Assembly (NCBI RefSeq): GCF_001514065.1
Contig: NZ_KQ948426.1
Location: 620,001-684,000, forward strand
DNA: 64,000 nt
Direction: 5' to 3'
Origin: Streptomyces antibioticus
Lineage (GTDB): Bacteria > Actinomycetota > Actinomycetes > Streptomycetales > Streptomycetaceae
Shown here: piece after piece, positions 1-64,000 of the stretch
How the letters are laid out: the number at the start of each line of letters is the position of its first letter
How positions within the stretch are numbered: position 1 is the stretch's first letter
Made by a program: the position numbers and the translations under genes
The notes under the pieces: model-generated
What the model saw: only the letters and a program-made list of their open reading frames with translations
Told to the model about the DNA's origin: nothing
Database searches by the model: none

Positions 1-1773
1 GACGGGCAGCGGTCCGATGCTCTTGGCCTCCAGGGTGAAGGACACCTTCACCTCGGGGACGTCGAAGGCCCGGCCGTTGGGCCGCTCCACGTAGACGTGC
101 ATCTCGTTGGCGCCCACGCGCGCGGGGTTGAGGTCGACTCGGACGACCCCCTTGCCGTCCTCGCCGCCGGTGTCGAAGGGCATGTCCAGGGTGACCGCGG
201 CGGACGAGTCGGCGGAGGAGGACGAGGAGGAGGCGGACGAGGTCGTGGCCGCCTTGGCGTCCTGTTCGGTGCGTCCGGGTTCGGTCTGGGTGAGCACGGT
301 GGTGACGGCGAGCAGGATGACGGCGACGCCGGCCTCGGCGAGCACCGAGCGGCGCAGCCCGAACCGGTCGGGGTCGGCGTCCCGCTGCCGCTTGCGCCGG
401 GCGGCGTCGACGGCGGCCCGCTGCCGGGCGAGCTGGGCGGCACGCACGGAGTCGGCACCGGCCGCCTTGGCCCCGACGTGCTCCTTCTCCCGTACGGCAG
501 TCTCTTCCGTGTCTTCGGCCTCTTCGGCGTCCGCGGTCACCACCGCCCCCGCCTCGCTCAGCCGTGCCGTCCACCGCCGTGAGATCCACGCGATGCCGAC
601 GAGCAGCGCCACGAGTCCGATCTTGACGAGCAGCAGCTGGCCGTACCTGGTCTCGGTGAAGGCGGACCAGGAGCCGAGTTGCCGCCAGGACTGGTAGATG
701 CCGGTGGCGACGAGGGTGAGGACGCTGCCGAAGGCGACCGTGGAGAAGCGGCTCACGGCGGAGCGCTCGATGGGGGTGTCCGCGCGGTAGAGGGCCACGA
801 GGAGGGTGCACAGGCCGCCCAGCCAGGCGGCGACGGCCAGCAGGTGGATCACGTCGACGGGCATGGCGATGCCGGTCTGGAGGCCGGTGGAGGCGTGCTC
901 GGCCATGGCCCAGCTCGCGGCGAGCCCGGCGGCGACGACGGTGCCGCCGATGGCGAGCCCGAAGGTGAGGTCGCGCTTCTCCTCGTCCTCGCGCTTGTCG
1001 TACGCCCCGAAGAGCACGGCGATGAACAGTGCCGCCGCGGAGAGCAGCAGCAGCCGGGAGACGAGTGCGGCGCCGGTCTTGGTCTGGAGGACCTGGCCGA
1101 GCAGGTTCAGGTCGAAGATGTCGCCGACGGAGCCGGTGCTGGTGTAGGAGCCGCGCAGGAGCAGCAGCAGGAGCGTGGCGGCGGTGAGCGCGAGCCATCC
1201 GGAGACGACGGTGCGCTGGACGGCGCGTACTCCGGAGCCGCGTTGCCAGCAGGCGAGGACGAAGGCGGCGCCGCCGATCATGACGGCGAAGCCGGCGTAG
1301 GAGACGTAGCGGCCGAAGCCGTAGAGCCAGCCGACGACCCCGCCGCCGACGGCCTGGTCGGCGACCGAGACGCTCGTGCGGGAGGGGGCGCCGATGGAGA
1401 AGGTGTAGGCCCCGGCGACGGGGTGGCTGTCCTCGGAGACGACCTGGTAGGTGACGGTGTACGTGCCGTCGGGCAGGCCGCTGTGGAGTTGCACGGCGTA
1501 GGTGGTGCCGCTGATGTTGGACGCCTTGCCCTGGTCGACGCGCTTGCCCTTGGGGTCGAGGACCCGCAGGGAGCCGTCGGACATCGCGACCTTCTCGGAG
1601 AAGGTGAGCGAGATCTGGTCCGGGGCCTTGTCGACCACCGTCCCCTGCTGGGGGTTGCTGCCGGTCAGCGCGGCGTGCGCGGAGGCCGGCCCGGCACCGG
1701 CGAGGAGCAGTCCGGTGGCCGCGAGGAGCAGCAGCACCAGGACCCGTACGCGGGGGGCGATGGTCTGCGTCAA
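1..1773 (-). CDS. CopC-CopD (YcnJ-type) copper transport fusion protein, 3' end outside window
   Basis: The likely role is binding extracytoplasmic copper through the CopC domain and moving it across the membrane through the CopD domain. I chose a TTG start at 1773 because GGGAGGG lies 9 bases upstream and a signal peptide follows directly, ending ASAH around residue 33. That mature N-terminal His is the classic CopC copper ligand, and a DSHPVAG motif closes the CopC domain near residue 120. Roughly eight membrane segments (CopD) follow from about residue 145 to 400. After one more helix near 490 there is an extracytoplasmic tail resembling a YtkA-like beta domain. The window cuts the protein after 591 codons. 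It is the distal gene of a minus-strand copper operon, 14 bases after the PCuAC chaperone gene. Confidence 0.88.
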   Translation of the reverse strand, partial: MTQTIAPRVRVLVLLLLAATGLLLAGAGPASAHAALTGSNPQQGTVVDKAPDQISLTFSEKVAMSDGSLRVLDPKGKRVDQGKASNISGTTYAVQLHSGLPDGTYTVTYQVVSEDSHPVAGAYTFSIGAPSRTSVSVADQAVGGGVVGWLYGFGRYVSYAGFAVMIGGAAFVLACWQRGSGVRAVQRTVVSGWLALTAATLLLLLLRGSYTSTGSVGDIFDLNLLGQVLQTKTGAALVSRLLLLSAAALFIAVLFGAYDKREDEEKRDLTFGLAIGGTVVAAGLAASWAMAEHASTGLQTGIAMPVDVIHLLAVAAWLGGLCTLLVALYRADTPIERSAVSRFSTVAFGSVLTLVATGIYQSWRQLGSWSAFTETRYGQLLLVKIGLVALLVGIAWISRRWTARLSEAGAVVTADAEEAEDTEETAVREKEHVGAKAAGADSVRAAQLARQRAAVDAARRKRQRDADPDRFGLRRSVLAEAGVAVILLAVTTVLTQTEPGRTEQDAKAATTSSASSSSSSADSSAAVTLDMPFDTGGEDGKGVVRVDLNPARVGANEMHVYVERPNGRAFDVPEVKVSFTLEAKSIGPLPV

Positions 1774-1787
1774 GGTGGTTCCCTCCC

Positions 1788-2240
1788 TCAGTGACCGGTC
1801 TTGGGGGTGTACGTCGCGGACTTCACCGGCATCTCGACGGTGACCGGATCGGAGTCGGCGAAGTGCAGTTGGACGGAGACGGTCTGGCCCTGCTTCGGCT
1901 GGTGCTTCAGCTTCTCGAACATCAGATGGGTGCCGCCGCTTTTGAACACGAGTTGACCGTGTGCGGGTACGTCGAGGCGCTTCGCCTCCTGCATGGCGGC
2001 GTCGACCGTCTCGTGCATGGTGACCTCGCCGAGGTCGCTGGTCACGGACGTCAGCTCGTCCTTCGTACCGCCCTTGTTGGTGACGGTCAGGAAGCCGGCG
2101 GCCATCGTGTCGGAGACCGGTTGCGGCATGTAGGCGCCGGAGACGGACAGGTCGGCGGCGGTGTCGTCGGAGGAGCCGCAGCCGGTCAGCAGCAGGGTCC
2201 CGGTCAGCGCGACGCCGAGGAACGCGGCGGTGCGCCTCAC
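1788..2240 (-). CDS. Copper chaperone PCu(A)C family lipoprotein (ECuC-like)
   Basis: This 150-aa extracytoplasmic copper chaperone has a lipobox (LLLTGC, Cys21), so it is probably lipid-anchored outside the membrane. Visible copper ligands of the DUF461/PCuAC family are Met75-His76, Met83 and the HLM triplet at His105-Met107. The GTG start at 2240 overlaps the stop of the upstream Sco gene as GTGA, which implies translational coupling. In S. lividans (established knowledge) a PCuAC protein called ECuC works with Sco to deliver copper to cuproenzymes, and the same pairing is seen here. The upstream in-frame extension reads through the Sco gene and is not real. Confidence 0.9.
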   Translation of the reverse strand: MRRTAAFLGVALTGTLLLTGCGSSDDTAADLSVSGAYMPQPVSDTMAAGFLTVTNKGGTKDELTSVTSDLGEVTMHETVDAAMQEAKRLDVPAHGQLVFKSGGTHLMFEKLKHQPKQGQTVSVQLHFADSDPVTVEMPVKSATYTPKTGH

Positions 2241-2890
2241 GGAGTCTCTCCCTTGACGAGCTTGGGGAGGTCCTTGATGTAGTCGTCGACGGTGGCGTCC
2301 TCGGTGTAGAGGACGTACCCGCCGTCGGTCTTCGGGGAGAAGGCGACGACCTGGGTGCCGTGGGTCGAGACGATCTTGCCGTTCTTGTCCTTGTGCGGTG
2401 CCTCGATGGTGATGCCGAGGGTGCGGGCGCCGGCCTGGATGGTGGGGAAGTCGCCGGTGAGGCCGACGACCTGGGGGTCGATGCCCTTGAGCCACTTGCC
2501 GAGCGCCTTCGGGGTGTCCCGGTCGGGGTCGGTGGTGACGAAGACGACCCGCAGTTCGTCCTGCTGCGCCTTGGGCAGCTTGCTCTTGGCCACGGCGATG
2601 TTGCTCATGGTCGTCGGGCAGACGTCGGGGCAGTTGGTGTAGCCGAAGTAGATCAGCGTCGGCCGGCCCTTGGTCTGCTCGCGCAGGTCGTACTTCTTGC
2701 CGTTCGTGTCCGTGAGGACGAGGTCCGGCTTCTCGAACGGCTTGTCGAGGACGATGGCGGCCTTGGTGTTGGCGGAGTCCTCGGAGACCACGGAGACGGG
2801 CGAACCGGTGTCGTCACCGCTGCCGCAGGCGGTCAGGGTCAGGGAGGCGGCGGCGAGGAGGGCGGCCGCGGCGAACGTCTTCTTGCGCAT
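2237..2890 (-). CDS. sco: Sco1/SenC copper chaperone lipoprotein
   Basis: This 217-aa thioredoxin-fold copper chaperone is lipid-anchored at Cys22 (LTAC lipobox). The copper-binding CxxxC is Cys87-Pro-Asp-Val-Cys91 within TNCPDVCPT, and the conserved distal histidine is His177 in STHGTQ. A DPDRDTP loop lies between them. Sco proteins deliver copper to the CuA site of cytochrome c oxidase. In Streptomyces they are also needed for maturing the morphogenetic copper oxidase GlxA (established for S. lividans). It sits between the YcnI-type gene upstream and the PCuAC gene, which it overlaps by 4 bases. Confidence 0.93.
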   Translation of the reverse strand: MRKKTFAAAALLAAASLTLTACGSGDDTGSPVSVVSEDSANTKAAIVLDKPFEKPDLVLTDTNGKKYDLREQTKGRPTLIYFGYTNCPDVCPTTMSNIAVAKSKLPKAQQDELRVVFVTTDPDRDTPKALGKWLKGIDPQVVGLTGDFPTIQAGARTLGITIEAPHKDKNGKIVSTHGTQVVAFSPKTDGGYVLYTEDATVDDYIKDLPKLVKGETP

Positions 2891-2983
2891 AGAGGAATGT
2901 CCCAGATGTGATGGCTCCGGCGTGCACCGGGGGCGGTACGGGTGGCTGTACCCGCCCCCGGTGCAGCGCGCGGAAGGTCGGAC

Positions 2984-3730
2984 TCAGGCGTCGGCGCCCG
3001 TGCGCCTGCGCCCGGCGAGCACGCCGTAGGCGACGCCCAGGGCGCCGACGACGATGCCGACGACGCCGAGCACACGGGCGGTGGTGTCACTGCTGTCGGC
3101 GGGGGCGGCGGTCTCGGCGGCGGTGTTCTCGGCCGGCTTGGAGTCGTCGGAGGCCTTCTCGGCGTCCACCGAGCCGTGCGAGTGGCCGCCTTCGGCCGCC
3201 TCGGACAGCGTCAGGACGGGCGCCGGGTTCTCCGGCTCCTCCTGGCCGTCCTGCTGGACCTCGATCCAGCGGACGACCTCCTTGTTGGAGTACGTCTGGA
3301 TCGCCTTGAAGGTCAGTTCGTCCGCGTCCTCGGGGAGGGCGCCGACGGAGACCGGGAACTTCTGGAAGAAGCCCGGCTCGATGCCCTTGCCGGTGGCGGT
3401 CCAGGTGATCTTGGAGACGGCCTGGTCGATCTTCTCGCCGTGCATCTCGATGGGCTTGTCGAGCTTGGCCTTGGTGACCTTGACGTCCCAGCCGTCGATC
3501 GGCTCCGGCATCGCGGAGGCGAGCGGGTGGTCGGTCGGGAAGGTGACCTCCAGCTTGGTGGTCGACGCCTTGTCGCGCTCGTTCGGCACCTTGAAGTCGA
3601 CGACCGCGTAGCCGCCCTTGGCCGCGGCACCCTCGGGCTGCACGCTGACGTGCGCGAACGCGGGGGAGGACAGGACGACGACGGCCGAGGCGGTGAGGGC
3701 GCCGACGGCGGCGAGACGAGAGGTCTTCAT
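2984..3730 (-). CDS. YcnI-type (DUF1775) copper-associated surface protein
   Basis: This 248-aa exported protein has a Sec signal peptide ending SPAFAH, so the mature chain begins with His, as in other YcnI proteins where that His helps bind copper. A DUF1775 domain covers roughly residues 30-165. An Ala/Glu-rich stalk with an HSHG patch follows, then a C-terminal helix near 215-238 with RRR after it, giving a membrane anchor. The ATG at 3730 was chosen because the signal peptide starts there and GGAG is upstream; the longer reading adds an implausible N-terminus. It is second in the copper operon, before the Sco and PCuAC genes. Confidence 0.88.
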   Translation of the reverse strand: MKTSRLAAVGALTASAVVVLSSPAFAHVSVQPEGAAAKGGYAVVDFKVPNERDKASTTKLEVTFPTDHPLASAMPEPIDGWDVKVTKAKLDKPIEMHGEKIDQAVSKITWTATGKGIEPGFFQKFPVSVGALPEDADELTFKAIQTYSNKEVVRWIEVQQDGQEEPENPAPVLTLSEAAEGGHSHGSVDAEKASDDSKPAENTAAETAAPADSSDTTARVLGVVGIVVGALGVAYGVLAGRRRTGADA

Positions 3731-3877
3731 GAAAAGGGGCACTCCACTTCGAGAGGTGATTCCGGTGATGAAGAGGGGTACGCGCGCGTGGAGGTGCCGA
3801 CGGGGGTCGGACGCGGGCACGCGTGCGTGGGCCGCACGACGGCGGCCTCCCCTTCCCGGGAAGTGGCGCGCGTCGTG

Positions 3878-4690
3878 TCAGGCGGCGAGGACGAGAGCCT
3901 CGGCGGCCGGCGGGCCGCGCCTGATCACCGTGTGCTGGAGTGCGGTGGTACGGGGGGTGCGTGGCGCGAGCAGCGCGGTGCGCGGCAGCGCCGGGCCGGT
4001 CGGCGGTGCGCCGGGGAGCCCGGCACGCAGGGCGCGGACCAGGGCGAGCGCCCCGCGCAGGGACCGCACGAGCGCCCCCTCGGCGACCCCGTGCGCCGAC
4101 AGTTCGGCCAGCCGCAGCAGTGCCAGGTCGCCGTGGCGCAGCAGCCAGCCGGCGGCCAGGGCCGCGAGGACGTGACCGAGCAGCATCGGCAGGGAGGGCA
4201 GCAGCGAGACGGAGGGACCGCCGGACATGGCGTCCGCCGACATGTCCATGGAGGCGTGCACGTGGGTGCCCGGGTAGAGGCGGGCCTCGGTGAGGAGGTG
4301 GGCCGCCTGGGCCGGGCTGATCGCCGCCGCGGTGGTTCCGCAGACCAGGCGCGCGGCCTGCTCCACGAGGGAGGCGTCGGACATGGAGGTCATCGACGGC
4401 TTGGCTGCGGCGGTGTGCTGCCCCAGCCCGAACAGCGTGTGCAGCACGACCTGTCCGGTCGTGAGCAGCGCCGCGATGCCCGGCAGCGACCGCACGCGCC
4501 CGGCGAGCGGCGCGGCCACCATGGCGACCCCGAGGAATCCCGCGCCGAGGGTCCACAGCGGAACCGTGGCACAGGAGGCGAGCACGTGCCCGCCCGCGGC
4601 CAGCACGACGCAGACCGCGGCGAACACCGCGGCCCGCAGGACCCGGAGACCGGTTCCGGTGCGCGCCGTGCGTGGGTGGGGGGCAGTCAT
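3878..4690 (-). CDS. His/Met-containing integral membrane protein at the head of the copper operon
   Basis: This 270-aa protein has four or five predicted membrane segments (about residues 18-38, 45-65, 70-90, 160-185 and possibly 200-220). It matches no family I can name. The central loop is rich in copper-type ligands: KPSMTSMSD, then HVHASMDMSADAM around residues 145-160. With its position first in a run of copper chaperones, this suggests metal sensing or transport. It is separated from the YcnI-type gene by about 150 bases, so it may share its transcript. The function is inferred from context only. Confidence 0.75.
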   Translation of the reverse strand: MTAPHPRTARTGTGLRVLRAAVFAAVCVVLAAGGHVLASCATVPLWTLGAGFLGVAMVAAPLAGRVRSLPGIAALLTTGQVVLHTLFGLGQHTAAAKPSMTSMSDASLVEQAARLVCGTTAAAISPAQAAHLLTEARLYPGTHVHASMDMSADAMSGGPSVSLLPSLPMLLGHVLAALAAGWLLRHGDLALLRLAELSAHGVAEGALVRSLRGALALVRALRAGLPGAPPTGPALPRTALLAPRTPRTTALQHTVIRRGPPAAEALVLAA

Positions 4691-4921
4691 GGCGGGCTCA
4701 TCATCGCACTGGCCCCGAGGCGGCCATACGGCAGGTCCATAAGATGACGTACGAGTCGTACGACCGGAAGATCACCTTCTGGTGCGAACGGCCCCACATA
4801 CCCCATCCAACGCTCCCTACGCATCCCCCATATGGGCGGTGTCACGTCGACGGTGTGCTTACACCCGGCCACGGGCGGCAATACGTAACGGTATGTCGAG
4901 CCGCGGCCGGGAGGCTGGAGC

Positions 4922-5371
4922 ATGAGCATCTGGTGGTCACTCCATCTACGGCGCGAGGCTGCGAGCGTTCCGCTCGCCAGGCGCCTGCTGCTCGGCACCA
5001 TGGAGACCGCGGGCGTCGACCCAGACGTCTGCTACGACCTCTCCGTCGCCCTCAGCGAGGCCTGCGCCAACGCCGTCGAGCACGGCGGGGACACCGGGCA
5101 GGGCGGCACCTCGGAGGCGTACCGCGTCACCGCGTACCTGGACGGCGAGAAGTGCCGTATCGAGGTCGCCGACTCCGGCCCCGGTTTCCTCCGCTCCGCA
5201 CCGGCGGTCCGCCGCGCGTCCAGCGAGGCGGAGCACGGCCGCGGCCTGTGTCTGATCCAGGAACTCGCCGACCACGTCCACATCGGCAACAAGCCGGGCC
5301 GGGGCGGTGCGGTGGTCAGCTTCGACAAGATCCTCAAGTGGAAGAAGGACGCTCCGCTCATGGCGGTCTAG
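4922..5371 (+). CDS. RsbW/SpoIIAB-type anti-sigma factor-like ATP-binding protein
   Basis: This 149-aa single-domain GHKL ATPase (HATPase_c_2) has its N-box at residues 40-54 (SVALSEACANAVEHG), a G1 box VADSGPGF near 82-89 and a G2 box GRGLCLIQELADHV near 105-118. Such proteins are serine kinases or anti-sigma factors in partner-switching circuits that control SigB/F-type sigma factors. No anti-anti-sigma gene is adjacent, so the partner is not identifiable here. A purine-rich GGGAGGCTGGAG lies just before the ATG. The family level is clear; the target is unknown. Confidence 0.85.
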   Translation: MSIWWSLHLRREAASVPLARRLLLGTMETAGVDPDVCYDLSVALSEACANAVEHGGDTGQGGTSEAYRVTAYLDGEKCRIEVADSGPGFLRSAPAVRRASSEAEHGRGLCLIQELADHVHIGNKPGRGGAVVSFDKILKWKKDAPLMAV

Positions 5372-5425
5372 GGCTCTCCACAGGGCTCAACTCCCGTTGT
5401 CAGTGGTCCCGGTTAGGGTCGCGGC

Positions 5426-5986
5426 ATGGAGATCGAGTCCGAAGAGCTGCCCGGTGGCGTGGTCCTGCGTCCCGCCGCGCCCGGTGACGCCGAGGCGCTG
5501 TGCGCCGCGTACGTCGCCAACCGGAAGCATCTCGAGCCGTGGGAGCCGCGCCGCCCCGAGGACTTCTTCACGGTCGTGGGCCAGCGGATACGTCTGGACG
5601 AGCGGCTTCGGCAGTTCGCGGAGGGCGGGCTCGTGCCGTGGCACCTGGAGTCCGACGGGCGGATCGTGGGCGCGATCACCCTGACCGGCATCATCCTGGG
5701 GCCGTTCCGCAGCGCCTACCTCGGCTACTGGATCGCCGCCGACCAGCAGGGCCGTGGGCTGGCGACGGCCGCCGTGGAGCGGGTGAGCCGGGCCGCGCGG
5801 GAGACGGTCGGACTGCACCGCATCGAGGCCACCACGGTCGTGGACAACGCGGGTTCGCAACGCGTGCTGGAGAAGTGCGGCTTCGAGCCGATCGGCCTGG
5901 CGCCGCGCTATCTGCACATCAACGGCGCGTGGCGGGACCACCGGATGTTCCAGAAGATCCTGCACGACGACGACCCACAGATATGA
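5426..5986 (+). CDS. GNAT-family acetyltransferase, RimJ/RimL-like
   Basis: This 186-aa acetyltransferase uses acetyl-CoA. The acetyl-CoA-binding motif A is visible as GYWIAADQQGRGLATAA (about residues 100-116), followed by motif B with HRIEATTVVDNAGSQRVLEKCGF (about 132-154). The overall pattern is that of RimJ/RimL enzymes, which acetylate protein N-termini or small amines. It starts 55 bases after the ATPase gene on the same strand. No good ribosome binding site is seen, but TAGGGT lies a few bases before the ATG and could be the -10 of a leaderless transcript. The substrate cannot be read from sequence. Confidence 0.87.
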   Translation: MEIESEELPGGVVLRPAAPGDAEALCAAYVANRKHLEPWEPRRPEDFFTVVGQRIRLDERLRQFAEGGLVPWHLESDGRIVGAITLTGIILGPFRSAYLGYWIAADQQGRGLATAAVERVSRAARETVGLHRIEATTVVDNAGSQRVLEKCGFEPIGLAPRYLHINGAWRDHRMFQKILHDDDPQI

Positions 5987-6100
5987 AAGAGGGCGCGCAA
6001 GTCACCGCAAGCGCACGGAAGTTCAGCTTCCTCGGCATTCACAGCCCGTTCTCAGCCTCCTGAGAACGCAATGACGGACGGTGTCCCTACCTTCCCGATC

Positions 6101-6190
6101 ATGACGGGACACCACAAGGACAGCACGATCACCCGGCGCCGCGCCGTCGCCGTGACCGGCGGCACGCCCCCTCGTAAGGTACGGCCATGA
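6101..6190 (+). other. 29-codon leader ORF overlapping the CitG-like gene
   Basis: An ATG at 6101 opens a 29-codon frame rich in His and Arg (begins MTGHHKDST) that ends in a TGA overlapping the ATG of the next gene (ATGA). This is the arrangement of a translationally coupled leader peptide. There is no strong ribosome binding site and codon bias is hard to judge at this length. It may equally be chance. Confidence 0.3.
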
Positions 6191-7026
6191 GCAGCCGCGA
6201 GGACGAAGCGCTGGCGCATGCCGCCGTGACCGCGCTGACTGGGCAGCTGGCCCTGGCTCCCAAGCCCGGGCTGCCCGACCCGCGCGACCTGGACGCCCGC
6301 GCCACGCGCGTGGACCACAGTGCCCTGCGCTGGTCGGCGAAGGCACTCGTACCCGGCCTCGCCGCCATGGCCGCCGCCGCCCGCCGCACCGGCGAGCCGA
6401 CTCCCGGGCTCCGTACGGAACTCGGCGCGATCGGCCGCTGCACCGAGCACTCGGTGGGCCTGGCGGGCGGCGGCCACCGGGGTGCCCTGTGGGCGCTCGG
6501 CCTGCTGGTCGCCGCGGCGGCCCTGAACCCGGGGACGACGGGCTGGGAGGTCGCCGCGACCGCCAAGAGCATCGCCCGGCACACTGACAAGCGGGCCCCG
6601 CGGCGGCCGTCGCGCGGTTCCTCGGTGTCGGCGAAGTACGGCGCCGCCGGGGCGCGTGGCGAGGCGCGGGCGGGATTTCCGCACGTACGGCGGGCGTTGG
6701 ACGCGATCACCGCCGCCCGCAAGGCCGGCGCCACGGAGGCTGAGGCCCGGCTGGACGCCTTGCTCACGGTGATGTGCACCCTCCAGGACACCGAACTCCT
6801 CTACACCGCGGGCCCGCTCGGCCTGCGCCACGTCCAGGCGGGCGCCCGCGAGGTCCTGGAAGCGGGCGGCACGTCCACGGCGGCGGGCGCCACGGCCCTC
6901 GCCGCCTTCGACGAGGACCTGCGCACCCGCGCGTGGAGCCCCCGCGGCAGCGCGGGGCTGCTGGCGGGGGCGCTGTTCCTGGACTCGCTGCCGCTACCGG
7001 CCGGTGCACCGGCCCGGGCGGCCTGA
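6187..7026 (+). CDS. CitG/MdcB-like triphosphoribosyl-dephospho-CoA synthase family protein
   Basis: This 279-aa protein has the signature blocks of the CitG family. These are an N-terminal LAPKPGLPDPRD (the family's SPKPGLVD block), a central GGGHRGALWALGLL (usually NTHKGAIFSLGLL), and SAKYGAAGARGEARAGFP near 158-175. CitG/MdcB makes the ATP-derived precursor of the prosthetic group of citrate lyase or malonate decarboxylase. Neither enzyme is encoded nearby, so this is an orphan copy and its true substrate is uncertain. Its start overlaps a short leader frame. Confidence 0.8.
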   Translation: MSSREDEALAHAAVTALTGQLALAPKPGLPDPRDLDARATRVDHSALRWSAKALVPGLAAMAAAARRTGEPTPGLRTELGAIGRCTEHSVGLAGGGHRGALWALGLLVAAAALNPGTTGWEVAATAKSIARHTDKRAPRRPSRGSSVSAKYGAAGARGEARAGFPHVRRALDAITAARKAGATEAEARLDALLTVMCTLQDTELLYTAGPLGLRHVQAGAREVLEAGGTSTAAGATALAAFDEDLRTRAWSPRGSAGLLAGALFLDSLPLPAGAPARAA

Positions 7027-7033
7027 CGCCGGG

Positions 7034-8272
7034 TCACCCGACCAGCGCGGCGGGCCGCGGCTCGACGTCCGGCCGGGTGACGGCGACCCGGCGGCGCGCC
7101 ACCGGGCCCATGGCGTACGACGCCACGAGCGTCGCCCCTCCCAGCAGCAGCCATCCGGCCGTGCCCCACCCGAGCAGCAGCGTCGTCAGCACGAGCGGCC
7201 CCAGCGTCCGCGCCACCGTCACCCCGGTGCCGAAGAAGCCCTGGTACTCGCCGACCCGGTCGGCCGGCGCCAGGTCGAAGGAGAGCTGCCAGGACCCGGC
7301 GGACTGCCCCATCTCCGCGACGACCTGCAACACCGCCCCCACGACCAGCGCCCCGGCGGCCGCCCACGCCGATCCGCCCGCCGAGAGCGCGAACACCCCG
7401 CACGCCGCCAGCATGACCCACCCCGACCGCCGCACCGCGCGCGTGGCCGACGCGAGCCCCGTGACCCCGCGTGCCATCCGCACCTGGAACAGCATCACGG
7501 CTCCGGTGTTGAGCACGAACAGCGCGGAGACCAGCCACGCCGGTGCGTCGGTCCGCTCGGCGATCCACAGCGGCAGCGCGAGGCTGAGCAGCGGCATCCG
7601 CAGCAGCAGAACGGTGTTGAGCAGTGTGACGGCGACATAGCGCCGGTCGCGCAGGACGGTGAGGCCGCCGGGCCGTTTCCGCTCGGCGGCGACGGGCGCC
7701 ACCGAAGGCAGCCGCAGCAGCACCCCCGCGCACACCGCGAAGCTCGCCACGTCCAGCGCGAACACCCCGAGATACGCCTCTCGCGTCCCCGCCTGCAGCG
7801 CCAGCCCGCCCAGCCCGGCCCCCACCGCCAGACCGGCGTTGAAAGCCGACTGCAGATGCGCCAGCAGCCCGGTCCGCTCCCCGGCGGGCACCAGCCCCGC
7901 CAGCAGCGTCTGCCGGGCCGCCGCCAGCCCCGACTGCGCGGCGGCGTAGACGCACGCGGCCATGACGAACGGCACGAACCCGCGCACGAACAGGAACGCC
8001 GCGACCGCGAGCCCGGCCACCACCGCCAGCAGCACCGCCGTCCCGCGCGCCCCGCGCCGGTCCGCGAGCCGCCCCAGCGGCACGCCCGCCACCGCCCCGA
8101 GGGCCCACGCGAGGGTCAGCCCGAGCCCCACGCGCGCGGGGGCGAGTCCGACGACGTACGTGAAGTAGAGCGCCGAGGTCACGAGGAAGGCGCCGTCACC
8201 GACGGCGTTGGTCAACTGGGCGACGGCGAGGACGCGTTGCGGCCCCCTGGGCGGGACGAGTGAGTTCGTCAT
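7034..8272 (-). CDS. Major facilitator superfamily transporter
   Basis: This 412-aa membrane protein has about 12 helices. An MFS motif-A-like loop (GRLADRRGARG) lies between helices 2 and 3, as expected for a drug/H+ antiporter or sugar exporter of the MFS_1 class. The ATG at 8272 begins MTNSLVPPRG; a longer reading would start inside the upstream gene. It follows the MocR-type regulator by 55 bases on the same strand, so regulator and transporter are probably cotranscribed. It converges with the CitG-like gene, leaving only 7 bases between stop codons. The substrate is unknown. Confidence 0.86.
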   Translation of the reverse strand: MTNSLVPPRGPQRVLAVAQLTNAVGDGAFLVTSALYFTYVVGLAPARVGLGLTLAWALGAVAGVPLGRLADRRGARGTAVLLAVVAGLAVAAFLFVRGFVPFVMAACVYAAAQSGLAAARQTLLAGLVPAGERTGLLAHLQSAFNAGLAVGAGLGGLALQAGTREAYLGVFALDVASFAVCAGVLLRLPSVAPVAAERKRPGGLTVLRDRRYVAVTLLNTVLLLRMPLLSLALPLWIAERTDAPAWLVSALFVLNTGAVMLFQVRMARGVTGLASATRAVRRSGWVMLAACGVFALSAGGSAWAAAGALVVGAVLQVVAEMGQSAGSWQLSFDLAPADRVGEYQGFFGTGVTVARTLGPLVLTTLLLGWGTAGWLLLGGATLVASYAMGPVARRRVAVTRPDVEPRPAALVG

Positions 8273-8327
8273 GTGACCGACACTAGAAGCCGACTGGACC
8301 GGCAGACAGTCCCAATCGGTGCCCCTT

Positions 8328-9695
8328 TCAGTGGCCCAATCTTCCGGGGACCAATCCGTCGAGCGCCTGCCCCAACGCCTCCAGGGCCTCCGGGTAGACC
8401 CGCTCCCGAGGCGTCCCGTACCCGACGACCAGACCTTGCGTCCGCCCTTCCACACCGTCCGCCGTGTGCCAGTGATCGCCCAGGCGTCCCACCGCGACCC
8501 CTGCCGCCTCCGCCCGCGCCAGGGCTTCCTTCTCGTCGGCGACCTCCACCAGCGCGTGCAGCCCGGCCGCGATCCCGCGCACCGCCCGCCGCGCCCCGAG
8601 CCGGTGCAGCAGCTGGTCCCGGCGCCGCCGGTAGCGCAGCCGGCTGGCGCGCACATGTCGGTCGTAGGCATGACTGTCGATGAGCTCGGCGAGCGCCAAC
8701 TGGCCGATGGTCTCGGTGTGGTGATCGCTGTGCAGCTTGGCGTCGGCGACCGCGTCGACCAGGTGCGGTGGCAGCACCATCCAGCCGAGTCGCAGCGCGG
8801 GCCCCAGGGTCTTCGACGCGGTGCCCAGATACACCACCTGACCGGGAGCCATCCCCTGGAGCGCCCCGACGGGCTGCCGGTCGTACCGGAACTCCCCGTC
8901 GTAGTCGTCCTCGACGATCAGCCCGCCACGCGCGCGTGCCCAGTCGGTGACCGCCCGCCGCCGCGAGGGATGGAGCGTCACCCCGGTCGGATACTGATGC
9001 GCGGGCGTCAGCACGACCGCCCGCGCATCCCCCAGCTCCCCCGCGCAGGCACCCTGCTCGTCCACCCGCACCGGCACGACCCGGCCGCCGCCCCGGCGCA
9101 CCACCTCCCGGTGGAAGGCCAGCCCGGGGTCCTCCATGGCGATCTCGCCCCCGTCGAGCACGCGCGTGAGCAGCGCGAGCCCCTGGACGTACCCCGAGGT
9201 GATCACGATCCGCTCCGGCGGCGCGACGACCCCGCGCGCCCGCCCCAGGTACCCCGACAACGCGGTCCGCAGCTCGATCCGTCCGCGCGGGTCGCCGTAG
9301 TCGTACGCCAGTGAGGGCGCCGTGGCGATGGCCCGCCGCAACGCCCGCAGCCAGGCGGCCGCGGGAAACGCCCCGACGTCCGGACTTCCGGGCCGCAGAT
9401 CGAAACGGGGAGCACGCGCGCGTGAGGGGACGGGAGCAGCCTCGGCATCGCTGACGGGAAGAGACGCCACCTGAGTCCCAGCCCCCTGCCGAGCGGTCAG
9501 ATACCCCTCGGCGACCAGCTGGTCATAGGCCGCTTTGACGGTCCCCCGGGAAACCTCGAGCTCCTCGGCCAGCCGCCGAGTAGCAGGCAACCGAGCCCCA
9601 GGAGCCAACCGCCCGTCCCGCACAGCATCACGCAGGGCACGCTCAAGCCCGTGACGACGCCCTTCCGAGGCGATGAGCTCGATATGCAGGTCCAC
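8328..9695 (-). CDS. MocR/PdxR-type GntR regulator with aminotransferase-like domain
   Basis: This 455-aa chimeric transcription factor has a winged-helix GntR domain at about residues 10-78 (SRGTVKAAYDQLVAEGYL is the recognition region) and a type I aminotransferase fold from about 110 to the end. The PLP lysine is in YLGTASKTLGPALRLGW, and EDDYDGEFRYD is the cofactor-binding stretch. MocR proteins usually sense PLP or amino compounds. I chose the GTG at 9695 (begins VDLHIEL); the longer reading runs into an intergenic repeat. The downstream MFS gene is the obvious target. Confidence 0.88.
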   Translation of the reverse strand: MDLHIELIASEGRRHGLERALRDAVRDGRLAPGARLPATRRLAEELEVSRGTVKAAYDQLVAEGYLTARQGAGTQVASLPVSDAEAAPVPSRARAPRFDLRPGSPDVGAFPAAAWLRALRRAIATAPSLAYDYGDPRGRIELRTALSGYLGRARGVVAPPERIVITSGYVQGLALLTRVLDGGEIAMEDPGLAFHREVVRRGGGRVVPVRVDEQGACAGELGDARAVVLTPAHQYPTGVTLHPSRRRAVTDWARARGGLIVEDDYDGEFRYDRQPVGALQGMAPGQVVYLGTASKTLGPALRLGWMVLPPHLVDAVADAKLHSDHHTETIGQLALAELIDSHAYDRHVRASRLRYRRRRDQLLHRLGARRAVRGIAAGLHALVEVADEKEALARAEAAGVAVGRLGDHWHTADGVEGRTQGLVVGYGTPRERVYPEALEALGQALDGLVPGRLGH

Positions 9696-9712
9696 ACCAA
9701 CCCCCTGGGTCT

Positions 9713-9760
9713 TTAGGGGCGCGGGGAACTGCGCGACCAGCCCCCACACACCCGCAGCCC
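9713..9760 (+). repeat. Streptomyces-type intergenic repeat (GGGGCGCGGGGAACTGCGCG family), copy 1
   Basis: The segment has the core AGGGGCGCGGGGAACTGCGC followed by GACCAGCCCCC and CCCGCAGCC. Similar blocks recur in this window at 47491-47534 (inverted) and, more diverged, near 59198-59280, always between genes. I recognise this as a dispersed intergenic sequence common in Streptomyces chromosomes; its function is unknown. Confidence 0.6.
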
Positions 9761-9768
9761 GCAACGAA

Positions 9769-9794
9769 GGCCGGGCACCCACAGGTACCCGGCC
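9769..9794 (-). terminator. Hairpin terminator after the Xaa-Pro aminopeptidase gene
   Basis: GGCCGGGCACC and GGTACCCGGCC form an 11-bp stem with one C/A mismatch around a CACA loop, starting 14 bases beyond the stop codon at 9808. There is no U-tract, as is usual in high-GC actinomycetes. Confidence 0.7.
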
Positions 9795-9807
9795 TCCCAA
9801 ACACCAG

Positions 9808-11274
9808 TCAGGCCTTCAGCGAAGCCATCCAGCTCTCGACCTCATCGGACCGCCGCGGCAGCCCATCCGACATATTCCGGTTGCCCTCCGCGGTCACCAG
9901 AATGTCGTCCTCGATCCGCACACCGATGCCCCGGTACTCCTCGGGCACGGTCAGGTCGTCGGCCTGGAAGTACAGCCCAGGCTCGACGGTGAGCACCATC
10001 CCCGGCTCCAGCGTGCCGTCGACATACGACTCCACGCGCGCGGCAGCGCAGTCGTGGACGTCCATGCCGAGCATGTGACCGGTCCCGTGCAGCGTCCAGC
10101 GCCGCTGGAGCCCGAGCTCCAGCACCCGCTCCACCGGCCCCTCGACAAGCCCCCACTCGACGAGCCGCTCGGTCAGCACCCGCTGCGCGGCGTCGTGGAA
10201 GTCCCGGTACTTGGCGCCCGGCTTCACGGCCGCGATGCCGGCCTCCTGGGCGTCGTACACGGCGTCGTAGATCTTCTTCTGGATCTCGCTGTAGCGGCCG
10301 TTGATCGGCAGCGTGCGGGTGACGTCGGCGGTGTAGTACGTGTGCGTCTCGACGCCCGCGTCGAGCAGCAGCAGGTCACCGGAGCGCACCGGCCCGTCGT
10401 TGCGCACCCAGTGCAGCGTGCAGGCGTGCGGGCCGGCGGCGCAGATGGAGCCGTAGCCGATGTCGTTGCCCTCGACCCGCGCGCGGAGGAAGAACGTGCC
10501 CTCGATGTAGCGCTCGGAGGTGGCCTCCGCCTTGTCGAGGACCTTCACGACGTCCTCGAAGCCGCGGACCGTCGAGTCGACGGCCTTCTGGAGCTCGCCG
10601 ACCTCGAACTCGTCCTTGATCAGGCGTGCCTCGGAGAGGAAGACCCGCAGCTCCTCGTCGCGCTCGGCGGTGACCTTGTCGGTCAGCGCGGCCTCGATGC
10701 CGGCGTCGTAGCCGCGGACGACGCGGACCGGGCCGGTGGCCTCGCGCAGCGCGTCGGCCAGCTCGCGGACGTCGGAGGCGGGGATGCCGTACAGCTTCTC
10801 CGCCTCGGTGAGGGAGTGCCGGCGGCCCACCCACAGCTCGCCGTGGCCGGAGAGCCAGAACTCGCCGTTGTCGCGGTCGGAGCGCGGCAGCAGGTAGATC
10901 GTCGCCTTGTGCCCGTCGGCGACCGGCTCCAGGACGAGCACGCCGTCCTCGGTCTGGTTGCCCGTGAGGTACGCGTACTCCACGGAGGCCCGGAAGGCGT
11001 ACTCGGTGTCGTTGGAGCGCGTCTTCAGGTTGCCCGCCGGGATCACCAGCCGCTCGCCCGGGAAACGCGCGGAGAGCGCCGCACGGCGGGCCGCGGTCTC
11101 GGCGGCCTGGGCGATCGGCTCCAGGTCGTGCAGCTCGGTGTCGGCCCAGCCCGACTTCATGTTCTCGGCGAGCTCGTCGGAGACGCCCGGGTACAGGCCG
11201 TTCTTCCGCTGCTTGATGGGCTCTTCAGACTCAGCTTCCGGGGTCTCCGGTGTGAGCTCGTCGGCCACGGTCAT
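9808..11274 (-). CDS. pepP: Xaa-Pro aminopeptidase (M24B metallopeptidase)
   Basis: This 488-aa cytosolic enzyme removes N-terminal residues preceding proline. An N-terminal creatinase-like domain occupies roughly residues 40-200. The catalytic pita-bread domain carries the metal-ligand blocks DAGVETHTYYTADVTRT (two Asp), HGTGHMLGMDVHD (His), a Glu in VLTVEPGLYF and a Glu in RIEDDILVT. Length and the acidic N-terminal extension match Streptomyces PepP. The ATG is preceded by GAGGATGACC, a good ribosome site. It is monocistronic, with a terminator hairpin after it. Confidence 0.93.
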   Translation of the reverse strand: MTVADELTPETPEAESEEPIKQRKNGLYPGVSDELAENMKSGWADTELHDLEPIAQAAETAARRAALSARFPGERLVIPAGNLKTRSNDTEYAFRASVEYAYLTGNQTEDGVLVLEPVADGHKATIYLLPRSDRDNGEFWLSGHGELWVGRRHSLTEAEKLYGIPASDVRELADALREATGPVRVVRGYDAGIEAALTDKVTAERDEELRVFLSEARLIKDEFEVGELQKAVDSTVRGFEDVVKVLDKAEATSERYIEGTFFLRARVEGNDIGYGSICAAGPHACTLHWVRNDGPVRSGDLLLLDAGVETHTYYTADVTRTLPINGRYSEIQKKIYDAVYDAQEAGIAAVKPGAKYRDFHDAAQRVLTERLVEWGLVEGPVERVLELGLQRRWTLHGTGHMLGMDVHDCAAARVESYVDGTLEPGMVLTVEPGLYFQADDLTVPEEYRGIGVRIEDDILVTAEGNRNMSDGLPRRSDEVESWMASLKA

Positions 11275-11405
11275 CCTCCTCGATACGGCACTGGACCCCC
11301 TCCATCGTACGGTCGTACGGAAGGGGGCCCAGGGCCGGAAGACCTGTTACACGCCGCTGTCCGGTGTTACACGGGGCGCTACTCGAACCGGTCGCGCACG
11401 CGGCG

Positions 11406-12917
11406 CTACTCGAACCGGGCGGCGAGCAGCACGACGTCCTCGTCGGAGTCCGCCGCGTCCAGCCCGTCCGGCAGCACGGTGCGCAGCACGTGGTCGGCGA
11501 TCGCGTCCGGGTCGTGCCGCAGCGCCTTCGGTACGCCGGCGGCGGCCGCGTGCAGCCGCGCGAAGGCGCGGTCGGTGGCGTCGCCGGTACGGTGCAGCAG
11601 CCCGTCGGTGTAGAGCAGAACCGTCTCTCCGGGTTCGGCCGCCAGCTCCACGCTGGGCGCCTCCCAGCAGGCGAGCATGCCGAGCGGCGCCGACACGGAC
11701 GTCTCCACGAACTCCGTGCGCCGCTCACCGACCAGCAGCGGCGGGCAGTGCCCGGCACCGGCCAGCGTGATCTTGCGCAGCGCGGGCTCGCAGTAGGCGA
11801 ACAGGGCGGTGGCCGAGCGGGCGGGCTCGGTCAGGCGCAGCAGCAGCTCCAGGTCGGACAGGACCGCGACCGGGTCCTCGCCCTCCATGACGGCGTACGC
11901 CCGCAGGGATGCTCTGAGCCGGCCCATCGCGGCGACCGCGCTGGGGCCGGAACCGGTCACCGAGCCGACCGCGAGGCCGAGTGCGGCATCCGGCAGCGGC
12001 AGCGCGTCGTACCAGTCGCCGCCGCCGCGCGGGCCGGTGCGGTGCCGGGCGGCGAGCTGGACGCCGGCGACGCGGGGGAGCCGGGACGGCAGCAGCTCCT
12101 CGGCCATCGTCGCCATGGACGCGCGCGTGCGCTCGACCTCGACGACGCGCGCCAGGTGATCGGTGGCGTAGCGGGCGTACAGGCCGACGAGGTGGCGCTG
12201 GCGCTCGTTCGGCTCGGCCGGTTCGTCGTACAGCCACACGGCCGCGCCGAGGCGGCCCGCCGCGTCGGACGACAGGGGCAGCGCGTAGCTCGCGGCGTAG
12301 CCGAGGCGGGCGGCCACCTCGCGGTGGCGGGGGTCGAGGCCGTCCCCGGCGAACAGGTCGGGCTCGGCGATCTCGCCGTCGCCGTCGGGGAGTCCGTCGA
12401 GGATGCGGCCGTAGGACATGACGCTGCGCGGCACGGTCTCGATGTGGCCGAGGTCGGCGCGGGCGAGCCCGAGGCCGATGGTGGTGTCGGGGCCCAGGCC
12501 GTCGCCGGGTTCCAGTACGACGAGACCGCGCCGGGCGCCCACCAGGGCGGCTCCGGCGCGCAGCAGTTCGGTCAGTGCCTCCGCGAGGGAGTCCGTGCGG
12601 GCCAGCCGCTCGGTGAGCTCGTGGAGGGTCGTGAGGTCGGAGACCCAGCCTGCGAGCCGGTCCTGGAGCAGGGCCCCGGGAGCGCCCGGTGGAGAGGCCG
12701 CTGAGGTGTCCGGGGCTACGGGCGCGGGCGCGACAGTGTGTGCGGGCGAGGGAACCGTTGAATCGATTCCGGCCACTTTCGGAGGGTGAGGGGCGTTCAT
12801 GGCGTCCGGCTTTCCGACCGGTGCGTATTGCTCAAAAGCATCGCAAACCCCCATGTCATTCTGCGCCGCTAGCAGTGTCTCCACATGTACACGCACTCGT
12901 GAGGGGATGTCCAGCAT
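11406..12917 (-). CDS. GAF-domain PP2C/SpoIIE-type serine phosphatase
   Basis: This 503-aa signalling phosphatase has a GAF-like domain at about residues 100-250 and a SpoIIE/RsbU-type PP2C domain at about 275-503. The metal-binding blocks are GGDWYDALPLPD and LYTDGLLHRTGDATD. RsbU-like enzymes dephosphorylate anti-anti-sigma factors and so release sigma factors. This fits the several anti-sigma-type ATPases and SigF-family factors in the window, though no partner is adjacent. I kept the ATG at 12917 because GGCAGGACA precedes it; an internal ATG at 12800 is the alternative start. Confidence 0.85.
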   Translation of the reverse strand: MLDIPSRVRVHVETLLAAQNDMGVCDAFEQYAPVGKPDAMNAPHPPKVAGIDSTVPSPAHTVAPAPVAPDTSAASPPGAPGALLQDRLAGWVSDLTTLHELTERLARTDSLAEALTELLRAGAALVGARRGLVVLEPGDGLGPDTTIGLGLARADLGHIETVPRSVMSYGRILDGLPDGDGEIAEPDLFAGDGLDPRHREVAARLGYAASYALPLSSDAAGRLGAAVWLYDEPAEPNERQRHLVGLYARYATDHLARVVEVERTRASMATMAEELLPSRLPRVAGVQLAARHRTGPRGGGDWYDALPLPDAALGLAVGSVTGSGPSAVAAMGRLRASLRAYAVMEGEDPVAVLSDLELLLRLTEPARSATALFAYCEPALRKITLAGAGHCPPLLVGERRTEFVETSVSAPLGMLACWEAPSVELAAEPGETVLLYTDGLLHRTGDATDRAFARLHAAAAGVPKALRHDPDAIADHVLRTVLPDGLDAADSDEDVVLLAARFE

Positions 12918-13410
12918 TGTCCTGCCGGGATTCCTGGTGTCCGTGGGTCACCGGGGTACCCCTTGCCGAAAAGCCAAGTTGGCTTGAAACTGACTCAGGT
13001 AACGCCTTATTGCGGTCGACTGGCCTTGCTCCACAGAGCGTCACAGCGGTCGTGATGGGTACGTACTCGGAGAAGGCCAGGGGTGGTTGACAACCACCCG
13101 GAACCTGGTGACGGACCCGGGCGTCTTAGCCACCGACGACCGAACCCCATCCTCCCGTGGCGGAGGCGAAGAGAAATACGCGGGACGGCAAAACGCCAGA
13201 CTTCGCCACCCCCACGCCACGCCCATGCTTTTGATAGATGCAGTGTGGGCCCGGCTGCCGCGGACGCAGCCGACGTTCGGCCCATAGGGGTTCCCCTTGT
13301 CTCGGACAAGGGTGTGATGCGCCAACAGGTACGCACAGTGCAGTGATCGACACATGGTGTGATGTGGCCCACGGTGTTGCCAGCGGTGCAACGGAAAGGA
13401 ACGAGCGCTC
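12918..13410. other. 493-base divergent intergenic region
   Basis: This lies between the divergent phosphatase and Prim-Pol-like genes and must hold both promoters. The only clear structure is a hairpin at 13294-13312 (CCCTTGTC/GACAAGGG, 3-base loop), about 100 bases before the Prim-Pol start. Frames on either strand here lack consistent third-position G/C bias, so I see no extra gene. Confidence 0.5.
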
Positions 13411-14076
13411 ATGCGCGAGATCCTCGGAAAGGCACGCAGGCTCCTGTCCAAGCGGAACGACGGGGCGCCTGAGTTGATCAGCGCGGCCCTGACCTTCGCG
13501 ACGGAATGGCAGTGGCCCGTACTCCCCGGCGCGGCGCCGGACCCACAGGGCCGGGCCCGCTGCTCCTGTCCCGACCCCGAGTGCACGGTGCCCGGGGCGC
13601 ACCCCTTCGATCCCGGCCTCCTCGCGGCCACCACCGACGAGCGCATGGTGCGCTGGTGGTGGACCAACCGGCCCGCCGCGCCGATCGTCCTGGCCACGGG
13701 CGGCCAGGCTCCCTGCGCGGTCTCCCTGCCGGCCCTCGCGGCCTCCCGCGCGCTCACCGCCCTGGACCGCCAGGGCATGCGCCTCGGACCGGTGGTCGCC
13801 GCGCCCAATCGCTGGGCGATCCTCGTCAAGCCGTACTCCATGGAACAGTTGGGCGAACTGCTGTACGCCAAGGACTTCGTCCCCGGCTCGCTGCGGTTCC
13901 ACAGCGAGGGCGGCTACCTCGCCCTGCCCCCCTCCGAGACCGGCCACGGCGCCATCCGCTGGGAGCGCGCCCCGCTGCCCGGCTCGGCCTCCCCGTGGGT
14001 GCCCGATGTGGAGGCCGTGGTCGACGCGGTCGTCGACGCCCTCACTCGTACGGGTGTGAGCGCGCCCGAGTTGTAA
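13411..14076 (+). CDS. Prim-Pol-like protein with altered catalytic motif
   Basis: This 221-aa protein has the N-terminal domain pattern of bifunctional DNA primase/polymerases: FATEWQWPVLPG, a Cys-rich CSCPDPECTVPGAHPF insertion, WWWTNRPAAPIVLATGG, and a later ALPPSETGHGAIRW block. Where family members carry the acidic DxD metal motif after the GxG turn, this one reads APCAVSLPA. No aspartates are visible there, so it is probably catalytically inactive. Intact Prim-Pol proteins are usually plasmid or element enzymes; this one is a stand-alone chromosomal gene. The start has GGAAAGGAACG upstream. Compare the intact copy at 21366-22298. Confidence 0.75.
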   Translation: MREILGKARRLLSKRNDGAPELISAALTFATEWQWPVLPGAAPDPQGRARCSCPDPECTVPGAHPFDPGLLAATTDERMVRWWWTNRPAAPIVLATGGQAPCAVSLPALAASRALTALDRQGMRLGPVVAAPNRWAILVKPYSMEQLGELLYAKDFVPGSLRFHSEGGYLALPPSETGHGAIRWERAPLPGSASPWVPDVEAVVDAVVDALTRTGVSAPEL

Positions 14077-14082
14077 GGGTGT

Positions 14083-14114
14083 CGGGCGCGCACGGAACCA
14101 GCCGTGTGCGCCCG
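14083..14114 (+). terminator. Hairpin terminator after the Prim-Pol-like gene
   Basis: CGGGCGCGCACGG and CCGTGTGCGCCCG pair over 13 bp (one G-U) around AACCAG, 7 bases past the stop codon at 14076. Confidence 0.65.
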
Positions 14115-14133
14115 GTCGTTATCGTCCCCTTTC

Positions 14134-14664
14134 ATGAACCTTCGTCTCCTCGCCCTCTCGGGCGTCGTGGCATGCGCGGTCGCGCTGCCGCTGGCCGTGG
14201 CGTCCGCGGGGCAGGTGGGGGACGACGCCCAGAGGGCCGCACGGCCTTCGGCACGCGACGACAAGGCGCCGTCCGCCGCCCCCAGCAGCTCCCCTCTCCT
14301 GCTCGGCCTCGGACTGGCCACCGCCGCGCGCTGCGGTCCCGAAGTGACCTCCCCCGACGGCATCGAGGCGCAGACCTGTGTGCTGACGCAGGGCGAGGAG
14401 ACCTGGGCGCGGACCTACTACCGCAATGTCACCGGCGGCGCGCTCGACTCCGTACTGAGCCTCATGGGTCCGGACGACCGGACCGTGCAGATGCACTGTG
14501 CCGTGGGTGCGGGGGACGAACCGGGGACCTGTGAGACGCCCAGGGAGCGCAGCCGGGGTGGTCCGGACGCCTACACGGCGGTCGCGGAGTTCGCGGGCGA
14601 GGCCTGGAGCGGGCCGCTGCTGCTGCGAAGTGGAAGCAACTCCGCTATGCCTTCCGGCAGTTGA
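14134..14664 (+). CDS. Secreted protein of unknown function
   Basis: This 176-aa protein has a Sec signal peptide (MNLRLLALSGVVACAVALPL, cleavage near ASA) followed by a low-complexity Ala/Ser/Arg stretch. A C-terminal domain with two Cys pairs (ARCGPEV, QTCVLTQ, MHCAVG, GTCETP) suggests disulfide bonding outside the cell. I do not recognise the family. No ribosome site is seen; TATCGT 8 bases before the ATG could be a -10 for a leaderless mRNA. Confidence 0.7.
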   Translation: MNLRLLALSGVVACAVALPLAVASAGQVGDDAQRAARPSARDDKAPSAAPSSSPLLLGLGLATAARCGPEVTSPDGIEAQTCVLTQGEETWARTYYRNVTGGALDSVLSLMGPDDRTVQMHCAVGAGDEPGTCETPRERSRGGPDAYTAVAEFAGEAWSGPLLLRSGSNSAMPSGS

Positions 14665-14820
14665 CACGCTTCAGCGTGCCGTGAAACGGAAGCGGGCGTA
14701 TAAAGACCCGGTTGCTGGCGACGGGGGATGCACCAGCAACCGGGCTACTCGAACGGTAACAAGAGATCGGCTGTTCGCAAATTCGATCTCGTAAGTCCGT
14801 CGGCTTTCCGGACACCGACT
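14665..14820. other. Structured AT-richer intergenic region with stacked hairpins
   Basis: Between convergent genes lie a 6-bp hairpin CACGCT/AGCGTG (14665-14678), a perfect 12-bp stem CCCGGTTGCTGG/CCAGCAACCGGG (14707-14744, 14-base loop) and a 7-bp stem GAGATCG/CGATCTC (14763-14790). A TATAAA sits at 14699. The first could terminate the secreted-protein mRNA. The rest may be a terminator or a small structured RNA. A short frame from 14728 lacks codon bias and was not called. Confidence 0.45.
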
Positions 14821-14920
14821 CACTTGCCGCGGGCGGCAGTTGTGATCCCTTCCGGCCGCACGGCGGGACCGGTTCCGGCTGAACGACCGGTCAGCCGGAA
14901 CACGATCTCGAACCCGTGTC

Positions 14921-15886
14921 TCAGCTGAGGGTCACCTGTCGGTTGGTCAGGCCGCCCCGCGCGCGGCGCTCGTCCGCGGTGAGCGGTGCGTCCGAGGCCA
15001 GCGCCGCGGTGAGGCGCTCGGCGAACTCGGCCGCCGGCTTCTCCACGTCCTCGGCGGAGACCCCGGTCGGCAGGTCCCAGACCGGCACGGTGAGGCCGTG
15101 GGCGCGGAAGGAGCCCACCAGCCGGGTGCCCTCGCCGAGGCCGGACCTCCCGGCCGCGTGCAGCCGCGCGAGGGCGTCCAGAAGCTGCTCCTCGCCGTAC
15201 GGCATGACCCAGCGCAGGTGGTTCTTCTCTGGCGTCTCGCACCAGTAGGCGGCATCCACACCCTGGAGCTTCACGGTCGGGATGGCCGCGGCGTTGGCCC
15301 GCTCCAGGGAGGCGGTCACCTCCGGGGTGGCGTTCTCCGCGTCCGGGACCCAGAACTCGAAGCCCTCGTGCACGACTGGCTCGAACGGGCCTTCGGGGTC
15401 GAGGAGATCCTGCAGCCGCGGACCCTCGGCGGGTGCGCGGCGGCCCTGGACCGGCGTGCCCGGCTCGGCGGTGAGTGCGCGCTGCAGGGTGTCGGCGAGG
15501 TCGCGGCTGATGTCGCCCGACGCCGTGTCGTTCTGCAGGCCGAGCAGCACCGAGCCGTCGTCGCGGCGCAGCGCCGGCCATGCCATGGGCAGGACCGTGG
15601 CCAGCGTGACCGACGGGACGCCCTCGGGGAGGCCGCCCTTCAGGGACAGCTCGACCGTGGCGGCCGGCACCAGCTCGCGCAGTGCCACCCAGTCGCCCTC
15701 GCCCGCCAGGCCCTCGAACGGGCGCTGCACCAGCTCGGTCACCGCGTGCGCGGCGGCCCGGCCGTGGCACGCCTTGTAGCGGCGGCCGCTGCCGCAGGGG
15801 CAGGGTTCACGGGCACCGACGACCGGGACCTCCCCGTCGGCGATCTGAGGGCGCTGGGCCTTCGTCTGGGGTCGCTTCTTGGCCAT
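14921..15886 (-). CDS. SEC-C zinc-motif protein, DUF5926 family
   Basis: This 321-aa cytosolic protein begins [11 protein letters not shown]. The SEC-C zinc-binding motif [14 protein letters not shown] is near residues 33-46; it also occurs at the C-terminus of SecA and in many small zinc-binding proteins. The rest is a conserved actinobacterial domain (DUF5926) of unknown role with no membrane segments. The start is supported by GGGAGACCCCACG upstream. It is a single gene, convergent with the secreted-protein gene and followed by the structured intergenic region. Confidence 0.85.
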
Positions 15887-16022
15887 CGTGGGGTCTCCCG
15901 GTTACGGCTCGTCTCGTACGGGCGGGAGCCTAGTCGTTCAGGCCATGCGCGACGGGAGCCTGTGGACAACGGGGGACGGTGTGCCGAGCTGTGGACCATG
16001 CTCGTGGACCGGCCGTGCCGCC

Positions 16023-16661
16023 TCAGTCCATGTCGGTGAAGGCGTCCGCGAAGTCCAGGCCGCCGATCGACGACACGGACGGCGCCGTGACGCGCGTAGC
16101 GAAGTCGTCCCGGCGGTGGCAGGCATCCGGATCATGAACGTCGTCGTGCACGACGACCCACACCGTGACCTCGCCGCGGGCGTCGTTCCGGACGCCCCAG
16201 TCGTCGGACAGCGCGGTGATGATGTTCAGCCCACGGCCGCCGTGCGCGGTGACCGAGGGCGTGGCCGGAGCAGGGCGGGTGGGCCCGCCTCCGTCCGTCA
16301 CCTCGACCGTGAGTCTGCCGCTCGGCTCCACGCGCCACGCGGCACGGACGTCGCCGTCCCCGGCCAGGGCGTCGCCCAGGGGCCGGCCGTGCTTGCACGC
16401 ATTGCTCAACAGTTCGGAAAGAATCAGTACGGCGTCGTCGATGACCGCTTCCGACACACCGCCCCTGCGCAACTGAGAACGCATCCGGTGTCTTGCTTCC
16501 CCCACGCCCGCAGGGCCATGGGGTACGGCCATGCTCGACGACGTGGGCACCTCCTGTGCCACCACCAACGCCACCCCCGAGACCTCCTTTGCCCCACGCC
16601 ACGGTGTGGATGCCCCATTGGCCTGTACCGGAAACCGGCCAATGCAGGTCCGCTGACGCAT
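16023..16661 (-). CDS. Anti-sigma-type ATP-binding regulatory protein
   Basis: This 212-aa protein has a GHKL (HATPase_c_2) domain: N-box VLILSELLSNACKHGR around residues 80-95, a D-box VTDGGGPTRP and a G-box HGGRGLNIITALSDDWG. The roughly 60-residue N-terminal extension and a C-terminal tail with no known motif make it longer than simple RsbW proteins. Many Streptomyces carry this type; it probably acts as an anti-sigma kinase or regulator, partner unknown. No ribosome binding site is seen before the ATG at 16661. An internal ATG (MAVPHGPAG, about residue 44) is an alternative start. Confidence 0.8.
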   Translation of the reverse strand: MRQRTCIGRFPVQANGASTPWRGAKEVSGVALVVAQEVPTSSSMAVPHGPAGVGEARHRMRSQLRRGGVSEAVIDDAVLILSELLSNACKHGRPLGDALAGDGDVRAAWRVEPSGRLTVEVTDGGGPTRPAPATPSVTAHGGRGLNIITALSDDWGVRNDARGEVTVWVVVHDDVHDPDACHRRDDFATRVTAPSVSSIGGLDFADAFTDMD

Positions 16662-16824
16662 TCGTAACGATCGAACACGGACCGAACGCGCCGGAGCACT
16701 CCCTGTAATCGAGTGGCCGGATTTCGACGATTTGGCCGTGACCGAAGATGCTTCAGTCGACTCGTGGGGTCAAGGTTTCTTCACAGGTCTTTACCAGTGA
16801 CTCACCGTCAGGCGGCGCGAAGGG

Positions 16825-17634
16825 TCATCGGTCCAGTTGGCGCAGGACCGCGCGGGGCCGGTTGGTGATGATGGCGTCGATGCCGAGTTCCACGCAGAGG
16901 TCGACGTCCTCGGGCTCGTTCACCGTCCACACATGCACCTGGTGGCCGGCTCGTTTCAGCCGCTCGATGTAGGCCGGGTGATTGCGCACGATCCGGATCG
17001 AGGGCCCCGCGATCCGCACACCCGCCGGAAGCCGGCCGTCCCTCAGCCGGGGCGACACGAACTGCATCAGATAGACCGTCGGCAGCATCGGCGAGGCGGC
17101 ACGCACGCGTGCCAGCGAACGGGCCGAGAAGCTCATGATCCGCACCGGGGAGTCGGCGGCCGTGGCGGGCGCCTCCAGGCCGAACCGCTTCAGCAGCACC
17201 AGCAGCCGCTCCTCCACCTGACCCGCCCACCGCGTGGGGTGCTTGGTCTCGATGGCCAGTTCCACCCGCCGCCCCGCGTCCGCGACCAGCTCCAGGAGCC
17301 GCTCCAGGGTCAGTACGGAGGTCTCCTCGCGGTCCTCGGGGCGGTGCTCCCAGTCGGGCTCCTCGTCCCGGTTCTTCCAGGAGCCGAAGTCCAGGGCGGC
17401 GAGCTCGGCCAGCTCCAGGGCGGAGACGGCCCCGCGCCCGTTGGACGTACGGTTGACGCGCCGGTCGTGGACGCAGACGAGATGGCCGTCGGCCGTCAGG
17501 CGCACATCGCACTCAAGGGCGTCGGCGCCGTCCTCGATCGCTTTCTTGTACGCGGCCAGGGTGTGCTCGGGGGCCTCTTCGGAGGCTCCGCGGTGGGCGA
17601 CGACCTGAATGCTGTGCTGCCGTGCGTGGGTCAC
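16825..17634 (-). CDS. Glycerophosphodiester phosphodiesterase
   Basis: This 269-aa TIM-barrel enzyme hydrolyses glycerophosphodiesters to glycerol-3-phosphate and an alcohol. The catalytic blocks are VAHRGASEEAPEHT (general-acid His and substrate Arg), DALECDVRLTADGHLVCVHD (metal Glu and Asp, second His) and ELAIETKH. There is no signal peptide, so it is a cytoplasmic form. I chose the GTG at 17634 because an ATG 9 bases upstream is out of frame and hits a stop at once. It is divergent from the HtrA-like gene, with a 281-base shared promoter region. Confidence 0.9.
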   Translation of the reverse strand: MTHARQHSIQVVAHRGASEEAPEHTLAAYKKAIEDGADALECDVRLTADGHLVCVHDRRVNRTSNGRGAVSALELAELAALDFGSWKNRDEEPDWEHRPEDREETSVLTLERLLELVADAGRRVELAIETKHPTRWAGQVEERLLVLLKRFGLEAPATAADSPVRIMSFSARSLARVRAASPMLPTVYLMQFVSPRLRDGRLPAGVRIAGPSIRIVRNHPAYIERLKRAGHQVHVWTVNEPEDVDLCVELGIDAIITNRPRAVLRQLDR

Positions 17635-17756
17635 CGCGTCATGGTGCCACCGCAGCGGGGTACGCGTCGCACGAGGTAGGCGATGACAGGACGAGATGCG
17701 GGCGCCGAGATGCGGCCGTTCCGTCCAAAAGGTCCCATATAAAGGATGGTCGTGGA

Positions 17757-17795
17757 CCCACAGGCACCGCTTATGGTGCTCTGACGTCCTGTGGG
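17757..17795. promoter_or_regulatory. Two-part inverted repeat between GDPD and HtrA-like genes
   Basis: An outer 8-bp repeat CCCACAGG/CCTGTGGG encloses an inner GCACC/GGTGC hairpin, so the element could fold as an extended RNA stem or serve as a protein site. It lies about 120 bases before both starts, just after a TATAAAGGATG stretch that might hold a promoter. Confidence 0.4.
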
Positions 17796-17915
17796 AAAAG
17801 CTGACGGCATACAAAAGCACATGCACAGCTGCATCGCGCCGGACCGTCGGCAAGCGTGATCGAGCGTGACCGAGTGCGACCTTAGGACAACAGCCGTGGA
17901 TCGAGGAGACAAGCT

Positions 17916-19505
17916 GTGAGCACCGAGAACGAGGGCACTGCGGTACCCCCGGCCCCGTCCGCACCTCCCGTGCCGGTGGATTCCCCCGCAGCCTCCCCGG
18001 CCTCCCCGCAGGCCGGCGCGCCGGACAGCGGCGCCCCGACGACCCAGCTCCCCACGACGCCTCCGCACGCCCCTGGCGCACCGGAGCAGGAACTGGTGCA
18101 CGCGGGCCAGGCGCCGGCCTACGCGTCGGCGGGCGCGGGCGGCGCGCAGGGGTCGCACGGGCAGCACGGGCCGCACGGGCCGCAGGGCTCGGAAGGTCAG
18201 GGCGCCCCGGGTCAGGCCGCGGCGCAAGGCGTGCCCGGGTACGGCACTCCGGCCCAGGCCCCCCAGGCCCCGGACGGCTCCTGGCCGCCTCCGCCGCCCG
18301 CGACCCCGTCGTACGCCGACAGCGGCTCGGGCGGTGCGGGTGCCGGTGGCTGGGGCGCGTCCTACCAGCAGCCCGCCCCCAAGTCGGGGCGCGGCCGCGG
18401 TGGCCTGATGGCGGCGGTCCTGATCGCGGCCCTGGTCGCGGGCGGCCTGGGCGGCGGCCTCGGCTACACCCTGGCCAAGAACGACGACAACGGCTCCTCG
18501 ACGACCGTCTCCGCCTCCGACAGCGGCGGGGACGTCAAGCGCGACGCGGGCACCGTCGCGGGCGTGGCCGCCGCGGCCCTGCCGAGCACGGTGACCATCG
18601 AGGCCGAGTCGAGCAGCGGCGAGGGCGGCACCGGCACCGGCTTCGTCTTCGACCGCGAGGGCCACATCCTCACCAACAACCACGTGGTGGCGGACGCGGT
18701 GGACGGCGGCAAGCTGACCGCGACCTTCCCGAACGGCAAGAAGTACGACGCCGAGGTCGTCGGCCACGCACAGGGCTACGACGTCGCCGTGATCAAGCTC
18801 AAGAACGCGCCGGGCGACCTCAAGCCGTTGACGCTCGGCAACTCCGACAAGGTGGCGGTCGGCGACTCGACCATCGCGATCGGCGCACCCTTCGGCCTGT
18901 CCAACACGGTCACCACGGGCATCATCAGCGCCAAGAACCGCCCGGTGGCCTCCAGCGACGGCACGGGCTCGAACGCCTCCTACATGAGCGCCCTCCAGAC
19001 CGACGCCTCGATCAACCCGGGCAACTCCGGCGGCCCGCTGCTGGACTCCCACGGCAACGTGATCGGCATCAACTCGGCGATCCAGTCGACGAGCAGCGGC
19101 GGCCTCGGCGGCACCAGCCAGTCCGGTTCCATCGGCCTCGGCTTCGCCATCCCGATCAACCAGGCCAAGTACGTCGCCCAGCAGCTCATCAAGACCGGCA
19201 AGCCCGTCTACGCCAAGATCGGCGCGTCCGTCTCCCTGGAGGACTCCACGGGCGGCGCGAAGATCACCGAGCAGGGCGCCAGCGGCTCCGACCCCGTCGA
19301 GTCCGGCGGCCCGGCCGACAAGGCCGGCCTGAAGCCGGGCGACGTCATCACCAAGCTCGACAACACGGTGATCGACTCCGGCCCGACCCTCATCGGCGAG
19401 ATCTGGACCCACCAGCCCGGCGACAAGGTCAAGATCACCTACGAGCGTGACGGCAAGACCAACACGGTGGAGCTCACGCTGGGCTCCCGCGAGGGCGACA
19501 GCTGA
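17916..19505 (+). CDS. Membrane-anchored HtrA/DegP-like serine protease with PDZ domain
   Basis: This 529-aa protein has a long Pro/Ala/Gly-rich cytoplasmic N-terminus (1-160), one membrane helix near 163-188 (type II topology), a trypsin-like domain and a C-terminal PDZ domain (about 430-520). The catalytic triad is His256 (TNNHVV), Asp289 (YDVAVIKL) and Ser371 (GNSGGPL). Such proteases handle misfolded proteins outside the membrane, and Streptomyces species have several, tied to envelope stress (established). The ATG follows GAGGAGACAAGCTG. Palindromes at 19532-19547 and 19564-19596 lie between its stop and the tRNA gene. Confidence 0.93.
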   Translation: MSTENEGTAVPPAPSAPPVPVDSPAASPASPQAGAPDSGAPTTQLPTTPPHAPGAPEQELVHAGQAPAYASAGAGGAQGSHGQHGPHGPQGSEGQGAPGQAAAQGVPGYGTPAQAPQAPDGSWPPPPPATPSYADSGSGGAGAGGWGASYQQPAPKSGRGRGGLMAAVLIAALVAGGLGGGLGYTLAKNDDNGSSTTVSASDSGGDVKRDAGTVAGVAAAALPSTVTIEAESSSGEGGTGTGFVFDREGHILTNNHVVADAVDGGKLTATFPNGKKYDAEVVGHAQGYDVAVIKLKNAPGDLKPLTLGNSDKVAVGDSTIAIGAPFGLSNTVTTGIISAKNRPVASSDGTGSNASYMSALQTDASINPGNSGGPLLDSHGNVIGINSAIQSTSSGGLGGTSQSGSIGLGFAIPINQAKYVAQQLIKTGKPVYAKIGASVSLEDSTGGAKITEQGASGSDPVESGGPADKAGLKPGDVITKLDNTVIDSGPTLIGEIWTHQPGDKVKITYERDGKTNTVELTLGSREGDS

Positions 19506-19531
19506 CCCCACACGCGGGTCACACCACCGCC

Positions 19532-19547
19532 CCCACGCGCGCGTGGG
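19532..19547 (+). terminator. Perfect palindrome after the HtrA-like gene
   Basis: CCCACGCG/CGCGTGGG forms an 8-bp perfect dyad 27 bases after the stop codon. It is a likely transcription terminator, although with no loop it must open at the centre. Confidence 0.45.
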
Positions 19548-19563
19548 CACCGGTTACTCTTGT

Positions 19564-19596
19564 CCCCGCGCCGCCGGGCTGAACGGCGGCGCGGGG
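19564..19596 (+). promoter_or_regulatory. 12-bp hairpin running into the 5' end of tRNA-Ser
   Basis: CCCCGCGCCGCC pairs perfectly with GGCGGCGCGGGG around GGGCTGAAC. The last two bases of the right arm are the first two bases of the tRNA. It could terminate read-through from the protease gene or shape the pre-tRNA leader for RNase P. Confidence 0.5.
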
Positions 19597-19681
19597 AAGC
19601 GTGCCCGAGCGGCCTAAGGGAACGGTCTTGAAAACCGTCGTGGCAGCGATGTCACCGTGGGTTCAAATCCCACCGCTTCCG
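19595..19681 (+). tRNA. tRNA-Ser (anticodon TGA)
   Basis: The 7-bp acceptor GGAAGCG/CGCTTCC, anticodon stem ACGGT/ACCGT with loop CTTGAAA (anticodon 19629-19631), a long variable arm typical of class II tRNA, and a GGGTTCAAATCCC T-arm are all visible. Discriminator G; no encoded CCA. It is followed by a strong terminator. Confidence 0.96.
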
Positions 19682-19686
19682 CAGGT

Positions 19687-19725
19687 GAACGACCCCTGAC
19701 CAGGCGAACAGGTCGGGGGTCGTTC
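19687..19725 (+). terminator. Terminator after tRNA-Ser(TGA)
   Basis: GAACGACCCCTGACC pairs with GGTCGGGGGTCGTTC over 15 bp (one G-U) around AGGCGAACA, beginning 5 bases after the tRNA. Confidence 0.85.
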
Positions 19726-19808
19726 TCATGAGCGCTGTCCGTCAACCACCGTGGTTCCCCGCTGGTCACCGGCCGATCGGGCACGGCAGGGGCACGACAC
19801 CTCCCGCG

Positions 19809-19928
19809 CTACCAGGACTCGGCCTCTGAGTACAGAGTGATCACCTGCGCGAAGATCCAGATGGAGAACACCAGACACGCAAGCCACAGCCCCCACAAGA
19901 CCCAGCGGGCCTCTCGTCGTATGCGCAT
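19809..19928 (-). CDS. Small single-pass membrane protein, 39 aa
   Basis: A short gene-like frame starts at ATG 19928 and ends TAG. The peptide begins MRIRREARW, then a Trp/Leu/Val-rich segment (about residues 9-33, four Trp in total) long enough to span the membrane, and ends SEAESW. The positive N-terminus and acidic C-terminus give a classic inside/outside layout, and no other start is in frame before the upstream stop. Only a weak purine stretch (GGGGATGATG) precedes it. I do not recognise it. It lies between tRNA-Ser and the TIR gene. Confidence 0.5.
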   Translation of the reverse strand: MRIRREARWVLWGLWLACLVFSIWIFAQVITLYSEAESW

Positions 19929-20071
19929 GAGTGCATCATCCCCGTCGCGGTCCTGGACCTGTCACTGGCCCACCTCCTCAACTCACCACTCACCCCAGCC
20001 ACTTACGGCCGGTACTCGCAAGCGATGCCTCCGCCATCCTGGAGCCCGAGCGCCTCCGCCGGAGGCATGGC

Positions 20072-20663
20072 TTAACGTCCGGTCCACAGGGCGGAGGACC
20101 CCATCAGGGCCTGGTTACCGCGCTCGGAACCGGCCGGAGCCTGCGGATCCGGCCGGGAGCGCGCGGGATCGACCGCGTCCAGGATCCGGCCCAGTGCGAC
20201 GGCCTCCATGAGCAGCCGTCGCGTGGGGATGCCCTCCAAGGCCGCGGCGCGTGCCCGGTGCAGCGCCCCCAACCGCTCCCGCAGCTCTTCGTCGTCCCCG
20301 CGCGGCGGGACGGAGTACTCCTGTCCCGCGGCGCTGAAGCACACCGCGCGGCAGATCCGCCTCGCCGACCACGACGGGGACAAGGCGCTTGCCCTGCTCC
20401 ACCGCGCCCGTCATGGATGCGGCGAACTCCTCGCCGCACCACCCGGACTCGATCCAGTAGGGGCTGACGACGGCCACCACGGCGTCGGCGTTCGCCAGCC
20501 CTTCCTGCAACTGTGACGCCACGAGCCCGCCGTCGGTCATCTCCCACCGGTCCAGCCATACGTCGAGGCCCAGCCGATGAAGGTTCTCAGCCAGGGTCTT
20601 CGCCCACTCGCCGTCCTTGTGCGCGTAGGAGACGAACACATCGAATCGCCCGACATCAGCCAC
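20072..20663 (-). pseudogene. TIR-domain protein gene with an apparent frameshift
   Basis: The first 106 codons encode a TIR-fold domain: FDVFVSYAHKDGEWA at the N-terminus, LDVWLDRWEM, and IESGWCGEEF around residues 71-80, where the WCxxE glutamate (Glu79) matches the catalytic position of NADase-type TIR domains. Near 20345 the frame is lost: the original frame becomes an Arg/Gly-rich tail, while the next frame continues with normal codon bias (AVCFSAAGQEYSVPPRGDDEE, then a helical stretch to a stop at 20072). A one-base change in a G/C run would restore a protein of roughly 197 aa. Real decay, programmed shift and sequencing error cannot be told apart here. Bacterial TIR proteins are often defence effectors. 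Confidence 0.75.
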
Positions 20664-20814
20664 ACCGCACCCCCGAGCCGGGCACCCCCGTCACGCTGTG
20701 CGCCCCCGGTCATTGCCCCTCAAACTGGCCCACACAGTAGGGCACGGCACCGGCCCGTACGTCTGGGATGACGTAATTGCCCGTTCGGCGCCGGGGCAGA
20801 ACGAGTCGCACCCG

Positions 20815-21273
20815 CTACAGCTCGTGATCTTTTGCCAGTTCCTCCCACGCCACGTCCCGGAGCCCGTCTTCGGCATCGCACCCCGACGGCACCTCTGTCG
20901 TGGGCTGGAACCAGATGACCGTGAGGGCCGAGCGGTACAGGACCGGATCGTGGGACGGGTTCAGGGCGTGGGAGCGGAAGCTGCCTACGCAGGCCACGGA
21001 CGGCATGACCTCCACCGGACCGAACCCTCCCGCGTACTGGTCGGGGTATGCGCGCGGCGGCGGGACCAGATGGACCGGCGAACTCGGGAACTCCCGCGCG
21101 GCCCACCGCAACAGGCCCTGGATCTTCATCTCGTTGACCGGTTTGCAGGGGTAGCCCTCGAGCATTCCGCCGTAGGTCGAGGAGAGCCGCAGCTCGGAGA
21201 GGTCGACGCTGCGGCCGGACGTGAGGACGATGCGGGCCAGGGACATGGTCGGGACTCTAGGGCGGCGGTGCAT
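20815..21273 (-). CDS. Hypothetical protein, 152 aa
   Basis: I do not recognise this protein. The ATG at 21273 was chosen because AGAGGA sits 7 bases upstream; the next in-frame ATG at 21246 has no ribosome site. It has no membrane segments or signal peptide. Features include an N-terminal IVLTSGRSVDLSEL, CKPVNEMKIQGLLRWA and HLVPPPRAYP, suggesting a compact cytosolic beta-rich domain. It lies between the TIR gene and the intact Prim-Pol gene on the same strand, in a patch that looks accessory. Confidence 0.65.
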   Translation of the reverse strand: MHRRPRVPTMSLARIVLTSGRSVDLSELRLSSTYGGMLEGYPCKPVNEMKIQGLLRWAAREFPSSPVHLVPPPRAYPDQYAGGFGPVEVMPSVACVGSFRSHALNPSHDPVLYRSALTVIWFQPTTEVPSGCDAEDGLRDVAWEELAKDHEL

Positions 21274-21365
21274 GGGTGTTCCTCTGGATTTTCCGGCCGG
21301 CGCCCCGGCTCGCGCTGTTCTTTCGCTGATGTCCGCGCTCTTGCGCTGATGTCTGCGACGGCCGG

Positions 21366-22298
21366 CTACGGCCGGTGCCCCGTCATGCGGGCCGCCGAGG
21401 CGATCGTGGCGCGGGCCTCGCGTTCGGTCAGGCCGGTGTTGAGGGCCGCCTCGACGAGGGGGTCCACGAGGGCGGGGCCGATGCCGTCCTCGTAAGCGCG
21501 GCAGGCCGCCCAGAACAGGCGCGTGTTGCGCTGGCCCTCGTGCGCGGCGAGCACGAACTGCACGAGGCCCCGTCCGTGGTCGCCGGCCGACGCGGGCGTG
21601 GGGTGGTGGGAGGTGCGGGGCGGCGGGAGCAGGAGGCGCAGCAGGGCCGGCGGGCAGGCCGCCGGGGCCAGGCGGGCCGTGCCGGGGGCCGTCGCGTACA
21701 CGCCGTGGTCGGTGCGGGAGCCGGGGCCGACGAGATAGCCGCCGGCGCCGCGGATGTCGATGCCGGGCGCCAGCCGGCCGGCCGAGTTGGGTACTACCAC
21801 GTCCGGCGGGCCGCTCAGCCACAGATGGCGGCCGCCGCTCGGGGTCAGGACGACCACCGTGGGCGGGATCGTGAAGAGGTGGCGCAGGGCCAGCTCGCGC
21901 AGCGCCGCGGAGGAGTCCGTACCGGATTTGGTGTCGAGGTCGACGCCGATGAGGTGGTGGGGCGGAAGGCCGCATGCGATGCCGTAGCCGGTCGCCCAGG
22001 GGGCTGCGGCGAACAGTTCGCGGATGCGGGCCGGGTCGGTGGCGGCGTCGTAGACCCCGTGCCCGAAGCGGCCGCACTCGCCATGGCAGGGCGGGTTCGG
22101 CGCGGTCCCGGGGCTCTCGGAGGCGGCGGAGGCCTCGGGGGTCTCGGGGGTCTGGGGAGTCCGGGGTTCGTCGCGATGCGGGGAGCGCAGCGCCGGGAGC
22201 TTCGTCCGGGACAGGGGGATGACGGCCAGTCCGCGTTCGGCGGCGGACAGGGCGTGTGCGAGGGCCAGCGTCGTGGCCTGCCGGTCTGTGGTGGCCAT
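21366..22298 (-). CDS. Bifunctional DNA primase/polymerase (Prim-Pol) domain protein
   Basis: This 310-aa archaeo-eukaryotic-primase-type protein is intact at its active site. LIGVDLDTKSG carries the DxD metal ligands (about residues 116-126), TPSGGRHLWL the conserved His, and APGIDIRGAGGYLVGPGS the third acidic residue and downstream loop. Two Cys/His positions in PCHGECGRFGHG resemble the zinc loop of this family. A C-terminal helical tail of about 80 residues (LVQFVLAAHEGQRNTRLFWAA) is the usual PriCT-like region. There is no helicase partner. It is probably from a mobile element or a chromosomal fixation of one. Confidence 0.87.
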   Translation of the reverse strand: MATTDRQATTLALAHALSAAERGLAVIPLSRTKLPALRSPHRDEPRTPQTPETPEASAASESPGTAPNPPCHGECGRFGHGVYDAATDPARIRELFAAAPWATGYGIACGLPPHHLIGVDLDTKSGTDSSAALRELALRHLFTIPPTVVVLTPSGGRHLWLSGPPDVVVPNSAGRLAPGIDIRGAGGYLVGPGSRTDHGVYATAPGTARLAPAACPPALLRLLLPPPRTSHHPTPASAGDHGRGLVQFVLAAHEGQRNTRLFWAACRAYEDGIGPALVDPLVEAALNTGLTEREARATIASAARMTGHRP

Positions 22299-22647
22299 GC
22301 CTCCATTTTCGTACGAGTGTTCGAAAAAAGGAAGGGAGTTCGGCGGCGACTCGCCGGGCGCAGCGGATTGGCCGGAAAACCGCCGGAACGCTTCACCTGT
22401 TGCGGCACTTGGGGTGGAGATGCCCTGAGTGGGGTGGTCTGATGCCGTACATCGCGAAAGGGGTTTATCGACTTGTCCTCACGCTTCAGGGGGAATAGCC
22501 GCTTCCGGTCTGGTTCGCCGGGGATTCGGTGGGCAACTCTGGTCTCGCGACGTCGTGAACGACACCGAGGTGGTCGGCCAACTGCCTTGGAAACAGCCTT
22601 ACTTGACGTACTTCCGGCTCAAGAGGCCGGGTTCTGGAGGAAGAAAC
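22299..22647. other. 349-base divergent intergenic region
   Basis: It separates the divergent Prim-Pol gene and the nepA-like gene and must hold both promoters. It is less GC-rich than its surroundings near 22310-22330. GGAGGAAG precedes the nepA-like ATG. I looked for a SigB/F-type promoter (GTTT, about 15 bases, GGGTAT) and found only a poor match around 22463-22496 with too long a spacer. Confidence 0.45.
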
Positions 22648-22962
22648 ATGGCAAGCATCCGTACCGCCCGCGTCATCGCCGCCGTCTCCGCCCTTCCGCT
22701 CGCCGCGGCCCTGTTCACCGGCGTCGCGGCGGCGGACAACGGCGGCTTCGCGGACGACGGATCGAATGCGGGTGTCGCGAGCATCGTCGGCAGCGGGGTC
22801 GGCGGCACCAACAACGGCAACTCGTCCACCACGCAGCAGAACGCGGTCGGCTCCGGCGCCTCGAACCAGAGCAACACCGCCCAGGTCAACGGCTCCGCGT
22901 TCACGGCCATCAATCAGGGCAACGACAACACGTCCGTCCATTTCACCCCGCTGTGGTGGTGA
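22648..22962 (+). CDS. nepA: Small secreted Asn/Gly/Ser-rich protein, probable spore cell-wall protein NepA
   Basis: This 104-aa precursor has a signal peptide ending GVAAA and a mature chain of about 74 residues. The mature part is rich in Asn, Gly, Ser and Gln (GSGVGGTNNGNSSTTQQNAVG, then ASNQSNTAQVNGSAF) and ends in FTPLWW. That makes an aggregation-prone, curlin-like sequence. From memory, S. coelicolor NepA is a SigN-dependent insoluble wall protein important for spore dormancy, of this type and chromosomal neighbourhood; I cannot align it here. The ribosome site GGAGGAAG is excellent. It lacks the chaplin signature and the rodlin sequence. Confidence 0.65.
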   Translation: MASIRTARVIAAVSALPLAAALFTGVAAADNGGFADDGSNAGVASIVGSGVGGTNNGNSSTTQQNAVGSGASNQSNTAQVNGSAFTAINQGNDNTSVHFTPLWW

Positions 22963-23002
22963 GCCGGAGGCGTGAGCTGAGGACGTGAACTGAAGGGGGG
23001 TC

Positions 23003-23022
23003 GGCCGACCGGGGGGTCGGCC
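23003..23022 (+). terminator. Hairpin terminator after the nepA-like gene
   Basis: GGCCGACC/GGTCGGCC forms an 8-bp stem with a GGGG loop, about 40 bases after the stop codon. A second, stronger terminator follows 38 bases later. Confidence 0.55.
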
Positions 23023-23060
23023 GGCCTGATCCAACGGGTGTGCTCCGAGGGGTGGTCGTA

Positions 23061-23102
23061 CGGCTGCGCGGCGGTGCTTCGGCACCATCGCGCAGCCGTT
23101 TT
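23061..23102 (+). terminator. Classical intrinsic terminator with TTCG loop and T-tract
   Basis: CGGCTGCGCG/CGCGCAGCCG (10 bp), a 2x2 internal loop, GGTGC/GCACC (5 bp) and a TTCG tetraloop are followed directly by TTTT. This is the most textbook terminator in the window, insulating the nepA-like gene from the next operon. Confidence 0.85.
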
Positions 23103-23146
23103 CGCATGCCTTCGACAGCCCCCGCTGACCTTGACAGCTCCCGCTA

Positions 23147-23163
23147 TCTGACGGACAGTCAGA
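23147..23163 (+). promoter_or_regulatory. Operator-like inverted repeat before the MaoC/DUF35 operon
   Basis: TCTGAC-GGACA-GTCAGA is a perfect 6+5+6 dyad. TTGACA at 23131-23136 followed 17 bases later by GACAGT could be the promoter, in which case the dyad covers the -10. The shape suits a TetR-type repressor, but no regulator gene is adjacent. Confidence 0.55.
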
Positions 23164-23283
23164 AATCTTGGCGAAGTTCGTGGCCGGTTCGTGGAAACCG
23201 GGCGGCGGCAGCGGCGTACCAGAAATGACAGAACGCGACGGGCGGGACGGCAGGGACGAGGAAGACAGAGGGGGCTGAGATCC

Positions 23284-24270
23284 ATGGCGCACGAGCCGCG
23301 GACGAGCGACGAGTTGGGCAGGCGCCTGAAGGCGTACGAGGGACAGGCCGCCGCCGTCTCCGCCGCCGGCAAGGACCCCGTCAACGCGCCCATGATCCGG
23401 CACTGGTGCGAGGCCATGGGCGACACCAACCCGGCGTACACCGGCACGGACGCCATAGCGCCCCCCACCATGCTCCAGGCATGGACCATGGGCGGCCTCT
23501 CCGGGCATGCGGGCCGCTCGTCGGCGTACGACGAACTGCTCGGGCTCCTCGACGAATCGGGCTGCACCTCGGTCGTCGCCACCGACTGCGAGCAGGAGTA
23601 CGTCCGCCCCCTGCGCCCCGGCGACGAGATCACGTTCGACGCGGTCATCGAGTCCGTGTCCGACCGCAAGACGACCAAGCTCGGCACGGGTTACTTCGTC
23701 ACCACCCGCATGGACATCCGCGTCGGCCCCGACCTGGCGGGCACCCATCGCTTCCGCATCCTCAAGTACGCGCCGGCGCAAAGAAAGGAGGAGCCGCAGC
23801 AAGGGACGGCTCGACACGAGAGGCCCCCGCGTCCCCGCCCCGTCGTCAACCGTGACAACGCCGGCTTCTGGGAGGGCGTCCGCGAGCGCCGTCTCCTGAT
23901 CCAGCGCTGCACCGCCTGCTCCACCCTGCGCCACCCCTGGCTCCCCGGCTGCGCCACCTGCGGACACCCGGAGTGGGACACGGTCGAGGCGAGCGGCACG
24001 GGCGAGGTCTATTCGTACGTCGTCATGCACCACCCGCCCTTCCCGGCCTTCGACCCTCCCTACGCGGTCGCCCTGATAGAGCTCACGGAAGGCGTGCGCA
24101 TGATCAGCAACGTGGTCGGGGTGCCGTACGACGAGGTGCGGATCGGTATGCCGGTGCGGCTCGAATTCGAGGAGTATGACGAGGAGTTGGTGCTCCCTGT
24201 CTTCCGTGTCCTCCGCGCCGAGGAGAGCCGCGTCGCCGTCGGGGGAGGCCGCCCGTATGAAACCCGGTGA
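23284..24270 (+). CDS. MaoC-like/DUF35 two-domain protein (ChsH2-like acyl-CoA hydratase subunit)
   Basis: This 328-aa fusion has an N-terminal hot-dog (MaoC/FAS1 dehydratase-like) domain at about residues 10-165 and a C-terminal DUF35 domain at about 185-310. The latter has a rubredoxin-like zinc ribbon, CTACSTLRHPWLPGCATCG, and an OB fold. This is the architecture of ChsH2 of the mycobacterial cholesterol side-chain pathway, which pairs with ChsH1 to hydrate an enoyl-CoA and uses DUF35 to dock the aldolase Ltp2 (established). The downstream genes are exactly a small MaoC and an Ltp2-like thiolase, in that order. It overlaps the next gene by 14 bases. Confidence 0.85.
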   Translation: MAHEPRTSDELGRRLKAYEGQAAAVSAAGKDPVNAPMIRHWCEAMGDTNPAYTGTDAIAPPTMLQAWTMGGLSGHAGRSSAYDELLGLLDESGCTSVVATDCEQEYVRPLRPGDEITFDAVIESVSDRKTTKLGTGYFVTTRMDIRVGPDLAGTHRFRILKYAPAQRKEEPQQGTARHERPPRPRPVVNRDNAGFWEGVRERRLLIQRCTACSTLRHPWLPGCATCGHPEWDTVEASGTGEVYSYVVMHHPPFPAFDPPYAVALIELTEGVRMISNVVGVPYDEVRIGMPVRLEFEEYDEELVLPVFRVLRAEESRVAVGGGRPYETR

Positions 24271-24862
24271 ACAACTCCCGCCGCTGGAGATCCCGGTGAC
24301 CCGAACCCTCGTCGTCGCCGGGGCCATCGCCTCCCGTGACTACCAGGACGTGCACCACGACGCCGAGACGGCCCGGCAGAAGGGCTCTCCCGACATCTTC
24401 ATGAACATCCTGACCACCAACGGCCTGGTCGGCCGCTACATCACCGACCACTTCGGCCCGACGGCCGTCCTCCGCCGCGTGTCCATCCGGCTGGGGGCGC
24501 CCAACTATCCGGGGGACACGATGGTGTTGAGAGGCACGGTCGCGGAGGTCGCCGAGGCACCCGGCAGCGCCACGGCGACGGTCCGTGTGGTCGGGGAGAA
24601 CGGCATCGGCAGACACGTCACGGGCACGGTGACGGTGACGCTCCCTTCGGAAGCCGATGCGCCCTCAACGGCCGACGTGCCTTCGGAAGCCGACGCCCCT
24701 GCGAGAGCCGGAGTGCCTTCAACGGCCGGCGTGCCCTCAACGGTCGACGTCCCCTCAAGAGCCGACGTGCCCTCGACGGCCGACGTGCCCTCGGAAGCCG
24801 ACATGCCCCCGGAAGCCGACATGCCCCCGGAGCCGACCGCCCCCGCAGGAGGTGCCGCATGA
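24257..24862 (+). CDS. MaoC-like hydratase (ChsH1-like) with repetitive Pro/Ala/Asp tail
   Basis: This 201-aa protein has residues 1-133 forming a hot-dog domain with the hydratase pattern ASRDYQDVHHDAETARQKG; the Asp and His there are the usual catalytic pair. The last 65 residues are an imperfect hexapeptide array (PSTADV, PSEADA, PSRADV and similar), disordered and acidic. ChsH1 proteins are about 130-150 aa, so the tail is extra. The ATG at 24257 lies within the end of the upstream gene, and its stop overlaps the next start as ATGA, so all three genes are translationally coupled. Confidence 0.82.
   Translation: MKPGEQLPPLEIPVTRTLVVAGAIASRDYQDVHHDAETARQKGSPDIFMNILTTNGLVGRYITDHFGPTAVLRRVSIRLGAPNYPGDTMVLRGTVAEVAEAPGSATATVRVVGENGIGRHVTGTVTVTLPSEADAPSTADVPSEADAPARAGVPSTAGVPSTVDVPSRADVPSTADVPSEADMPPEADMPPEPTAPAGGAA
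24649..24845 (+). repeat. Imperfect 18-base tandem repeats inside the ChsH1-like gene
   Basis: About ten units of an 18-base pattern resembling GCCGACGTGCCCTCGGAA encode PSxADx hexapeptides. The units differ at several positions. Such arrays change length easily by slippage. Confidence 0.7.
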
Positions 24863-26025
24863 GTGTGCGTATGCGTGACTCCCTCGGTGGGCGGGCGGCT
24901 GTCGTCGGGATCGGGGCCACGGAGTTCTCCAAGGAGTCCGGCCGCAGTGAGCTGAAGCTGGCCGCCGAAGCGGTGCGGGCCGCGTTGGACGACGCCGGGC
25001 TGACGCCGGCCGACGTGGACGGGATGGTGACGTTCACGATGGACACCAGCCCGGAGATCACCGTCGCCCAGGCCTGCGGGATCGGCGAGCTGTCGTTCTT
25101 CTCCCGCGTCCACTACGGCGGCGGCGCGGCCTGTGCGACCGTCCAGCAGGCGGCGCTCGCCGTGGCGACCGGCGTGGCGGAGGTGGTGGTCTGCTACCGC
25201 GCCTTCAACGAACGCTCGGGGCGTCGCTTCGGCTCCGGCGTGCAGCATCGGGAGCCCTCCGCGGAGGGCGTCGCGCTCGGCTGGTCGCTGCCGTTCGGCC
25301 TGCTCACCCCGGCGTCCTGGGTGGCGATGGCGGCCCAGCGCTATCTGCACACGTACGGCCTGACACCGGAGGCCTTCGGACAGGTGGCCGTCACCGCACG
25401 CAGACACGCGGCGACCAACCCGGCGGCGTACTTCCACGGCCGCCCCATCACCCTCGCCGACCACGCCGCCTCGCGCTGGATCGTCGAGCCGCTGCGTCTC
25501 CTCGACTGCTGCCAGGAGACGGACGGCGGCCAGGCCCTGGTCGTCACCTCGCTGGAGAGGGCGCGGGACCTGCCGAACCCGCCCGCCGTCGTGGCCGCCG
25601 CCGCGCAGGGAGCGGGCCGGGCCCAGGAGCAGATGACCAGCTTCTACCGCGACGACCTGACCGGCCTGCCGGAGATGGGGGTGGTGGCCCGCCAGCTGTG
25701 GCGGACCTCGGGGCTCACCCCGGCCGACATCGACGTGGGAATCCTGTACGACCACTTCACGCCGTTCGTGCTGATGCAACTGGAGGAGTTCGGGTTCTGC
25801 GGGAAGGGGGAGGCGGCGGAGTTCGTGGCGGAGGGGAGACTGCCGCTGAACACACACGGAGGGCAGCTGGGGGAGGCGTATCTGCACGGGATGAACGGAA
25901 TGGCGGAGGCTGTGCGTCAGATCAGGGGGACGGCCGTGAACCCCATACCCTCGGCCCGCCGGGTCCTGGTGACGGCGGGGACGGGAGTACCGACGTCGGG
26001 GCTGGTGCTCACGGCGGACGGATGA
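24859..26025 (+). CDS. Thiolase-like lipid-transfer/aldolase protein (Ltp2-like)
   Basis: This 388-aa thiolase-superfamily protein has an N-terminal AAVVGIGATEFSKESGR and a family-typical HYGGGAACATVQQAALAVATG block. Tyr297 in LYDHFTPF and Tyr341 in GEAYLHGMNG are in the region where Ltp2 retro-aldolases carry their catalytic tyrosines (recollection, not aligned). Ltp2-type enzymes cleave a beta-hydroxyacyl-CoA side chain by retro-aldol reaction, working in a complex with the DUF35 domain of ChsH2. Here it is the third gene of the coupled operon, overlapping the upstream stop codon. The thiolase fold is sure; the steroid-like role is inference. Confidence 0.85.
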   Translation: MSVRMRDSLGGRAAVVGIGATEFSKESGRSELKLAAEAVRAALDDAGLTPADVDGMVTFTMDTSPEITVAQACGIGELSFFSRVHYGGGAACATVQQAALAVATGVAEVVVCYRAFNERSGRRFGSGVQHREPSAEGVALGWSLPFGLLTPASWVAMAAQRYLHTYGLTPEAFGQVAVTARRHAATNPAAYFHGRPITLADHAASRWIVEPLRLLDCCQETDGGQALVVTSLERARDLPNPPAVVAAAAQGAGRAQEQMTSFYRDDLTGLPEMGVVARQLWRTSGLTPADIDVGILYDHFTPFVLMQLEEFGFCGKGEAAEFVAEGRLPLNTHGGQLGEAYLHGMNGMAEAVRQIRGTAVNPIPSARRVLVTAGTGVPTSGLVLTADG

Positions 26026-26199
26026 TCCCGGTCCGGTGCCTCCGCGGGAGGAGCCCCCAGGGGTCATCCCGCAGTAGTCTCCACCCCCTCGTCCACCCTC
26101 AGGAGGTGGAGCCACCCCCACCCCTACAACCTGAGGCGGAGTCGTCTTCGGGACCTGCGGCCGATGAGCCGGAGGCCCCCTCACTCCTAGCGTTGAGCC

Positions 26200-26766
26200 A
26201 TGACCACACCCGTCTGCACCAGCGCTTCGGACGCCGCAGTACCGGCGAGGCAGACCCGCCCGTATGCGACGTACCCCTCCTTCTCGTCGTACGTGAAGGC
26301 ACGCCAACCGGTGCTGCTGCGTACCGCCCGCTCGCTGACGGCGAACGCGAGCGACGCCGAGGACCTGCTGCAGACCGCGCTCACCAAGACATATGTCGCC
26401 TGGGAGCGGATCGAGGACCACCGTGCGCTGGACGGCTATGTGCGCCGCGCGCTGCTGAACACGCGCACGTCGCAGTGGCGCAAGCGCAAGGTGGACGAGT
26501 TCGCGACCGACGAGATCCCGGAGCCCGAGCCGCTGCCCGGCGGCGAGGACCCGGCGGAGCAGCAGGCGCTGCACGACGCGATGTGGCGGGCGATCCTGAA
26601 GCTGCCGGCGCGGCAGCGGGCGATGGTCGTCCTGAGGTACTACGAGGACCTGAGCGAGGTGCAGACGGCGGAGGTGCTCGGGGTGTCGGTGGGGACCGTG
26701 AAGTCGGCGGTGTCGAGGGCGCTGGGCAAGCTGCGCGAGGACCCGGAGCTGAGCCTGGTCCGATAG
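26200..26766 (+). CDS. SigE-family (SigE70) ECF RNA polymerase sigma factor
   Basis: This 188-aa group IV sigma factor has region 2 at about residues 35-100 (ARSLTANASDAEDLLQTAL, AWERIEDHRALDGYVRRALLNT) and region 4 at about 125-180 (LPARQRAMVVLRYYEDLSEVQTAE, then the helix-turn-helix VSVGTVKSAVSRAL). No anti-sigma gene is next to it. It follows the thiolase-like gene by 174 bases and precedes the ligase gene, so it might belong to the same lipid-related locus, but it has its own upstream space. Confidence 0.9.
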   Translation: MTTPVCTSASDAAVPARQTRPYATYPSFSSYVKARQPVLLRTARSLTANASDAEDLLQTALTKTYVAWERIEDHRALDGYVRRALLNTRTSQWRKRKVDEFATDEIPEPEPLPGGEDPAEQQALHDAMWRAILKLPARQRAMVVLRYYEDLSEVQTAEVLGVSVGTVKSAVSRALGKLREDPELSLVR

Positions 26767-26830
26767 CGCGGCCCCGAGTGATCGTCCTCCCCTCTCCGGT
26801 AGCGCTGCGTCGCCGTGAACGCAACGTGAC

Positions 26831-26842
26831 GTGATCGATCAC
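26831..26842. promoter_or_regulatory. Perfect 12-bp palindrome upstream of the acyl-CoA ligase gene
   Basis: GTGATCGATCAC reads the same on both strands. It lies 89 bases before the ligase start and 13 bases before the ACATACC dyad. It could be a site for a GntR/FadR-type or other dimeric regulator. Confidence 0.45.
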
Positions 26843-26854
26843 CGTCCCCTAGTG

Positions 26855-26872
26855 ACATACCACGCGGTATGT
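26855..26872. promoter_or_regulatory. Operator-like dyad upstream of the acyl-CoA ligase gene
   Basis: ACATACC-ACGC-GGTATGT is a perfect 7+4+7 inverted repeat centred about 68 bases before the GTG start. A smaller CTAC-CGC-GTAG dyad sits at 26896-26906. The arms look like a TetR-family fatty-acid regulator site; the regulator is not in the window. Confidence 0.6.
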
Positions 26873-26930
26873 GAGCAGAATCAGCCCAACCCTTACTACC
26901 GCGTAGGCAATGTCGCCCCGGGAGGACGCC

Positions 26931-28586
<1,656 letters not shown>

Positions 28587-28596
28587 AAGACCCCTG

Positions 28597-28638
28597 TCGG
28601 CACCAACTGGACCCTTCCGAGGGCTCAGTTGGTGCCGA
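28597..28638. terminator. Bidirectional terminator hairpin covering the stop codon of the hybrid-sensor gene
   Basis: TCGGCACCAACTG pairs with CAGTTGGTGCCGA (13 bp), enclosing an inner CCCT-TCCG-AGGG hairpin. It serves the plus-strand ligase gene (ends 28586) and includes the last codons and TGA of the minus-strand gene (ends 28625). Confidence 0.8.
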
Positions 28639-31600
28639 TGCGTGCCAGCAGGTCCACGATCCGCGCCTGCACCTCGGCGCTGGTCGACCGCTCCGCCAGG
28701 AACAGCACCGTCTCCCCGGACGCCAGCCGCGGCAGGTCGGCCTGGTCGACGGCGGCGGTGTAGACGACGAGCGGGGTGCGGTTGAGCTGCCCGTTCGCGC
28801 GCAGCCAGTCCACGATCCCGGCCTGCCGCCGATGCACCTGCAACAGGTCCATCACCACCAGGTTCGGCCGGAACTGCCCCGCCAGCGCCACCGCGTCCGC
28901 GTCGCTCGCGGCCCGCGCCACCTGCATCCCGCGCCGCTCCAGCGTCGCCGTCAGCGCCAGCGCGATCTCCGCGTGCTCCTCGATCAGCAGCACCCGCGGC
29001 GGATGCTGCTCACTGTCCCGCGGCGCGAGCGCCTTCAGGAGTACGGCGGGGTCGGCGCCGTACGCCGCCTCGCGCGTCGCCTGTCCGAGCCCCGCGGTCA
29101 CCATCACCGGCACCTGCGCGGTGACGGCGGCCTCCCGCAGCGACTGGAGCGCGGTCCGGGTGATCGGCCCGGTCAGCGGGTCCACGAACAGCGCGGCCGG
29201 GAAGGCGGCGATCTGCGCGTCGACCTCCTCGCGCGAGTGCACGATGACGGGCCGATAGCCGCGGTCGCTCAGCGCCTGCTGGGTCGTCACGTCCGGCGCG
29301 GGCCACACCAGCAGCCGACGCGGGTTGTCCAGCGGCTCCGGCGGCAGCTCGTCGTCCATCGGCTGCGGCCGCGGCGGATCGGCCACCTCGACGGCCCCGC
29401 CCGGACCGTCGAGCGGCTCGGGACCCTCGGCGGCGTTCTCGTCCGGCGCCCCTATGGCGTACGACCGTCCGGTGCCCTCGGTCATCTGCGCGATCCGCGA
29501 CTGCCCGGCGAGCGACGGCTGCGGCGCGGTGGCCTCGGCCGTGGGGTGCGGCCGACCGGCGGTCGGGTCGGGCGGCGTACCGAGCTTGCGGCGCCGGCCG
29601 GAACCTCCCGGCTGATGCGGCGCGGGTGTGGCGGCCTGCGGCTGCTGCACCTGGGCGGCCTGCCGAGTGAACGGCACTCCCTGCCCCAGCGTCCGCACGC
29701 TGATCGCCCGCCCCTGCGTGGAGTTCGGGTCCACGGGGGCGGGAACCGCGCTCGCCGCGGCCTCGGCGGGCAGCGGCTGAGCGCCCCGCGCCTGCGCCGC
29801 ACCGGCGCCAGCCTCAGGCGGCAACGGCGTGCCGGGCGCGGGCACGGCGGCACCCGGCGCGGGCTGCGGGGCATGCGGCGGTACGGGGACGCCCTCGCCG
29901 TTCGCCGGTACGGCAACCCCGGCAACCCCGGCGCCCTCACTGCCGGCCCAGCCCTGCGGCGCGGCGGCCTCCGCCGGAAGCGGCTGTCCGGGAGCGGCGG
30001 CCGGAGCCTGCTGCGGAACCGACGCCTGCGCGGGCAACGCGGTCTGACCGGTGGCGTTCTGCGGGGGCACGGGAGCGGCCGCGCCAGGAGCGGCACCCTG
30101 CGCCGGCACCGACTGAGCGGGCACCGGCTGCCCCGGAGCCGCGGTCGCCTGAACGCCCGGCGCCGGAACGCCTGCCGCCTGGACGCCCTGCCCCGCGATC
30201 GCCTGCTGCGCCGGAACCCCCGGCGCGGGCGTCGCCCCGGCGGCCTCCGCGGGCTGACCCACGGCCCGTCGACGCCGACCGGTCGGCGCGCTCGCGGGAT
30301 GCGGCTGCGGCGGAGTGTGATCCTCGGACTGATCGTGCGGCACCGCGTCGTGCCGCCCGTCGTCGACCAGCCCACCGGCGGGCACGGCCTGCCCGGGAAC
30401 GGGAACGTGGACGGCGACCTGGGCACCGGGCACCTGCGGAGGCACCGCGGCCGAAGCCTGCGCCTGAACCGGCATCTGAGCCTGCGCCTGAACCGGCATC
30501 TGAGCCGGCATCTGGACCGGAACCGGAACCGGCCCGGCCCCCGTCACCTGAGCCGGAACCGGCACGGCCCCCGGCACCTGCGGCTGCCCGGAACCCTGAG
30601 GCGCCCCAGGAACCTGAGGCTGCCCGCCCCCGGCACCCTGCGAAGGCACCTCGGCCACCTGTCCCGGCACCCCGCCACCGGCCACCTCGGGCCCCCGGTC
30701 CGCATCCGCCGGCGGCAGGGCGAACACCGCACGCGGCCCCGCCTCCTGCGCGGCCGCACGCTCGTTCGCGGCAGCCAGGGCACGGCGCCGACGCCCGGTC
30801 GGCTGAGCCTCCCCACCCGCTGCGTCCCCCGACGCCACCGCGGGCAAGGCCGGCGGCAACGCGTGCTGCGCAGCCGCGGGCACTGCCTGCGGCGGCACCC
30901 CCTGCGGCGGCACCCCCTGCGACGGCACGCCTTGCGGCGGTACGGTCCCACCCAGCCCACTGCCCACGGCCGCGGTCCCGGCGGCGTACTCGGCCGCGGT
31001 CACGACGGCACCCTCCGACACACCCGGGCCCGCAGCCACGTCAGCACCGGCGATCTCGGCAGGCCGCCCCCGCCGCCGCCCGGTACCCCCGGACGCGGAC
31101 TCCTCGGCAGCCTGAGCCGCTTGAGCCGTCTGAGCCGCCGCAACCGGCGCCACCTGGCCCGCCGGATCCGGCGCCGCCTCCTCCGCCGTACGCCTCCTGC
31201 GCCGTCCGGTCGGAGCGGCACCGCCCTCACCCGAGCCCGAGCCCTCGGCGGAGCCGTCCGACTCGGCCAGGTCCTCGCTCTCCAGGAACGCGTCCGTCGT
31301 CGCCCGCCGGGCCCGGCGTCGCCCGCCGCCTTCGGTGGCCTCCGGGGCCGCCTCGATCGCGGCCGGAACGGCGGCGGGTGCGGCCGGAACGGCCCCCGCG
31401 CCACCCCCGATCGGCACTTCGAGGACGTACGCGCTCCCGCTCATCCCCGGCACTTCATGGGTCTGGAGCACACCGCCGTGGGCCCGTACGATCCCGCGCA
31501 CGATCGGCTCGTGCACCGGGTCTCCCCCGGCGTACGGCCCGCGCACCTCGATGCGTACGACCTCGCCGCGCTGGGCGGCGGCCACCACGACCGTGTTGTC

Positions 31601-33058
31601 CATGTAACCGCCCGCCGACACGGGCGCGTTGCCGGTGGCGTCGACGCCGGCGACATCGGCGACGAGGTGGGCGAGGGCGCGGGCCAGCAGCGCGTGGTCG
31701 ACCTCGGCCTCGATGGGCGGCGCGTGCACGGCGAACTGCACACGGCCGGGCCCGATGAGCTCGACGGCCCCTTCGACGCCCGCCGCGACGACGGCGTCGA
31801 GCATCACCTTGGTCCGGGTGATGCCGTCGGTGCCCGCGTCGAGCCGCTGGTAGGCGAGGACGTTGTCGATGAGCTGGGTGATCCGGGAGTACCCGGCGGA
31901 CAGGTGGTGCAGGACCTGGTTGGCCTCGGGCCACAACTGCCCGGCGTCGTCGGCGGCGAGGGTGGCAAGCTCGCGGCGGAGTTCGTCGAGGGGGCCGCGC
32001 AGCGAGGCCCCGAGCAGCGTCAGCAGCTGCTCGTGCCGGCCGGCGAGCGCCTCGTAGCGGTCCTTCTCGCGCTCGCCGAGGGCGGCGTACCGCTCCTCGC
32101 CGGCGGCGAGTTCCTCCGCGTGCCGCTCCTGGAGCTCCTCGACCTCGGTGACGTGCTTCTGGCGCAGCGCGGTGAGTTCGGAGGCGTGCTCCTCCGAGAG
32201 CCGTTCGAGCTCGTCCGCGTGCTGCTTCTCGACGGCGGTCTTCTCCTCGACGAGCGCGTCGTACGGCCGCCGGTCGGTGAAGGTCATGACGGCGCCGACG
32301 AGCTGGTCGCCGTCGCGGACCGGCGCGGTCGTCAGGTCGACGGAGACCTTCTCGCCCTTCTTCGACCAGACCACCTGGCCGCGCACCCGGTGCTTGCGCC
32401 CGGAGCGCAGGGTGTCGGCGAGCGGGGACTCCTCGTACGGGAAGGGCGTGCCGTCGGCGCGCGAGTGCAGCATCAGCTCGTGCAGCTCGCGCCCGCCGAG
32501 GTCGCTGGCCCGGTAGCCGAGGATCTGGGCGGCGGCCGGGTTGACGAGGACGATCCGCCCGTCGGTGTCGGTCCCGACGACTCCCTCCGCGGCCGCACGG
32601 AGGATCATCTCGGTCTGCCGCTGGGAGCGGGCCAGCTCGGCCTCGGTGTCGACGGTGCCGGTGAGGTCGCGTACGACGAGCATCAGCAGTTCGTCGCCGC
32701 CGTAGCCGTAGCCGTCGTAGGCCTGCTGGCCGTTCTCGAGGGTGGCGCTGGTGACCTCGACCGGGAACTCGACGCCGTCGGTCCGGCGCGCGATCATCCG
32801 CGTCGGCTTGGTCTGCCCGCGCGGATCCATGTGATCGGGCCGCCGCATGGAGCCCGGGATCAGCTTGGAGTCGAACTCGGGCAGCAGATCGAGCAGCCCG
32901 CGCCCCACGAGCGCGGTGCCCGGGGCCTCGAAGGCCTCCAGCGCGATCGTGTTGGCGTTGACGACGGTCCCATTGGCGTTGACCAGCACCAACGCATCGG
33001 GCAGCGCGTCGAGTATGGCTGCGAGGCGAGCAGCGCCTCGGGATGGCCTGCTGCTCAC
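28625..33058 (-). CDS. Giant degenerate hybrid sensor: PAS-PAS-coiled coil-kinase-like-disordered-REC-REC
   Basis: This 1477-aa cytosolic protein has PAS domains at about 8-130 and 145-265, a heptad coiled coil at 268-345 and a HisKA-like region at 345-410. The phosphoacceptor block reads LLGASLRGPLDEL, so Ala351 replaces the histidine. A GHKL-like region (about 415-550) lacks a clear N-box asparagine. Some 600 residues of Pro/Gln/Ala-rich sequence with repeated GRRRRA-type basic patches follow, then two receiver-like domains (1247-1354 with Asp1293, 1355-1477 with Asp1404). The second lacks the usual Lys. It is probably a scaffold or sensor rather than an active kinase. The GTG start has GGGAGGAAG upstream. 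Confidence 0.82.
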   Translation of the reverse strand: MSSRPSRGAARLAAILDALPDALVLVNANGTVVNANTIALEAFEAPGTALVGRGLLDLLPEFDSKLIPGSMRRPDHMDPRGQTKPTRMIARRTDGVEFPVEVTSATLENGQQAYDGYGYGGDELLMLVVRDLTGTVDTEAELARSQRQTEMILRAAAEGVVGTDTDGRIVLVNPAAAQILGYRASDLGGRELHELMLHSRADGTPFPYEESPLADTLRSGRKHRVRGQVVWSKKGEKVSVDLTTAPVRDGDQLVGAVMTFTDRRPYDALVEEKTAVEKQHADELERLSEEHASELTALRQKHVTEVEELQERHAEELAAGEERYAALGEREKDRYEALAGRHEQLLTLLGASLRGPLDELRRELATLAADDAGQLWPEANQVLHHLSAGYSRITQLIDNVLAYQRLDAGTDGITRTKVMLDAVVAAGVEGAVELIGPGRVQFAVHAPPIEAEVDHALLARALAHLVADVAGVDATGNAPVSAGGYMDNTVVVAAAQRGEVVRIEVRGPYAGGDPVHEPIVRGIVRAHGGVLQTHEVPGMSGSAYVLEVPIGGGAGAVPAAPAAVPAAIEAAPEATEGGGRRRARRATTDAFLESEDLAESDGSAEGSGSGEGGAAPTGRRRRRTAEEAAPDPAGQVAPVAAAQTAQAAQAAEESASGGTGRRRGRPAEIAGADVAAGPGVSEGAVVTAAEYAAGTAAVGSGLGGTVPPQGVPSQGVPPQGVPPQAVPAAAQHALPPALPAVASGDAAGGEAQPTGRRRRALAAANERAAAQEAGPRAVFALPPADADRGPEVAGGGVPGQVAEVPSQGAGGGQPQVPGAPQGSGQPQVPGAVPVPAQVTGAGPVPVPVQMPAQMPVQAQAQMPVQAQASAAVPPQVPGAQVAVHVPVPGQAVPAGGLVDDGRHDAVPHDQSEDHTPPQPHPASAPTGRRRRAVGQPAEAAGATPAPGVPAQQAIAGQGVQAAGVPAPGVQATAAPGQPVPAQSVPAQGAAPGAAAPVPPQNATGQTALPAQASVPQQAPAAAPGQPLPAEAAAPQGWAGSEGAGVAGVAVPANGEGVPVPPHAPQPAPGAAVPAPGTPLPPEAGAGAAQARGAQPLPAEAAASAVPAPVDPNSTQGRAISVRTLGQGVPFTRQAAQVQQPQAATPAPHQPGGSGRRRKLGTPPDPTAGRPHPTAEATAPQPSLAGQSRIAQMTEGTGRSYAIGAPDENAAEGPEPLDGPGGAVEVADPPRPQPMDDELPPEPLDNPRRLLVWPAPDVTTQQALSDRGYRPVIVHSREEVDAQIAAFPAALFVDPLTGPITRTALQSLREAAVTAQVPVMVTAGLGQATREAAYGADPAVLLKALAPRDSEQHPPRVLLIEEHAEIALALTATLERRGMQVARAASDADAVALAGQFRPNLVVMDLLQVHRRQAGIVDWLRANGQLNRTPLVVYTAAVDQADLPRLASGETVLFLAERSTSAEVQARIVDLLARIGTN

Positions 33059-33350
33059 GAGACGCTTCCTCCCTGTTACCGCACCTTGCCGACCGCTCGG
33101 GCCATCTTGCCAATCGGTCCGCAGCGTGTCACGCGAGGGAGTCTAAGGGCTGCGGTTGCGCGCGCGGCCCCGGATGAGAGGGAGGTCGCACGACGAAGTG
33201 ACGCAGAACGTGTGACCGCATCCCGCGACCTCTTGCTTCGTCCCCGGGGGACCTTCGCGCCGTTTTTACGTCACCCTTTACATCCCCGCCGATTCCGCCA
33301 TGAAATGCCTGTGCGAACACGACGGGTGTACGCGACCTCTCGCCAAGGCC

Positions 33351-33824
33351 TCACGCCCCCAGGTCGGGCAGCAGCGGCACCATCCGGTCCCACCGCCCGA
33401 TCTCGCACCCGTTGCTGCGGTCGTACGTCGCCTCGACGGGCCGCCCGGCCCAGGTCCCGGTGACATGCGCGGTGGCGGGGCCGCCGTACTGCATGGTGCA
33501 CAGGCTGTCGTCGGGTACGGGGGCGAAGGTGTCCTTGCCCCACTGGGTGCCGCGGTCGAGCGCGGCGCAGGCGCGGCCGGCGTCGGGGTGGGTGCCGCCT
33601 CCGGGATGGCAGTACAGCTCGAAGGTGCCGTCCTTCCCGCTGCCTGCGTTCCGGACGGTGACGGTGAGGTGGTCGCCGGTGCCGAGGTCGTCGCGGGCGG
33701 GCGGCGGCATGCGGTCCAGGGCGGCGGCGGGCGAGGCGGCCAGGGAGCCGGCGGCGACGAGGCAGGAGGCGCCGGCGACGAGCAGCCGGGCGAACGGGGC
33801 ACGGGACTTCCGGAACAGGGACAT
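33351..33824 (-). CDS. Subtilisin inhibitor-like (SSI family) secreted protein
   Basis: This 157-aa precursor has a signal peptide ending SPAAA and a mature SSI-type protease inhibitor of about 120 residues with the four expected cysteines (LYCHP, RACAAL, SLCTMQY, NGCEI). The reactive-site loop after the third Cys reads C-T-M-Q-Y. By analogy with SSI (C-P-M-V-Y), Met is P1 and Gln P1', pointing to subtilisin-like targets. SSI proteins restrain extracellular proteases during Streptomyces growth and differentiation. The C-terminus (MVPLLPDLGA) differs from the usual SVFAF-type end. Confidence 0.87.
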   Translation of the reverse strand: MSLFRKSRAPFARLLVAGASCLVAAGSLAASPAAALDRMPPPARDDLGTGDHLTVTVRNAGSGKDGTFELYCHPGGGTHPDAGRACAALDRGTQWGKDTFAPVPDDSLCTMQYGGPATAHVTGTWAGRPVEATYDRSNGCEIGRWDRMVPLLPDLGA

Positions 33825-33995
33825 GACCTGACTAACGCCGCCCGCCCGGGCCGGTTGCGGCGCGGCCCGGCGGCGGCGAGAAGAGCTTTGCCCTGCGGCC
33901 CGCCTGCCTAGTACCGTGGGAGGCGATTGGTGACACCGCGCTCGTCTGTGTCATCATCTGCACGCACCACTCGCGCTCGCGCGGGCGGCTGTGCT

Positions 33996-34086
33996 GGAGG
34001 CGTCGCCTAGTCCGGTCTATGGCGCCGCACTGCTAATGCGGTTTGGGACTTAAATCCCATCGAGGGTTCAAATCCCTCCGCCTCCG
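33996..34086 (+). tRNA. tRNA-Ser (anticodon GCT)
   Basis: Acceptor GGAGGCG/CGCCTCC, anticodon stem CCGCA/TGCGG with loop CTGCTAA (anticodon 34032-34034), a long variable arm and GAGGGTTCAAATCCCTC T-arm are visible. Class II tRNA, no encoded CCA. Confidence 0.95.
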
Positions 34087-34095
34087 CGCTTGATC

Positions 34096-34127
34096 ACGAA
34101 GCCCCGGTCCTCGGACCGGGGCTTCGT
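34096..34127 (+). terminator. Strong terminator after tRNA-Ser(GCT)
   Basis: ACGAAGCCCCGGTCC and GGACCGGGGCTTCGT form a perfect 15-bp stem with only TC between them (the apex will open), 10 bases after the tRNA. Confidence 0.85.
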
Positions 34128-34286
34128 CGTTGTCCGGCATCGGCCGCTCAAGCCGCCCTGAGAGTGTTTTCGCAGGTCACAAGGGGTGCGGCAAACGGAT
34201 TTCACATGGCGGCGGCAGTCATGTAATGTTCTTCCTGTCGCCGCGAGCGGCCCGGAAGGGCAAGGGACGGCGGGAAAACAAAACAA

Positions 34287-34359
34287 GCACTCGTAGCTTA
34301 ACGGATAGAGCATCTGACTACGGATCAGAAGGTTGCAGGTTCGAATCCTGCCGAGTGCA
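34287..34359 (+). tRNA. tRNA-Arg (anticodon ACG)
   Basis: This is a 73-base class I tRNA: acceptor GCACTCG/CGAGTGC, anticodon stem TCTGA/TCAGA with loop CTACGGA (anticodon 34320-34322), T-arm GCAGGTTCGAATCCTGC, discriminator A. Its A34 is the substrate of TadA, which is encoded at 56988-57413 and converts it to inosine. Confidence 0.96.
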
Positions 34360-34365
34360 CACCGA

Positions 34366-34397
34366 CGAAAGGCCCCGGAGAGATCCGGGGCCTTTCG
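34366..34397 (+). terminator. Terminator after tRNA-Arg
   Basis: CGAAAGGCCCCGG and CCGGGGCCTTTCG form a perfect 13-bp stem around AGAGAT, 7 bases after the tRNA. Confidence 0.85.
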
Positions 34398-34432
34398 CGT
34401 TTCATGGTGATGTTCCGGGGAGGGAGAGCGCG

Positions 34433-35128
34433 ATGAGGGTCACGGGCGGCGGCAGAGCGGGGCTCGTGGGGGTGGGGCTCGCGGCCGTGCTGGTGGGGTG
34501 CGGTGGCGGGGGCGACGCGGAGGACGCCGGGTCCGGGGAGGCGTCGCAGCGGGCGTCCACGGCTTCCGCGCCCGCGTCCTCGTCGGCTTCCTCGTCCGCG
34601 TCTTCGTCCTCGTCGGCGCAGGGGCGGCTCGCTCCCGATGTGCTGCAGAGCCGTTGGTGGTCCTGGGCGGCGTCGGAGCCCGAGTCGACGAACCCGGTCG
34701 CGGACGAGGACGGCGGCGACTGTGCGCGGAACCAGCCGAAGGACATCTGGTTCCTGGCCGGCACCTTCGGCACGCAGGCCGCGCGCAGCTGCCCGGTCCC
34801 GGCCGGGGTGCCGCTCGCCTTTCCCCTGGTGAACCAGATCGGGGAGCCCGCCGACTGCGTGCTCTTCATGGACGGCGCGGAGGGAACGGCGGTGCTGGAC
34901 GGCAAGAAGGTCGAGGCGGACGTCTACCGGGGCCAGGCCGTCACCGTGGAGGCCGTCGCCGGCAACCCCGTCACCGGCACGGACGAGACGTTCGAGGGCA
35001 CCGGATGCGGGCTGTGGGTCCAACTGCCCGGCCTGGAGAGCGGTCCGCACACGCTGAAGATCCGGGGCCGGGCGGGCGACTTCGCGACCGGCGTCGACTA
35101 CACGCTGACGGTGGCCGCCACCTCGTAG
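34433..35128 (+). CDS. Putative lipoprotein of unknown function
   Basis: This 231-aa protein has a lipoprotein signal peptide (lipobox AVLVGC, Cys22), a Ser/Ala-rich linker of about 40 residues (mostly SSASS repeats) and a C-terminal domain. The domain has WWSWAASEPES, then Cys residues in GGDCARN, RSCPVP, ADCVLF and GTGCGLW, probably two disulfides. I chose the ATG at 34433 because the signal peptide begins there and GGGGAGGGAG precedes it; the open frame upstream runs through tRNA-Arg. No family is recognised. Confidence 0.75.
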   Translation: MRVTGGGRAGLVGVGLAAVLVGCGGGGDAEDAGSGEASQRASTASAPASSSASSSASSSSSAQGRLAPDVLQSRWWSWAASEPESTNPVADEDGGDCARNQPKDIWFLAGTFGTQAARSCPVPAGVPLAFPLVNQIGEPADCVLFMDGAEGTAVLDGKKVEADVYRGQAVTVEAVAGNPVTGTDETFEGTGCGLWVQLPGLESGPHTLKIRGRAGDFATGVDYTLTVAATS

Positions 35129-35143
35129 GGGTCGTACGGCAGT

Positions 35144-35323
35144 TCAGGCCGTCGCCCCGGCCAGCCGGTGGAAGGCCTCGATGGTGCGCGGGTGGGCGAG
35201 CTCGTCCAGGAGGTGGCGCCACTCGGGGTCGGCGGCGGCCGGGTGGGTCAGGTCCCAGGCGGTGAGCAGCGGGGCGAGTTCGCTGTCGTCGGCCGGGGAC
35301 GGGGGGTTCACCGGTGTGTTCAT
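35144..35323 (-). CDS. Small cytosolic protein, 59 aa
   Basis: The ATG at 35323 has GGAAGGAAG upstream. The peptide is acidic, begins MNTPVNPPSPADD and has helices around LAPLLTAWDLTHP and WRHLLDELAHPRTIEAFHRLAG. It has no membrane segment or known domain. It is convergent with the lipoprotein gene (15 bases between stops). Confidence 0.6.
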   Translation of the reverse strand: MNTPVNPPSPADDSELAPLLTAWDLTHPAAADPEWRHLLDELAHPRTIEAFHRLAGATA

Positions 35324-35531
35324 GAGAGCTTCCTTCCTGCGCGGGGCCTGAGCCCCTGGGACGGGATGCGTTCCTCCGAAGGCCCTTGAGAACCTCTGCC
35401 TTCCACCATGCCGCGACCCCCCTCGCGGAACCATGGAGTCGCCCACCGGACCGGGGGTGTGGCCAGCCCCACCCACCGGGTGCGGCGGGCCGGTCCCGGC
35501 CCAAGTGCCGTGCCACTCGCGCCCGTTGAGG

Positions 35532-35560
35532 CGAACATTTGCGCTTGTGTCGCATGTTCG
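35532..35560 (+). promoter_or_regulatory. Nested inverted repeat upstream of the Tat-exported protein gene
   Basis: The outer arms CGAACAT/ATGTTCG (15 bases apart) enclose TGCG/CGCA. The dyad sits about 25 bases before the ATG, over the expected promoter, and could be an operator or a 5' mRNA hairpin. The GTTCGAATGC that follows adds a TTCGAA core. Confidence 0.5.
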
Positions 35561-35582
35561 AATGCGCCTAGTTTTTCACGTC

Positions 35583-36872
35583 ATGACCATGACGAGAAGA
35601 ACGGTCCTGCGCGGCCTGGCCGCCGCCCCCGTCGCCGGTGCGGCCGCGAACCTCCTGTCCGCCGCCCCCGCCCAGGCCGCGACCGTCCCCGCGAGCCAGT
35701 ACTCCCTGACCAGCCGCTCCTCCAACGAGCACGGCGAATTCGCCGCGCTGGCGGCCGGGTTGGCGGCCCGGCTGACCAAGGTGGACGCCACCACCGTCAT
35801 CGCCACCACCAACCGCGACGCCAGACCGCTGAGCAGCGCCCCCAGCACCGCCGAGGCCTTCCAGACCGGCTTCGCCTGGGACCCCGCCGACCAGGAGGTC
35901 CTGTACTGGATACCCCAGGGCGTCACCACCAGCGCCGACGCCTACGGCAACGGCCGCTACCCGGACAGCGGCGGCGACAAGGTCGTCCTCGTCTCCTGGT
36001 ACTTCGAGACCGATACCGACCCTGACACCCCGGGTGACGAGCAACCCGTCGACAAGGGCATGCGCCTGACCTTCGTCGACTACAACGCCGCCGCCGCGCC
36101 CACCTATCGCCATGTCCTGCTGGTCGAGCCGGTACGGACGGCCGGCGGCGCGTACTCCTTCGCACCCGTGCAGAAGCACGCCGGCGGCATCATGTGGTAC
36201 GGCAACCTGCTGTACGTCGTCGACACGTACAAAGGCCTGCGGATCTTCGATCTCAACACCCTGTTCACCGTCGACACCGCCGAGAAGGACGTCTGCGGTC
36301 TGCACACCGACGGCAAGTACTACGGGTACGGCTACCAGTACGTCCTCCCGCAGAGCCACGCCTACGACAACGCGGGAACGTATCTGCGCTACTCGACCAT
36401 CGGCCTCGACCGCGCCAGCACCCCCGACAGCCTGGTGATAGGCGAGTACTCCCTGGACGGCGTGGTCTCCTACAACGACCCCGGCCACACCTTCAACGGC
36501 ACCGGCGCGCCCGCCGAGACGACGCCCCACGTGGTGCGCTGGCCGCTCGACTACACCGACCGGCATCCGGGTTCGCCCACCGCGACCGAGGCGGTCACCG
36601 TCGCGCAGAAGAAGATCCAGGGCATCGTCTCCCGCAACAGCAAGCACTACCTCTCGGTGAGCGCGGGCCCGTCCACCAAGGGCGCCCTGCGCACGTTCAC
36701 CTCCGGCTCGTCCACCGCCACCACCGTCGCCGACCTCGCCGTCGGCTGCGAGGACCTGAGCTTCCACAGCAGCGGGGCCTCCGGGTGGGCGTACGGCGAG
36801 TCCGTGATCTGGAACGTCAGTGAGTACGACGGTCTGCGTTACGTCTACGCGGTGCGGGCGGACGGTTCGTAG
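35583..36872 (+). CDS. Tat-exported secreted protein, possible beta-propeller
   Basis: This 429-aa protein has a twin-arginine signal (MTMTRRTVLRGLAAAPVAG, cleavage near AQA). The mature chain has repeated short beta-type blocks: HAGGIMWYGNLLYVVDTYKGLRIFDL, YLRYSTIGLDRAS, PDSLVIGEYSLDG, SWAYGESVIWNVSEY. These resemble propeller blades, so a secreted binding or lyase-like propeller is possible, but no catalytic motif is evident. Tat export implies folding, perhaps with a cofactor, before secretion. I cannot assign the family. A nested dyad lies just upstream. Confidence 0.75.
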   Translation: MTMTRRTVLRGLAAAPVAGAAANLLSAAPAQAATVPASQYSLTSRSSNEHGEFAALAAGLAARLTKVDATTVIATTNRDARPLSSAPSTAEAFQTGFAWDPADQEVLYWIPQGVTTSADAYGNGRYPDSGGDKVVLVSWYFETDTDPDTPGDEQPVDKGMRLTFVDYNAAAAPTYRHVLLVEPVRTAGGAYSFAPVQKHAGGIMWYGNLLYVVDTYKGLRIFDLNTLFTVDTAEKDVCGLHTDGKYYGYGYQYVLPQSHAYDNAGTYLRYSTIGLDRASTPDSLVIGEYSLDGVVSYNDPGHTFNGTGAPAETTPHVVRWPLDYTDRHPGSPTATEAVTVAQKKIQGIVSRNSKHYLSVSAGPSTKGALRTFTSGSSTATTVADLAVGCEDLSFHSSGASGWAYGESVIWNVSEYDGLRYVYAVRADGS

Positions 36873-36881
36873 CCGCGTGTT

Positions 36882-37391
36882 CTAGCGAGCGAGGCGCAGG
36901 TCGCCGTGGCGCAGGCGGCCGGCGGCCGGCAGGGGACGTACCGGCAGCGCCTCCTCCGCGCGGCCGCCCGCGAAGACGCACAGCCGCAGCACCAGGAACC
37001 GGCCGATGCCGGCGAGGCCGGAGGCGCCGAGGTAGACGGCCTGCTCCCAGGCGAGGTCCGGCGAGGCCATCACGGCGTGCAGCACGACCATCGCGGCGCA
37101 GGTCACCCCGTAGGCCACCGTCGCCGAACCCGCCGACTGGAGATGGCGGCGCAGTCCGGCGCGGTGGCCGGTGCCGAAGGTGAACAGGGCGTGCAGCTCG
37201 GTGCAGAGCAGGGTGGACGCGACGGTGATCACCGCGTTCGCCAATGCCCAGGGCATCAGCGTCGCCAGCAGCGGGACCGACGCGCCGGCCAGCAGCCCCA
37301 CGCCTCCGCCGCACACCACGAACCGGACGAAGGAGGCGAGCGCGCCCACCCCCTGCGGCACGTCCGGGCGCTCCGTGCGCTGCGTCTCCAT
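36882..37391 (-). CDS. GtrA-like small membrane protein
   Basis: This 169-aa protein has four membrane helices (about residues 20-40, 48-68, 90-110, 118-140). The GtrA-family pattern is visible as FVRFVVCGGGVGLLAG and ANAVITVASTLLCTELHALFTF. GtrA proteins are thought to move lipid-linked sugars for cell-surface glycosylation. I chose the ATG at 37391 (METQRTERP) with GGAAGGAC upstream. It is a single gene, convergent with the secreted-protein gene, 9 bases apart. Confidence 0.75.
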   Translation of the reverse strand: METQRTERPDVPQGVGALASFVRFVVCGGGVGLLAGASVPLLATLMPWALANAVITVASTLLCTELHALFTFGTGHRAGLRRHLQSAGSATVAYGVTCAAMVVLHAVMASPDLAWEQAVYLGASGLAGIGRFLVLRLCVFAGGRAEEALPVRPLPAAGRLRHGDLRLAR

Positions 37392-37523
37392 GGCGGTGTC
37401 CTTCCGGGGCGGTCGGGGAGCTGCTGACGTGCTCCACGATCTCCCGGCGGGCCTCGCCAAACGATGGTGTGCCCTCCCGGAACCGGGGTAGGGCCAGCTC
37501 CACCATCTCCCTTCGGCTACGCC

Positions 37524-38033
37524 CTACTTGGAGCGCCCGGCGCCCTCGGCGTCCTTCGCGTCTTGGCCGCGCAGCTCCTCGATGTACTCCAGCGCGAGGC
37601 CTGCCGTCCGCGTGAACCAGTCGTTCAGTACGGCGATCTCGGCGGCGGAGTAGTCGGCGAAGAGGGTGTCGAGGCGGGCGTAGTAGGGGCCGTACAGGGC
37701 CGTGACCCGGGCGACCGCGGCCGGGACGGCGGCGACGCGGACGCGGCGCCGGTCGGTGGGGTCGGGGCGGCGGGTGATGAAGCCGCCGCGCTCCAGACGG
37801 TTGAGGATGCCCGTCATCGCACCCGTGGTGACGTGGGCGTGCTCCGCGAGGTCGCCCGCGGTGAGCAGGTCCTCGCCGGCCTTCAGCACGCAGGCGAAGC
37901 AGAGCAGGTCGGTGACGTTCAGGCCCAGCCGCTGGGCCATCTCCTGCTGGCCGAGCAGGTGCGTCGCGATGAGGGAGTCCATCGACGACAGCGCCTCGGC
38001 CGGGGTCGTGGCGGGGCGGGGCTTGGCGTGCAT
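37524..38033 (-). CDS. MarR-family transcriptional regulator
   Basis: This 169-aa winged-helix regulator has its DNA-binding core at about residues 55-110: LTAGDLAEHAHVTTGAMTGILNRLERGGFITRRPDPTDRRRVRV, with the wing DPTDRRR conserved. The amphipathic N- and C-terminal helices for dimerisation are present. A perfect ATTTAGC-T-GCTAAAT dyad 27 bases upstream of its start is probably its own operator and may also control the divergent small membrane-protein gene. Confidence 0.9.
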   Translation of the reverse strand: MHAKPRPATTPAEALSSMDSLIATHLLGQQEMAQRLGLNVTDLLCFACVLKAGEDLLTAGDLAEHAHVTTGAMTGILNRLERGGFITRRPDPTDRRRVRVAAVPAAVARVTALYGPYYARLDTLFADYSAAEIAVLNDWFTRTAGLALEYIEELRGQDAKDAEGAGRSK

Positions 38034-38059
38034 CTGCGGATTACCTTAGATCGTGAGAG

Positions 38060-38074
38060 ATTTAGCTGCTAAAT
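38060..38074. promoter_or_regulatory. MarR-type operator between divergent genes
   Basis: ATTTAGC-T-GCTAAAT is a perfect 7+1+7 palindrome in the 85-base space between the MarR gene and the divergent membrane-protein gene. It is AT-rich in a GC-rich genome and of the size bound by MarR dimers. Confidence 0.75.
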
Positions 38075-38118
38075 TGCTTACGCTGTGAGAGGTTTTGTCG
38101 TGGGTGGGAGGCGGGAAC

Positions 38119-38487
38119 GTGAGTGCGCACCAGTATGACGAGGGGCACACGATCGCGGGGTGGACCGGATGCGCCGTGGCCACGGCCGGTTGTGTCGTCC
38201 TGGGCCTCGGGGTGGTCATGGTGTCGGTCCCGGTACTGGCGGGCGGGGGCGCCCTGGCGGTGCTGGGCCTCCTTGTCACCTGGGGCCTGCACCTGGCGGG
38301 CTGGGGCAAGCCGCCGGGGCGTCGGCCGCGGGAGCAGTGGGGGATGCGGACGCGGGACCTGTCGGCACGGGACGGACATCCGGGGTGTGTGGGGTGCCGG
38401 CTGGCGGGGCGGGGACGGCGGGCCGCGGCACCGGTGGTCGCCGCCCCTGCCGAGCCGGAGGTCGTCACGGCGGACGCCGGTGGCTGA
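38119..38487 (+). CDS. Small membrane protein with HGxxPAAW-like N-terminus
   Basis: This 122-aa protein reads DEGHTIAGWTGCAVA near residues 7-21, then two membrane helices (about 15-40 and 43-65) and a basic, Cys-containing cytoplasmic tail (HPGCVGCRLAGRGRR). The N-terminus resembles the HGxxPAAW family of small actinobacterial membrane proteins. I chose the GTG at 38119 because GGGAGG lies upstream. It is divergent from the MarR gene and shares its operator region, so it may be a regulatory target. Confidence 0.7.
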   Translation: MSAHQYDEGHTIAGWTGCAVATAGCVVLGLGVVMVSVPVLAGGGALAVLGLLVTWGLHLAGWGKPPGRRPREQWGMRTRDLSARDGHPGCVGCRLAGRGRRAAAPVVAAPAEPEVVTADAGG

Positions 38488-38526
38488 TCGGCCGGTTGTC
38501 AGTGCCGCCCCCTACTCTCGTCAGAG

Positions 38527-39408
38527 ATGGCACAGGCATGGAAGTGCTCGGGGCTGCGCTGGTCGGCGGACGGTCCCGTGCTGGCGTGGGACGGCGGTCG
38601 GCGCAGTGCGCTGACCTGGGGGAAAAGGGTGGCCTTCGGGGTCGCGGACGGGGGTGTGCGGACATGCGTGGGAGCGCGGGGGCATGCGTGTCCGGTGCGC
38701 GCGGCCGTGCCGGGGCGGAGCACGGGGGCGCGATGCGAGGAGTGCGCGCGGCTGGACCGGGCGCACTCCGTGGCAGCCGACACGATCGCGGACGACCCGC
38801 GGCCGTACCACGTATATCTGGCCTGGTTCGGCCCCGGCATGACCAAGGTCGGGATCACCGCTGAGGAGCGGGGGTCCGCGCGGCTGCTGGAGCAGGGAGC
38901 CGTCTGCTTCAGCTGGCTCGGCGTCGGCCCGTTGATGGCCGCCCGGCGGACGGAGGAACTGCTGCGGGCCGCCCTCCGGGTGCCGGACCGGATTCCGTAC
39001 GCCGACAAGCGCGCCGTGCGGTCCGCGCTGCCGGGGACGGCGGCGGAGCGGGCGGCCGAGATCGCGGAACTGCACGGGCGGGCGCTGGCGTTGGGCGGCT
39101 GGCCGGAGTCACTGCGGACCGAGCCGTTCCAGCCCGTGGACCACGTGGAGGTGTTCGGGCTCGCGGGGGCGCCGGCCGCTGTGGGTGCGGTGTCCGAGCT
39201 GGTCGCGGGCGGTGTGGTGGGCGGACGGTTGCTAGCCGCCGCCGGGCCGGATCTGCATCTGGACACGGCGGGTGGGGTGATCGTGCTGGACACGCGGCTG
39301 ATGACGGGGTGGGGGCTGGTGCCGGTGGAGGGGACGGAGGGGGCGGAAGTGTCGGTTCCGTTGCGGGAGTTCAGGCGCGAGGCGGGAGTGCAGGACGGGT
39401 TGTTCTGA
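38527..39408 (+). CDS. DUF2797 family protein
   Basis: This 293-aa cytosolic protein has four Cys in an N-terminal zinc-type arrangement (WKCSG, RTCVG, HACPV, RCEECARLD). A central segment, YHVYLAWFGPGMTKVGIT, matches the start of a GIY-YIG-like fold as seen in DUF2797. The role of the family is unknown; a nucleic-acid-related function is only a suggestion. The ATG has no ribosome site, but TACTCT lies about 8 bases upstream, consistent with a leaderless transcript. Confidence 0.82.
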   Translation: MAQAWKCSGLRWSADGPVLAWDGGRRSALTWGKRVAFGVADGGVRTCVGARGHACPVRAAVPGRSTGARCEECARLDRAHSVAADTIADDPRPYHVYLAWFGPGMTKVGITAEERGSARLLEQGAVCFSWLGVGPLMAARRTEELLRAALRVPDRIPYADKRAVRSALPGTAAERAAEIAELHGRALALGGWPESLRTEPFQPVDHVEVFGLAGAPAAVGAVSELVAGGVVGGRLLAAAGPDLHLDTAGGVIVLDTRLMTGWGLVPVEGTEGAEVSVPLREFRREAGVQDGLF

Positions 39409-39538
39409 GGGAGGGGTGAGCATTGTTCCTAGGGTCGGGCGACGGCCGGTCGCGGAAGGTAAAGAGACGGATCCCTCCGGGATCCCTTTCGGCAAGGTCC
39501 CTGGACGCGGTGCCGCACCGCGGGCGACCGTGGACGAC

Positions 39539-39916
39539 ATGAGTGATCAACACGTTGCACCTGTCGCGCCCGTTCTCCCTGTCGCCGCCCATGAACCGCC
39601 GTACTACGCGGTCGTCTTCACCTCCGTCCGCACGCAGGAGGCGGAGCGGGGCAGCGGATACGGCGCCACCGCGGAGCGCCTGGGCGAACTGGTCCAGGAG
39701 ATTCCCGGGTTCCTCGGCGAGGACTCGGCGCACACACCGGGCGGACTCGCGGTCACCGTGGCCTACTTCCGGGACCTGGCCGGCATCGAGGAGTGGCGGC
39801 GGCACGCGGCGCACCGCGAGGCCAAGGAGCACGGGCGGGCGCACTGGTACGAGCGGTACTCGCTGCACATCGCCAAGGTCGAGCACAGTCGCGGCTTCCA
39901 GCGGGACCGCGTCTGA
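39539..39916 (+). CDS. Antibiotic biosynthesis monooxygenase (ABM)-fold protein
   Basis: This 125-aa ferredoxin-like dimeric alpha/beta-barrel protein has PPYYAVVFTSVRT (first strand), LVQEIPGFLG, GGLAVTVAYFRDLAGIEEWRRHAAHREAKEHGR and WYERYSLHIAKVEHSR. The last blocks are typical of ABM-domain enzymes such as heme or quinone monooxygenases. The ATG at 39539 begins MSDQHVAP; the longer frame upstream lacks conserved features. Function beyond the fold is unknown. Confidence 0.8.
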   Translation: MSDQHVAPVAPVLPVAAHEPPYYAVVFTSVRTQEAERGSGYGATAERLGELVQEIPGFLGEDSAHTPGGLAVTVAYFRDLAGIEEWRRHAAHREAKEHGRAHWYERYSLHIAKVEHSRGFQRDRV

Positions 39917-40018
39917 CCTCGGGTGACCGGGGCCGCCTTGGTGTTCCCTGTGCGTTTCTCAGGGAAATCACAGAAAGCCGAAAGCCTGTTCTCAGAGCGC
40001 CCCGCCAGTGTGTCCACC

Positions 40019-40759
40019 ATGACCACGACCTCGCCCCAGGGGCGCACCGAACTGCTGAGGCCGGACGGGAGCCCCGTCCGAGTGCTTGTGGTGGACGACG
40101 AGCAGTCGATCACCGAACTGCTGTCCATGGCCCTGCGCTATGAGGGATGGCAGATCCGGAGCGCGGGAGACGGCACCGGTGCCGTCCAGACCGCGCGGGA
40201 GTTCCGGCCCGACGCCGTCGTTCTCGACATGATGCTGCCGGACATGGACGGGCTGACCGTCCTCGGGCGGCTGCGGCGTGAGCTGCCGGACGTCCCCGTC
40301 CTGTTCCTCACCGCGAAGGACGCCGTCGAGGACCGTATCGCCGGGCTCACCGCCGGTGGGGACGACTACGTCACCAAGCCGTTCAGCCTCGAAGAGGTCG
40401 TCGCCCGGCTGCGCGGCCTCATCCGCCGCTCCGGCGCCGCCGACCGCCGCTCCGACTCCGTGCTGGTCGTCGGCGACCTCACCCTGGACGAGGACAGCCA
40501 CGAGGTCGCGCGGGCCGGGGAGAACATCCACCTCACCGCCACCGAGTTCGAGCTGCTGCGGTTCCTGATGCGCAACCCGCGGCGCGTGCTCAGCAAGGCG
40601 CAGATCCTCGACCGTGTCTGGTCCTACGACTTCGGCGGCCAGGCCAACGTCGTCGAGCTCTACATCTCGTATCTGCGGCGGAAGATCGACGCAGGTCGCG
40701 AGCCGATGATCCACACCCGGCGCGGTGCCGGTTACCTGATCAAACCCGCGGCGTCATGA
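40019..40759 (+). CDS. OmpR/PhoB-type response regulator
   Basis: This 246-aa regulator has a receiver domain at 20-135 with acidic pair Asp26-Asp27, phosphoacceptor Asp70 (VVLDMMLPDMDG), Thr98 and Lys120. A winged-helix Trans_reg_C domain follows at about 150-243 (LTATEFELLRFLMRNPRRVLSK, RRGAGYLI). It resembles the TrcR/MprA-like regulators of actinobacteria. Its stop overlaps the kinase start (ATGA), so the pair is coupled. Confidence 0.94.
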   Translation: MTTTSPQGRTELLRPDGSPVRVLVVDDEQSITELLSMALRYEGWQIRSAGDGTGAVQTAREFRPDAVVLDMMLPDMDGLTVLGRLRRELPDVPVLFLTAKDAVEDRIAGLTAGGDDYVTKPFSLEEVVARLRGLIRRSGAADRRSDSVLVVGDLTLDEDSHEVARAGENIHLTATEFELLRFLMRNPRRVLSKAQILDRVWSYDFGGQANVVELYISYLRRKIDAGREPMIHTRRGAGYLIKPAAS

Positions 40760-42351
40760 GCGGGCGACGACGGCCGCGTGCGCAGAGGAAGCGACTGGGC
40801 AAGCCGCGTACCCTGCGGGCGCGGCTCGTCGTCGCGTCGGTGGTGTTGATCGCCGTGGTGTGTGCGGTGATCGGGACCGTGACGACGTTGGCGTTGCGGT
40901 CGCATCTGTATGAGCAGCTGGGCGCCAAGGTGGGAGAGGCCGCGATGCGGGCCTCCGGCATGGGCGCTCCGCCCGGCCTGCAGACCAAGGGCACGGGCGG
41001 CCCCGGAAACACCTCGACCACCTTGACTGACCTGGTCACCAAGGGGCCGCAGCAGAGCAGTATCGCGGCCACGGTGCAGAAGGGCGTCATCACTGATGCC
41101 CTGGTGGGGAACGAGGGCCCCTACACCCGGTCTGCGGAGCCTCTGAGCGAGGAGGCGATCGAGGCGCTCAACGAGGTCACCCAGGACCAGAAACTGCACA
41201 CCGTTGACCTTCCCGGCCTCGGTGAGTACCTCGTCCGATACGCCTCCGGTGACAGAGGCAACTACTACGTCGGCCTCCCCACCAAGGAAGTCAACAACAC
41301 CCTCAACACCCTCATAGCCGTAGAAGCCAGCGTCACCGCAGCCGGCCTCGTCGCCGCCGGTATCGCCGGTACCGTCATCGTCGGCGTAGCCACCCGCCCC
41401 CTCCGTCGCGTCGCCGGGACGGCCACCCGGGTGTCCGAACTCCCCCTCCACACCGGCGAGGTGAACCTCAGCGAGCGGGTGCCCGAGTCGGAGTGCGACC
41501 CGAACACCGAGGTCGGCAAGGTGGGCGTCGCGCTCAACCGGATGCTGGACCACGTCCACGCGGCGCTGCACTCCCGCCAGCAGAGCGAGATGCGGGTCCG
41601 CCAGTTCGTCGCCGACGCCAGCCATGAGCTCAGAACACCCCTGGCCTCCATCCGCGGGTACGCCGAGCTGACCCGGCGCGGCAGGGAGCAGATCGGCCCC
41701 GACACCCGCCACGCGCTCGGCCGCATCGAGTCCGAGGCGGGGCGTATGACGTTGCTGGTGGAGGATCTGCTGCTGCTCGCGCGGCTCGACGCCGGGCGGC
41801 CCCTTCAGTTCGAGCAGACCGACCTCATCCCCCTCGTTGTCGACACCGTCAGTGACTCCCGCGCCGCCGGCATGGAACACAACTGGCGGCTGGACCTGCC
41901 CGACGAGCCCGCGCTCGTCGCCGCGGACGCGGCCCGTGTCCAGCAGGTGCTGGTCAATCTGCTCGGCAACGCCCGCAAGCACACCGCCCCCGGCACCACC
42001 ATCACCGCCCGCATCCAGCGGCGCGGCCCCTGGATGTGCGTGGACGTCGAGGACAACGGCCAGGGAATCCCACCGGATCTGCTGCCGCATGTCTTCGAGA
42101 GGTTCGCGCGCGGTGACTCGTCCCGCTCCAGGGCCTCCGGGTCCACCGGGCTCGGGCTCGCCATCGTGCAGGCCGTGGCGACCGCGCACGGCGGTGCCGT
42201 GACCGTGGACAGCGTGTCGGGACGGACCGTGTTCACGGTTCATCTGCCCGCGCTCGCGCCCGCGTTGCCCCGCCCGGCGCCCGAAACGAACTGGCAATCG
42301 CACTCACAGGCACAGCACAGTGCCACCACATGGGTGCAACAGGGCACTTGA
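40756..42351 (+). CDS. Sensor histidine kinase
   Basis: This 531-aa membrane kinase has helix 1 near 24-46, an extracytoplasmic sensor of about 145 residues, helix 2 near 190-215, then HAMP. HisKA carries His290 in ASHELRTPL, and HATPase_c has NLLGNARKH (N-box), VEDNGQGIP (G1) and STGLGLAIVQAVATAHGG (G2). The sensor has no recognisable ligand domain. It is coupled to the response regulator upstream and followed 14 bases later by glycosyltransferase genes, which suggests the signal concerns the cell surface. Confidence 0.94.
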   Translation: MSGRRRPRAQRKRLGKPRTLRARLVVASVVLIAVVCAVIGTVTTLALRSHLYEQLGAKVGEAAMRASGMGAPPGLQTKGTGGPGNTSTTLTDLVTKGPQQSSIAATVQKGVITDALVGNEGPYTRSAEPLSEEAIEALNEVTQDQKLHTVDLPGLGEYLVRYASGDRGNYYVGLPTKEVNNTLNTLIAVEASVTAAGLVAAGIAGTVIVGVATRPLRRVAGTATRVSELPLHTGEVNLSERVPESECDPNTEVGKVGVALNRMLDHVHAALHSRQQSEMRVRQFVADASHELRTPLASIRGYAELTRRGREQIGPDTRHALGRIESEAGRMTLLVEDLLLLARLDAGRPLQFEQTDLIPLVVDTVSDSRAAGMEHNWRLDLPDEPALVAADAARVQQVLVNLLGNARKHTAPGTTITARIQRRGPWMCVDVEDNGQGIPPDLLPHVFERFARGDSSRSRASGSTGLGLAIVQAVATAHGGAVTVDSVSGRTVFTVHLPALAPALPRPAPETNWQSHSQAQHSATTWVQQGT

Positions 42352-42365
42352 CGACAGTCGGTGCC

Positions 42366-43811
42366 ATGCGAACCGACTCTTCTCCCGGCACTCTGCCGGC
42401 GCGGGAGCACCTCCCGGCCACAGACGCCGGTACGCCTGTCCTGGACGTAGTGATCCCCGTCTACAACGAGGAGAAGGACCTCCAGCCGTGTGTGCGCAGA
42501 CTGCACGAGCACCTCGCGCGCACCTTCCCGTACGCGTTCCGCATCACGATCGCGGACAACGCGTCGACGGACACCACCCCGCAGGTGTCCCGGCGGCTGG
42601 AGGCGGAGATCGCCGAGGTCCGGGCCTTCCGCCTGGAGCAGAAGGGCCGTGGCCGCGCCCTGCGCGCCGTGTGGTCCGCCTCGGACGCGCCGATCCTCGC
42701 CTACATGGACGTGGACCTGTCCACCGACCTCAACGCCCTGCTCCCGCTGGTGGCCCCGCTGATCTCGGGCCACTCCGACCTGGCGATCGGATCCCGCCTC
42801 GCCCGCTCGTCCCGAGTGGTGCGCGGCCCCAAGCGGGAGTTCATCAGCCGCTCGTACAACCTCATCCTGCGCGGCTCGCTCCAGGCCCGCTTCTCGGATG
42901 CGCAGTGCGGCTTCAAGGCCATCCGGCGTGATGTGGCGCAGGCGCTGCTGCCGATGGTCGAGGACACCGGCTGGTTCTTCGACACCGAGATGCTCGTCAT
43001 CGCCGAGCGCGCGGGACTCCGTATCCACGAAGTGCCCGTCGACTGGGTCGACGACCCCGACTCCACCGTCCACATCGTCAGGACGGCGGCCGAGGACCTG
43101 AAGGGGGTGTGGCGGGTCGGCAAGGCGCTGGCCTCGGGCTCGCTGCCGCTGGACCGGATCGCGCGTCCCTTCGGCGACGACCCGCGCGACCGCGAGATCA
43201 AGGACGTACCGAAGGGGCTGGCCCGCCAGCTCGTCGGGTTCTGTGTCGTCGGCGGCCTGTCGACCCTCTTCTACCTCCTCCTCTACAGCGGCTTCCGGAC
43301 CTTCTCCGGCTCGCAGGTCGCCAACGCGCTCGCGCTGCTGGTCTCCGCCGTCGCCAACACGGCGGCCAACCGCCGGCTCACCTTCGGGGTGCGCGGCAGC
43401 GGCGGTGCCGTACGGCACCAGGCGCAGGGCCTCGTCGTCTTCGGTATCGGCCTCGCCCTGACCAGCGGCTCGCTCGCCGCCCTCGACGCGGCCGGCGGCA
43501 ACCCGGCGCACTCCACCGAACTGGCGGTCCTGATCGCCGCCAACCTCGCGGCGACCGTGCTGCGCTTCCTGCTCTTCCGGGCCTGGGTGTTCCCCGAGCG
43601 CCGCGACTCGACGGTGATCGCGAGCCACACCCCCGCCCCGCAGCCGCCACTGCCGGTGCGCCCGGGCGGCAACCACTTCACGTACGACGACTACGACGAC
43701 TACGACGACCAGTTCCGCGCCGGTGAAGCCGCGGACCGCACCTGGGGGGACGCCACCATGCAGTTGCAGCCGGTGCGCCCGACCGACACCGACCCGAGGG
43801 ACGCCCGATGA
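42366..43811 (+). CDS. GT2 glycosyltransferase (dolichyl-phosphate-mannose synthase type) fused to GtrA
   Basis: This 481-aa protein has a GT-A domain at about 25-255, with DVVIPVYNEEKDL, the nucleotide-sugar/metal motif AYMDVDLSTDL and SDAQCGFKAIRRD as in DPM1/polyprenyl-phosphate glycosyltransferases. A four-helix GtrA domain follows at about 285-405. It would load a sugar onto polyprenyl phosphate and present it across the membrane. The tail carries a DDYDDYDD repeat. The ATG at 42366 is my choice; one at 42330 would overlap the kinase gene. Its stop overlaps the GT39 start (ATGA). Confidence 0.88.
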   Translation: MRTDSSPGTLPAREHLPATDAGTPVLDVVIPVYNEEKDLQPCVRRLHEHLARTFPYAFRITIADNASTDTTPQVSRRLEAEIAEVRAFRLEQKGRGRALRAVWSASDAPILAYMDVDLSTDLNALLPLVAPLISGHSDLAIGSRLARSSRVVRGPKREFISRSYNLILRGSLQARFSDAQCGFKAIRRDVAQALLPMVEDTGWFFDTEMLVIAERAGLRIHEVPVDWVDDPDSTVHIVRTAAEDLKGVWRVGKALASGSLPLDRIARPFGDDPRDREIKDVPKGLARQLVGFCVVGGLSTLFYLLLYSGFRTFSGSQVANALALLVSAVANTAANRRLTFGVRGSGGAVRHQAQGLVVFGIGLALTSGSLAALDAAGGNPAHSTELAVLIAANLAATVLRFLLFRAWVFPERRDSTVIASHTPAPQPPLPVRPGGNHFTYDDYDDYDDQFRAGEAADRTWGDATMQLQPVRPTDTDPRDAR

Positions 43812-45892
43812 CCATCACCAGGACGGCCGTTCAGGAGCCCCCGGCTTCCCCGGCCCCGCCCGCCCCCGAGGCCGGTGAGCCCAAGCAGCCGTTCGTGCGC
43901 AGACTCTGGCGCGGCCGGCCCGAGGACCCCCGCTGGGCGCGCCCGGCCTTCTGGGCCCTGCTGCTCGCCACCGCGGTCCTGTACTTCTACAACCTGAGCT
44001 CCTCCGGTTACGCCAACTCCTTCTACTCGGCCGCCGTCCAGGCCGGCAGCCAGTCCTGGAAGGCGTTCTTCTTCGGCTCGCTCGACGCGTCCAACGCCAT
44101 CACCGTCGACAAGCCGCCGGCCTCGCTGTGGCCGATGGCGCTGTCGGTGCGGATCTTCGGGCTCAGCTCCTGGGCGATCCTGATGCCCGAGGTGCTGATG
44201 GGGATCGGCGCGGTCGCCGTCGTGTACGCCTCCGTGCGCCGCCGCTTCAGCCCCGCGGCCGGTCTCATCGCGGGCGCCGTGCTCGCGCTCACCCCCGTCG
44301 CTGCGCTGATGTTCCGGTTCAACAACCCGGACGCGATGCTCGCCCTGCTGATGGCCGTGGCCTGCTACTTCGTGGTCCGCGCCCTGGAGGACGGCCGGAC
44401 GAAGTGGCTGGTGTGGGCGGGCGTGGCGATCGGCTTCGCCTTCCTCGCCAAGACCCTCCAGGCCTTCCTGATCCTGCCGCCGCTCGCGATCGTGTACGCG
44501 GTCTGCGCGCCGGTGCCGGTGAAGAAGCGCCTCGGCCAACTGGCCGCCGCGACCGCCGCGTTGATCGTCTCCGGCGGCTGGTGGGTCGCGATCGTCGAAC
44601 TGTGGCCCGCCTCCTCCCGCCCCTACATCGGCGGCTCCCAGAACAACTCCTTCCTTGAACTGACCTTCGGCTACAACGGACTCGGCCGCCTCAACGGCGA
44701 CGAGACCGGCAGCGTCGGCGGTGGCGGCGGCAACGGCGGCGGCCAGTGGGGCGAGACCGGCTGGGACCGGATGTTCAACTCCGAGATCGGCGGCCAGATC
44801 TCCTGGCTGCTCCCGGCGGCCCTGATCCTGCTGGTCGCGGGCCTGTGGGCCACGCGCAAGGCCCGCAGGACGTCCGTCACCCGCGGTTCGTTCCTGGTCT
44901 GGGGCGGCTCGCTGGTCATCACCATGGTCGTCTTCAGCTACATGGCGGGCATCTTCCACCAGTACTACACGGTGGCCCTCGCCCCCTACATGGCGGCCGT
45001 GATCGGGATGGGCGCCGGACTGCTGTGGGAGAAGCGCGCCGAGCTGTGGGCGTCGATCACGCTGGCGGCATCGGTCGTGGCCGCGGCCGCCTGGAGCTAC
45101 GTCCTCCTCAATCGCACCTCCGACTACCTGCCCTGGCTGAAGTGGCTGGTCCTGGTCGGCGGTCTGACCGCGGCGCTCGGCCTGATCTTCGCGGGCCGCA
45201 TCAACCGCCGACTCGCCCTGGCGGCGGCGTCCCTGGGCCTGGTGGCCGCCCTCGCCGGCCCGACCGCGTACACCATCAGCACCCTCCAGGAGGGCCACTC
45301 CGGCTCCATCGTGACGGCCGGCCCGGCGGGCGCGAGCATGATGGGCGGCGGCGGCCGGGGCGGTGGCCCTGGCGGCGGCGGTGGCTTCCCGGGCGGCGGC
45401 CGTCTGCCCGGTCAGAACCAGCAGAACGGCAACGGCGGCACCCAGAACCAGCAGAACGGCGGTATGCCGGGCGGCATGGGCGGCGACGGCGGTGGCATGG
45501 GCGGCGGCGGTGGCGCCGGCGGCCTGCTGAACGGCGCGACCGTCTCCGACGAGGCCAAGAAGCTGCTGGAGACGGACTCCGACCACTACACCTGGGTCGC
45601 GGCGGCCATCGGCGCGCAGAACGCGGCGAGTTACCAGCTCTCCACCGGCGACCCGGTGATGGCGATCGGCGGCTTCAACGGCACCGACCCGTCCCCGACC
45701 CTGGCCCAGTTCCAGCAGTACGTCGAGGACGGCAAGATCCACTACTTCATCGCGTCCGGCTCCGGCGGTGGCATGGGCGGCAGCAGCAGCGGCACGTCCT
45801 CGCAGATCACCTCCTGGGTCGAGGCCAACTTCAAGAAGGTGACGGTGGGTTCGTCGACCTTCTACGACCTGACGCAGAAGGCGAGCAGCTGA
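43808..45892 (+). CDS. GT39/ArnT-like membrane glycosyltransferase
   Basis: This 694-aa polytopic enzyme has about eleven helices. The acidic catalytic loop of the PMT/ArnT superfamily is seen as SLDASNAITVDKPPASLW near residues 95-110, and FRFNNPDAML is the second conserved block. A long extracytoplasmic C-terminal domain contains a Gly/Gln/Asn-rich stretch (about residues 510-580) before a folded end. It would transfer a sugar from a polyprenyl-phosphate donor, probably made by the coupled GT2-GtrA protein, to an envelope acceptor. It is the last gene of the operon, followed by a strong terminator. Confidence 0.87.
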   Translation: MTITRTAVQEPPASPAPPAPEAGEPKQPFVRRLWRGRPEDPRWARPAFWALLLATAVLYFYNLSSSGYANSFYSAAVQAGSQSWKAFFFGSLDASNAITVDKPPASLWPMALSVRIFGLSSWAILMPEVLMGIGAVAVVYASVRRRFSPAAGLIAGAVLALTPVAALMFRFNNPDAMLALLMAVACYFVVRALEDGRTKWLVWAGVAIGFAFLAKTLQAFLILPPLAIVYAVCAPVPVKKRLGQLAAATAALIVSGGWWVAIVELWPASSRPYIGGSQNNSFLELTFGYNGLGRLNGDETGSVGGGGGNGGGQWGETGWDRMFNSEIGGQISWLLPAALILLVAGLWATRKARRTSVTRGSFLVWGGSLVITMVVFSYMAGIFHQYYTVALAPYMAAVIGMGAGLLWEKRAELWASITLAASVVAAAAWSYVLLNRTSDYLPWLKWLVLVGGLTAALGLIFAGRINRRLALAAASLGLVAALAGPTAYTISTLQEGHSGSIVTAGPAGASMMGGGGRGGGPGGGGGFPGGGRLPGQNQQNGNGGTQNQQNGGMPGGMGGDGGGMGGGGGAGGLLNGATVSDEAKKLLETDSDHYTWVAAAIGAQNAASYQLSTGDPVMAIGGFNGTDPSPTLAQFQQYVEDGKIHYFIASGSGGGMGGSSSGTSSQITSWVEANFKKVTVGSSTFYDLTQKASS

Positions 45893-45906
45893 CGTAGGCA
45901 ACGAGG

Positions 45907-45937
45907 GAGGGCGGCGACCGCGGTGGTCGCCGCCCTC
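45907..45937 (+). terminator. Terminator of the kinase/glycosyltransferase operon
   Basis: GAGGGCGGCGACC and GGTCGCCGCCCTC form a perfect 13-bp stem around GCGGT, 15 bases after the stop, followed by TTCGTCGT. Confidence 0.85.
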
Positions 45938-45962
45938 TTCGTCGTACGACGGGAAAACGCGT

Positions 45963-45996
45963 TGTACGCCGTATAGGAACAGTTCTACGGTGTACA
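45963..45996. promoter_or_regulatory. TetR-type operator touching the MFS start codon
   Basis: TGTACGCCGTA and TACGGTGTACA are inverted arms (10 of 11 match) separated by 12 bases; the right arm ends 2 bases before the ATG at 45999. TATAGG within the spacer could be the -10. A similar half, TGTACAGCTA, lies at 47560-47569 before the TetR gene, so the downstream TetR protein probably binds both. Confidence 0.72.
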
Positions 45997-45998
45997 GC

Positions 45999-47462
45999 AT
46001 GTCTGCTCCCGCACCCGCCACCGTCGTCCAGAGCCACCCCCAGCGCTGGCTCATCCTCGGTGTCATCTGCCTCGCCCAGCTCACCGTCGTCCTCGACAAC
46101 ACCGTGCTGAACGTCGCGATCCCCTCGCTCACCCGCGAACTGGGCGCGGCCACCTCGGACATCCAGTGGATGATCAACGCGTACTCCCTGGTGCAGTCCG
46201 GGCTGCTGCTCGCCGCGGGCAGCGCCGCCGACAGGTACGGCCGCAAGAAGATGCTGATAGCCGGCCTGAGCCTGTTCGGCATCGGTTCGCTGGTCGCCGG
46301 ACTGGCCGACAGCACGGGCCAGTTGATCGCGGCGCGGGCCGGGATGGGCCTCGGCGGCGCGCTGCTGCTGACCACCACCCTCGCTGTCGTGATGCAGATC
46401 TTCGCGCCCGAGGAGCACGCCAGGGCCATCGGCATCTGGGCCGCCGTCAACGCCCTCGGGTTCGCGTGCGGTCCGCTGCTCGGCGGGTTCATGCTGGACC
46501 ACTTCTGGTGGGGTGCGATCTTCCTGATCAACCTGCCGGTCGCGGCGGTGGGGTTGGTGGCCGCGGTGACGCTGGTGCCGGAGTCGAAGAGCCCGCGAGG
46601 AGACCGTCCCGACCTGCTGGGCGCGCTGCTGTCGACGATCGGCATGGCGGCGCTCGTCTTCGCGATCATCTCCGGCCCCGAGCACGGCTGGACGTCGGGC
46701 CGGGTGCTGCTGACGGCGGCCGTCGCGGTGGCCGTGCTGGGCGGGTTCGCGTACTGGGAGAGCCGGATCGAGCACCCCATGCTCGACCTGCACTTCTTCA
46801 GGAACCGCCGCTTCACGGGCGCCATCGCGGGCGCGGTGCTGATCACCTTCGGCATGGGCGGCTCGCTCTTCCTGCTCACCCAGCACATGCAGTTCGTCCT
46901 CGGCTACGGCCCCCTGGAGGCCGGTCTGCGCACCGCGCCGCTCGCCCTGTCGATCGTCGTCCTCAACTTCTCGGGCCTGGCGGCGAAAGCGGCGACGAAG
47001 CTGGGGAATCCGGCCGCCATCGGAGTGGGCATGGCGCTGATGGCGGCCGGGCTGGCGTCCATCGCGGCGGTCGCCTCCGGCGGTTACGCCGGGACGCTGA
47101 TCGGGCTGCTGCTCGTCGGGGCGGGGGCGGCGATCGCCAGCCCGGCGATGGCGCACGCCATCATGAGCTCCATTCCGCCGGAGAAGGCGGGGATCGGGGC
47201 GGGTATCAACGGGACGGTGGCGGAGTTCGGCCAGGGGTTGGGGGTGGCGGTACTCGGCGCGGTGCTGACCTCGCGGTTCGCGGCGGAGTCCTTGCCGGCG
47301 GCGTTGGCCGAGGCGGGGTCGGTTGCGGAGAAGGTGCGTGTGACGGAGGCGTTCTCTTCTGGGCTGGAGAGCAGTTTGCTGGTGGGGGCGGTTGCGGTGT
47401 TGGCCGGTGGGCTGGTCGCCGCTGCGTTGTTGAGGCGGGCTGAGCGGGGTGAGGGCGCCTAG
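45999..47462 (+). CDS. EmrB/QacA-type (DHA2) MFS drug exporter
   Basis: This 487-aa protein has about 14 helices. Family motifs are visible: LDNTVLNVAIPSL in helix 1 (motif D1), AAGSAADRYGRKK (motif A) and an antiporter motif C-like GFACGPLLGGFM in helix 5. It would export hydrophobic drugs or metabolites using the proton gradient. I placed the start at the ATG at 45999; a GTG at 45990 lies inside the operator. With no ribosome site and a possible -10 in the operator, the transcript may be leaderless or nearly so. The TetR gene follows on the same strand. Confidence 0.88.
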   Translation: MSAPAPATVVQSHPQRWLILGVICLAQLTVVLDNTVLNVAIPSLTRELGAATSDIQWMINAYSLVQSGLLLAAGSAADRYGRKKMLIAGLSLFGIGSLVAGLADSTGQLIAARAGMGLGGALLLTTTLAVVMQIFAPEEHARAIGIWAAVNALGFACGPLLGGFMLDHFWWGAIFLINLPVAAVGLVAAVTLVPESKSPRGDRPDLLGALLSTIGMAALVFAIISGPEHGWTSGRVLLTAAVAVAVLGGFAYWESRIEHPMLDLHFFRNRRFTGAIAGAVLITFGMGGSLFLLTQHMQFVLGYGPLEAGLRTAPLALSIVVLNFSGLAAKAATKLGNPAAIGVGMALMAAGLASIAAVASGGYAGTLIGLLLVGAGAAIASPAMAHAIMSSIPPEKAGIGAGINGTVAEFGQGLGVAVLGAVLTSRFAAESLPAALAEAGSVAEKVRVTEAFSSGLESSLLVGAVAVLAGGLVAAALLRRAERGEGA

Positions 47463-47490
47463 GAGCTCGGGGGGTACGGCTGGATTGCGA

Positions 47491-47534
47491 CGGCGGGCCG
47501 TCGTGGTTGCTCGCGCGGTTCCCCGCGCCCCTGA
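47491..47534 (-). repeat. Streptomyces-type intergenic repeat, copy 2 (inverted)
   Basis: Read on the minus strand, this gives CAGGGGCGCGGGGAACCGCG followed by CGAGCAACCACGAC, matching the core of the copy at 9713. It lies between the MFS and TetR genes. Confidence 0.6.
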
Positions 47535-47581
47535 CGAGGCGCTTAAAGTGGGCGGCGTTTGTACAGCTAGGAAGGTGCGCC

Positions 47582-48346
47582 ATGGAGAAAGCCGGCCAGC
47601 GGGCCGCGCGTACCAGTGTCTGGCTCGAAGGCAAGGCGCGGCGCGGCAGCCGGGGCGGCAGTCAGCCCTCCGGGCTCGACCGCGACCGCATCACCTCGGC
47701 CACCGTCCGGCTCCTCGACAGTGAAGGGCTGGCCAAGTTCTCCATGCGGCGGCTCGCCGCGGAGCTGAACGTCACCGCGATGTCCGTCTACTGGTACGTC
47801 GACACCAAGGACGACCTCCTCGAACTCGCCCTCGACGCCACCTACGGCGAACTGAACCTCCCCGACCCGCAGGCGGACGGCGAGGACTGGCGCGGCCAAC
47901 TCCGGGTGCTGGCCCGGGGCTACCGTTCCCTGCTGGTACGGCACCCCTGGATGTCCTCGCTGGTCGGCACGTTTCTCAACATCGGGCCCAACAGCCTGGT
48001 CTTCTCCCGGCGCATCCACGGTGTCGTCCGCCGCACCGGCCTGCCCGCGCACGGCCTGGCGGCGGCCATCTCCGCGGTCTTCCAGTTCGTGTACGGCTTC
48101 GGCACCATCGAGGGCCAGTTCAATGCCCGTTCCGCCCAGGTCGGCATGACCCCCGACGAGTACTTCCGCGACGCGATGAGCGCGGTGAGCCAGGCCCCGC
48201 AGACCGCCGACCTCGTCAAGGAGGCGGAGGACATCATGGCGGCGCGGGGCGGCGACACGGTCGAGGAGATGTGGGAGCGGGACTTCGACTTCGCCCTCGA
48301 CCTGCTGATCGCGGGGATCGAGGCGATGGTCAGGCGTCAGGCGTGA
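47582..48346 (+). CDS. TetR-family transcriptional regulator
   Basis: This 254-aa repressor has a basic N-terminal tail of about 38 residues, then the TetR helix-turn-helix at about 40-85 (ITSATVRLLDSEGLAKFSMRRLAAELNVTAMSVYWYVDTKDDL). A C-terminal ligand domain of the TetR_C class carries FQFVYGFGTIEGQF. The ATG at 47582 follows GGAAGG. It probably represses the upstream exporter through the TGTACxCCGTA operator. Its 3' end overlaps the convergent PPOX gene by 17 bases. Confidence 0.9.
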   Translation: MEKAGQRAARTSVWLEGKARRGSRGGSQPSGLDRDRITSATVRLLDSEGLAKFSMRRLAAELNVTAMSVYWYVDTKDDLLELALDATYGELNLPDPQADGEDWRGQLRVLARGYRSLLVRHPWMSSLVGTFLNIGPNSLVFSRRIHGVVRRTGLPAHGLAAAISAVFQFVYGFGTIEGQFNARSAQVGMTPDEYFRDAMSAVSQAPQTADLVKEAEDIMAARGGDTVEEMWERDFDFALDLLIAGIEAMVRRQA

Positions 48347-48803
48347 CGAGGCGGGCCGGGAAACCACCCGTGGCCACCGGCCCCCACTTCTCCGGTGTGA
48401 TCCGGATGATCGACTTGCCCTGCTTCACCATCGCCGCCCGGTACTCGTCCCAGTCCGGGTGCTCCCCGGCGATGTTCCGGTAGTACTCCACGAGCGGCTC
48501 GACGGAGTCGGGTGAGTCGATGACCTCGGCGGTGCCGTCGATCTGGACCCACGGTCCGTTCCAGTCGTCGCTCAGCACGACGACGCTGACCCGCTCGTCG
48601 CGCTTGGCGTTGCGCGTCTTGGCCCGCTCCGGGTAGGTGGAGACGACGATCCGCCCGGAGTCGTCGACCCCGCACGTCAGCGGAGACGCCTGCGGGCTGC
48701 CGTCGCCCCGCCGCGTGAGCAGGAGAGCGTGGTGCCGGGGCCGTACGAAGTCCAGCAACTCGTCGAGGGAAACACGCGTGTTGGTAGCGATGCTCGGTGC
48801 CAT
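48330..48803 (-). CDS. PPOX-class F420/FMN-binding oxidoreductase-like protein
   Basis: This 157-aa split-barrel protein (pyridoxamine 5'-phosphate oxidase superfamily) has HHALLLTRRGDGSPQASPL at the N-terminus, GRIVVSTYPERAKTRNAKRDERVSVVVL (the cofactor-phosphate Arg/Lys stretch) and a C-terminal IIRITPEKWG. Small proteins of this type in actinobacteria often use F420 rather than FMN. It starts 9 bases after the YceI-like gene ends, so the two are probably cotranscribed. Confidence 0.87.
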   Translation of the reverse strand: MAPSIATNTRVSLDELLDFVRPRHHALLLTRRGDGSPQASPLTCGVDDSGRIVVSTYPERAKTRNAKRDERVSVVVLSDDWNGPWVQIDGTAEVIDSPDSVEPLVEYYRNIAGEHPDWDEYRAAMVKQGKSIIRITPEKWGPVATGGFPARLVTPDA

Positions 48804-48812
48804 GGCCCCACC

Positions 48813-49637
48813 CTAGGCCTGCGGAGGCAGGGACTCCCCTTGCACCGCCTGAATGTCGAGCTCCACCTTCAGCGTCGTACCGATGGCCGCGATCCCCGCC
48901 TGCACGACCTGGTTGTAGTTCATCGCGAAGTCGTCCCGCCGCAGCTCGGTCGTCGCCCGGAACGCCGCGCGCGTCCCGCCCCACGGGTCGGCGCCGGTGC
49001 CGAGGTAGGCGAGGTCCAGGTCGACCGGCCGTACGACACCGCGCATGCTCAGCTCCCCGTGCACGGTCCACCGGTCGGCACCCGCCACCGCGATCCCCGT
49101 CGACCGGTAGGTGATCTCGGGGTGCACCTCGACGTCCAGGAAGTCGGCGGACCGCAGATGGCCGTCGCGCATCGCGTTCCCGGTGTCGACGGACGCGGCC
49201 CGGATCACCGCCTCCACCCGGGACTTGGTGACGTCGTCCGGAGCGATCTCGATGGTGCCGGCGAAGTCCGTGAAGCGGCCGTGCACGCTGGAGATGCCCA
49301 GGTGCTGGGCCACCGCGCCGACGCTGGAGTGCACCGGGTCGATGGTCCACGGCCCCGGCGGCGGGAGTTCGGTGCCGCCCTGCCGGGCCAGGGTGACCGT
49401 GCCGACCTCGGCCCGGCCGCTCGCCGTGACGATCGCGCTCGACGCGGCGGGCGCGTAGCCGACGGCGGTGACGATGACGGTGTACGCGCCGGGCGCCAGC
49501 GGCTCGGGGTCGCGGACCGCGCCCTCCTCGTCGGCCTCGGCGCGCAGCACCTGCGTGCCGGTCATGTCCGTCACCGTGACGACCGCGTGCGACACGGCCC
49601 ATCCGTCCCGGGTACGGATCCTCGCGGTCAGTCCCAT
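48813..49637 (-). CDS. YceI-family protein with N-terminal carboxypeptidase-regulatory-like domain
   Basis: This 274-aa protein has residues 1-90 as a beta-sandwich of the carboxypeptidase regulatory type (AVVTVTDMTGTQVLRAEADEEG, LAPGAYTVIVTAVGYAPAA). Residues 98-272 are a YceI lipocalin-like barrel (WTIDPVHSSVGAVAQHLGISSVHGRF, LRSADFLDVEVHPEITYRST, LSMRGVVRPVDLDL). YceI proteins bind isoprenoid or amphipathic lipids. No signal peptide is seen, unusual for the family. The MFS gene just upstream ends in three copies of the same beta-sandwich type. Confidence 0.85.
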   Translation of the reverse strand: MGLTARIRTRDGWAVSHAVVTVTDMTGTQVLRAEADEEGAVRDPEPLAPGAYTVIVTAVGYAPAASSAIVTASGRAEVGTVTLARQGGTELPPPGPWTIDPVHSSVGAVAQHLGISSVHGRFTDFAGTIEIAPDDVTKSRVEAVIRAASVDTGNAMRDGHLRSADFLDVEVHPEITYRSTGIAVAGADRWTVHGELSMRGVVRPVDLDLAYLGTGADPWGGTRAAFRATTELRRDDFAMNYNQVVQAGIAAIGTTLKVELDIQAVQGESLPPQA

Positions 49638-49663
49638 CTCAGCTCTTCTCTCCTCACACAGGT

Positions 49664-49710
49664 CCGGCCCGTGGGGCGCGCCTCCGCTCGAAACGCGCTC
49701 CACGGGCCGG
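49664..49710 (-). terminator. Hairpin between the MFS and YceI-like genes
   Basis: CCGGCCCGTGG and CCACGGGCCGG form an 11-bp stem enclosing a 25-base region that can partly pair. It is likely a terminator or attenuator after the MFS gene (stop at 49724). Confidence 0.6.
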
Positions 49711-49723
49711 GGTATTCAGTGAC

Positions 49724-52228
49724 TCACTCGCCGGGGTGCGCGAGCTCGATGTCGTGACCGTCGGCTCCCCGCCCGGTCACCGTCAGGGCCGTCGCGACCG
49801 GCGGGTAGCCCGTCGCGATGACCGTGTACTCGCCGCCGTCCAGGTCGGTGAAGGCGTACGCCCCGTCCGACCCGGTGGTGGCGGTGCCGACCACGTTGCC
49901 GGCCGCGTCCACGAGGGTCACCCGTGCGTCGGCCAGCGGACCGTGCGGCGCCCGTACGACGCCCTGGACCTGGGCGCCGGAGTCCAGCTCCACCTCGATG
50001 CGGGTGACACCCGCCCCGCCGACCTCGACGGGCAGCGCGCGCGGCCGGTACCCGGCGGCGTTCACCGCGACGGTCACGGCACCCGGCACCAGCTCGGCGA
50101 AACCGAACTCGCCCTGCTCACCGGTGGTCCCGGTGGCCAGCAGATCACCGCGGACGTCGGTCACGATGACCATGGCGTCCTTCACCGGCAGCGCGCCGTC
50201 CGAGGCCCGGACGACCCCGCTCAGCCCGCTCGTGCCGCTGAGCAGGATGTCGAACGCCACCGGCTCGCCGTTGACCACGACGGTGGACGCCTGCGGCTGG
50301 AAGCCGTCCGCGGCGGCGATCAGGACGTACGACCCGACGCTGGGCGCCTCCACCCCGTACGAACCGTCCGCCTGCGTCACCGACCGGCCCAGCTGCCGTC
50401 CCGCGAGCGAGATCAGCGTGACCGCGGCCTGCGGGACGGGCGCGCTCTCGGCGCCGCGGACATGACCGCGGACCGGGATGCCGCCGGACGGTACGGCCGG
50501 GGCCTCGACGGTCGCCACGGCGGCGAGCCGCTGGGTGCCGTCGGAGACCGGCTCGGCGGTGGCCCAGCTGGGCACCCGCTCCTCGGCCACCGGCGCCTGA
50601 GCAACGGCCTCCACCGGAGCCTGCTCAGCCTCCGACTCGGACGCCGCCTGCGCCAGCGCGCCCTTGGTCTTCAGCGGGACCTCCTTGATGAACAGCGTGA
50701 TCAGGAAGGCGGCCGCGGCCAGGCAGGCGGCGATCAGGAACACGTCCGCGATGCCGTGGCCGTACGCGCTCTCCATGACCGTGCGCAGCGGCGCGGGCAG
50801 TTTGTCCATGTCCGGGATCTCGCTGGAGCCGCTCGAACCGGAGGCGAGGGAGGCGTACTTGGGGCCGAGGTCGGTCAGGCCGTCCTTGACGTAGTCGGTG
50901 ATCTTGTCGGCCATCACGGCACCGAGCACCGAGACGCCCATCGCACCGCCGAGGGACCGGAAGAAGGTGACCGTGGAGGACGCCGAACCGAGGTCCTTGG
51001 GCTCGACCTGGTTCTGCGTGCACAGCACCAGGTTCTGCATCATCATGCCGATGCCGAGACCCAGCAGGGCCATGAAGATCGCGGTCTTCCAGTAGTCCGT
51101 GTCGTAGCGGATGGTGCCGAGCAGGCCGAGGCCCGCCGTGATGAGCACGCCACCGCTGACCAGCCAGGCCTTCCAGCGCCCGGTGCGGGTGATGAACTGC
51201 CCGGAGACGGTGGAGGAGATGAACAGTCCGCCGATCATCGGGATGGTCAGCACGCCGGACATGGTCGGGGACTTGTCGCGGGCCAGCTGGAAGTACTGGG
51301 CGAAGAAGACCGTGCCGGAGAACATCGCCGTACCGACGAACATCGAGGCGATGGACGACAGGGTGATGGTCGGGTTCTTGAACAGCCGCAGCGGGATGAG
51401 GGGTTCGGAGGCCTTGGACTCCACCAGCACGAAGATCAGGGCGAGCGCGATGGAACCGCCGACCATGGCGTAGGTCTGCCAGGAGATCCAGTCGAACTTG
51501 TCACCGGCGAAGGTGACCCAGATCAGCAGCAGCGACACGGCCGCCGCGACGAAGAACGCGCCGGCCCAGTCGACCTTCACGTCCCGCTTCACGACCGGCA
51601 GGTGCAGGGTCTTCTGGAGCACGATCAGCGCGATCACGGCGAAGGGCACACCGACGTAGAAGCACCAGCGCCAGCCGAGCCAGGAGGTGTCGGTGATGAC
51701 ACCGCCGAGCAGCGGGCCGCCGACGGTGGCGACGGCGAAGGTCGCGCCGAGGTAGCCGGAGTAACGGCCGCGCTCGCGCGGGGAGATCATCGCCGCCATC
51801 ACGATCTGCGCGAGGGCGGAGAGGCCGCCGACGCCGATGCCCTGGACCACGCGGAAGGTGATCAGCATGCCGGCGTTCTGGGAGAGTCCGGCCGCGGCCG
51901 ATCCCAGCACATAGATGACGAGCGCTATCTGGACGAGCGCCTTCTTGCTGTAGAGGTCGGCGAGCTTGCCCCACAGTGGGGTGGAGGCCGTCATCGACAG
52001 CAGGGCGGCGGTGACGACCCAGGTGTAGGCGGACTGACCGCCGCCGAGGTCACCGATGATCTCCGGGAGGGCGTTCGAGACGATCGTGGACGACAGGATC
52101 GCCACGAACATCCCGAGCAGCAGCCCGGAGAGCGCCTCCATGATCTGCCGGTGCGTCATCGGGGCATGCTCGGCGCCTCCCCCGTGCTTGGCATGAGCCC
52201 GCACACCGGCTGGTGTGGTCGTTGCCAT
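49724..52228 (-). CDS. EmrB/QacA-type MFS exporter fused to three carboxypeptidase-regulatory-like domains
   Basis: This 834-aa fusion has residues 28-545 as a 14-helix DHA2 exporter (LGMFVAILSSTIVSNALPEI, GKLADLYSKK). A Glu/Ala linker (550-590) leads to three tandem beta-sandwich repeats at about 595-672, 675-748 and 752-830. Each has the pattern GxVRxxxGxPVxxAxVTLxDxxG, DGxYxF and GxYxVxxxAxGYxP. With even helix number and the N-terminus inside, these domains are predicted cytoplasmic, which is odd for a domain type usually extracellular. The MarR gene 13 bases upstream is surely cotranscribed. Confidence 0.88.
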   Translation of the reverse strand: MATTTPAGVRAHAKHGGGAEHAPMTHRQIMEALSGLLLGMFVAILSSTIVSNALPEIIGDLGGGQSAYTWVVTAALLSMTASTPLWGKLADLYSKKALVQIALVIYVLGSAAAGLSQNAGMLITFRVVQGIGVGGLSALAQIVMAAMISPRERGRYSGYLGATFAVATVGGPLLGGVITDTSWLGWRWCFYVGVPFAVIALIVLQKTLHLPVVKRDVKVDWAGAFFVAAAVSLLLIWVTFAGDKFDWISWQTYAMVGGSIALALIFVLVESKASEPLIPLRLFKNPTITLSSIASMFVGTAMFSGTVFFAQYFQLARDKSPTMSGVLTIPMIGGLFISSTVSGQFITRTGRWKAWLVSGGVLITAGLGLLGTIRYDTDYWKTAIFMALLGLGIGMMMQNLVLCTQNQVEPKDLGSASSTVTFFRSLGGAMGVSVLGAVMADKITDYVKDGLTDLGPKYASLASGSSGSSEIPDMDKLPAPLRTVMESAYGHGIADVFLIAACLAAAAFLITLFIKEVPLKTKGALAQAASESEAEQAPVEAVAQAPVAEERVPSWATAEPVSDGTQRLAAVATVEAPAVPSGGIPVRGHVRGAESAPVPQAAVTLISLAGRQLGRSVTQADGSYGVEAPSVGSYVLIAAADGFQPQASTVVVNGEPVAFDILLSGTSGLSGVVRASDGALPVKDAMVIVTDVRGDLLATGTTGEQGEFGFAELVPGAVTVAVNAAGYRPRALPVEVGGAGVTRIEVELDSGAQVQGVVRAPHGPLADARVTLVDAAGNVVGTATTGSDGAYAFTDLDGGEYTVIATGYPPVATALTVTGRGADGHDIELAHPGE

Positions 52229-52241
52229 GGGCTTCCTTCTC

Positions 52242-52754
52242 TTAAGTGTTCGCGGGTGTACGGGTGGTCTCCACGGACGTCGTGTCCGCGGATACGTCTA
52301 CGGCTCCGGATACGTGAGGGGCGCCGCGGCCGTCGTCGAAGCTCGCCCGGAGCCGGGCCATGAGCCCGCTCAACTGGGCCACCTCGTCGTCGCTCCAGTC
52401 GCTCAGCCGCTCGGCGAGCATCCGGCAGGTCCGCTCCGACAGCTCGTCGAGCCGGGCCAGGCCCGCCGGGGTGAGGTGCAGGATGCGGCCGCGCTTGTCC
52501 GTCGGGTCGGGGGAGCGCCGTATCCAGCCCCGCTCGGCGAGGTGCGCCGCATGGCGGCTGGTCACCGACATGTCCACGGCGAGCAGCTCCGAGAGCTTGC
52601 TCATGCGCATGTCCCCGTGACGGGCGAGCAGCGTCAGCACGGCGGCGGAACCGCTCGGGCAGTCGGACGGCAGGATCCGCCCCATCTCCCGCTTCACGGC
52701 ACCGAAGGCACTGAACTGGCGCATCAGCTCCTCGTACTGCGGCTGACCGGCCAT
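52242..52754 (-). CDS. MarR-family regulator of the MFS operon
   Basis: This 170-aa winged-helix regulator has RMSKLSELLAVDMSVTSRHAAHLAERGWIRRSPDPTDKRGR at residues about 50-90 with the conserved wing, and a long C-terminal dimer helix before a Ser/Thr-rich tail. It heads the operon with the fused exporter. Three TTGC-n5-GCAA-type sites lie within 100 bases upstream of its start, so it is probably autoregulated and drug-inducible. Confidence 0.9.
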   Translation of the reverse strand: MAGQPQYEELMRQFSAFGAVKREMGRILPSDCPSGSAAVLTLLARHGDMRMSKLSELLAVDMSVTSRHAAHLAERGWIRRSPDPTDKRGRILHLTPAGLARLDELSERTCRMLAERLSDWSDDEVAQLSGLMARLRASFDDGRGAPHVSGAVDVSADTTSVETTRTPANT

Positions 52755-52771
52755 GCCACCTCCCGTATTCG

Positions 52772-52784
52772 TTGCTTAGGGCAA
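52772..52784. promoter_or_regulatory. MarR operator site 1
   Basis: TTGCTTAGGGCAA (TTGC-n5-GCAA dyad) lies 18 bases before the MarR start. It repeats at 52801. Confidence 0.72.
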
Positions 52785-52800
52785 CCATAGGAGCGATTGG

Positions 52801-52813
52801 TTGCTACAGGCAA
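52801..52813. promoter_or_regulatory. MarR operator site 2
   Basis: TTGCTACAGGCAA has the same TTGC-n5-GCAA dyad as site 1, 29 bases away centre to centre. This is nearly three helical turns, suiting cooperative binding on one face. Confidence 0.72.
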
Positions 52814-52842
52814 ATAAAACGGTGTGGGTGCGACATAAAAAC

Positions 52843-52855
52843 TTGGCAAAGGCAA
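52843..52855. promoter_or_regulatory. Possible third, weaker MarR site
   Basis: TTGGCAAAGGCAA matches the TTGC-n5-GCAA pattern with one change. It is 42 bases from site 2 and closer to the divergent small membrane-protein gene. Confidence 0.4.
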
Positions 52856-52912
52856 GTATTGCGAGCGTAAACGCGCATGTGAGAGGGGCTGAAGCAGGTC
52901 CCCGCCCCGCAC

Positions 52913-52941
52913 TTGGGCCGTCACGGCGGATTCGCTAGTGT
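52913..52941 (+). promoter_or_regulatory. Promoter of a leaderless small membrane-protein gene
   Basis: TTGGGC (52913-52918), a 17-base spacer and TAGTGT (52936-52941) fit a housekeeping promoter. The ATG is 8 bases after the -10, so the mRNA would start at or next to the start codon; there is no ribosome site. Confidence 0.6.
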
Positions 52942-52949
52942 CTCGGGGC

Positions 52950-53153
52950 ATGGCTAACACCCAGGACCCCCAGGGCAACTACGACCCCGCCGGCAGCACC
53001 CAGATGTTCCGCGCGTTCGTCGACGAGGGCCCCCAGGGCCGGCAGCAGGCGGCCGCCGCCCCCACCTCGTCCGGCCCGCGCATCGGCCTGATCGTCGGTG
53101 TCGTCGTCGCCGTGGCGATCGTCGCGGCGGTGGCCTGGCTGGCGCTCAAGTAG
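52950..53153 (+). CDS. Small tail-anchored membrane protein, 67 aa
   Basis: A hydrophilic N-terminus of about 42 residues (MANTQDPQGNYDPAGSTQMF, then Gln/Ala-rich) is followed by one C-terminal helix (RIGLIVGVVVAVAIVAAVAWLALK), giving a tail-anchored layout. No family is recognised. A clear promoter 8 bases upstream suggests leaderless translation. It is convergent with the lipoprotein gene at 53163, 9 bases apart. Confidence 0.75.
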   Translation: MANTQDPQGNYDPAGSTQMFRAFVDEGPQGRQQAAAAPTSSGPRIGLIVGVVVAVAIVAAVAWLALK

Positions 53154-53162
53154 TTCGCGACG

Positions 53163-53861
53163 TCACTTCCAGCGGACGTCGACGTCCCGCGTCTCGATGT
53201 GCATGCCGAGCGGCACGCGCCACTCCTCGACGCACACCGTCCACGTCCGCTCCTTCCGCGCGCCGCCCTCCACCGGCGCCGGAAGGCCGACCTGCGACTC
53301 GACGGTCGCCCAGTCGATCCCGAGCGCCCCGATGACATGCGTCCCGAACCGCACGGTCCCCGAACGGACCGCGGCCTCCCCGGAGTTGTGGAAGACGAGC
53401 GTCACGTCCTCGCACCACCGCCGGTCGGTGGCCGTCCGCACGGGAGCGTCCCAGGTGAGCGCGGCGGGCGCGGTCGTCCGACCGGGGGAGGCCGTCGGGG
53501 ACGGTGAACCGGACGCCGTACGACCGGACTTGGCACCGCTCGACGGGCGGGCGCTCGGCGCCGGGAGTTCCGGGGCCGGGAGTTCCGGGGTCGGTGAACC
53601 GTCCGCGGGGGCAGGGGAGTTGCCGACGCCCGGGCTCGACTCACCGCTCTTGAGCGGCACCACCCGCACGTCCCCCGTCGGCTGCGCGGGCGAGGGCGTG
53701 CCGCCTGCCGGGCCGACCGCCGTGTAACCGTCACCGGCGCTCCCGCAGCCGGCCAGGGCCACCCCCAGACAGACGACGGCCGCCGATGCGCCGATCAGGG
53801 CGCCTCGACGGCCATACGTCCATGTCGTACTCGGTGTCGTGCCCGGTGTCCTACGGAGCAT
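53163..53861 (-). CDS. Putative lipoprotein with Pro/Ser-rich linker
   Basis: This 232-aa protein has a basic N-terminus and hydrophobic segment ending in a lipobox (VALAGC, Cys near 39). A roughly 95-residue Pro/Ser/Thr/Ala linker with PELPAPELPAP repeats follows. The C-terminal domain of about 95 residues has two Cys (DRRWCEDVTLVF and WTVCVEEWR) and a beta-rich pattern. It would stand off from the membrane surface. I do not recognise the domain. The next gene upstream on this strand is the SigN-like sigma factor, 39 bases away. Confidence 0.75.
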   Translation of the reverse strand: MLRRTPGTTPSTTWTYGRRGALIGASAAVVCLGVALAGCGSAGDGYTAVGPAGGTPSPAQPTGDVRVVPLKSGESSPGVGNSPAPADGSPTPELPAPELPAPSARPSSGAKSGRTASGSPSPTASPGRTTAPAALTWDAPVRTATDRRWCEDVTLVFHNSGEAAVRSGTVRFGTHVIGALGIDWATVESQVGLPAPVEGGARKERTWTVCVEEWRVPLGMHIETRDVDVRWK

Positions 53862-53900
53862 CGGGCCATGGTGGCTGACGCTCCGTCAATTATGAAGACC

Positions 53901-54791
53901 TCAGTCGGAGATGAGGCCTTCCCGCAGCTGCGCCAGGGTCCGGGTCAGCAGCCGGGAGACGTGCATCTGGGAGATGCCGACCTCCTCGCCGATCTGCGAC
54001 TGGGTCATGTTGGCGAAGAAGCGCAGCATGATGATCTGGCGCTCGCGGGGCGGCAGCTTGGCGAGCAGCGGCTTCAGGGACTCGCGGTACTCGACGCCCT
54101 CCAGGGCGGTGTCCTCGTAGCCGAGGCGGTCCGCGAGGGAGCCCTCGCCGCCGTCGTCCTCCGGGGCCGGGGAGTCGAGCGAGGAAGCGGTGTAGGCGTT
54201 GCCGACCGCGAGGCCGTCGACGACGTCCTCCTCCGACACCCCGAGAACCGCGGCGAGTTCGGCGACGGTCGGGGAGCGGTCGAGCTTCTGCGAGAGCTCG
54301 TCGCTGGCCTTGGTGAGGGCGAGCCGCAGCTCCTGGAGGCGCCGGGGCACCCGCACCGACCAGGACGTGTCCCGGAAGAACCGCTTGATCTCACCGACGA
54401 CCGTCGGCATCGCGAACGTCGGGAACTCCACGCCCCGTTCGCAGTCGAAGCGGTCGATCGCCTTGATCAGGCCGATGGTGCCGACCTGGACGATGTCCTC
54501 CATCGGCTCGTTGCGCGAGCGGAACCGGGCGGCGGCGTACCGCACCAGCGGGAGGTTGAGCTCGATCAGGGTGTCCCGGACGTAGGCACGCTCGGGGCTG
54601 TTCTCGTCGAGTGCGGCGAGCCGCAGGAAGAGGGAGCGGGACAGGGTGCGGGTGTCGATGGCTCCCGAGGCCACGGGGGCCGGGAGAGCCGGGGCCGGCG
54701 CGGCCTCGACAGCGGTTACGGCGTCGAGCGCGGGCGCGGACTCGCTCTTCGTGAGCGTGAGCACCTTCGAGCTGCCCTGGTCTGCGGACAT
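53901..54791 (-). CDS. sigN: SigB/SigF-family RNA polymerase sigma factor, probable SigN
   Basis: This 296-aa sigma factor has region 2 ([37 protein letters not shown]), region 3 ([20 protein letters not shown]) and region 4 ([39 protein letters not shown]). I chose the ATG at 54791 ([10 protein letters not shown]) with AGAGGGGG upstream; a longer reading exists. Two SigF-type genes in tandem match, from memory, the S. coelicolor sigN-sigF pair. SigN acts in the subapical stem of aerial hyphae and drives nepA. Which copy is which is inferred from order and length. Confidence 0.8.
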
Positions 54792-55104
54792 GCCACCCCC
54801 TCTGGGTCGCGGGACGGTCGCGGCGGGCGTTCCGTCGAGAACGTCAGCCTTCACCTGAATACCGGAGCCGAAGCCCCGGCAAACGCGCTTCCGGCAGAAT
54901 GTCACATGTCGGCAACACGCTGTAGTGACATGTCGACATGCGAGACGTGAATACGCCCTGGATAAAGGGGGTCTGACGGTTTTTCGGCGCGGAACTGCCG
55001 GGATCCGTGCTGGTGAGCGATTCGCTCGCGAAGGTGATCTATCGCATCTGCATTCGGTTGGGCCTCAGCTGGGCCTCATTCGATTCCCGACCGGAGCTCC
55101 GGCT
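54792..55104. other. 313-base region between the two sigma factor genes
   Basis: It holds the SigN-like promoter. A perfect palindrome CATGTCGACATG is at 54929-54940, and a related ACATGTCGG is at 54904-54912, hinting at a regulator site about 140 bases before the start. I found no gene and no convincing terminator after the SigF-like gene. Confidence 0.5.
54929..54940. promoter_or_regulatory. Perfect palindrome upstream of the SigN-like gene
   Basis: CATGTCGACATG is self-complementary over 12 bp, with the half-site ACATGTCG repeated 17 bases away. It is a candidate operator for developmental control of the sigma gene. Confidence 0.45.
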
Positions 55105-55995
55105 TCAGGCCTCGATGCGATTCGCGGACCGCAACCGCTGGAAGCTACGCGCGAGTAGCCGCGAGACATGCATCTGGGAGACGCCGAGTTCCGCGCTGAT
55201 CTGCGACTGGGTGAGATTGCTGTAGTAGCGCAGCAGCAGAATCCGCTGTTCCCGCTCGGGCAGTTGCACCAGCAGATGCCGTACGAGATCCCGGTGCTCC
55301 ACGCCGTCCAGGGCGGGGTCCTCGTAGCCGAGCCGGTCAAGGAGGCCCGGCAGTCCGTCGCCCTCCTGGGCGGCCTCCAGCGAGGTCGCGTGGTACGACC
55401 GGCCGGCCTCGATGCAGGACAGCACCTCGTCCTCGCCGATGCGCAGCCGCTCGGCGATCTCGGCGGTGGTGGGGGTGCGTCCGAAGGCCGTGGTCAGGTC
55501 CTCCGTCGCGCTGTTGACCTGCACCCACAGCTCGTGCAGCCGGCGCGGTACGTGCACGGTCCGTACGTTGTCCCGGAAGTACCGCTTGATCTCGCCGACG
55601 ACCGTCGGCATCGCGAACGTCGGGAACTGCACACCGCGGTCCGGGTCGAAGCGGTCGATGGCGTTGATGAGCCCGATGGTGCCGACCTGGACGACGTCCT
55701 CCATCGGCTCGTTGCGGGAGCGGAAACGGGCGGCCGCGTAGCGCACGAGCGGGAGGTTGGCCTCGATGAGCGCCCCACGCACCCGGTTGTGCTCCGGCGT
55801 GCCCGGCTGGAGCCCCTTGAGCTGGCCGAAGAGCACCTGGGTGAGCGCCCGGGTGTCCGCTCCGCGGCTGCGCTGGGGGGCGGCGGGTGCCGGGGGCTGG
55901 ATCGGCGGGGAGGCCTGACCGGGCGCGGAGGTCTGAACGGGCGCGGGGGTCTGGACCGGCGCCTCTTCCTGGGGTGGCGCAGTACTGGCCGACAC
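55105..55995 (-). CDS. sigF: SigB/SigF-family RNA polymerase sigma factor, probable SigF
   Basis: This 296-aa sigma factor has a Pro/Gln/Ala-rich N-terminal tail ([17 protein letters not shown]), then region 2 nearly identical to its neighbour ([28 protein letters not shown]) and region 4 ([39 protein letters not shown]). I chose the GTG at 55995 because GAGGTGG is well spaced before it; a GTG 12 bases upstream is too close to that site. SigF of S. coelicolor acts late in spore maturation. No anti-sigma gene is adjacent. Confidence 0.82.
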
Positions 55996-56183
55996 GGTCA
56001 ACGCCACCTCTTCATCGGTCTACATCGGTCAACTCATCCGTCAAAAGCGGTCATAGCATCACAAGACATGTGCACTGTGTGCAAGCACCTCATAACGCCG
56101 TGTTGAGGGAAGAGTTGGGGCAGAAGACGCACGAAAGCCCCCCGCCGTTCCGACGAGGGGCCGAACGAGGTGGAACGGGGAAC

Positions 56184-56477
56184 TCAGTACGCGTAGTCCG
56201 CGATCACCCAGGTGGCGAACTCCTTCCAGAGCCCCACCCCCGCCTGGTGCTCCGGGTGCTCGACGTACCGGCGCAGCGCGTCCGCGTCCTCGAACCCCGA
56301 GTTGATGGCGAAGTCGTAGGCGATGGGCCGGTCGCTGAGGTTCCACCCCAGCTCCCAGAACCGGATCTCGTCGATCTTCCCCTCCAGCGCCCGGAAGGCC
56401 TCGACGCCCGCCTTCACGCGCGGGTCGTCGCGCTCGACACCGTCGTTGAGCTTGAAGAGGACGAGATGGCGGATCAT
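56184..56477 (-). CDS. Dabb (stress-responsive A/B barrel) domain protein
   Basis: This 97-aa protein has a single dimeric alpha/beta-barrel domain: MIRHLVLFKLNDGV at the start, WELGWNLSDRPIAYDFAINSGFEDADALRRYVEHPEHQ in the centre with the conserved Y.HP.H motif, then WKEFATWVIADY. The ATG at 56477 has AGGAG upstream. Dabb proteins include cyclases and stress proteins; the role here is unknown. Confidence 0.85.
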   Translation of the reverse strand: MIRHLVLFKLNDGVERDDPRVKAGVEAFRALEGKIDEIRFWELGWNLSDRPIAYDFAINSGFEDADALRRYVEHPEHQAGVGLWKEFATWVIADYAY

Positions 56478-56504
56478 GAGCACTCCTGGGTACGGCGTTA
56501 CGGC

Positions 56505-56681
56505 TTACTGCGCCCCGTCGGCGAGCCAGGTGAAGAAGTCGCCGATCGCCTTGGCGGCGTCCGATATGCCCTCGAACCCTATCTGGACGTAGTCGGCGGC
56601 CTTGGCCGGGTCCGTGATGATCACGTACAGCACGAAGACCACGAGCAGATAGACGGCGGCCTTCTTCGAATTCACCGCCAT
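56505..56681 (-). CDS. Small membrane protein, 58 aa
   Basis: ATG at 56681 with GGGGGAGG upstream; stop TAA. The peptide has a basic start (MAVNSKK), one helix (AAVYLLVVFVLYVIIT, about residues 8-23) and an acidic amphipathic tail (YVQIGFEGISDAAKAIGDFF). It has strong third-position G/C bias. It ends 27 bases before the Dabb gene, so the two could be one operon. The family is not recognised. Confidence 0.75.
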   Translation of the reverse strand: MAVNSKKAAVYLLVVFVLYVIITDPAKAADYVQIGFEGISDAAKAIGDFFTWLADGAQ

Positions 56682-56812
56682 CGCGGCCTCCCCCGTGACT
56701 GAGGTGCTCTTTGGGACTGGTGTGCCGGCGGCGAGTGTAACTTCACGTCCTATTTAAGGACCAACGGCCCGCCTGCTAGGGCCCTTTGCACCCCACACGC
56801 CTCGGCACGCAC

Positions 56813-56842
56813 GAAGGGCCCCGTCTTTCGACGGGGCCCTTC
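56813..56842 (-). terminator. Terminator after tRNA-Ser(CGA)
   Basis: GAAGGGCCCCGTC and GACGGGGCCCTTC form a perfect 13-bp stem with a 4-base loop, 5 bases past the tRNA 3' end on the minus strand. Confidence 0.88.
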
Positions 56843-56847
56843 TCAAG

Positions 56848-56932
56848 CGGTAGCGGAGGGATTTGAACCCTCGGTGACTTGCGCCACACTCGCTTTCGAG
56901 GCGAGCTCCTTCGGCCGCTCGGACACGCTACC
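56848..56932 (-). tRNA. tRNA-Ser (anticodon CGA)
   Basis: On the minus strand: acceptor GGTAGCG/CGCTACC, anticodon stem CTCGC/GCGAG with loop CTCGAAA (anticodon at 56896-56898), a long variable arm and GAGGGTTCAAATCCCTC. It is the third serine isoacceptor in the window. Confidence 0.95.
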
Positions 56933-56987
56933 GAGGGAGACCTTACAGCAAGGTGGGGCATGCTCTGAAATCGGTATCCGGGGCCCC

Positions 56988-57413
56988 TCAGCGGGAGCGG
57001 AAGAACGCGGTGAGCAGCGCCGCGCACTCCTCGGCCAGGACGCCCTCGACGACCTCGGGGCGGTGGTTGAGGCGGCGGTCGCGGACGACGTCCCAGAGGG
57101 AGCCGGCCGCACCGGCCTTCTCGTCGCGGGCGCCGTAGACGACCCGGTCCACCCGGGACTGCACGAGGGCGCCCGCGCACATCGTGCAGGGTTCGAGAGT
57201 GACGACCAGGGTGCAGTCGGTCAGCCGCCACTCGCCGAGCCGGGCAGCCGCCCGGCGGATCGCGAGGACCTCCGCGTGGGCGGTCGGGTCGCCGACCGCC
57301 TCGCGTTCGTTGTGGCCGGCGCCGAGGACGGTGGTGCCGTCCGGGGCCAGTACGACCGCCCCCACGGGAACGTCCGCCCCCGCCTTCCCGGCCTCGTCCA
57401 GGGCGAGCCGCAT
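56988..57413 (-). CDS. tadA: tRNA-specific adenosine deaminase
   Basis: This 141-aa zinc deaminase converts A34 to inosine in tRNA-Arg(ACG), which is itself encoded at 34287. The active-site motifs are HAEVLAI (zinc His and proton-shuttle Glu) and LEPCTMCAGAL (zinc Cys pair); VPVGAVV is the first strand. The ATG at 57413 gives a protein some 10-15 residues shorter at the N-terminus than usual. The coding sense (DRWRAA) continues upstream to a CTG that overlaps the stop of the preceding gene, so the true start may be non-canonical. Confidence 0.92.
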   Translation of the reverse strand: MRLALDEAGKAGADVPVGAVVLAPDGTTVLGAGHNEREAVGDPTAHAEVLAIRRAAARLGEWRLTDCTLVVTLEPCTMCAGALVQSRVDRVVYGARDEKAGAAGSLWDVVRDRRLNHRPEVVEGVLAEECAALLTAFFRSR

Positions 57414-57469
57414 CGCGGCCCGCCAGCGGTCGCGTACCGGGTCCGGGGACCCCGCGGGGACGCTCCCGG

Positions 57470-58000
57470 TCAGCGGACGGTCTCCAGGACCTCCGAGGCG
57501 CCCAGGGCCTCGGCGATCTCGGTGAGCGCGTCCTCCGACAGGGCCTTCAGCTCCTTCTGGCTGACACCCAGGTCGTCGAGGATCTCGGGGTCGCCGACCG
57601 GGCCGTGCGGCACGGCCTCGGCGGAGCCGCTGCCCTCGCTGTCGTCGTCGTCCTCGTCCTCGCCGTCCTCGGTGCCGTCGAGGTCGAGGGATTCCAGGTC
57701 GGCGTCGTCTTCGCCGGGCTCCCTTCCGAGCAGTTCGTCGGTGAGCAGGATCTCGCCGTAACTGCTGCGGGCAGCGGCGGCGGCGTCCGACACGTAGATA
57801 CGGGGGTCGTCCTCGCCGTCGATGCGGACGACGCCGAACCAGGCGTCCTCCTGCTCGATGAGAACCAGCACCGTGTCGTCCTCGGGCGAGGCTTCACGGG
57901 CCAGTTCGGCCAGATCCGACAGGGTCTCCACATCGTCGAGCTCTGTGTCGCTCGCTTCCCACCCGTCTTCGGTGCGCGCGAGCAGTGCGGCGAAGTACAC
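57470..58000 (-). CDS. TadA-associated acidic protein
   Basis: This 176-aa cytosolic protein has its GTG start at 58000 supported by GGGAG 7 bases upstream; it begins (V)YFAALLARTEDGWEA. A central VLVLIEQEDAWFGVVRIDG, a YVSDAAAA block, a strongly acidic stretch (EDGEDEDDDDSEG, about residues 118-130) and a helical C-terminus (DLGVSQKELKALSEDALTEIAEALG) are visible. Actinobacterial genomes keep this gene directly before tadA, hence its usual name; its biochemical role is unknown. The gap to the annotated tadA start is 56 bases. Confidence 0.8.
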   Translation of the reverse strand: MYFAALLARTEDGWEASDTELDDVETLSDLAELAREASPEDDTVLVLIEQEDAWFGVVRIDGEDDPRIYVSDAAAAARSSYGEILLTDELLGREPGEDDADLESLDLDGTEDGEDEDDDDSEGSGSAEAVPHGPVGDPEILDDLGVSQKELKALSEDALTEIAEALGASEVLETVR

Positions 58001-58232
58001 CGTGACTCTCCCACTGGTCATAGGCGTGCCGGTTGGGGGTCCCCCCGGCGGAGGTCTGCGGGCGGGGAAGCTTTGGCTCCGAGCCCCACCCACTCGGAAT
58101 CGTGGCAGAAACGGAGCGATCAGGGGACGTCTTCGGCTCCCTGTGTCCGCCCGTTTTGATCGTCCACCAGCGGGATCGTACGCGGCTCCCGGCGTGGCGC
58201 ACGCATCAGGCGGTCCAAGAACGCCTCAAGCC

Positions 58233-58421
58233 CTACCAGCGGAAGGTGCGCATGCGCATGGCGTGGCGCAGCCGTGCCGTCTTGGCGCGCCGCGGCTGCA
58301 CACGGTCCCGCAGCTCCCGGGCCTCGGCGAGATCGCGCAGGAACTGGGCGCGCCGCCTGCGGCGCTCGGCGTCGGTCTCTTGTTGTGGCTCCTGCTCCGG
58401 CACAGGCACTGGCATAGGCAC
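58233..58421 (-). CDS. Small basic protein, 62 aa
   Basis: It begins MPMPVPVPEQEP, followed by a highly charged helix (DAERRRRRAQFLRDLAEARELRDRV) and an Arg-rich end (RAKTARLRHAMRMRTFRW). A nucleic-acid or ribosome partner is conceivable, but no family is recognised. GGGGTGG precedes the ATG. It is divergent from upp. Confidence 0.6.
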   Translation of the reverse strand: MPMPVPVPEQEPQQETDAERRRRRAQFLRDLAEARELRDRVQPRRAKTARLRHAMRMRTFRW

Positions 58422-58520
58422 ACCACCCCGTCACGTCCCTCCCACTTTCCCTCCGACGGGCGGTTTGATGCCAGCGCACGGGTGAATGGTGCTCCCCGGG
58501 GGTTTGGGGATCTCCGGGGC

Positions 58521-58547
58521 GCCGGGCCCAGGGGGCCCGGCTACTGT
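58521..58547 (+). promoter_or_regulatory. Palindrome plus -10 element before upp
   Basis: GCCGGGCCC-AGG-GGGCCCGGC is a 9-bp dyad ending just before TACTGT (58542-58547), which sits 7 bases before the ATG. The layout suggests a leaderless upp mRNA with an operator over the -35 region. If transcription started further upstream, the dyad would be a hairpin in the mRNA. Confidence 0.5.
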
Positions 58548-58554
58548 TGTGGAC

Positions 58555-59190
58555 ATGCGTCTCCACGTCGTCGACCACCCTCTGGTCGCCCACAAGCTCA
58601 CCACGCTGCGCGACCAGCGCACCGACTCCGCGACCTTCCGCCGTCTCGCCGACGAGCTGGTCACCCTTCTCGCCTACGAGGCCACGCGCGACGTGCGCAC
58701 CGAGCAGGTGGACATCAACACGCCCGTCGCCCGGACCACCGGCGTGAAGCTGTCCTACCCGCGCCCCCTGGTCGTGCCGATCCTCCGCGCCGGCCTCGGC
58801 ATGCTCGACGGCATGGTCCGCCTGCTGCCGACCGCCGAGGTGGGCTTCCTGGGCATGATCCGCAACGAGGAGACGCTGGAGGCGTCCACGTACGCCTCGC
58901 GCATGCCGGAGGACCTCTCCGGGCGTCAGGTGTACGTCCTCGACCCGATGCTGGCGACGGGCGGCACGCTGGTCGCGGCGATCCGCGAGCTCATCAAGCG
59001 CGGCGCGGACGATGTCACGGCCGTGGTGCTGCTGGCCGCCCCTGAGGGCGTGGAGCTGATGGAGCGCGAGCTGGCGGGCACGCCGGTGACGGTGGTGACG
59101 GCGGCGGTCGACGACCACCTGAACGAGCACGGCTACATCGTGCCGGGCCTGGGAGACGCGGGCGATCGCCTCTATGGCGCTGCTGAGTAA
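58555..59190 (+). CDS. upp: Uracil phosphoribosyltransferase
   Basis: This 211-aa enzyme makes UMP from uracil and PRPP in pyrimidine salvage. Family blocks are visible: [20 protein letters not shown] at the N-terminus, [14 protein letters not shown], the PRPP loop [14 protein letters not shown] and C-terminal [16 protein letters not shown], which binds uracil. Length is normal. No ribosome site precedes the ATG; see the promoter entry at 58521. Confidence 0.96.
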
Positions 59191-59197
59191 GACGCCC

Positions 59198-59280
59198 TGA
59201 AGGGGCGCGGGGCCGTATCAATATGCGGCTCCGCCGCGGGGCGCGACGAGCCACAACGGGCCTGTAGCCGCACAACAACC
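59198..59280 (+). repeat. Streptomyces-type intergenic repeat, copy 3 (diverged)
   Basis: It contains AAGGGGCGCGGGGCCGTATC, then CCGCGGGGCGCGACGAGCC and CCTGTAGCCGC, which resemble the core and flank of the copies at 9713 and 47491. It fills the space between convergent upp and LytR_C genes. Confidence 0.45.
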
Positions 59281-59308
59281 GCACCCCTACGGGGACAAGG
59301 CGCGAACC

Positions 59309-59950
59309 TCAGCAGCTCTTCTTCGACGACGTCGGCGCAGGCTGCGGCTTCCCCAGCGCGGCCAGCGCCTTGTCCGCGTCCGCCTTCTTCGCCAGCGACT
59401 TGAACCCCGTGCCGAGGATCAGGTCCACGTCGGCACCCTTGCGCCCGTCCGCCCGCGCCTCGGCCCCGGCCACCTGCGTGCCCAGCACCTCCAGCGACGT
59501 GCTCATGGCGGACGTACGGCCCAGCAGCAGCCCCGCGCCCTTGACCTTCTTGTCGAACTCCTTGGTCGCGTTGCCCACGTCGCCGATCTTGAAGCCGCGC
59601 TTCTTCAGCGCGTCGGCCGTCTCCTTGGCGAGCCCCGCGCGGGGCGTGGCGTTGAAGACGTTGACAGTGATCTGCGACGGCTTCGGATAGGCGGGGGCGG
59701 ACGCCGAGGCCGACGGGGACGCCTTCGTCGCGCAGTCCGCCTTGGGACCCGCCGCGGACGCCTTCTCGTCGTTGCCCGTGAAGATGCCGATGAGCTGCAA
59801 CGTGCCCCAGCCGACCAGACCGAGCGCGGCCACGGACGCCACCAGCGCGACCACGAGCCTGCCGCGCCGCCGGGGGCGGCGCATGCGTGGGTATTTGTCC
59901 CCCGTGATCCGGTACTTGCCGCCCATGCCTGGGGGAGTCAGCATGCTCAT
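59309..59950 (-). CDS. LytR C-terminal domain protein, membrane-anchored
   Basis: This 213-aa protein has a basic cytoplasmic start (RMRRPRRRGR), one helix (LVVALVASVAALGLVGWGTL, about 34-53) and a Ser/Ala/Pro linker. The extracytoplasmic LytR_C domain begins ITVNVFNATPRAGLAKETADAL and ends with VDLILGTGFKSL. LytR_C domains occur on cell-wall polymer ligases, but this one stands alone. There is no ribosome site; TACGCT lies 6 bases before the ATG at 59950, suggesting a leaderless transcript. Confidence 0.85.
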   Translation of the reverse strand: MSMLTPPGMGGKYRITGDKYPRMRRPRRRGRLVVALVASVAALGLVGWGTLQLIGIFTGNDEKASAAGPKADCATKASPSASASAPAYPKPSQITVNVFNATPRAGLAKETADALKKRGFKIGDVGNATKEFDKKVKGAGLLLGRTSAMSTSLEVLGTQVAGAEARADGRKGADVDLILGTGFKSLAKKADADKALAALGKPQPAPTSSKKSC

Positions 59951-60049
59951 GGGCGCAGCGTAGTGCGCCGCGGCGGCGATGCCTACTAAATGATCATTGG
60001 ACACCGGGCAGGAGAACCCGAAAGGGCCAACCCTTTACAGGGTGGTCAC

Positions 60050-60346
60050 TTAATCGAGTTCCAGCACACGCGCGTGCAGGACCTGGCGCTGCTGGAGCGC
60101 CGCCCGTACCGCGCGGTGCAGGCCGTCCTCCAGATACAGGTCGCCCTGCCACTTCACGACGTGCGCGAAGAGGTCGCCGTAGAACGTGGAGTCCTCGGCG
60201 AGCAGGGTTTCCAGGTCGAGCTGGCCCTTGGTCGTCACCAACTGATCGAGGCGGACCGGGCGCGGCGCGACGTCCGCCCACTGCCGGGTGCTTTCCCGGC
60301 CGTGGTCGGGGTACGGCCGGCCGTTTCCGATGCGCTTGAAGATCAC
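60050..60346 (-). CDS. Conserved 98-aa protein, possible ParB/VapB-like
   Basis: It begins MIFKRIGNGRPYPDHG, then VRLDQLVTTKGQLDL and YLEDGLHRAVRAALQQ. The LVTT...DGLHR arrangement resembles the nucleotide-binding patch of ParB-like folds. I recall homologues labelled as VapB-type antitoxins by automated pipelines, but no toxin gene is adjacent. It overlaps no neighbour and is divergent from the HerA-like gene. Function is uncertain. Confidence 0.7.
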   Translation of the reverse strand: MIFKRIGNGRPYPDHGRESTRQWADVAPRPVRLDQLVTTKGQLDLETLLAEDSTFYGDLFAHVVKWQGDLYLEDGLHRAVRAALQQRQVLHARVLELD

Positions 60347-60450
60347 ACGGAAAGCCTACCGGTCAAGACCTTCCGGGCGCAGCCATGGCGACGGAGTGTG
60401 ATGCTGGAAAAGATGCCGTAAACGGGGGCAAACCGGAACAGGTGCCTGAG

Positions 60451-62043
60451 ATGAGTGACAGCGAGACCATGCCGCCGGCCACCGCTCCCGAGGCGCCGGG
60501 CAGTGCCCCCGCGCTTCCGAAGGAGGCCCTGGAGATCGCCTCCGGGTACGCCTTCGCCGGGCCGGCCCTCGATCTCGGCGCGCTGCTGTGGGACGGGGTG
60601 TGTCTGCCGGACGCGCAGGTCAGGATCCCGCTGCCGATGCTGAACCGGCACGGACTCGTCGCCGGTGCCACCGGCACCGGCAAGACCAAGACGCTCCAGC
60701 TGATCGCCGAGCAGCTCTCCGCGCAGGGCGTGCCGGTGTTCCTGGCGGACATCAAGGGGGACGTGTCCGGGATCTCGGCGCCGGGGCAGCCCAGTGAAAA
60801 GGTCCGCAGCCGCTCGGAAGACGTCCATCAGCAGTGGGCGGCGACCGGCTTCCCGGCCGAGTTCTACGCCCTCGGCGGCATCGGCCACGGCATCCCCGTA
60901 CGGGCCACGATCACGGACTTCGGTCCGCTGCTGCTCTCCAAGGTGCTCCAGCTCAACCAGACCCAGGAGCAGTCCCTCGGCCTGATCTTCCACTACGCCG
61001 ACACCAAGGGGCTCGAACTCGTCGACCTGAAGGACCTCAGGGCCGTCGTCACCTTCCTGACCTCGGACGAGGGCAAGCCCGAGCTGAAGAACATCGGCGG
61101 CCTGTCCACCGCCACGGCGGGCGTGATCCTGCGCTCCCTCACCGCCTTCGAGGCGCAGGGCATGGCCGACTTCTTCGGTGAGCCGGAGTTCGACACCGCG
61201 GACCTGATGCGCACGGCGTCCGACGGGCGCGGCATCGTCTCCGTCCTCGAACTGCCCGCCGTACAGGACAAGCCGGCGTTGTTCTCGACCTTCCTGATGT
61301 GGCTCCTCGCGGACCTCTTCCACGATCTGCCCGAGGTCGGTGACGCGGACAAGCCGAAGCTCGTCTTCTTCTTCGACGAGGCGCATCTGCTCTTCCACGA
61401 CGCCTCGAAGGCGTTCCTCGACTCCATCACGCAGACCGTCCGGCTGATTCGCTCGAAAGGGGTCGGCGTCTTCTTCGTGACGCAGACCCCGAAGGACGTA
61501 CCGTCCGATGTCCTCGCCCAGTTGGGCAATCGCGTCCAGCACGCGCTGCGGGCCTTCACACCGGACGACCAGAAGGCGCTGAAGGCGACGGTGAAGACGT
61601 TCCCCGACTCCGCGTACGACCTGGAGGAACTGCTCACCGGGCTCGGCACGGGCGAGGCCGTGGTGACGGTCCTCAGCGAGAAGGGCGCCCCCACCCCCGT
61701 CGCCGCGACCCGGCTGCGCGCGCCCGAGTCCCTGATGGGCCCGATCGAGCCGGCCGCCCTCGACGAGGCGGTCAGGGCCTCGCCGCTGCACGGACGTTAC
61801 GCACAGGCTGTGGACAGAGAATCGGCGTACGAGAAGCTCAGCGCGCCCCGCGGGGCGAAGGGCCCGGACGAGATGAAAGCACCGCCGCGGAAGCCCGCCC
61901 CGAAGGCGCCGAAGGAGGAGCCCTCCGTCGTCGAACAGGTCGTCGGCAGCGGCATGTTCAAGTCCCTCGCGCGTTCCCTCGGCACCCAGATCGGCCGTGA
62001 GATCACCCGCTCGATCTTCGGTACGGCCAGGCGGAGGCGGTAA
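60451..62043 (+). CDS. HerA-like (DUF853) ATPase
   Basis: This 530-aa P-loop ATPase of the FtsK/HerA class has Walker A GATGTGKTKTLQLIAEQL near residue 71, Walker B LVFFFDEAHLLFHD near 307 and FFVTQTPKDVPSDVLAQLGNRVQHALRAF containing the sensor region and arginine finger. The C-terminus is a basic, Lys/Pro-rich tail. Such proteins are thought to act as DNA-end or single-strand translocases; no NurA nuclease lies nearby. I chose the ATG at 60451 (MSDSETM); an in-frame ATG at 60385 is possible. Confidence 0.88.
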   Translation: MSDSETMPPATAPEAPGSAPALPKEALEIASGYAFAGPALDLGALLWDGVCLPDAQVRIPLPMLNRHGLVAGATGTGKTKTLQLIAEQLSAQGVPVFLADIKGDVSGISAPGQPSEKVRSRSEDVHQQWAATGFPAEFYALGGIGHGIPVRATITDFGPLLLSKVLQLNQTQEQSLGLIFHYADTKGLELVDLKDLRAVVTFLTSDEGKPELKNIGGLSTATAGVILRSLTAFEAQGMADFFGEPEFDTADLMRTASDGRGIVSVLELPAVQDKPALFSTFLMWLLADLFHDLPEVGDADKPKLVFFFDEAHLLFHDASKAFLDSITQTVRLIRSKGVGVFFVTQTPKDVPSDVLAQLGNRVQHALRAFTPDDQKALKATVKTFPDSAYDLEELLTGLGTGEAVVTVLSEKGAPTPVAATRLRAPESLMGPIEPAALDEAVRASPLHGRYAQAVDRESAYEKLSAPRGAKGPDEMKAPPRKPAPKAPKEEPSVVEQVVGSGMFKSLARSLGTQIGREITRSIFGTARRRR

Positions 62044-62079
62044 CCCCGGCAACCCGGAGAAACCGCCTCCGTCACTGGC

Positions 62080-62202
62080 TCAGGCGCGCTTCCCTTCCTT
62101 CACCGGCGGCTTCTCTTCCTGGGCGGCCGGTGGCTTGGGCGCGCTGCGGGCGGCTTCCGCGCGCAGGAGGGCGCGCAGGACGGCGTACGGGTCGACGGGC
62201 AT
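62080..62202 (-). CDS. Small protein, 40 aa
   Basis: ATG at 62202 with AAGGAG 10-13 bases upstream. It begins MPVDPYAVLRALLRAEAARS, a short amphipathic helix, and ends in a Lys/Pro/Glu-rich tail (EEKPPVKEGKRA). It lies just upstream of the converging HerA-like gene's stop. No family is known to me; third-position bias supports coding. Confidence 0.55.
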   Translation of the reverse strand: MPVDPYAVLRALLRAEAARSAPKPPAAQEEKPPVKEGKRA

Positions 62203-62257
62203 GGTGGTCGTGCTCCTTGCGTTCGTTGCTGAAACGGCCTTGGTCGCGAGGGCCGGA

Positions 62258-62551
62258 TCAGCAGCGCAGGACCACCGTGCGCAGGGCGAGCAGGCGGGAC
62301 GAGGGGTGCGGCGGCGCCGGGAGCGCGGTGCCCTCCGGGATGACGGGGGAGGGTGGCGCGACGCGGGGCGCGGGACGCAGCGGGGCGACGGGATGCCGGT
62401 CGGCCGGTCGCAGGACGGTGTCGAGCACGTCGTACTCGGCGACCTCACCGGCCGCGACCGGCACGGCGGCGGGCGCCCCGGCGGGTGCGACCGGCACGAG
62501 CAGCGCGAGCAGCAGGACGAAGGCGCGGAGCCAGGTTCTGGTGCTGCTCAT
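62258..62551 (-). CDS. Short secreted protein, 97 aa
   Basis: A signal peptide (MSSTRTWLRAFVLLLALLVP, cleavage near GAPA) is followed by about 70 residues rich in Pro, Ala, Val and Arg, ending RLLALRTVVLRC with a single C-terminal Cys. No domain is recognised. It precedes the 40-aa gene by 55 bases on the same strand. Confidence 0.6.
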   Translation of the reverse strand: MSSTRTWLRAFVLLLALLVPVAPAGAPAAVPVAAGEVAEYDVLDTVLRPADRHPVAPLRPAPRVAPPSPVIPEGTALPAPPHPSSRLLALRTVVLRC

Positions 62552-62620
62552 GATTGCTGGTCTGCCCCGGGGAGTACGGGGTGCATCGCGTCGTCCGTCA
62601 GATCCGCCCGCACGGGTGAC

Positions 62621-63277
62621 TCACACCTCGCGCGGCACCTGCGCGGCCCGCCCCCGCATCCGTACCGCCGTGACGATCTCGACGACGCCCACGACGACCA
62701 GCCAGATCCCGCCGACCACGGTGAGGACGGCGACCGACTCGAAGGGGGAGTCGATGAGGACGATGCCGGCGACGAAGGTGAGGATGCCGAGGAAGACCTG
62801 CCAGCCGCGGGCGGGCATCGACGGGTCGGAGGCGGCGGCCAGGGTCTGGGTGATGCCGCGGATCAGCCAGCCGATGCCGATCCACAGGGCGAGCAGCAGG
62901 ATCGACTGCATGGGGCCGCGGAAGCAGAACAGGCCCAGCAGGATCGACAGGGCGCCGCTGATGAAGGCGAGCACGCGCAGGCCGGTCGTCCGGTGCGTGC
63001 CGAAGGCGGAGACCAGTTGGAAGACGCCGCTGACGACGAGGTAGACGCCGAAGAGGATGCCGGTGGCGAGGAGCGTGGAGCCCGGCCAGACCAGCACCAG
63101 GATGCCCAGGATCAGCGAGGCGATCCCGGTGATCAGGACCACCTGCCAGGCCGCCTTGGACAGCGCGTGGAGGGGGCCCTCGAAGGGGGGTTCCGGCTCG
63201 GCGGTCCGTCGCTGGGCGTGGACCTTGCGGTCGTCGTACTCCGGGCCCCAGGAGGAGCCGCTCGGTGCCTCGGTCAT
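62621..63277 (-). CDS. HdeD-family (DUF308) membrane protein
   Basis: This 218-aa protein has six helices in three repeated hairpins from about residue 45 to 205 (QVVLITGIASLILGILVLVWPGST, LLATGILFGVYLVVSGVFQL, and so on). The WPG turn is typical of HdeD-like acid-stress membrane proteins. The N-terminus is hydrophilic and cytoplasmic. It is a single gene, with no linked stress operon visible. Confidence 0.85.
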   Translation of the reverse strand: MTEAPSGSSWGPEYDDRKVHAQRRTAEPEPPFEGPLHALSKAAWQVVLITGIASLILGILVLVWPGSTLLATGILFGVYLVVSGVFQLVSAFGTHRTTGLRVLAFISGALSILLGLFCFRGPMQSILLLALWIGIGWLIRGITQTLAAASDPSMPARGWQVFLGILTFVAGIVLIDSPFESVAVLTVVGGIWLVVVGVVEIVTAVRMRGRAAQVPREV

Positions 63278-63332
63278 GGTCCATGCTTGGACCGCGGACG
63301 GCCGCCGTGCGAGGCGGGCTGAGCCGACCGGG

Positions 63333-63926
63333 TTACTTCTCGGCGGCCTTCGCCGCCTTGGCCGCGGCCTTCATCTCCTGCTTGTGCGCCCGCACTCTGG
63401 TCAGGGACTCGGGGCCCGTGATGTCGGCGACGGACCGGAAGGACTTCGCCTCGCCGTACGCTCCCGCGGCCTCCCGCCAGCCCTTCGGGGTGACGCCCAG
63501 CTGCTTGCCCAGCAGCGCCAGGAAGATCTGCGCCTTCTGCTGGCCGAAGCCGGGGAGTTCCTCCAGACGGCGGAGCAGTTCGCGCCCGTCCGTCACGCCC
63601 TTCCAGACCAGCTCGGCGTTGCCGTCGTAGTGCTCGACGAGGTACTGGCACAGCTGCTGGACGCGCTTGGCCATGGAGCCCGGGTAGCGGTGGACCGCCG
63701 GCTTCTCGGAGAGCAGGGCCGCGAAGGCCTCCGGGTCCTGGGCGGCGATCTCGTGGGCGTCGAGGTCGTCGCCGCCGAGGCGGTCCGCGATCGTCCGCGG
63801 CCCCTTGAACGCCCACTCCATCGGGACCTGCTGGTCAAGCAGCATCCCGACGAGCGCGGCGAGCGGGGAGCGCCCGAGGAGTGCGTCGGCCTCGGGGTCC
63901 TGGGCGAGGTGCAGGGTGACGTCCAT
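63333..63926 (-). CDS. HhH-GPD-type DNA glycosylase-like protein
   Basis: This roughly 197-aa protein has a helix-hairpin-helix block LLRRLEELPGFGQQKAQIFLALLG near residues 118-141 and LVGMLLDQQVPMEWAFKGP at the start of the fold, as in HhH-GPD base-excision glycosylases. I see no Lys/Asp pair in the canonical catalytic spacing (SFRSVADITG follows), so activity is uncertain. A Lys/Ala-rich tail ends the protein. I chose the ATG at 63926 (MDVTLHL) with GAGG close upstream; an ATG at 63938 is the alternative. Confidence 0.8.
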   Translation of the reverse strand: MDVTLHLAQDPEADALLGRSPLAALVGMLLDQQVPMEWAFKGPRTIADRLGGDDLDAHEIAAQDPEAFAALLSEKPAVHRYPGSMAKRVQQLCQYLVEHYDGNAELVWKGVTDGRELLRRLEELPGFGQQKAQIFLALLGKQLGVTPKGWREAAGAYGEAKSFRSVADITGPESLTRVRAHKQEMKAAAKAAKAAEK

Positions 63927-63951
63927 GACCTCGATCATGCCGCGTGCCGGG

Positions 63952-64000
63952 TCAGGCCGCCCGCCAGTAGCCGAGCGCGTGCATCCGGTCCTTCGGCACG
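63952..64000 (-). CDS. C-terminal end of a gene continuing beyond the window
   Basis: On the minus strand an open frame enters from the window edge and ends VPKDRMHALGYWRAA before TGA at 63952-63954. Spacing (25 bases to the glycosylase-like start) and codon bias fit a real upstream gene, but 15 residues are too few to identify it. Confidence 0.45.
   Translation of the reverse strand, partial: VPKDRMHALGYWRAA

Follow-up and report, generated by a model that had tools for sequence, protein, structure and literature searches.

Why should an exporter and the unrelated protein encoded next to it carry the same accessory domain? The question arises in a 64,000-nucleotide stretch of the Streptomyces antibioticus genome (contig NZ_KQ948426.1, positions 620,001 to 684,000; hereafter the window), for which a preliminary description had proposed that a cytosolic lipid carrier docks on an MFS exporter and that the pair is induced through MarR. 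Profile searches agreed with its account of the locus: a MarR gene, an exporter with three CarboxypepD_reg domains and a gene fusing CarboxypepD_reg to YceI (reg-YceI, protein Y) are all in place (Table 1). Because the CarboxypepD_reg profile PF13620 scored above its cut-off in only 8 genes (13 domain matches) of the whole 10.1-Mb genome, two of which are the exporter and its YceI neighbor, chance is a poor explanation for the sharing of this domain. The next gene, for a PPOX-class oxidoreductase, is present in 86 of 89 loci and does not clearly belong to the exporter/YceI system.

Table 1. Features of the exporter/reg-YceI locus (positions in the window)
Feature	Position	Strand	Basis and remarks
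F420-dependent PPOX-class oxidoreductase, next gene	48330..48803	-	TIGR03618, 131.5 bits (cut-off 79.05)
reg-YceI fusion protein, 274 aa	48813..49637	-	lacks cysteine; no signal peptide seen
YceI lipocalin-like barrel, residues 97-264	48846..49349	-	PF04264 1-150/150, 156.1 bits (cut-off 23.7)
CarboxypepD_reg domain of YceI protein, residues 3-83	49389..49631	-	PF13620, 34.9 bits (cut-off 32.3)
Conserved hairpin, exporter stop to YceI start	49664..49710 (core 49666-49708)	-	folding and conservation
MFS exporter with C-terminal tail, 834 aa	49724..52228	-	SAV4190/SCO4031-type by gene order
Tail domain R3, residues 752-834	49727..49975	-	PF13620
Tail domain R2, residues 668-751	49976..50227	-	PF13620
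Tail domain R1, residues 584-667	50228..50479	-	PF13620
Flexible linker, residues 516-583	50480..50683	-	residues 521-581 below pLDDT 50; mean column identity 0.62
MFS body, residues 32-515, 14 hydrophobic segments	50684..52135	-	nearest folds EmrB, EfpA, an Rv1410 homologue
MarR-family regulator, 170 aa	52242..52754	-	PF01047, 50.2 bits; SAV4189/SCO4032-type by gene order and sites
Palindrome 1, TTGC-N5-GCAA	52772..52784	.	pattern scan
Palindrome 2, TTGC-N5-GCAA	52801..52813	.	pattern scan
Palindrome 3, one mismatch	52843..52855	.	pattern scan
Small divergent gene, membrane-protein look, position of sav_4188	52950..53153	+	read from sequence; such a neighbor is described in the text available for PMC6036246

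In the exporter, MFS_1 matched residues 36-431 above its cut-off and PF13620 matched three stretches (117.9 bits). Hydropathy and the AlphaFold model give the same order of parts, namely 14 helices, a disordered linker and three all-beta domains; the 14 hydrophobic segments, all before residue 515, correspond in number to the 14 long helices of a moderate model in which some helices fall below pLDDT 50, and 14 is the number typical of DHA2/EmrB exporters, although the protein scores 218.1 bits against the curated TIGR00711 (DHA2/EmrB) cut-off of 230.2. A basic segment follows the last helix and the basic loops lie mostly on the expected side, so that prediction from these features and the flexible linker places the tail in the cytosol, as the preliminary description had it. 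In conservation the tail domains rank close to the exporter body (mean column identity in Streptomyces 0.91 for R1, 0.87 for R2, 0.93 for R3 and 0.88 for the body, against 0.62 for the linker). Both AlphaFold models used here are of moderate quality (mean pLDDT 64.5 and 65.1); values under 50 affect parts of the MFS body and, in Y, the end of the reg domain.

The reg-YceI protein is a genuine YceI family member, with a full-length barrel and a Foldseek match to 1y0g at E 7.7e-16; its moderate model resembles E. coli YceI (1y0g), PA0423 (7bwl) and TT1927b (1wub), and the structure titles describe 1wub as polyisoprenoid-binding and 7bwl as an antibiotic sequester. Mean column identity among the Streptomyces orthologues is 92% (65-row alignment); by part it is 0.95 in the reg domain, 0.92 in the barrel and 0.98 in the short joint between them (residues 84-96). 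Of 61 Y proteins, 52 retain the segment R[TS][RK]DGWA-x-HA; among the 34 encoded in loci L166 onward, 25 do. Peak 19-residue hydropathy within the first 60 residues is only 0.8, and a hydrophobic leader was absent from all 34 N-terminal stretches judged by eye at gene-finder starts, in keeping with the earlier statement that the protein has no signal peptide. The hydropathy and N-termini thus show no sign of the secretion typical of BcnA-type lipocalins, and the protein is predicted to be cytosolic, as previously proposed.

The reg domains are similar across the proteins (R2-R3 and R2-Y are each identical at 32 of 80 positions). The top-scoring other domain for the Y reg domain in the genome is the exporter repeat R2, narrowly ahead at 94 (followed by 91 for a third MFS tail and 86 for the second exporter). 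The Y domain may descend from one particular exporter repeat, R2 scoring best, but other domains are close behind.

Rare co-occurrence of the two fusions would have refuted the preliminary description; in the comparison across genomes its proposal survives when seen from the YceI side: all 47 reg-YceI genes with at least 52% identity, spanning four families (f1, f19, f6 and f44), lie directly downstream of a reg-tailed MFS exporter. The association is strong; it is not obligate, as 105 of 152 tail matches have no adjacent close reg-YceI and the orthologous exporters L167 and L202 keep the tail without one, and the tail is therefore maintained without a linked partner. Of the 22 Streptomyces genomes in the class sample, 17 have a close reg-YceI gene, so the pair is not universal. 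Two further observations count against the hand-off of a ligand from reg-YceI to the exporter: a more distant reg-YceI group (25 rows, at most 49% identity) has no tail match within 10 kb, and in one relative (L032) the exporter frame stops at 519 aa, ahead of the tail. A 4-nt overlap joins the exporter gene to the YceI gene in L171, L206, L208, L209 and L210 (gene-finder starts) and, with a doubtful YceI start, in L170; in L237 (genome G054) the gene finder missed the YceI gene, which is adjacent by position. Open frames of 1117 aa (G136) and 1159 aa (G314) were considered as exporter-YceI fusions and rejected, the two genes being in different frames with a 4-nt overlap.

The tail is a modular unit. 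Similar domains terminate other MFS and MMPL pumps, and reg-YceI accompanies the tail on MFS bodies only 27-41% identical to that of the window (L171, L176, L180 and L311), whereas the exporters L178 and L311, with bodies 73% identical, differ in the presence of an adjacent reg-YceI. On a tree of the tails comprising 85 of 103 records (all but L237 and 17 Streptomyces records from L048-L065), 12 changes account for the reg-YceI label, compared to a shuffled mean of 28.6; the label is therefore clustered, yet does not form a single clade, and tails on foreign bodies nest within YceI-linked tails. Of the 21 loci in a second clade of tailed exporters, 19 have another companion within 1.2 kb, a Polyketide_cyc2 gene of the lipid-transport type, compared to none of the 55 other tailed records.

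The preliminary description spoke of tandem MarR sites, and palindromes are indeed present upstream of the MarR gene, although they number three. The motif TTGC-N5-GCAA is not rare in itself, since its 8 matches with up to one mismatch in the window do not exceed the 11.1 expected by chance; however, the only two perfect copies in the window and one more cluster upstream of MarR. Three palindromes precede 69 of 81 MarR genes and two the other 12 (the window counted in), at near-constant positions in the 11 upstream regions compared. A MarR domain with three 13-bp palindromes upstream, the third with one mismatch to the pattern used, is the arrangement known for SAV4189, an antibiotic-responsive repressor that, according to the text available for PMC6036246, represses an exporter gene and responds to hygromycin B and thiostrepton. 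A separate MarR site upstream of YceI was considered and rejected: a single match (up to one mismatch, within 150 bp) is present in 21 of 89 loci, compared to at least two in all 81 MarR regions.

Between the exporter and YceI genes of Streptomyces lies a conserved hairpin, which in the window has a minimum free energy of -47.3 kcal/mol (z -5.48; none of 200 shuffles was equally stable). A stem of 13-33 pairs was found in all 80 exporter-YceI gaps folded, with a weak covariation term in RNAalifold, and the searched pattern has no other exact site in the genome; the hairpin is a candidate terminator, attenuator or processing element. Rfam (E up to 1, positions 47500-53200) gave no match at the hairpin. 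The single Rfam match in that range lies inside the exporter gene, far below the gathering score of its family. With the hairpin intervening, induction of YceI through MarR, as had been proposed, is not established, and the published work, as far as its available text goes, measures the MarR and exporter genes only. In the available text of two S. coelicolor transcriptome papers, SCO4031 and SCO4032 change in the same direction while the term SCO4030, by number presumably the YceI gene, is absent from the main text of both, a pattern that counts against the hand-off.

In the text available for PMC6036246, SAV4189-SAV4190 and SCO4032-SCO4031 have the same MarR-MFS order, a divergent membrane-protein gene and three TTGCCYKHRSCAA-type palindromes, and the S. 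avermitilis deletion coordinates fit an exporter gene of ~2.5 kb, as in the window; orthology to these loci thus rests on gene order, sites and published text rather than on sequence comparison. That text names the exporter an unknown transmembrane efflux protein, and the terms YceI, carboxypeptidase, lipocalin and sav_4191 are absent from the main text; a SAV4190-type pump has already been deleted to raise avermectin yield. The bacterial lipocalins BcnA/BcnB and PA0423 (PMC5350466, PMC9113575, available text) share the barrel family and fold with reg-YceI; BcnA is secreted and binds antibiotics (PMC5350466), and bcnA orthologues are generally linked to a membrane-protein gene (lcoA, cytochrome b561), whereas reg-YceI has no leader, begins with a CarboxypepD_reg domain and has the exporter as its membrane neighbor. 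In sulfonamide-degrading actinobacteria, yceI lies beside sadA and a role in uptake was suggested by the authors, as far as the available text goes (PMC6868719). In our listing-level search of the open-licence literature, we found no account of the exporter tail or of a YceI-exporter link.

The MFS exporter P55/Rv1410 is encoded together with the lipid-binding protein LprG, an extracytoplasmic lipoprotein that is not known to have a domain in common with it. The window exporter is of the same broad MFS type, an Rv1410 homologue (8pnl) being among its matches; unlike LprG, reg-YceI has neither leader nor cysteine, is predicted to be cytosolic and shares a domain with its pump. EmrB/EfpA exporters match the MFS body in sequence and fold; these matches end before the tail, so that the three-domain tail is an extra element.

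How, then, might the shared domain be used? Our preferred reading, to which we give somewhat less than even credence, is that the two proteins act together to capture a ligand in the cytosol and export it. The YceI barrel would bind a cytosolic compound of hydrophobic or amphiphilic character, its N-terminal CarboxypepD_reg domain would dock on the related three-domain tail, and the ligand would pass to the pump; the tail is predicted to hang by the flexible linker from the 14-helix exporter at its cytosolic end. The upstream MarR, freed by a drug-like ligand, would switch the exporter on; in Streptomyces the hairpin may lower the transcription that reaches YceI or set it separately, whereas some other lineages overlap both genes. 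The data show the domains, their order and conservation, the co-occurrence of the genes, the modular tail and the hairpin; we infer that docking, ligand and hand-off connect the two proteins, and their cytosolic positions are predictions.

It is conceivable, if unlikely, that the tail is a general regulatory or oligomerization module to which reg-YceI binds to gate or stabilize the pump upon ligand binding, with no delivery of cargo. Similar tails on MFS and MMPL pumps in loci with no YceI gene seen alongside, and the similarity of R2 to R3 and Y, fit such a module; however, proteins of two unrelated binding-type families, YceI and Polyketide_cyc2, adjoin tailed exporters, and therefore cargo handling fits better than gating. 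Slightly less probable still is that reg-YceI sequesters the compound in the cytosol while the exporter removes it, the shared domain reflecting shuffling between neighbors without contact. The closely spaced best scores of the Y domain and the fact that YceI lipocalins can act alone by antibiotic binding (PMC5350466, available text) agree with this, but conservation in the Y reg domain equals or exceeds that of the barrel and is higher still in the joint, and the R[TS][RK]DGWA-x-HA segment is kept as an interface might be.

Linkage by itself could move tail and YceI together. That the two travel as one DNA segment without function is improbable: recombination moves both because they are adjacent, and the difference between L178 and L311 in having an adjacent reg-YceI is compatible with this, whereas adjacency is kept in four families while most other neighbors differ in the distant loci viewed, and within Streptomyces both tail and YceI show strong conservation. 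Least probable of all, and very improbable indeed, is that tail and YceI both face the outside, through an odd helix number and non-classical export. PF13620 domains are more familiar from outside the cytosol and are common in surface proteins, but the 14 hydrophobic segments, the 14 model helices, the basic loops mostly on the expected side, the basic start of the C-terminal segment and the absence of a visible leader argue for the cytosol.

Of the elements described here, the MarR-exporter locus has been published (PMC6036246, available text); the linkage of all 47 reg-YceI genes, the modularity of the tail, the Polyketide_cyc2-associated clade and the hairpin are new. A domain layout is now given for a SAV4190-type pump, and attention is drawn to the gene that follows it, which the main text of PMC6036246 does not mention. 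The tailed exporter and reg-YceI, kept side by side in Streptomyces and some distant relatives, suggest that the small protein may hand cargo to the pump inside the cell. To our knowledge, how drug exporters meet their hydrophobic substrates in the cell is largely open. If the preferred reading holds, this conserved pair, in which an exporter and a lipocalin predicted to be cytosolic have matching domains, would make cytosolic delivery to a pump directly accessible to genetics, in a leading antibiotic-producing genus and beside a regulator of the antibiotic-sensing type. Possible, although doubtful, is the broader reading that the shared beta-sandwich tail is a cytosolic docking platform on actinobacterial MFS and MMPL exporters, into which reg-YceI, through its matching domain, and possibly Polyketide_cyc2-type carriers plug to feed hydrophobic compounds into the pump; if true, it would be a cytosolic counterpart, in the export direction, of the binding-protein-plus-transporter logic.

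The layout given in the preliminary description, an MFS exporter with a tail of three C-terminal CarboxypepD_reg domains (PF13620; R1, R2 and R3), a PF13620-YceI fusion (reg-YceI) and palindromes upstream of a MarR gene, was borne out on contig 5 (positions 620001-684000) of the 10.1-Mb Streptomyces antibioticus genome. The exporter scores 218.1 bits with the EmrB model, under the curated cut-off of 230.2, so it counts as EmrB-like, not as a filed EmrB. Three TTGC-N5-GCAA palindromes, one with a mismatch, lie 5' of MarR, and Streptomyces is the title of all the best 80 of 533 relatives of the YceI protein. By sequence reading, the surroundings include an apparent separate MFS exporter adjoining a TetR-family regulator (45990-48346; the regulator by Pfam), so that two pump-regulator pairs adjoin in the window, a large membrane protein with extended low-complexity regions rich in glycine (43808-45892), and two successive genes in tandem resembling stress-type sigma factors (53901-56007).

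Coordinates of the locus features and of other tailed pumps
Feature	Sequence	Position	Strand	Details
MarR gene	window	52242-52754	minus	
Exporter gene	window	49724-52228	minus	834 aa; MFS_1 and three PF13620 stretches (Pfam)
Hairpin between exporter and YceI genes	window	49664-49710		-47.3 kcal/mol; z -5.48; 0/200 shuffles as stable
YceI fusion gene	window	48813-49637	minus	274 aa; PF13620 and full-length YceI domain (Pfam)
Second tailed MFS exporter and Polyketide_cyc2 neighbour	L166 (S. antibioticus, contig 7)	7859-10838		
MMPL pump, one C-terminal CarboxypepD_reg	L313 (S. antibioticus, contig 3)	3164-5800		Pfam
MMPL pump, three C-terminal CarboxypepD_reg	L307	2334-5414		
MMPL pump, three C-terminal CarboxypepD_reg	L308	723-3830		

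The tail and the fusion were searched for in a family sample of 101 genomes (tail in 71, fusion-type match in 42) and a class sample of 246 (tail in 28, fusion-type match in 29), which overlap in Streptomyces genomes; scoring was limited to the top 25 or 10 candidates from each genome, so some matches may have been missed. The merged set used to compare positions held 72 fusion and 152 tail rows. Forty-seven fusion rows are at least 52% identical to the fusion of the window (close reg-YceI), and all 47, spanning families f1, f19, f6 and f44, immediately follow a tail encoded on the same strand, with 23-473 nt between the matches; no tail row was found within 10 kb of the remaining 25, at most 49% identical. 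The predicted co-occurrence of the two fusions thus holds from one side, every close reg-YceI having its tail, but not from the other, because 105 of the 152 tails do not adjoin a close reg-YceI. By genome, a tail is present in all 45 with close reg-YceI, and 35 carry a tail without it, which points to a one-way dependence: reg-YceI accompanies the tailed exporter, but the exporter can occur without reg-YceI. Two orthologous exporters (L167 and L202; bodies 78% and 64% identical) have no adjacent reg-YceI, and in the class sample 17 of 22 Streptomyces genomes carry close reg-YceI. A second reg-YceI group sits near presumed lepA and rpsT genes (L036, 5539-6447; L038, 5446-6327) and, on contig 10 of S. 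antibioticus, among presumed polyketide cluster genes (L035, 5177-6088), these neighbours being named by sequence reading; no tailed exporter was found near these three.

The association persists where the body of the pump differs. In loci L171, L176, L180 and L311, identity to the window is only 27-41% for the MFS body, against 54-69% for the tail and 65-75% for the adjacent reg-YceI, with L180 weighing less because its genome record shows 10% contamination. Loci L178 and L179 combine a tail about 66% identical with a body 26% identical and have no reg-YceI neighbour.

Within Streptomyces, 89 loci were compared (80 from the relatives of the YceI protein and nine from other genomes of the genus, L026 and L083 apparently being the same contig); as they were chosen by the YceI protein, they do not by themselves demonstrate co-occurrence. 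All 89 have the two domains of the fusion and at least part of the tail, while the MFS body is absent from three, MarR from six and the F420-dependent PPOX-class oxidoreductase gene that follows the fusion gene from three; in the loci without body or MarR the match sits at a contig end. The exporter frame measures 799-866 aa in 82 of 83 measurable loci. The exception, L032, ends at 519 aa, ahead of the tail, and tail-like sequence continues in another frame, reflecting either a broken gene or a sequencing error. Upstream of MarR, 69 of 81 regions (window included) have three palindromes and 12 have two. Identity to the commonest residue averages 0.88 for the MFS body, 0.62 for the linker and 0.91, 0.87 and 0.93 for R1, R2 and R3 (44 rows), and 0.95, 0.98 and 0.92 for the reg domain of the fusion, the joint (residues 84-96) and the YceI barrel (65 rows).

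Fourteen hydrophobic segments precede residue 515 of the exporter, whose basic loops fall mostly on alternating sides and whose C-terminal segment begins basic; the tail is predicted to lie in the cytosol. The AlphaFold model (mean pLDDT 65.1; below 50 at residues 1-67, 147-193, 203-219 and the linker, 521-581) has 14 long helices and a tail of three all-beta domains, with pLDDT of about 67-91 per ten residues except at the very end, and its fold is closest to those of EmrB, EfpA and an Rv1410 homologue. No leader was seen in the fusion of the window or, by eye, in 34 N-terminal stretches from other loci. The model of the fusion is moderate (pLDDT 64.5; residues 60-89 and 238-253 below 50), and its barrel matches solved YceI proteins, including ones titled antibiotic sequester and polyisoprenoid-binding.

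For regulation, the nearest published counterpart is SAV4189-SAV4190 of S. avermitilis (PMC6036246), to which the window was matched through the palindromes, the arrangement of the genes and the presence of a small divergent one. According to that study, the S. coelicolor homologues are SCO4032 and SCO4031; MarR, which binds three 13-bp palindromes (consensus TTGCCYKHRSCAA), is a repressor of its own gene and of the MFS gene; hygromycin B and thiostrepton release it; and avermectin yield increases when the exporter gene is deleted. The words YceI, carboxypeptidase, lipocalin and sav_4191 do not occur in its main text, nor SCO4030 and SAV4191 in the publications retrieved for SCO4030, SCO4031, SCO4032, SAV4190 and SAV4191; two of these publications have SCO4031 and SCO4032 changing in the same direction.

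Whether this control would extend to YceI may depend on the gap behind the exporter gene, which was measured in 83 Streptomyces loci and is at least 68 nt long (median 103). All 80 gaps folded (84 minus one duplicate, one with N and two over 400 nt) form a stem, 13-33 pairs long (median 23), the pair counts being biased towards pairing because they come from each gap's own fold. RNAalifold on 44 cores, hand-picked from 65 (the L110 core apparently mis-cut), gave 21 pairs, six with two-sided changes, and a small covariation term (-1.02). The exact hairpin pattern searched for occurs at one place in the S. antibioticus genome. The element resembles a terminator, an attenuator or a processing site; a GAGCGGAG-type loop is kept in many copies, so its role may go beyond that of a simple terminator. 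Its distance to the start codon (median 43 nt, range 8-130) often leaves little promoter room, and YceI may need read-through or a promoter further up. Given the conserved hairpin and this short spacing, induction of YceI through MarR stays a candidate claim. The exporter gene overlaps the YceI gene by 4 nt in L171, L206, L208, L209 and L210, and also in L170, where the YceI start is doubtful; with these starts, set by a simple gene finder, the two genes probably share a transcript in those loci.

The best-supported mechanism is that a cytosolic reg-YceI would capture a hydrophobic compound, dock through its reg domain onto the exporter tail and pass the compound to the pump. Its strongest support is the one-way association, retained through body replacements; the steps past co-occurrence, docking and ligand among them, we infer. 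The overall idea of the preliminary description is supported in part. The docking face could be formed by R[TS][RK]DGWA-x-HA, a segment located where the reg domain of the fusion starts and present in 52 of 61 fusion proteins (25 of 34 from loci L166 onward). The second tailed exporter of S. antibioticus neighbours a Polyketide_cyc2 protein (polyketide cyclase / lipid transport; PF10604, 88.2 bits), and such a gene lies within 1.2 kb in 19 of 21 fetched loci of that clade versus none of 55 other tailed records. Thus, two exporter clades with similar tails each adjoin a small binding-type protein, of different families. Published work describes a secreted YceI lipocalin that binds antibiotics (PMC5350466), general linkage of bcnA orthologues to a membrane-protein gene (PMC9113575) and yceI adjoining sadA in sulfonamide-degrading actinobacteria (PMC6868719).

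The tail itself extends beyond this locus. PF13620 exceeds the cut-off in eight genes of the S. antibioticus genome. Two of them encode MFS exporters with the domain in triplicate; a third MFS exporter (identified by reading its translation and by Pfam on a look-alike, L294) and an MMPL pump each carry a single C-terminal copy; and two of the remaining four encode reg-YceI proteins. Of 31 Streptomyces genomes, 29 contain R1-type domains. Twenty loci were fetched, mostly among more distant matches; one (L305) yielded no protein, and all 19 domain-bearing proteins from the others are pumps by Pfam, nine MFS and ten MMPL (L303 giving MMPL only, at the threshold used). The components are already known, and no description of the exporter tail or of the YceI-exporter arrangement was found among the open-licence publications searched; of greater interest is the wider pattern, in which MFS and MMPL pumps have a tail in common.
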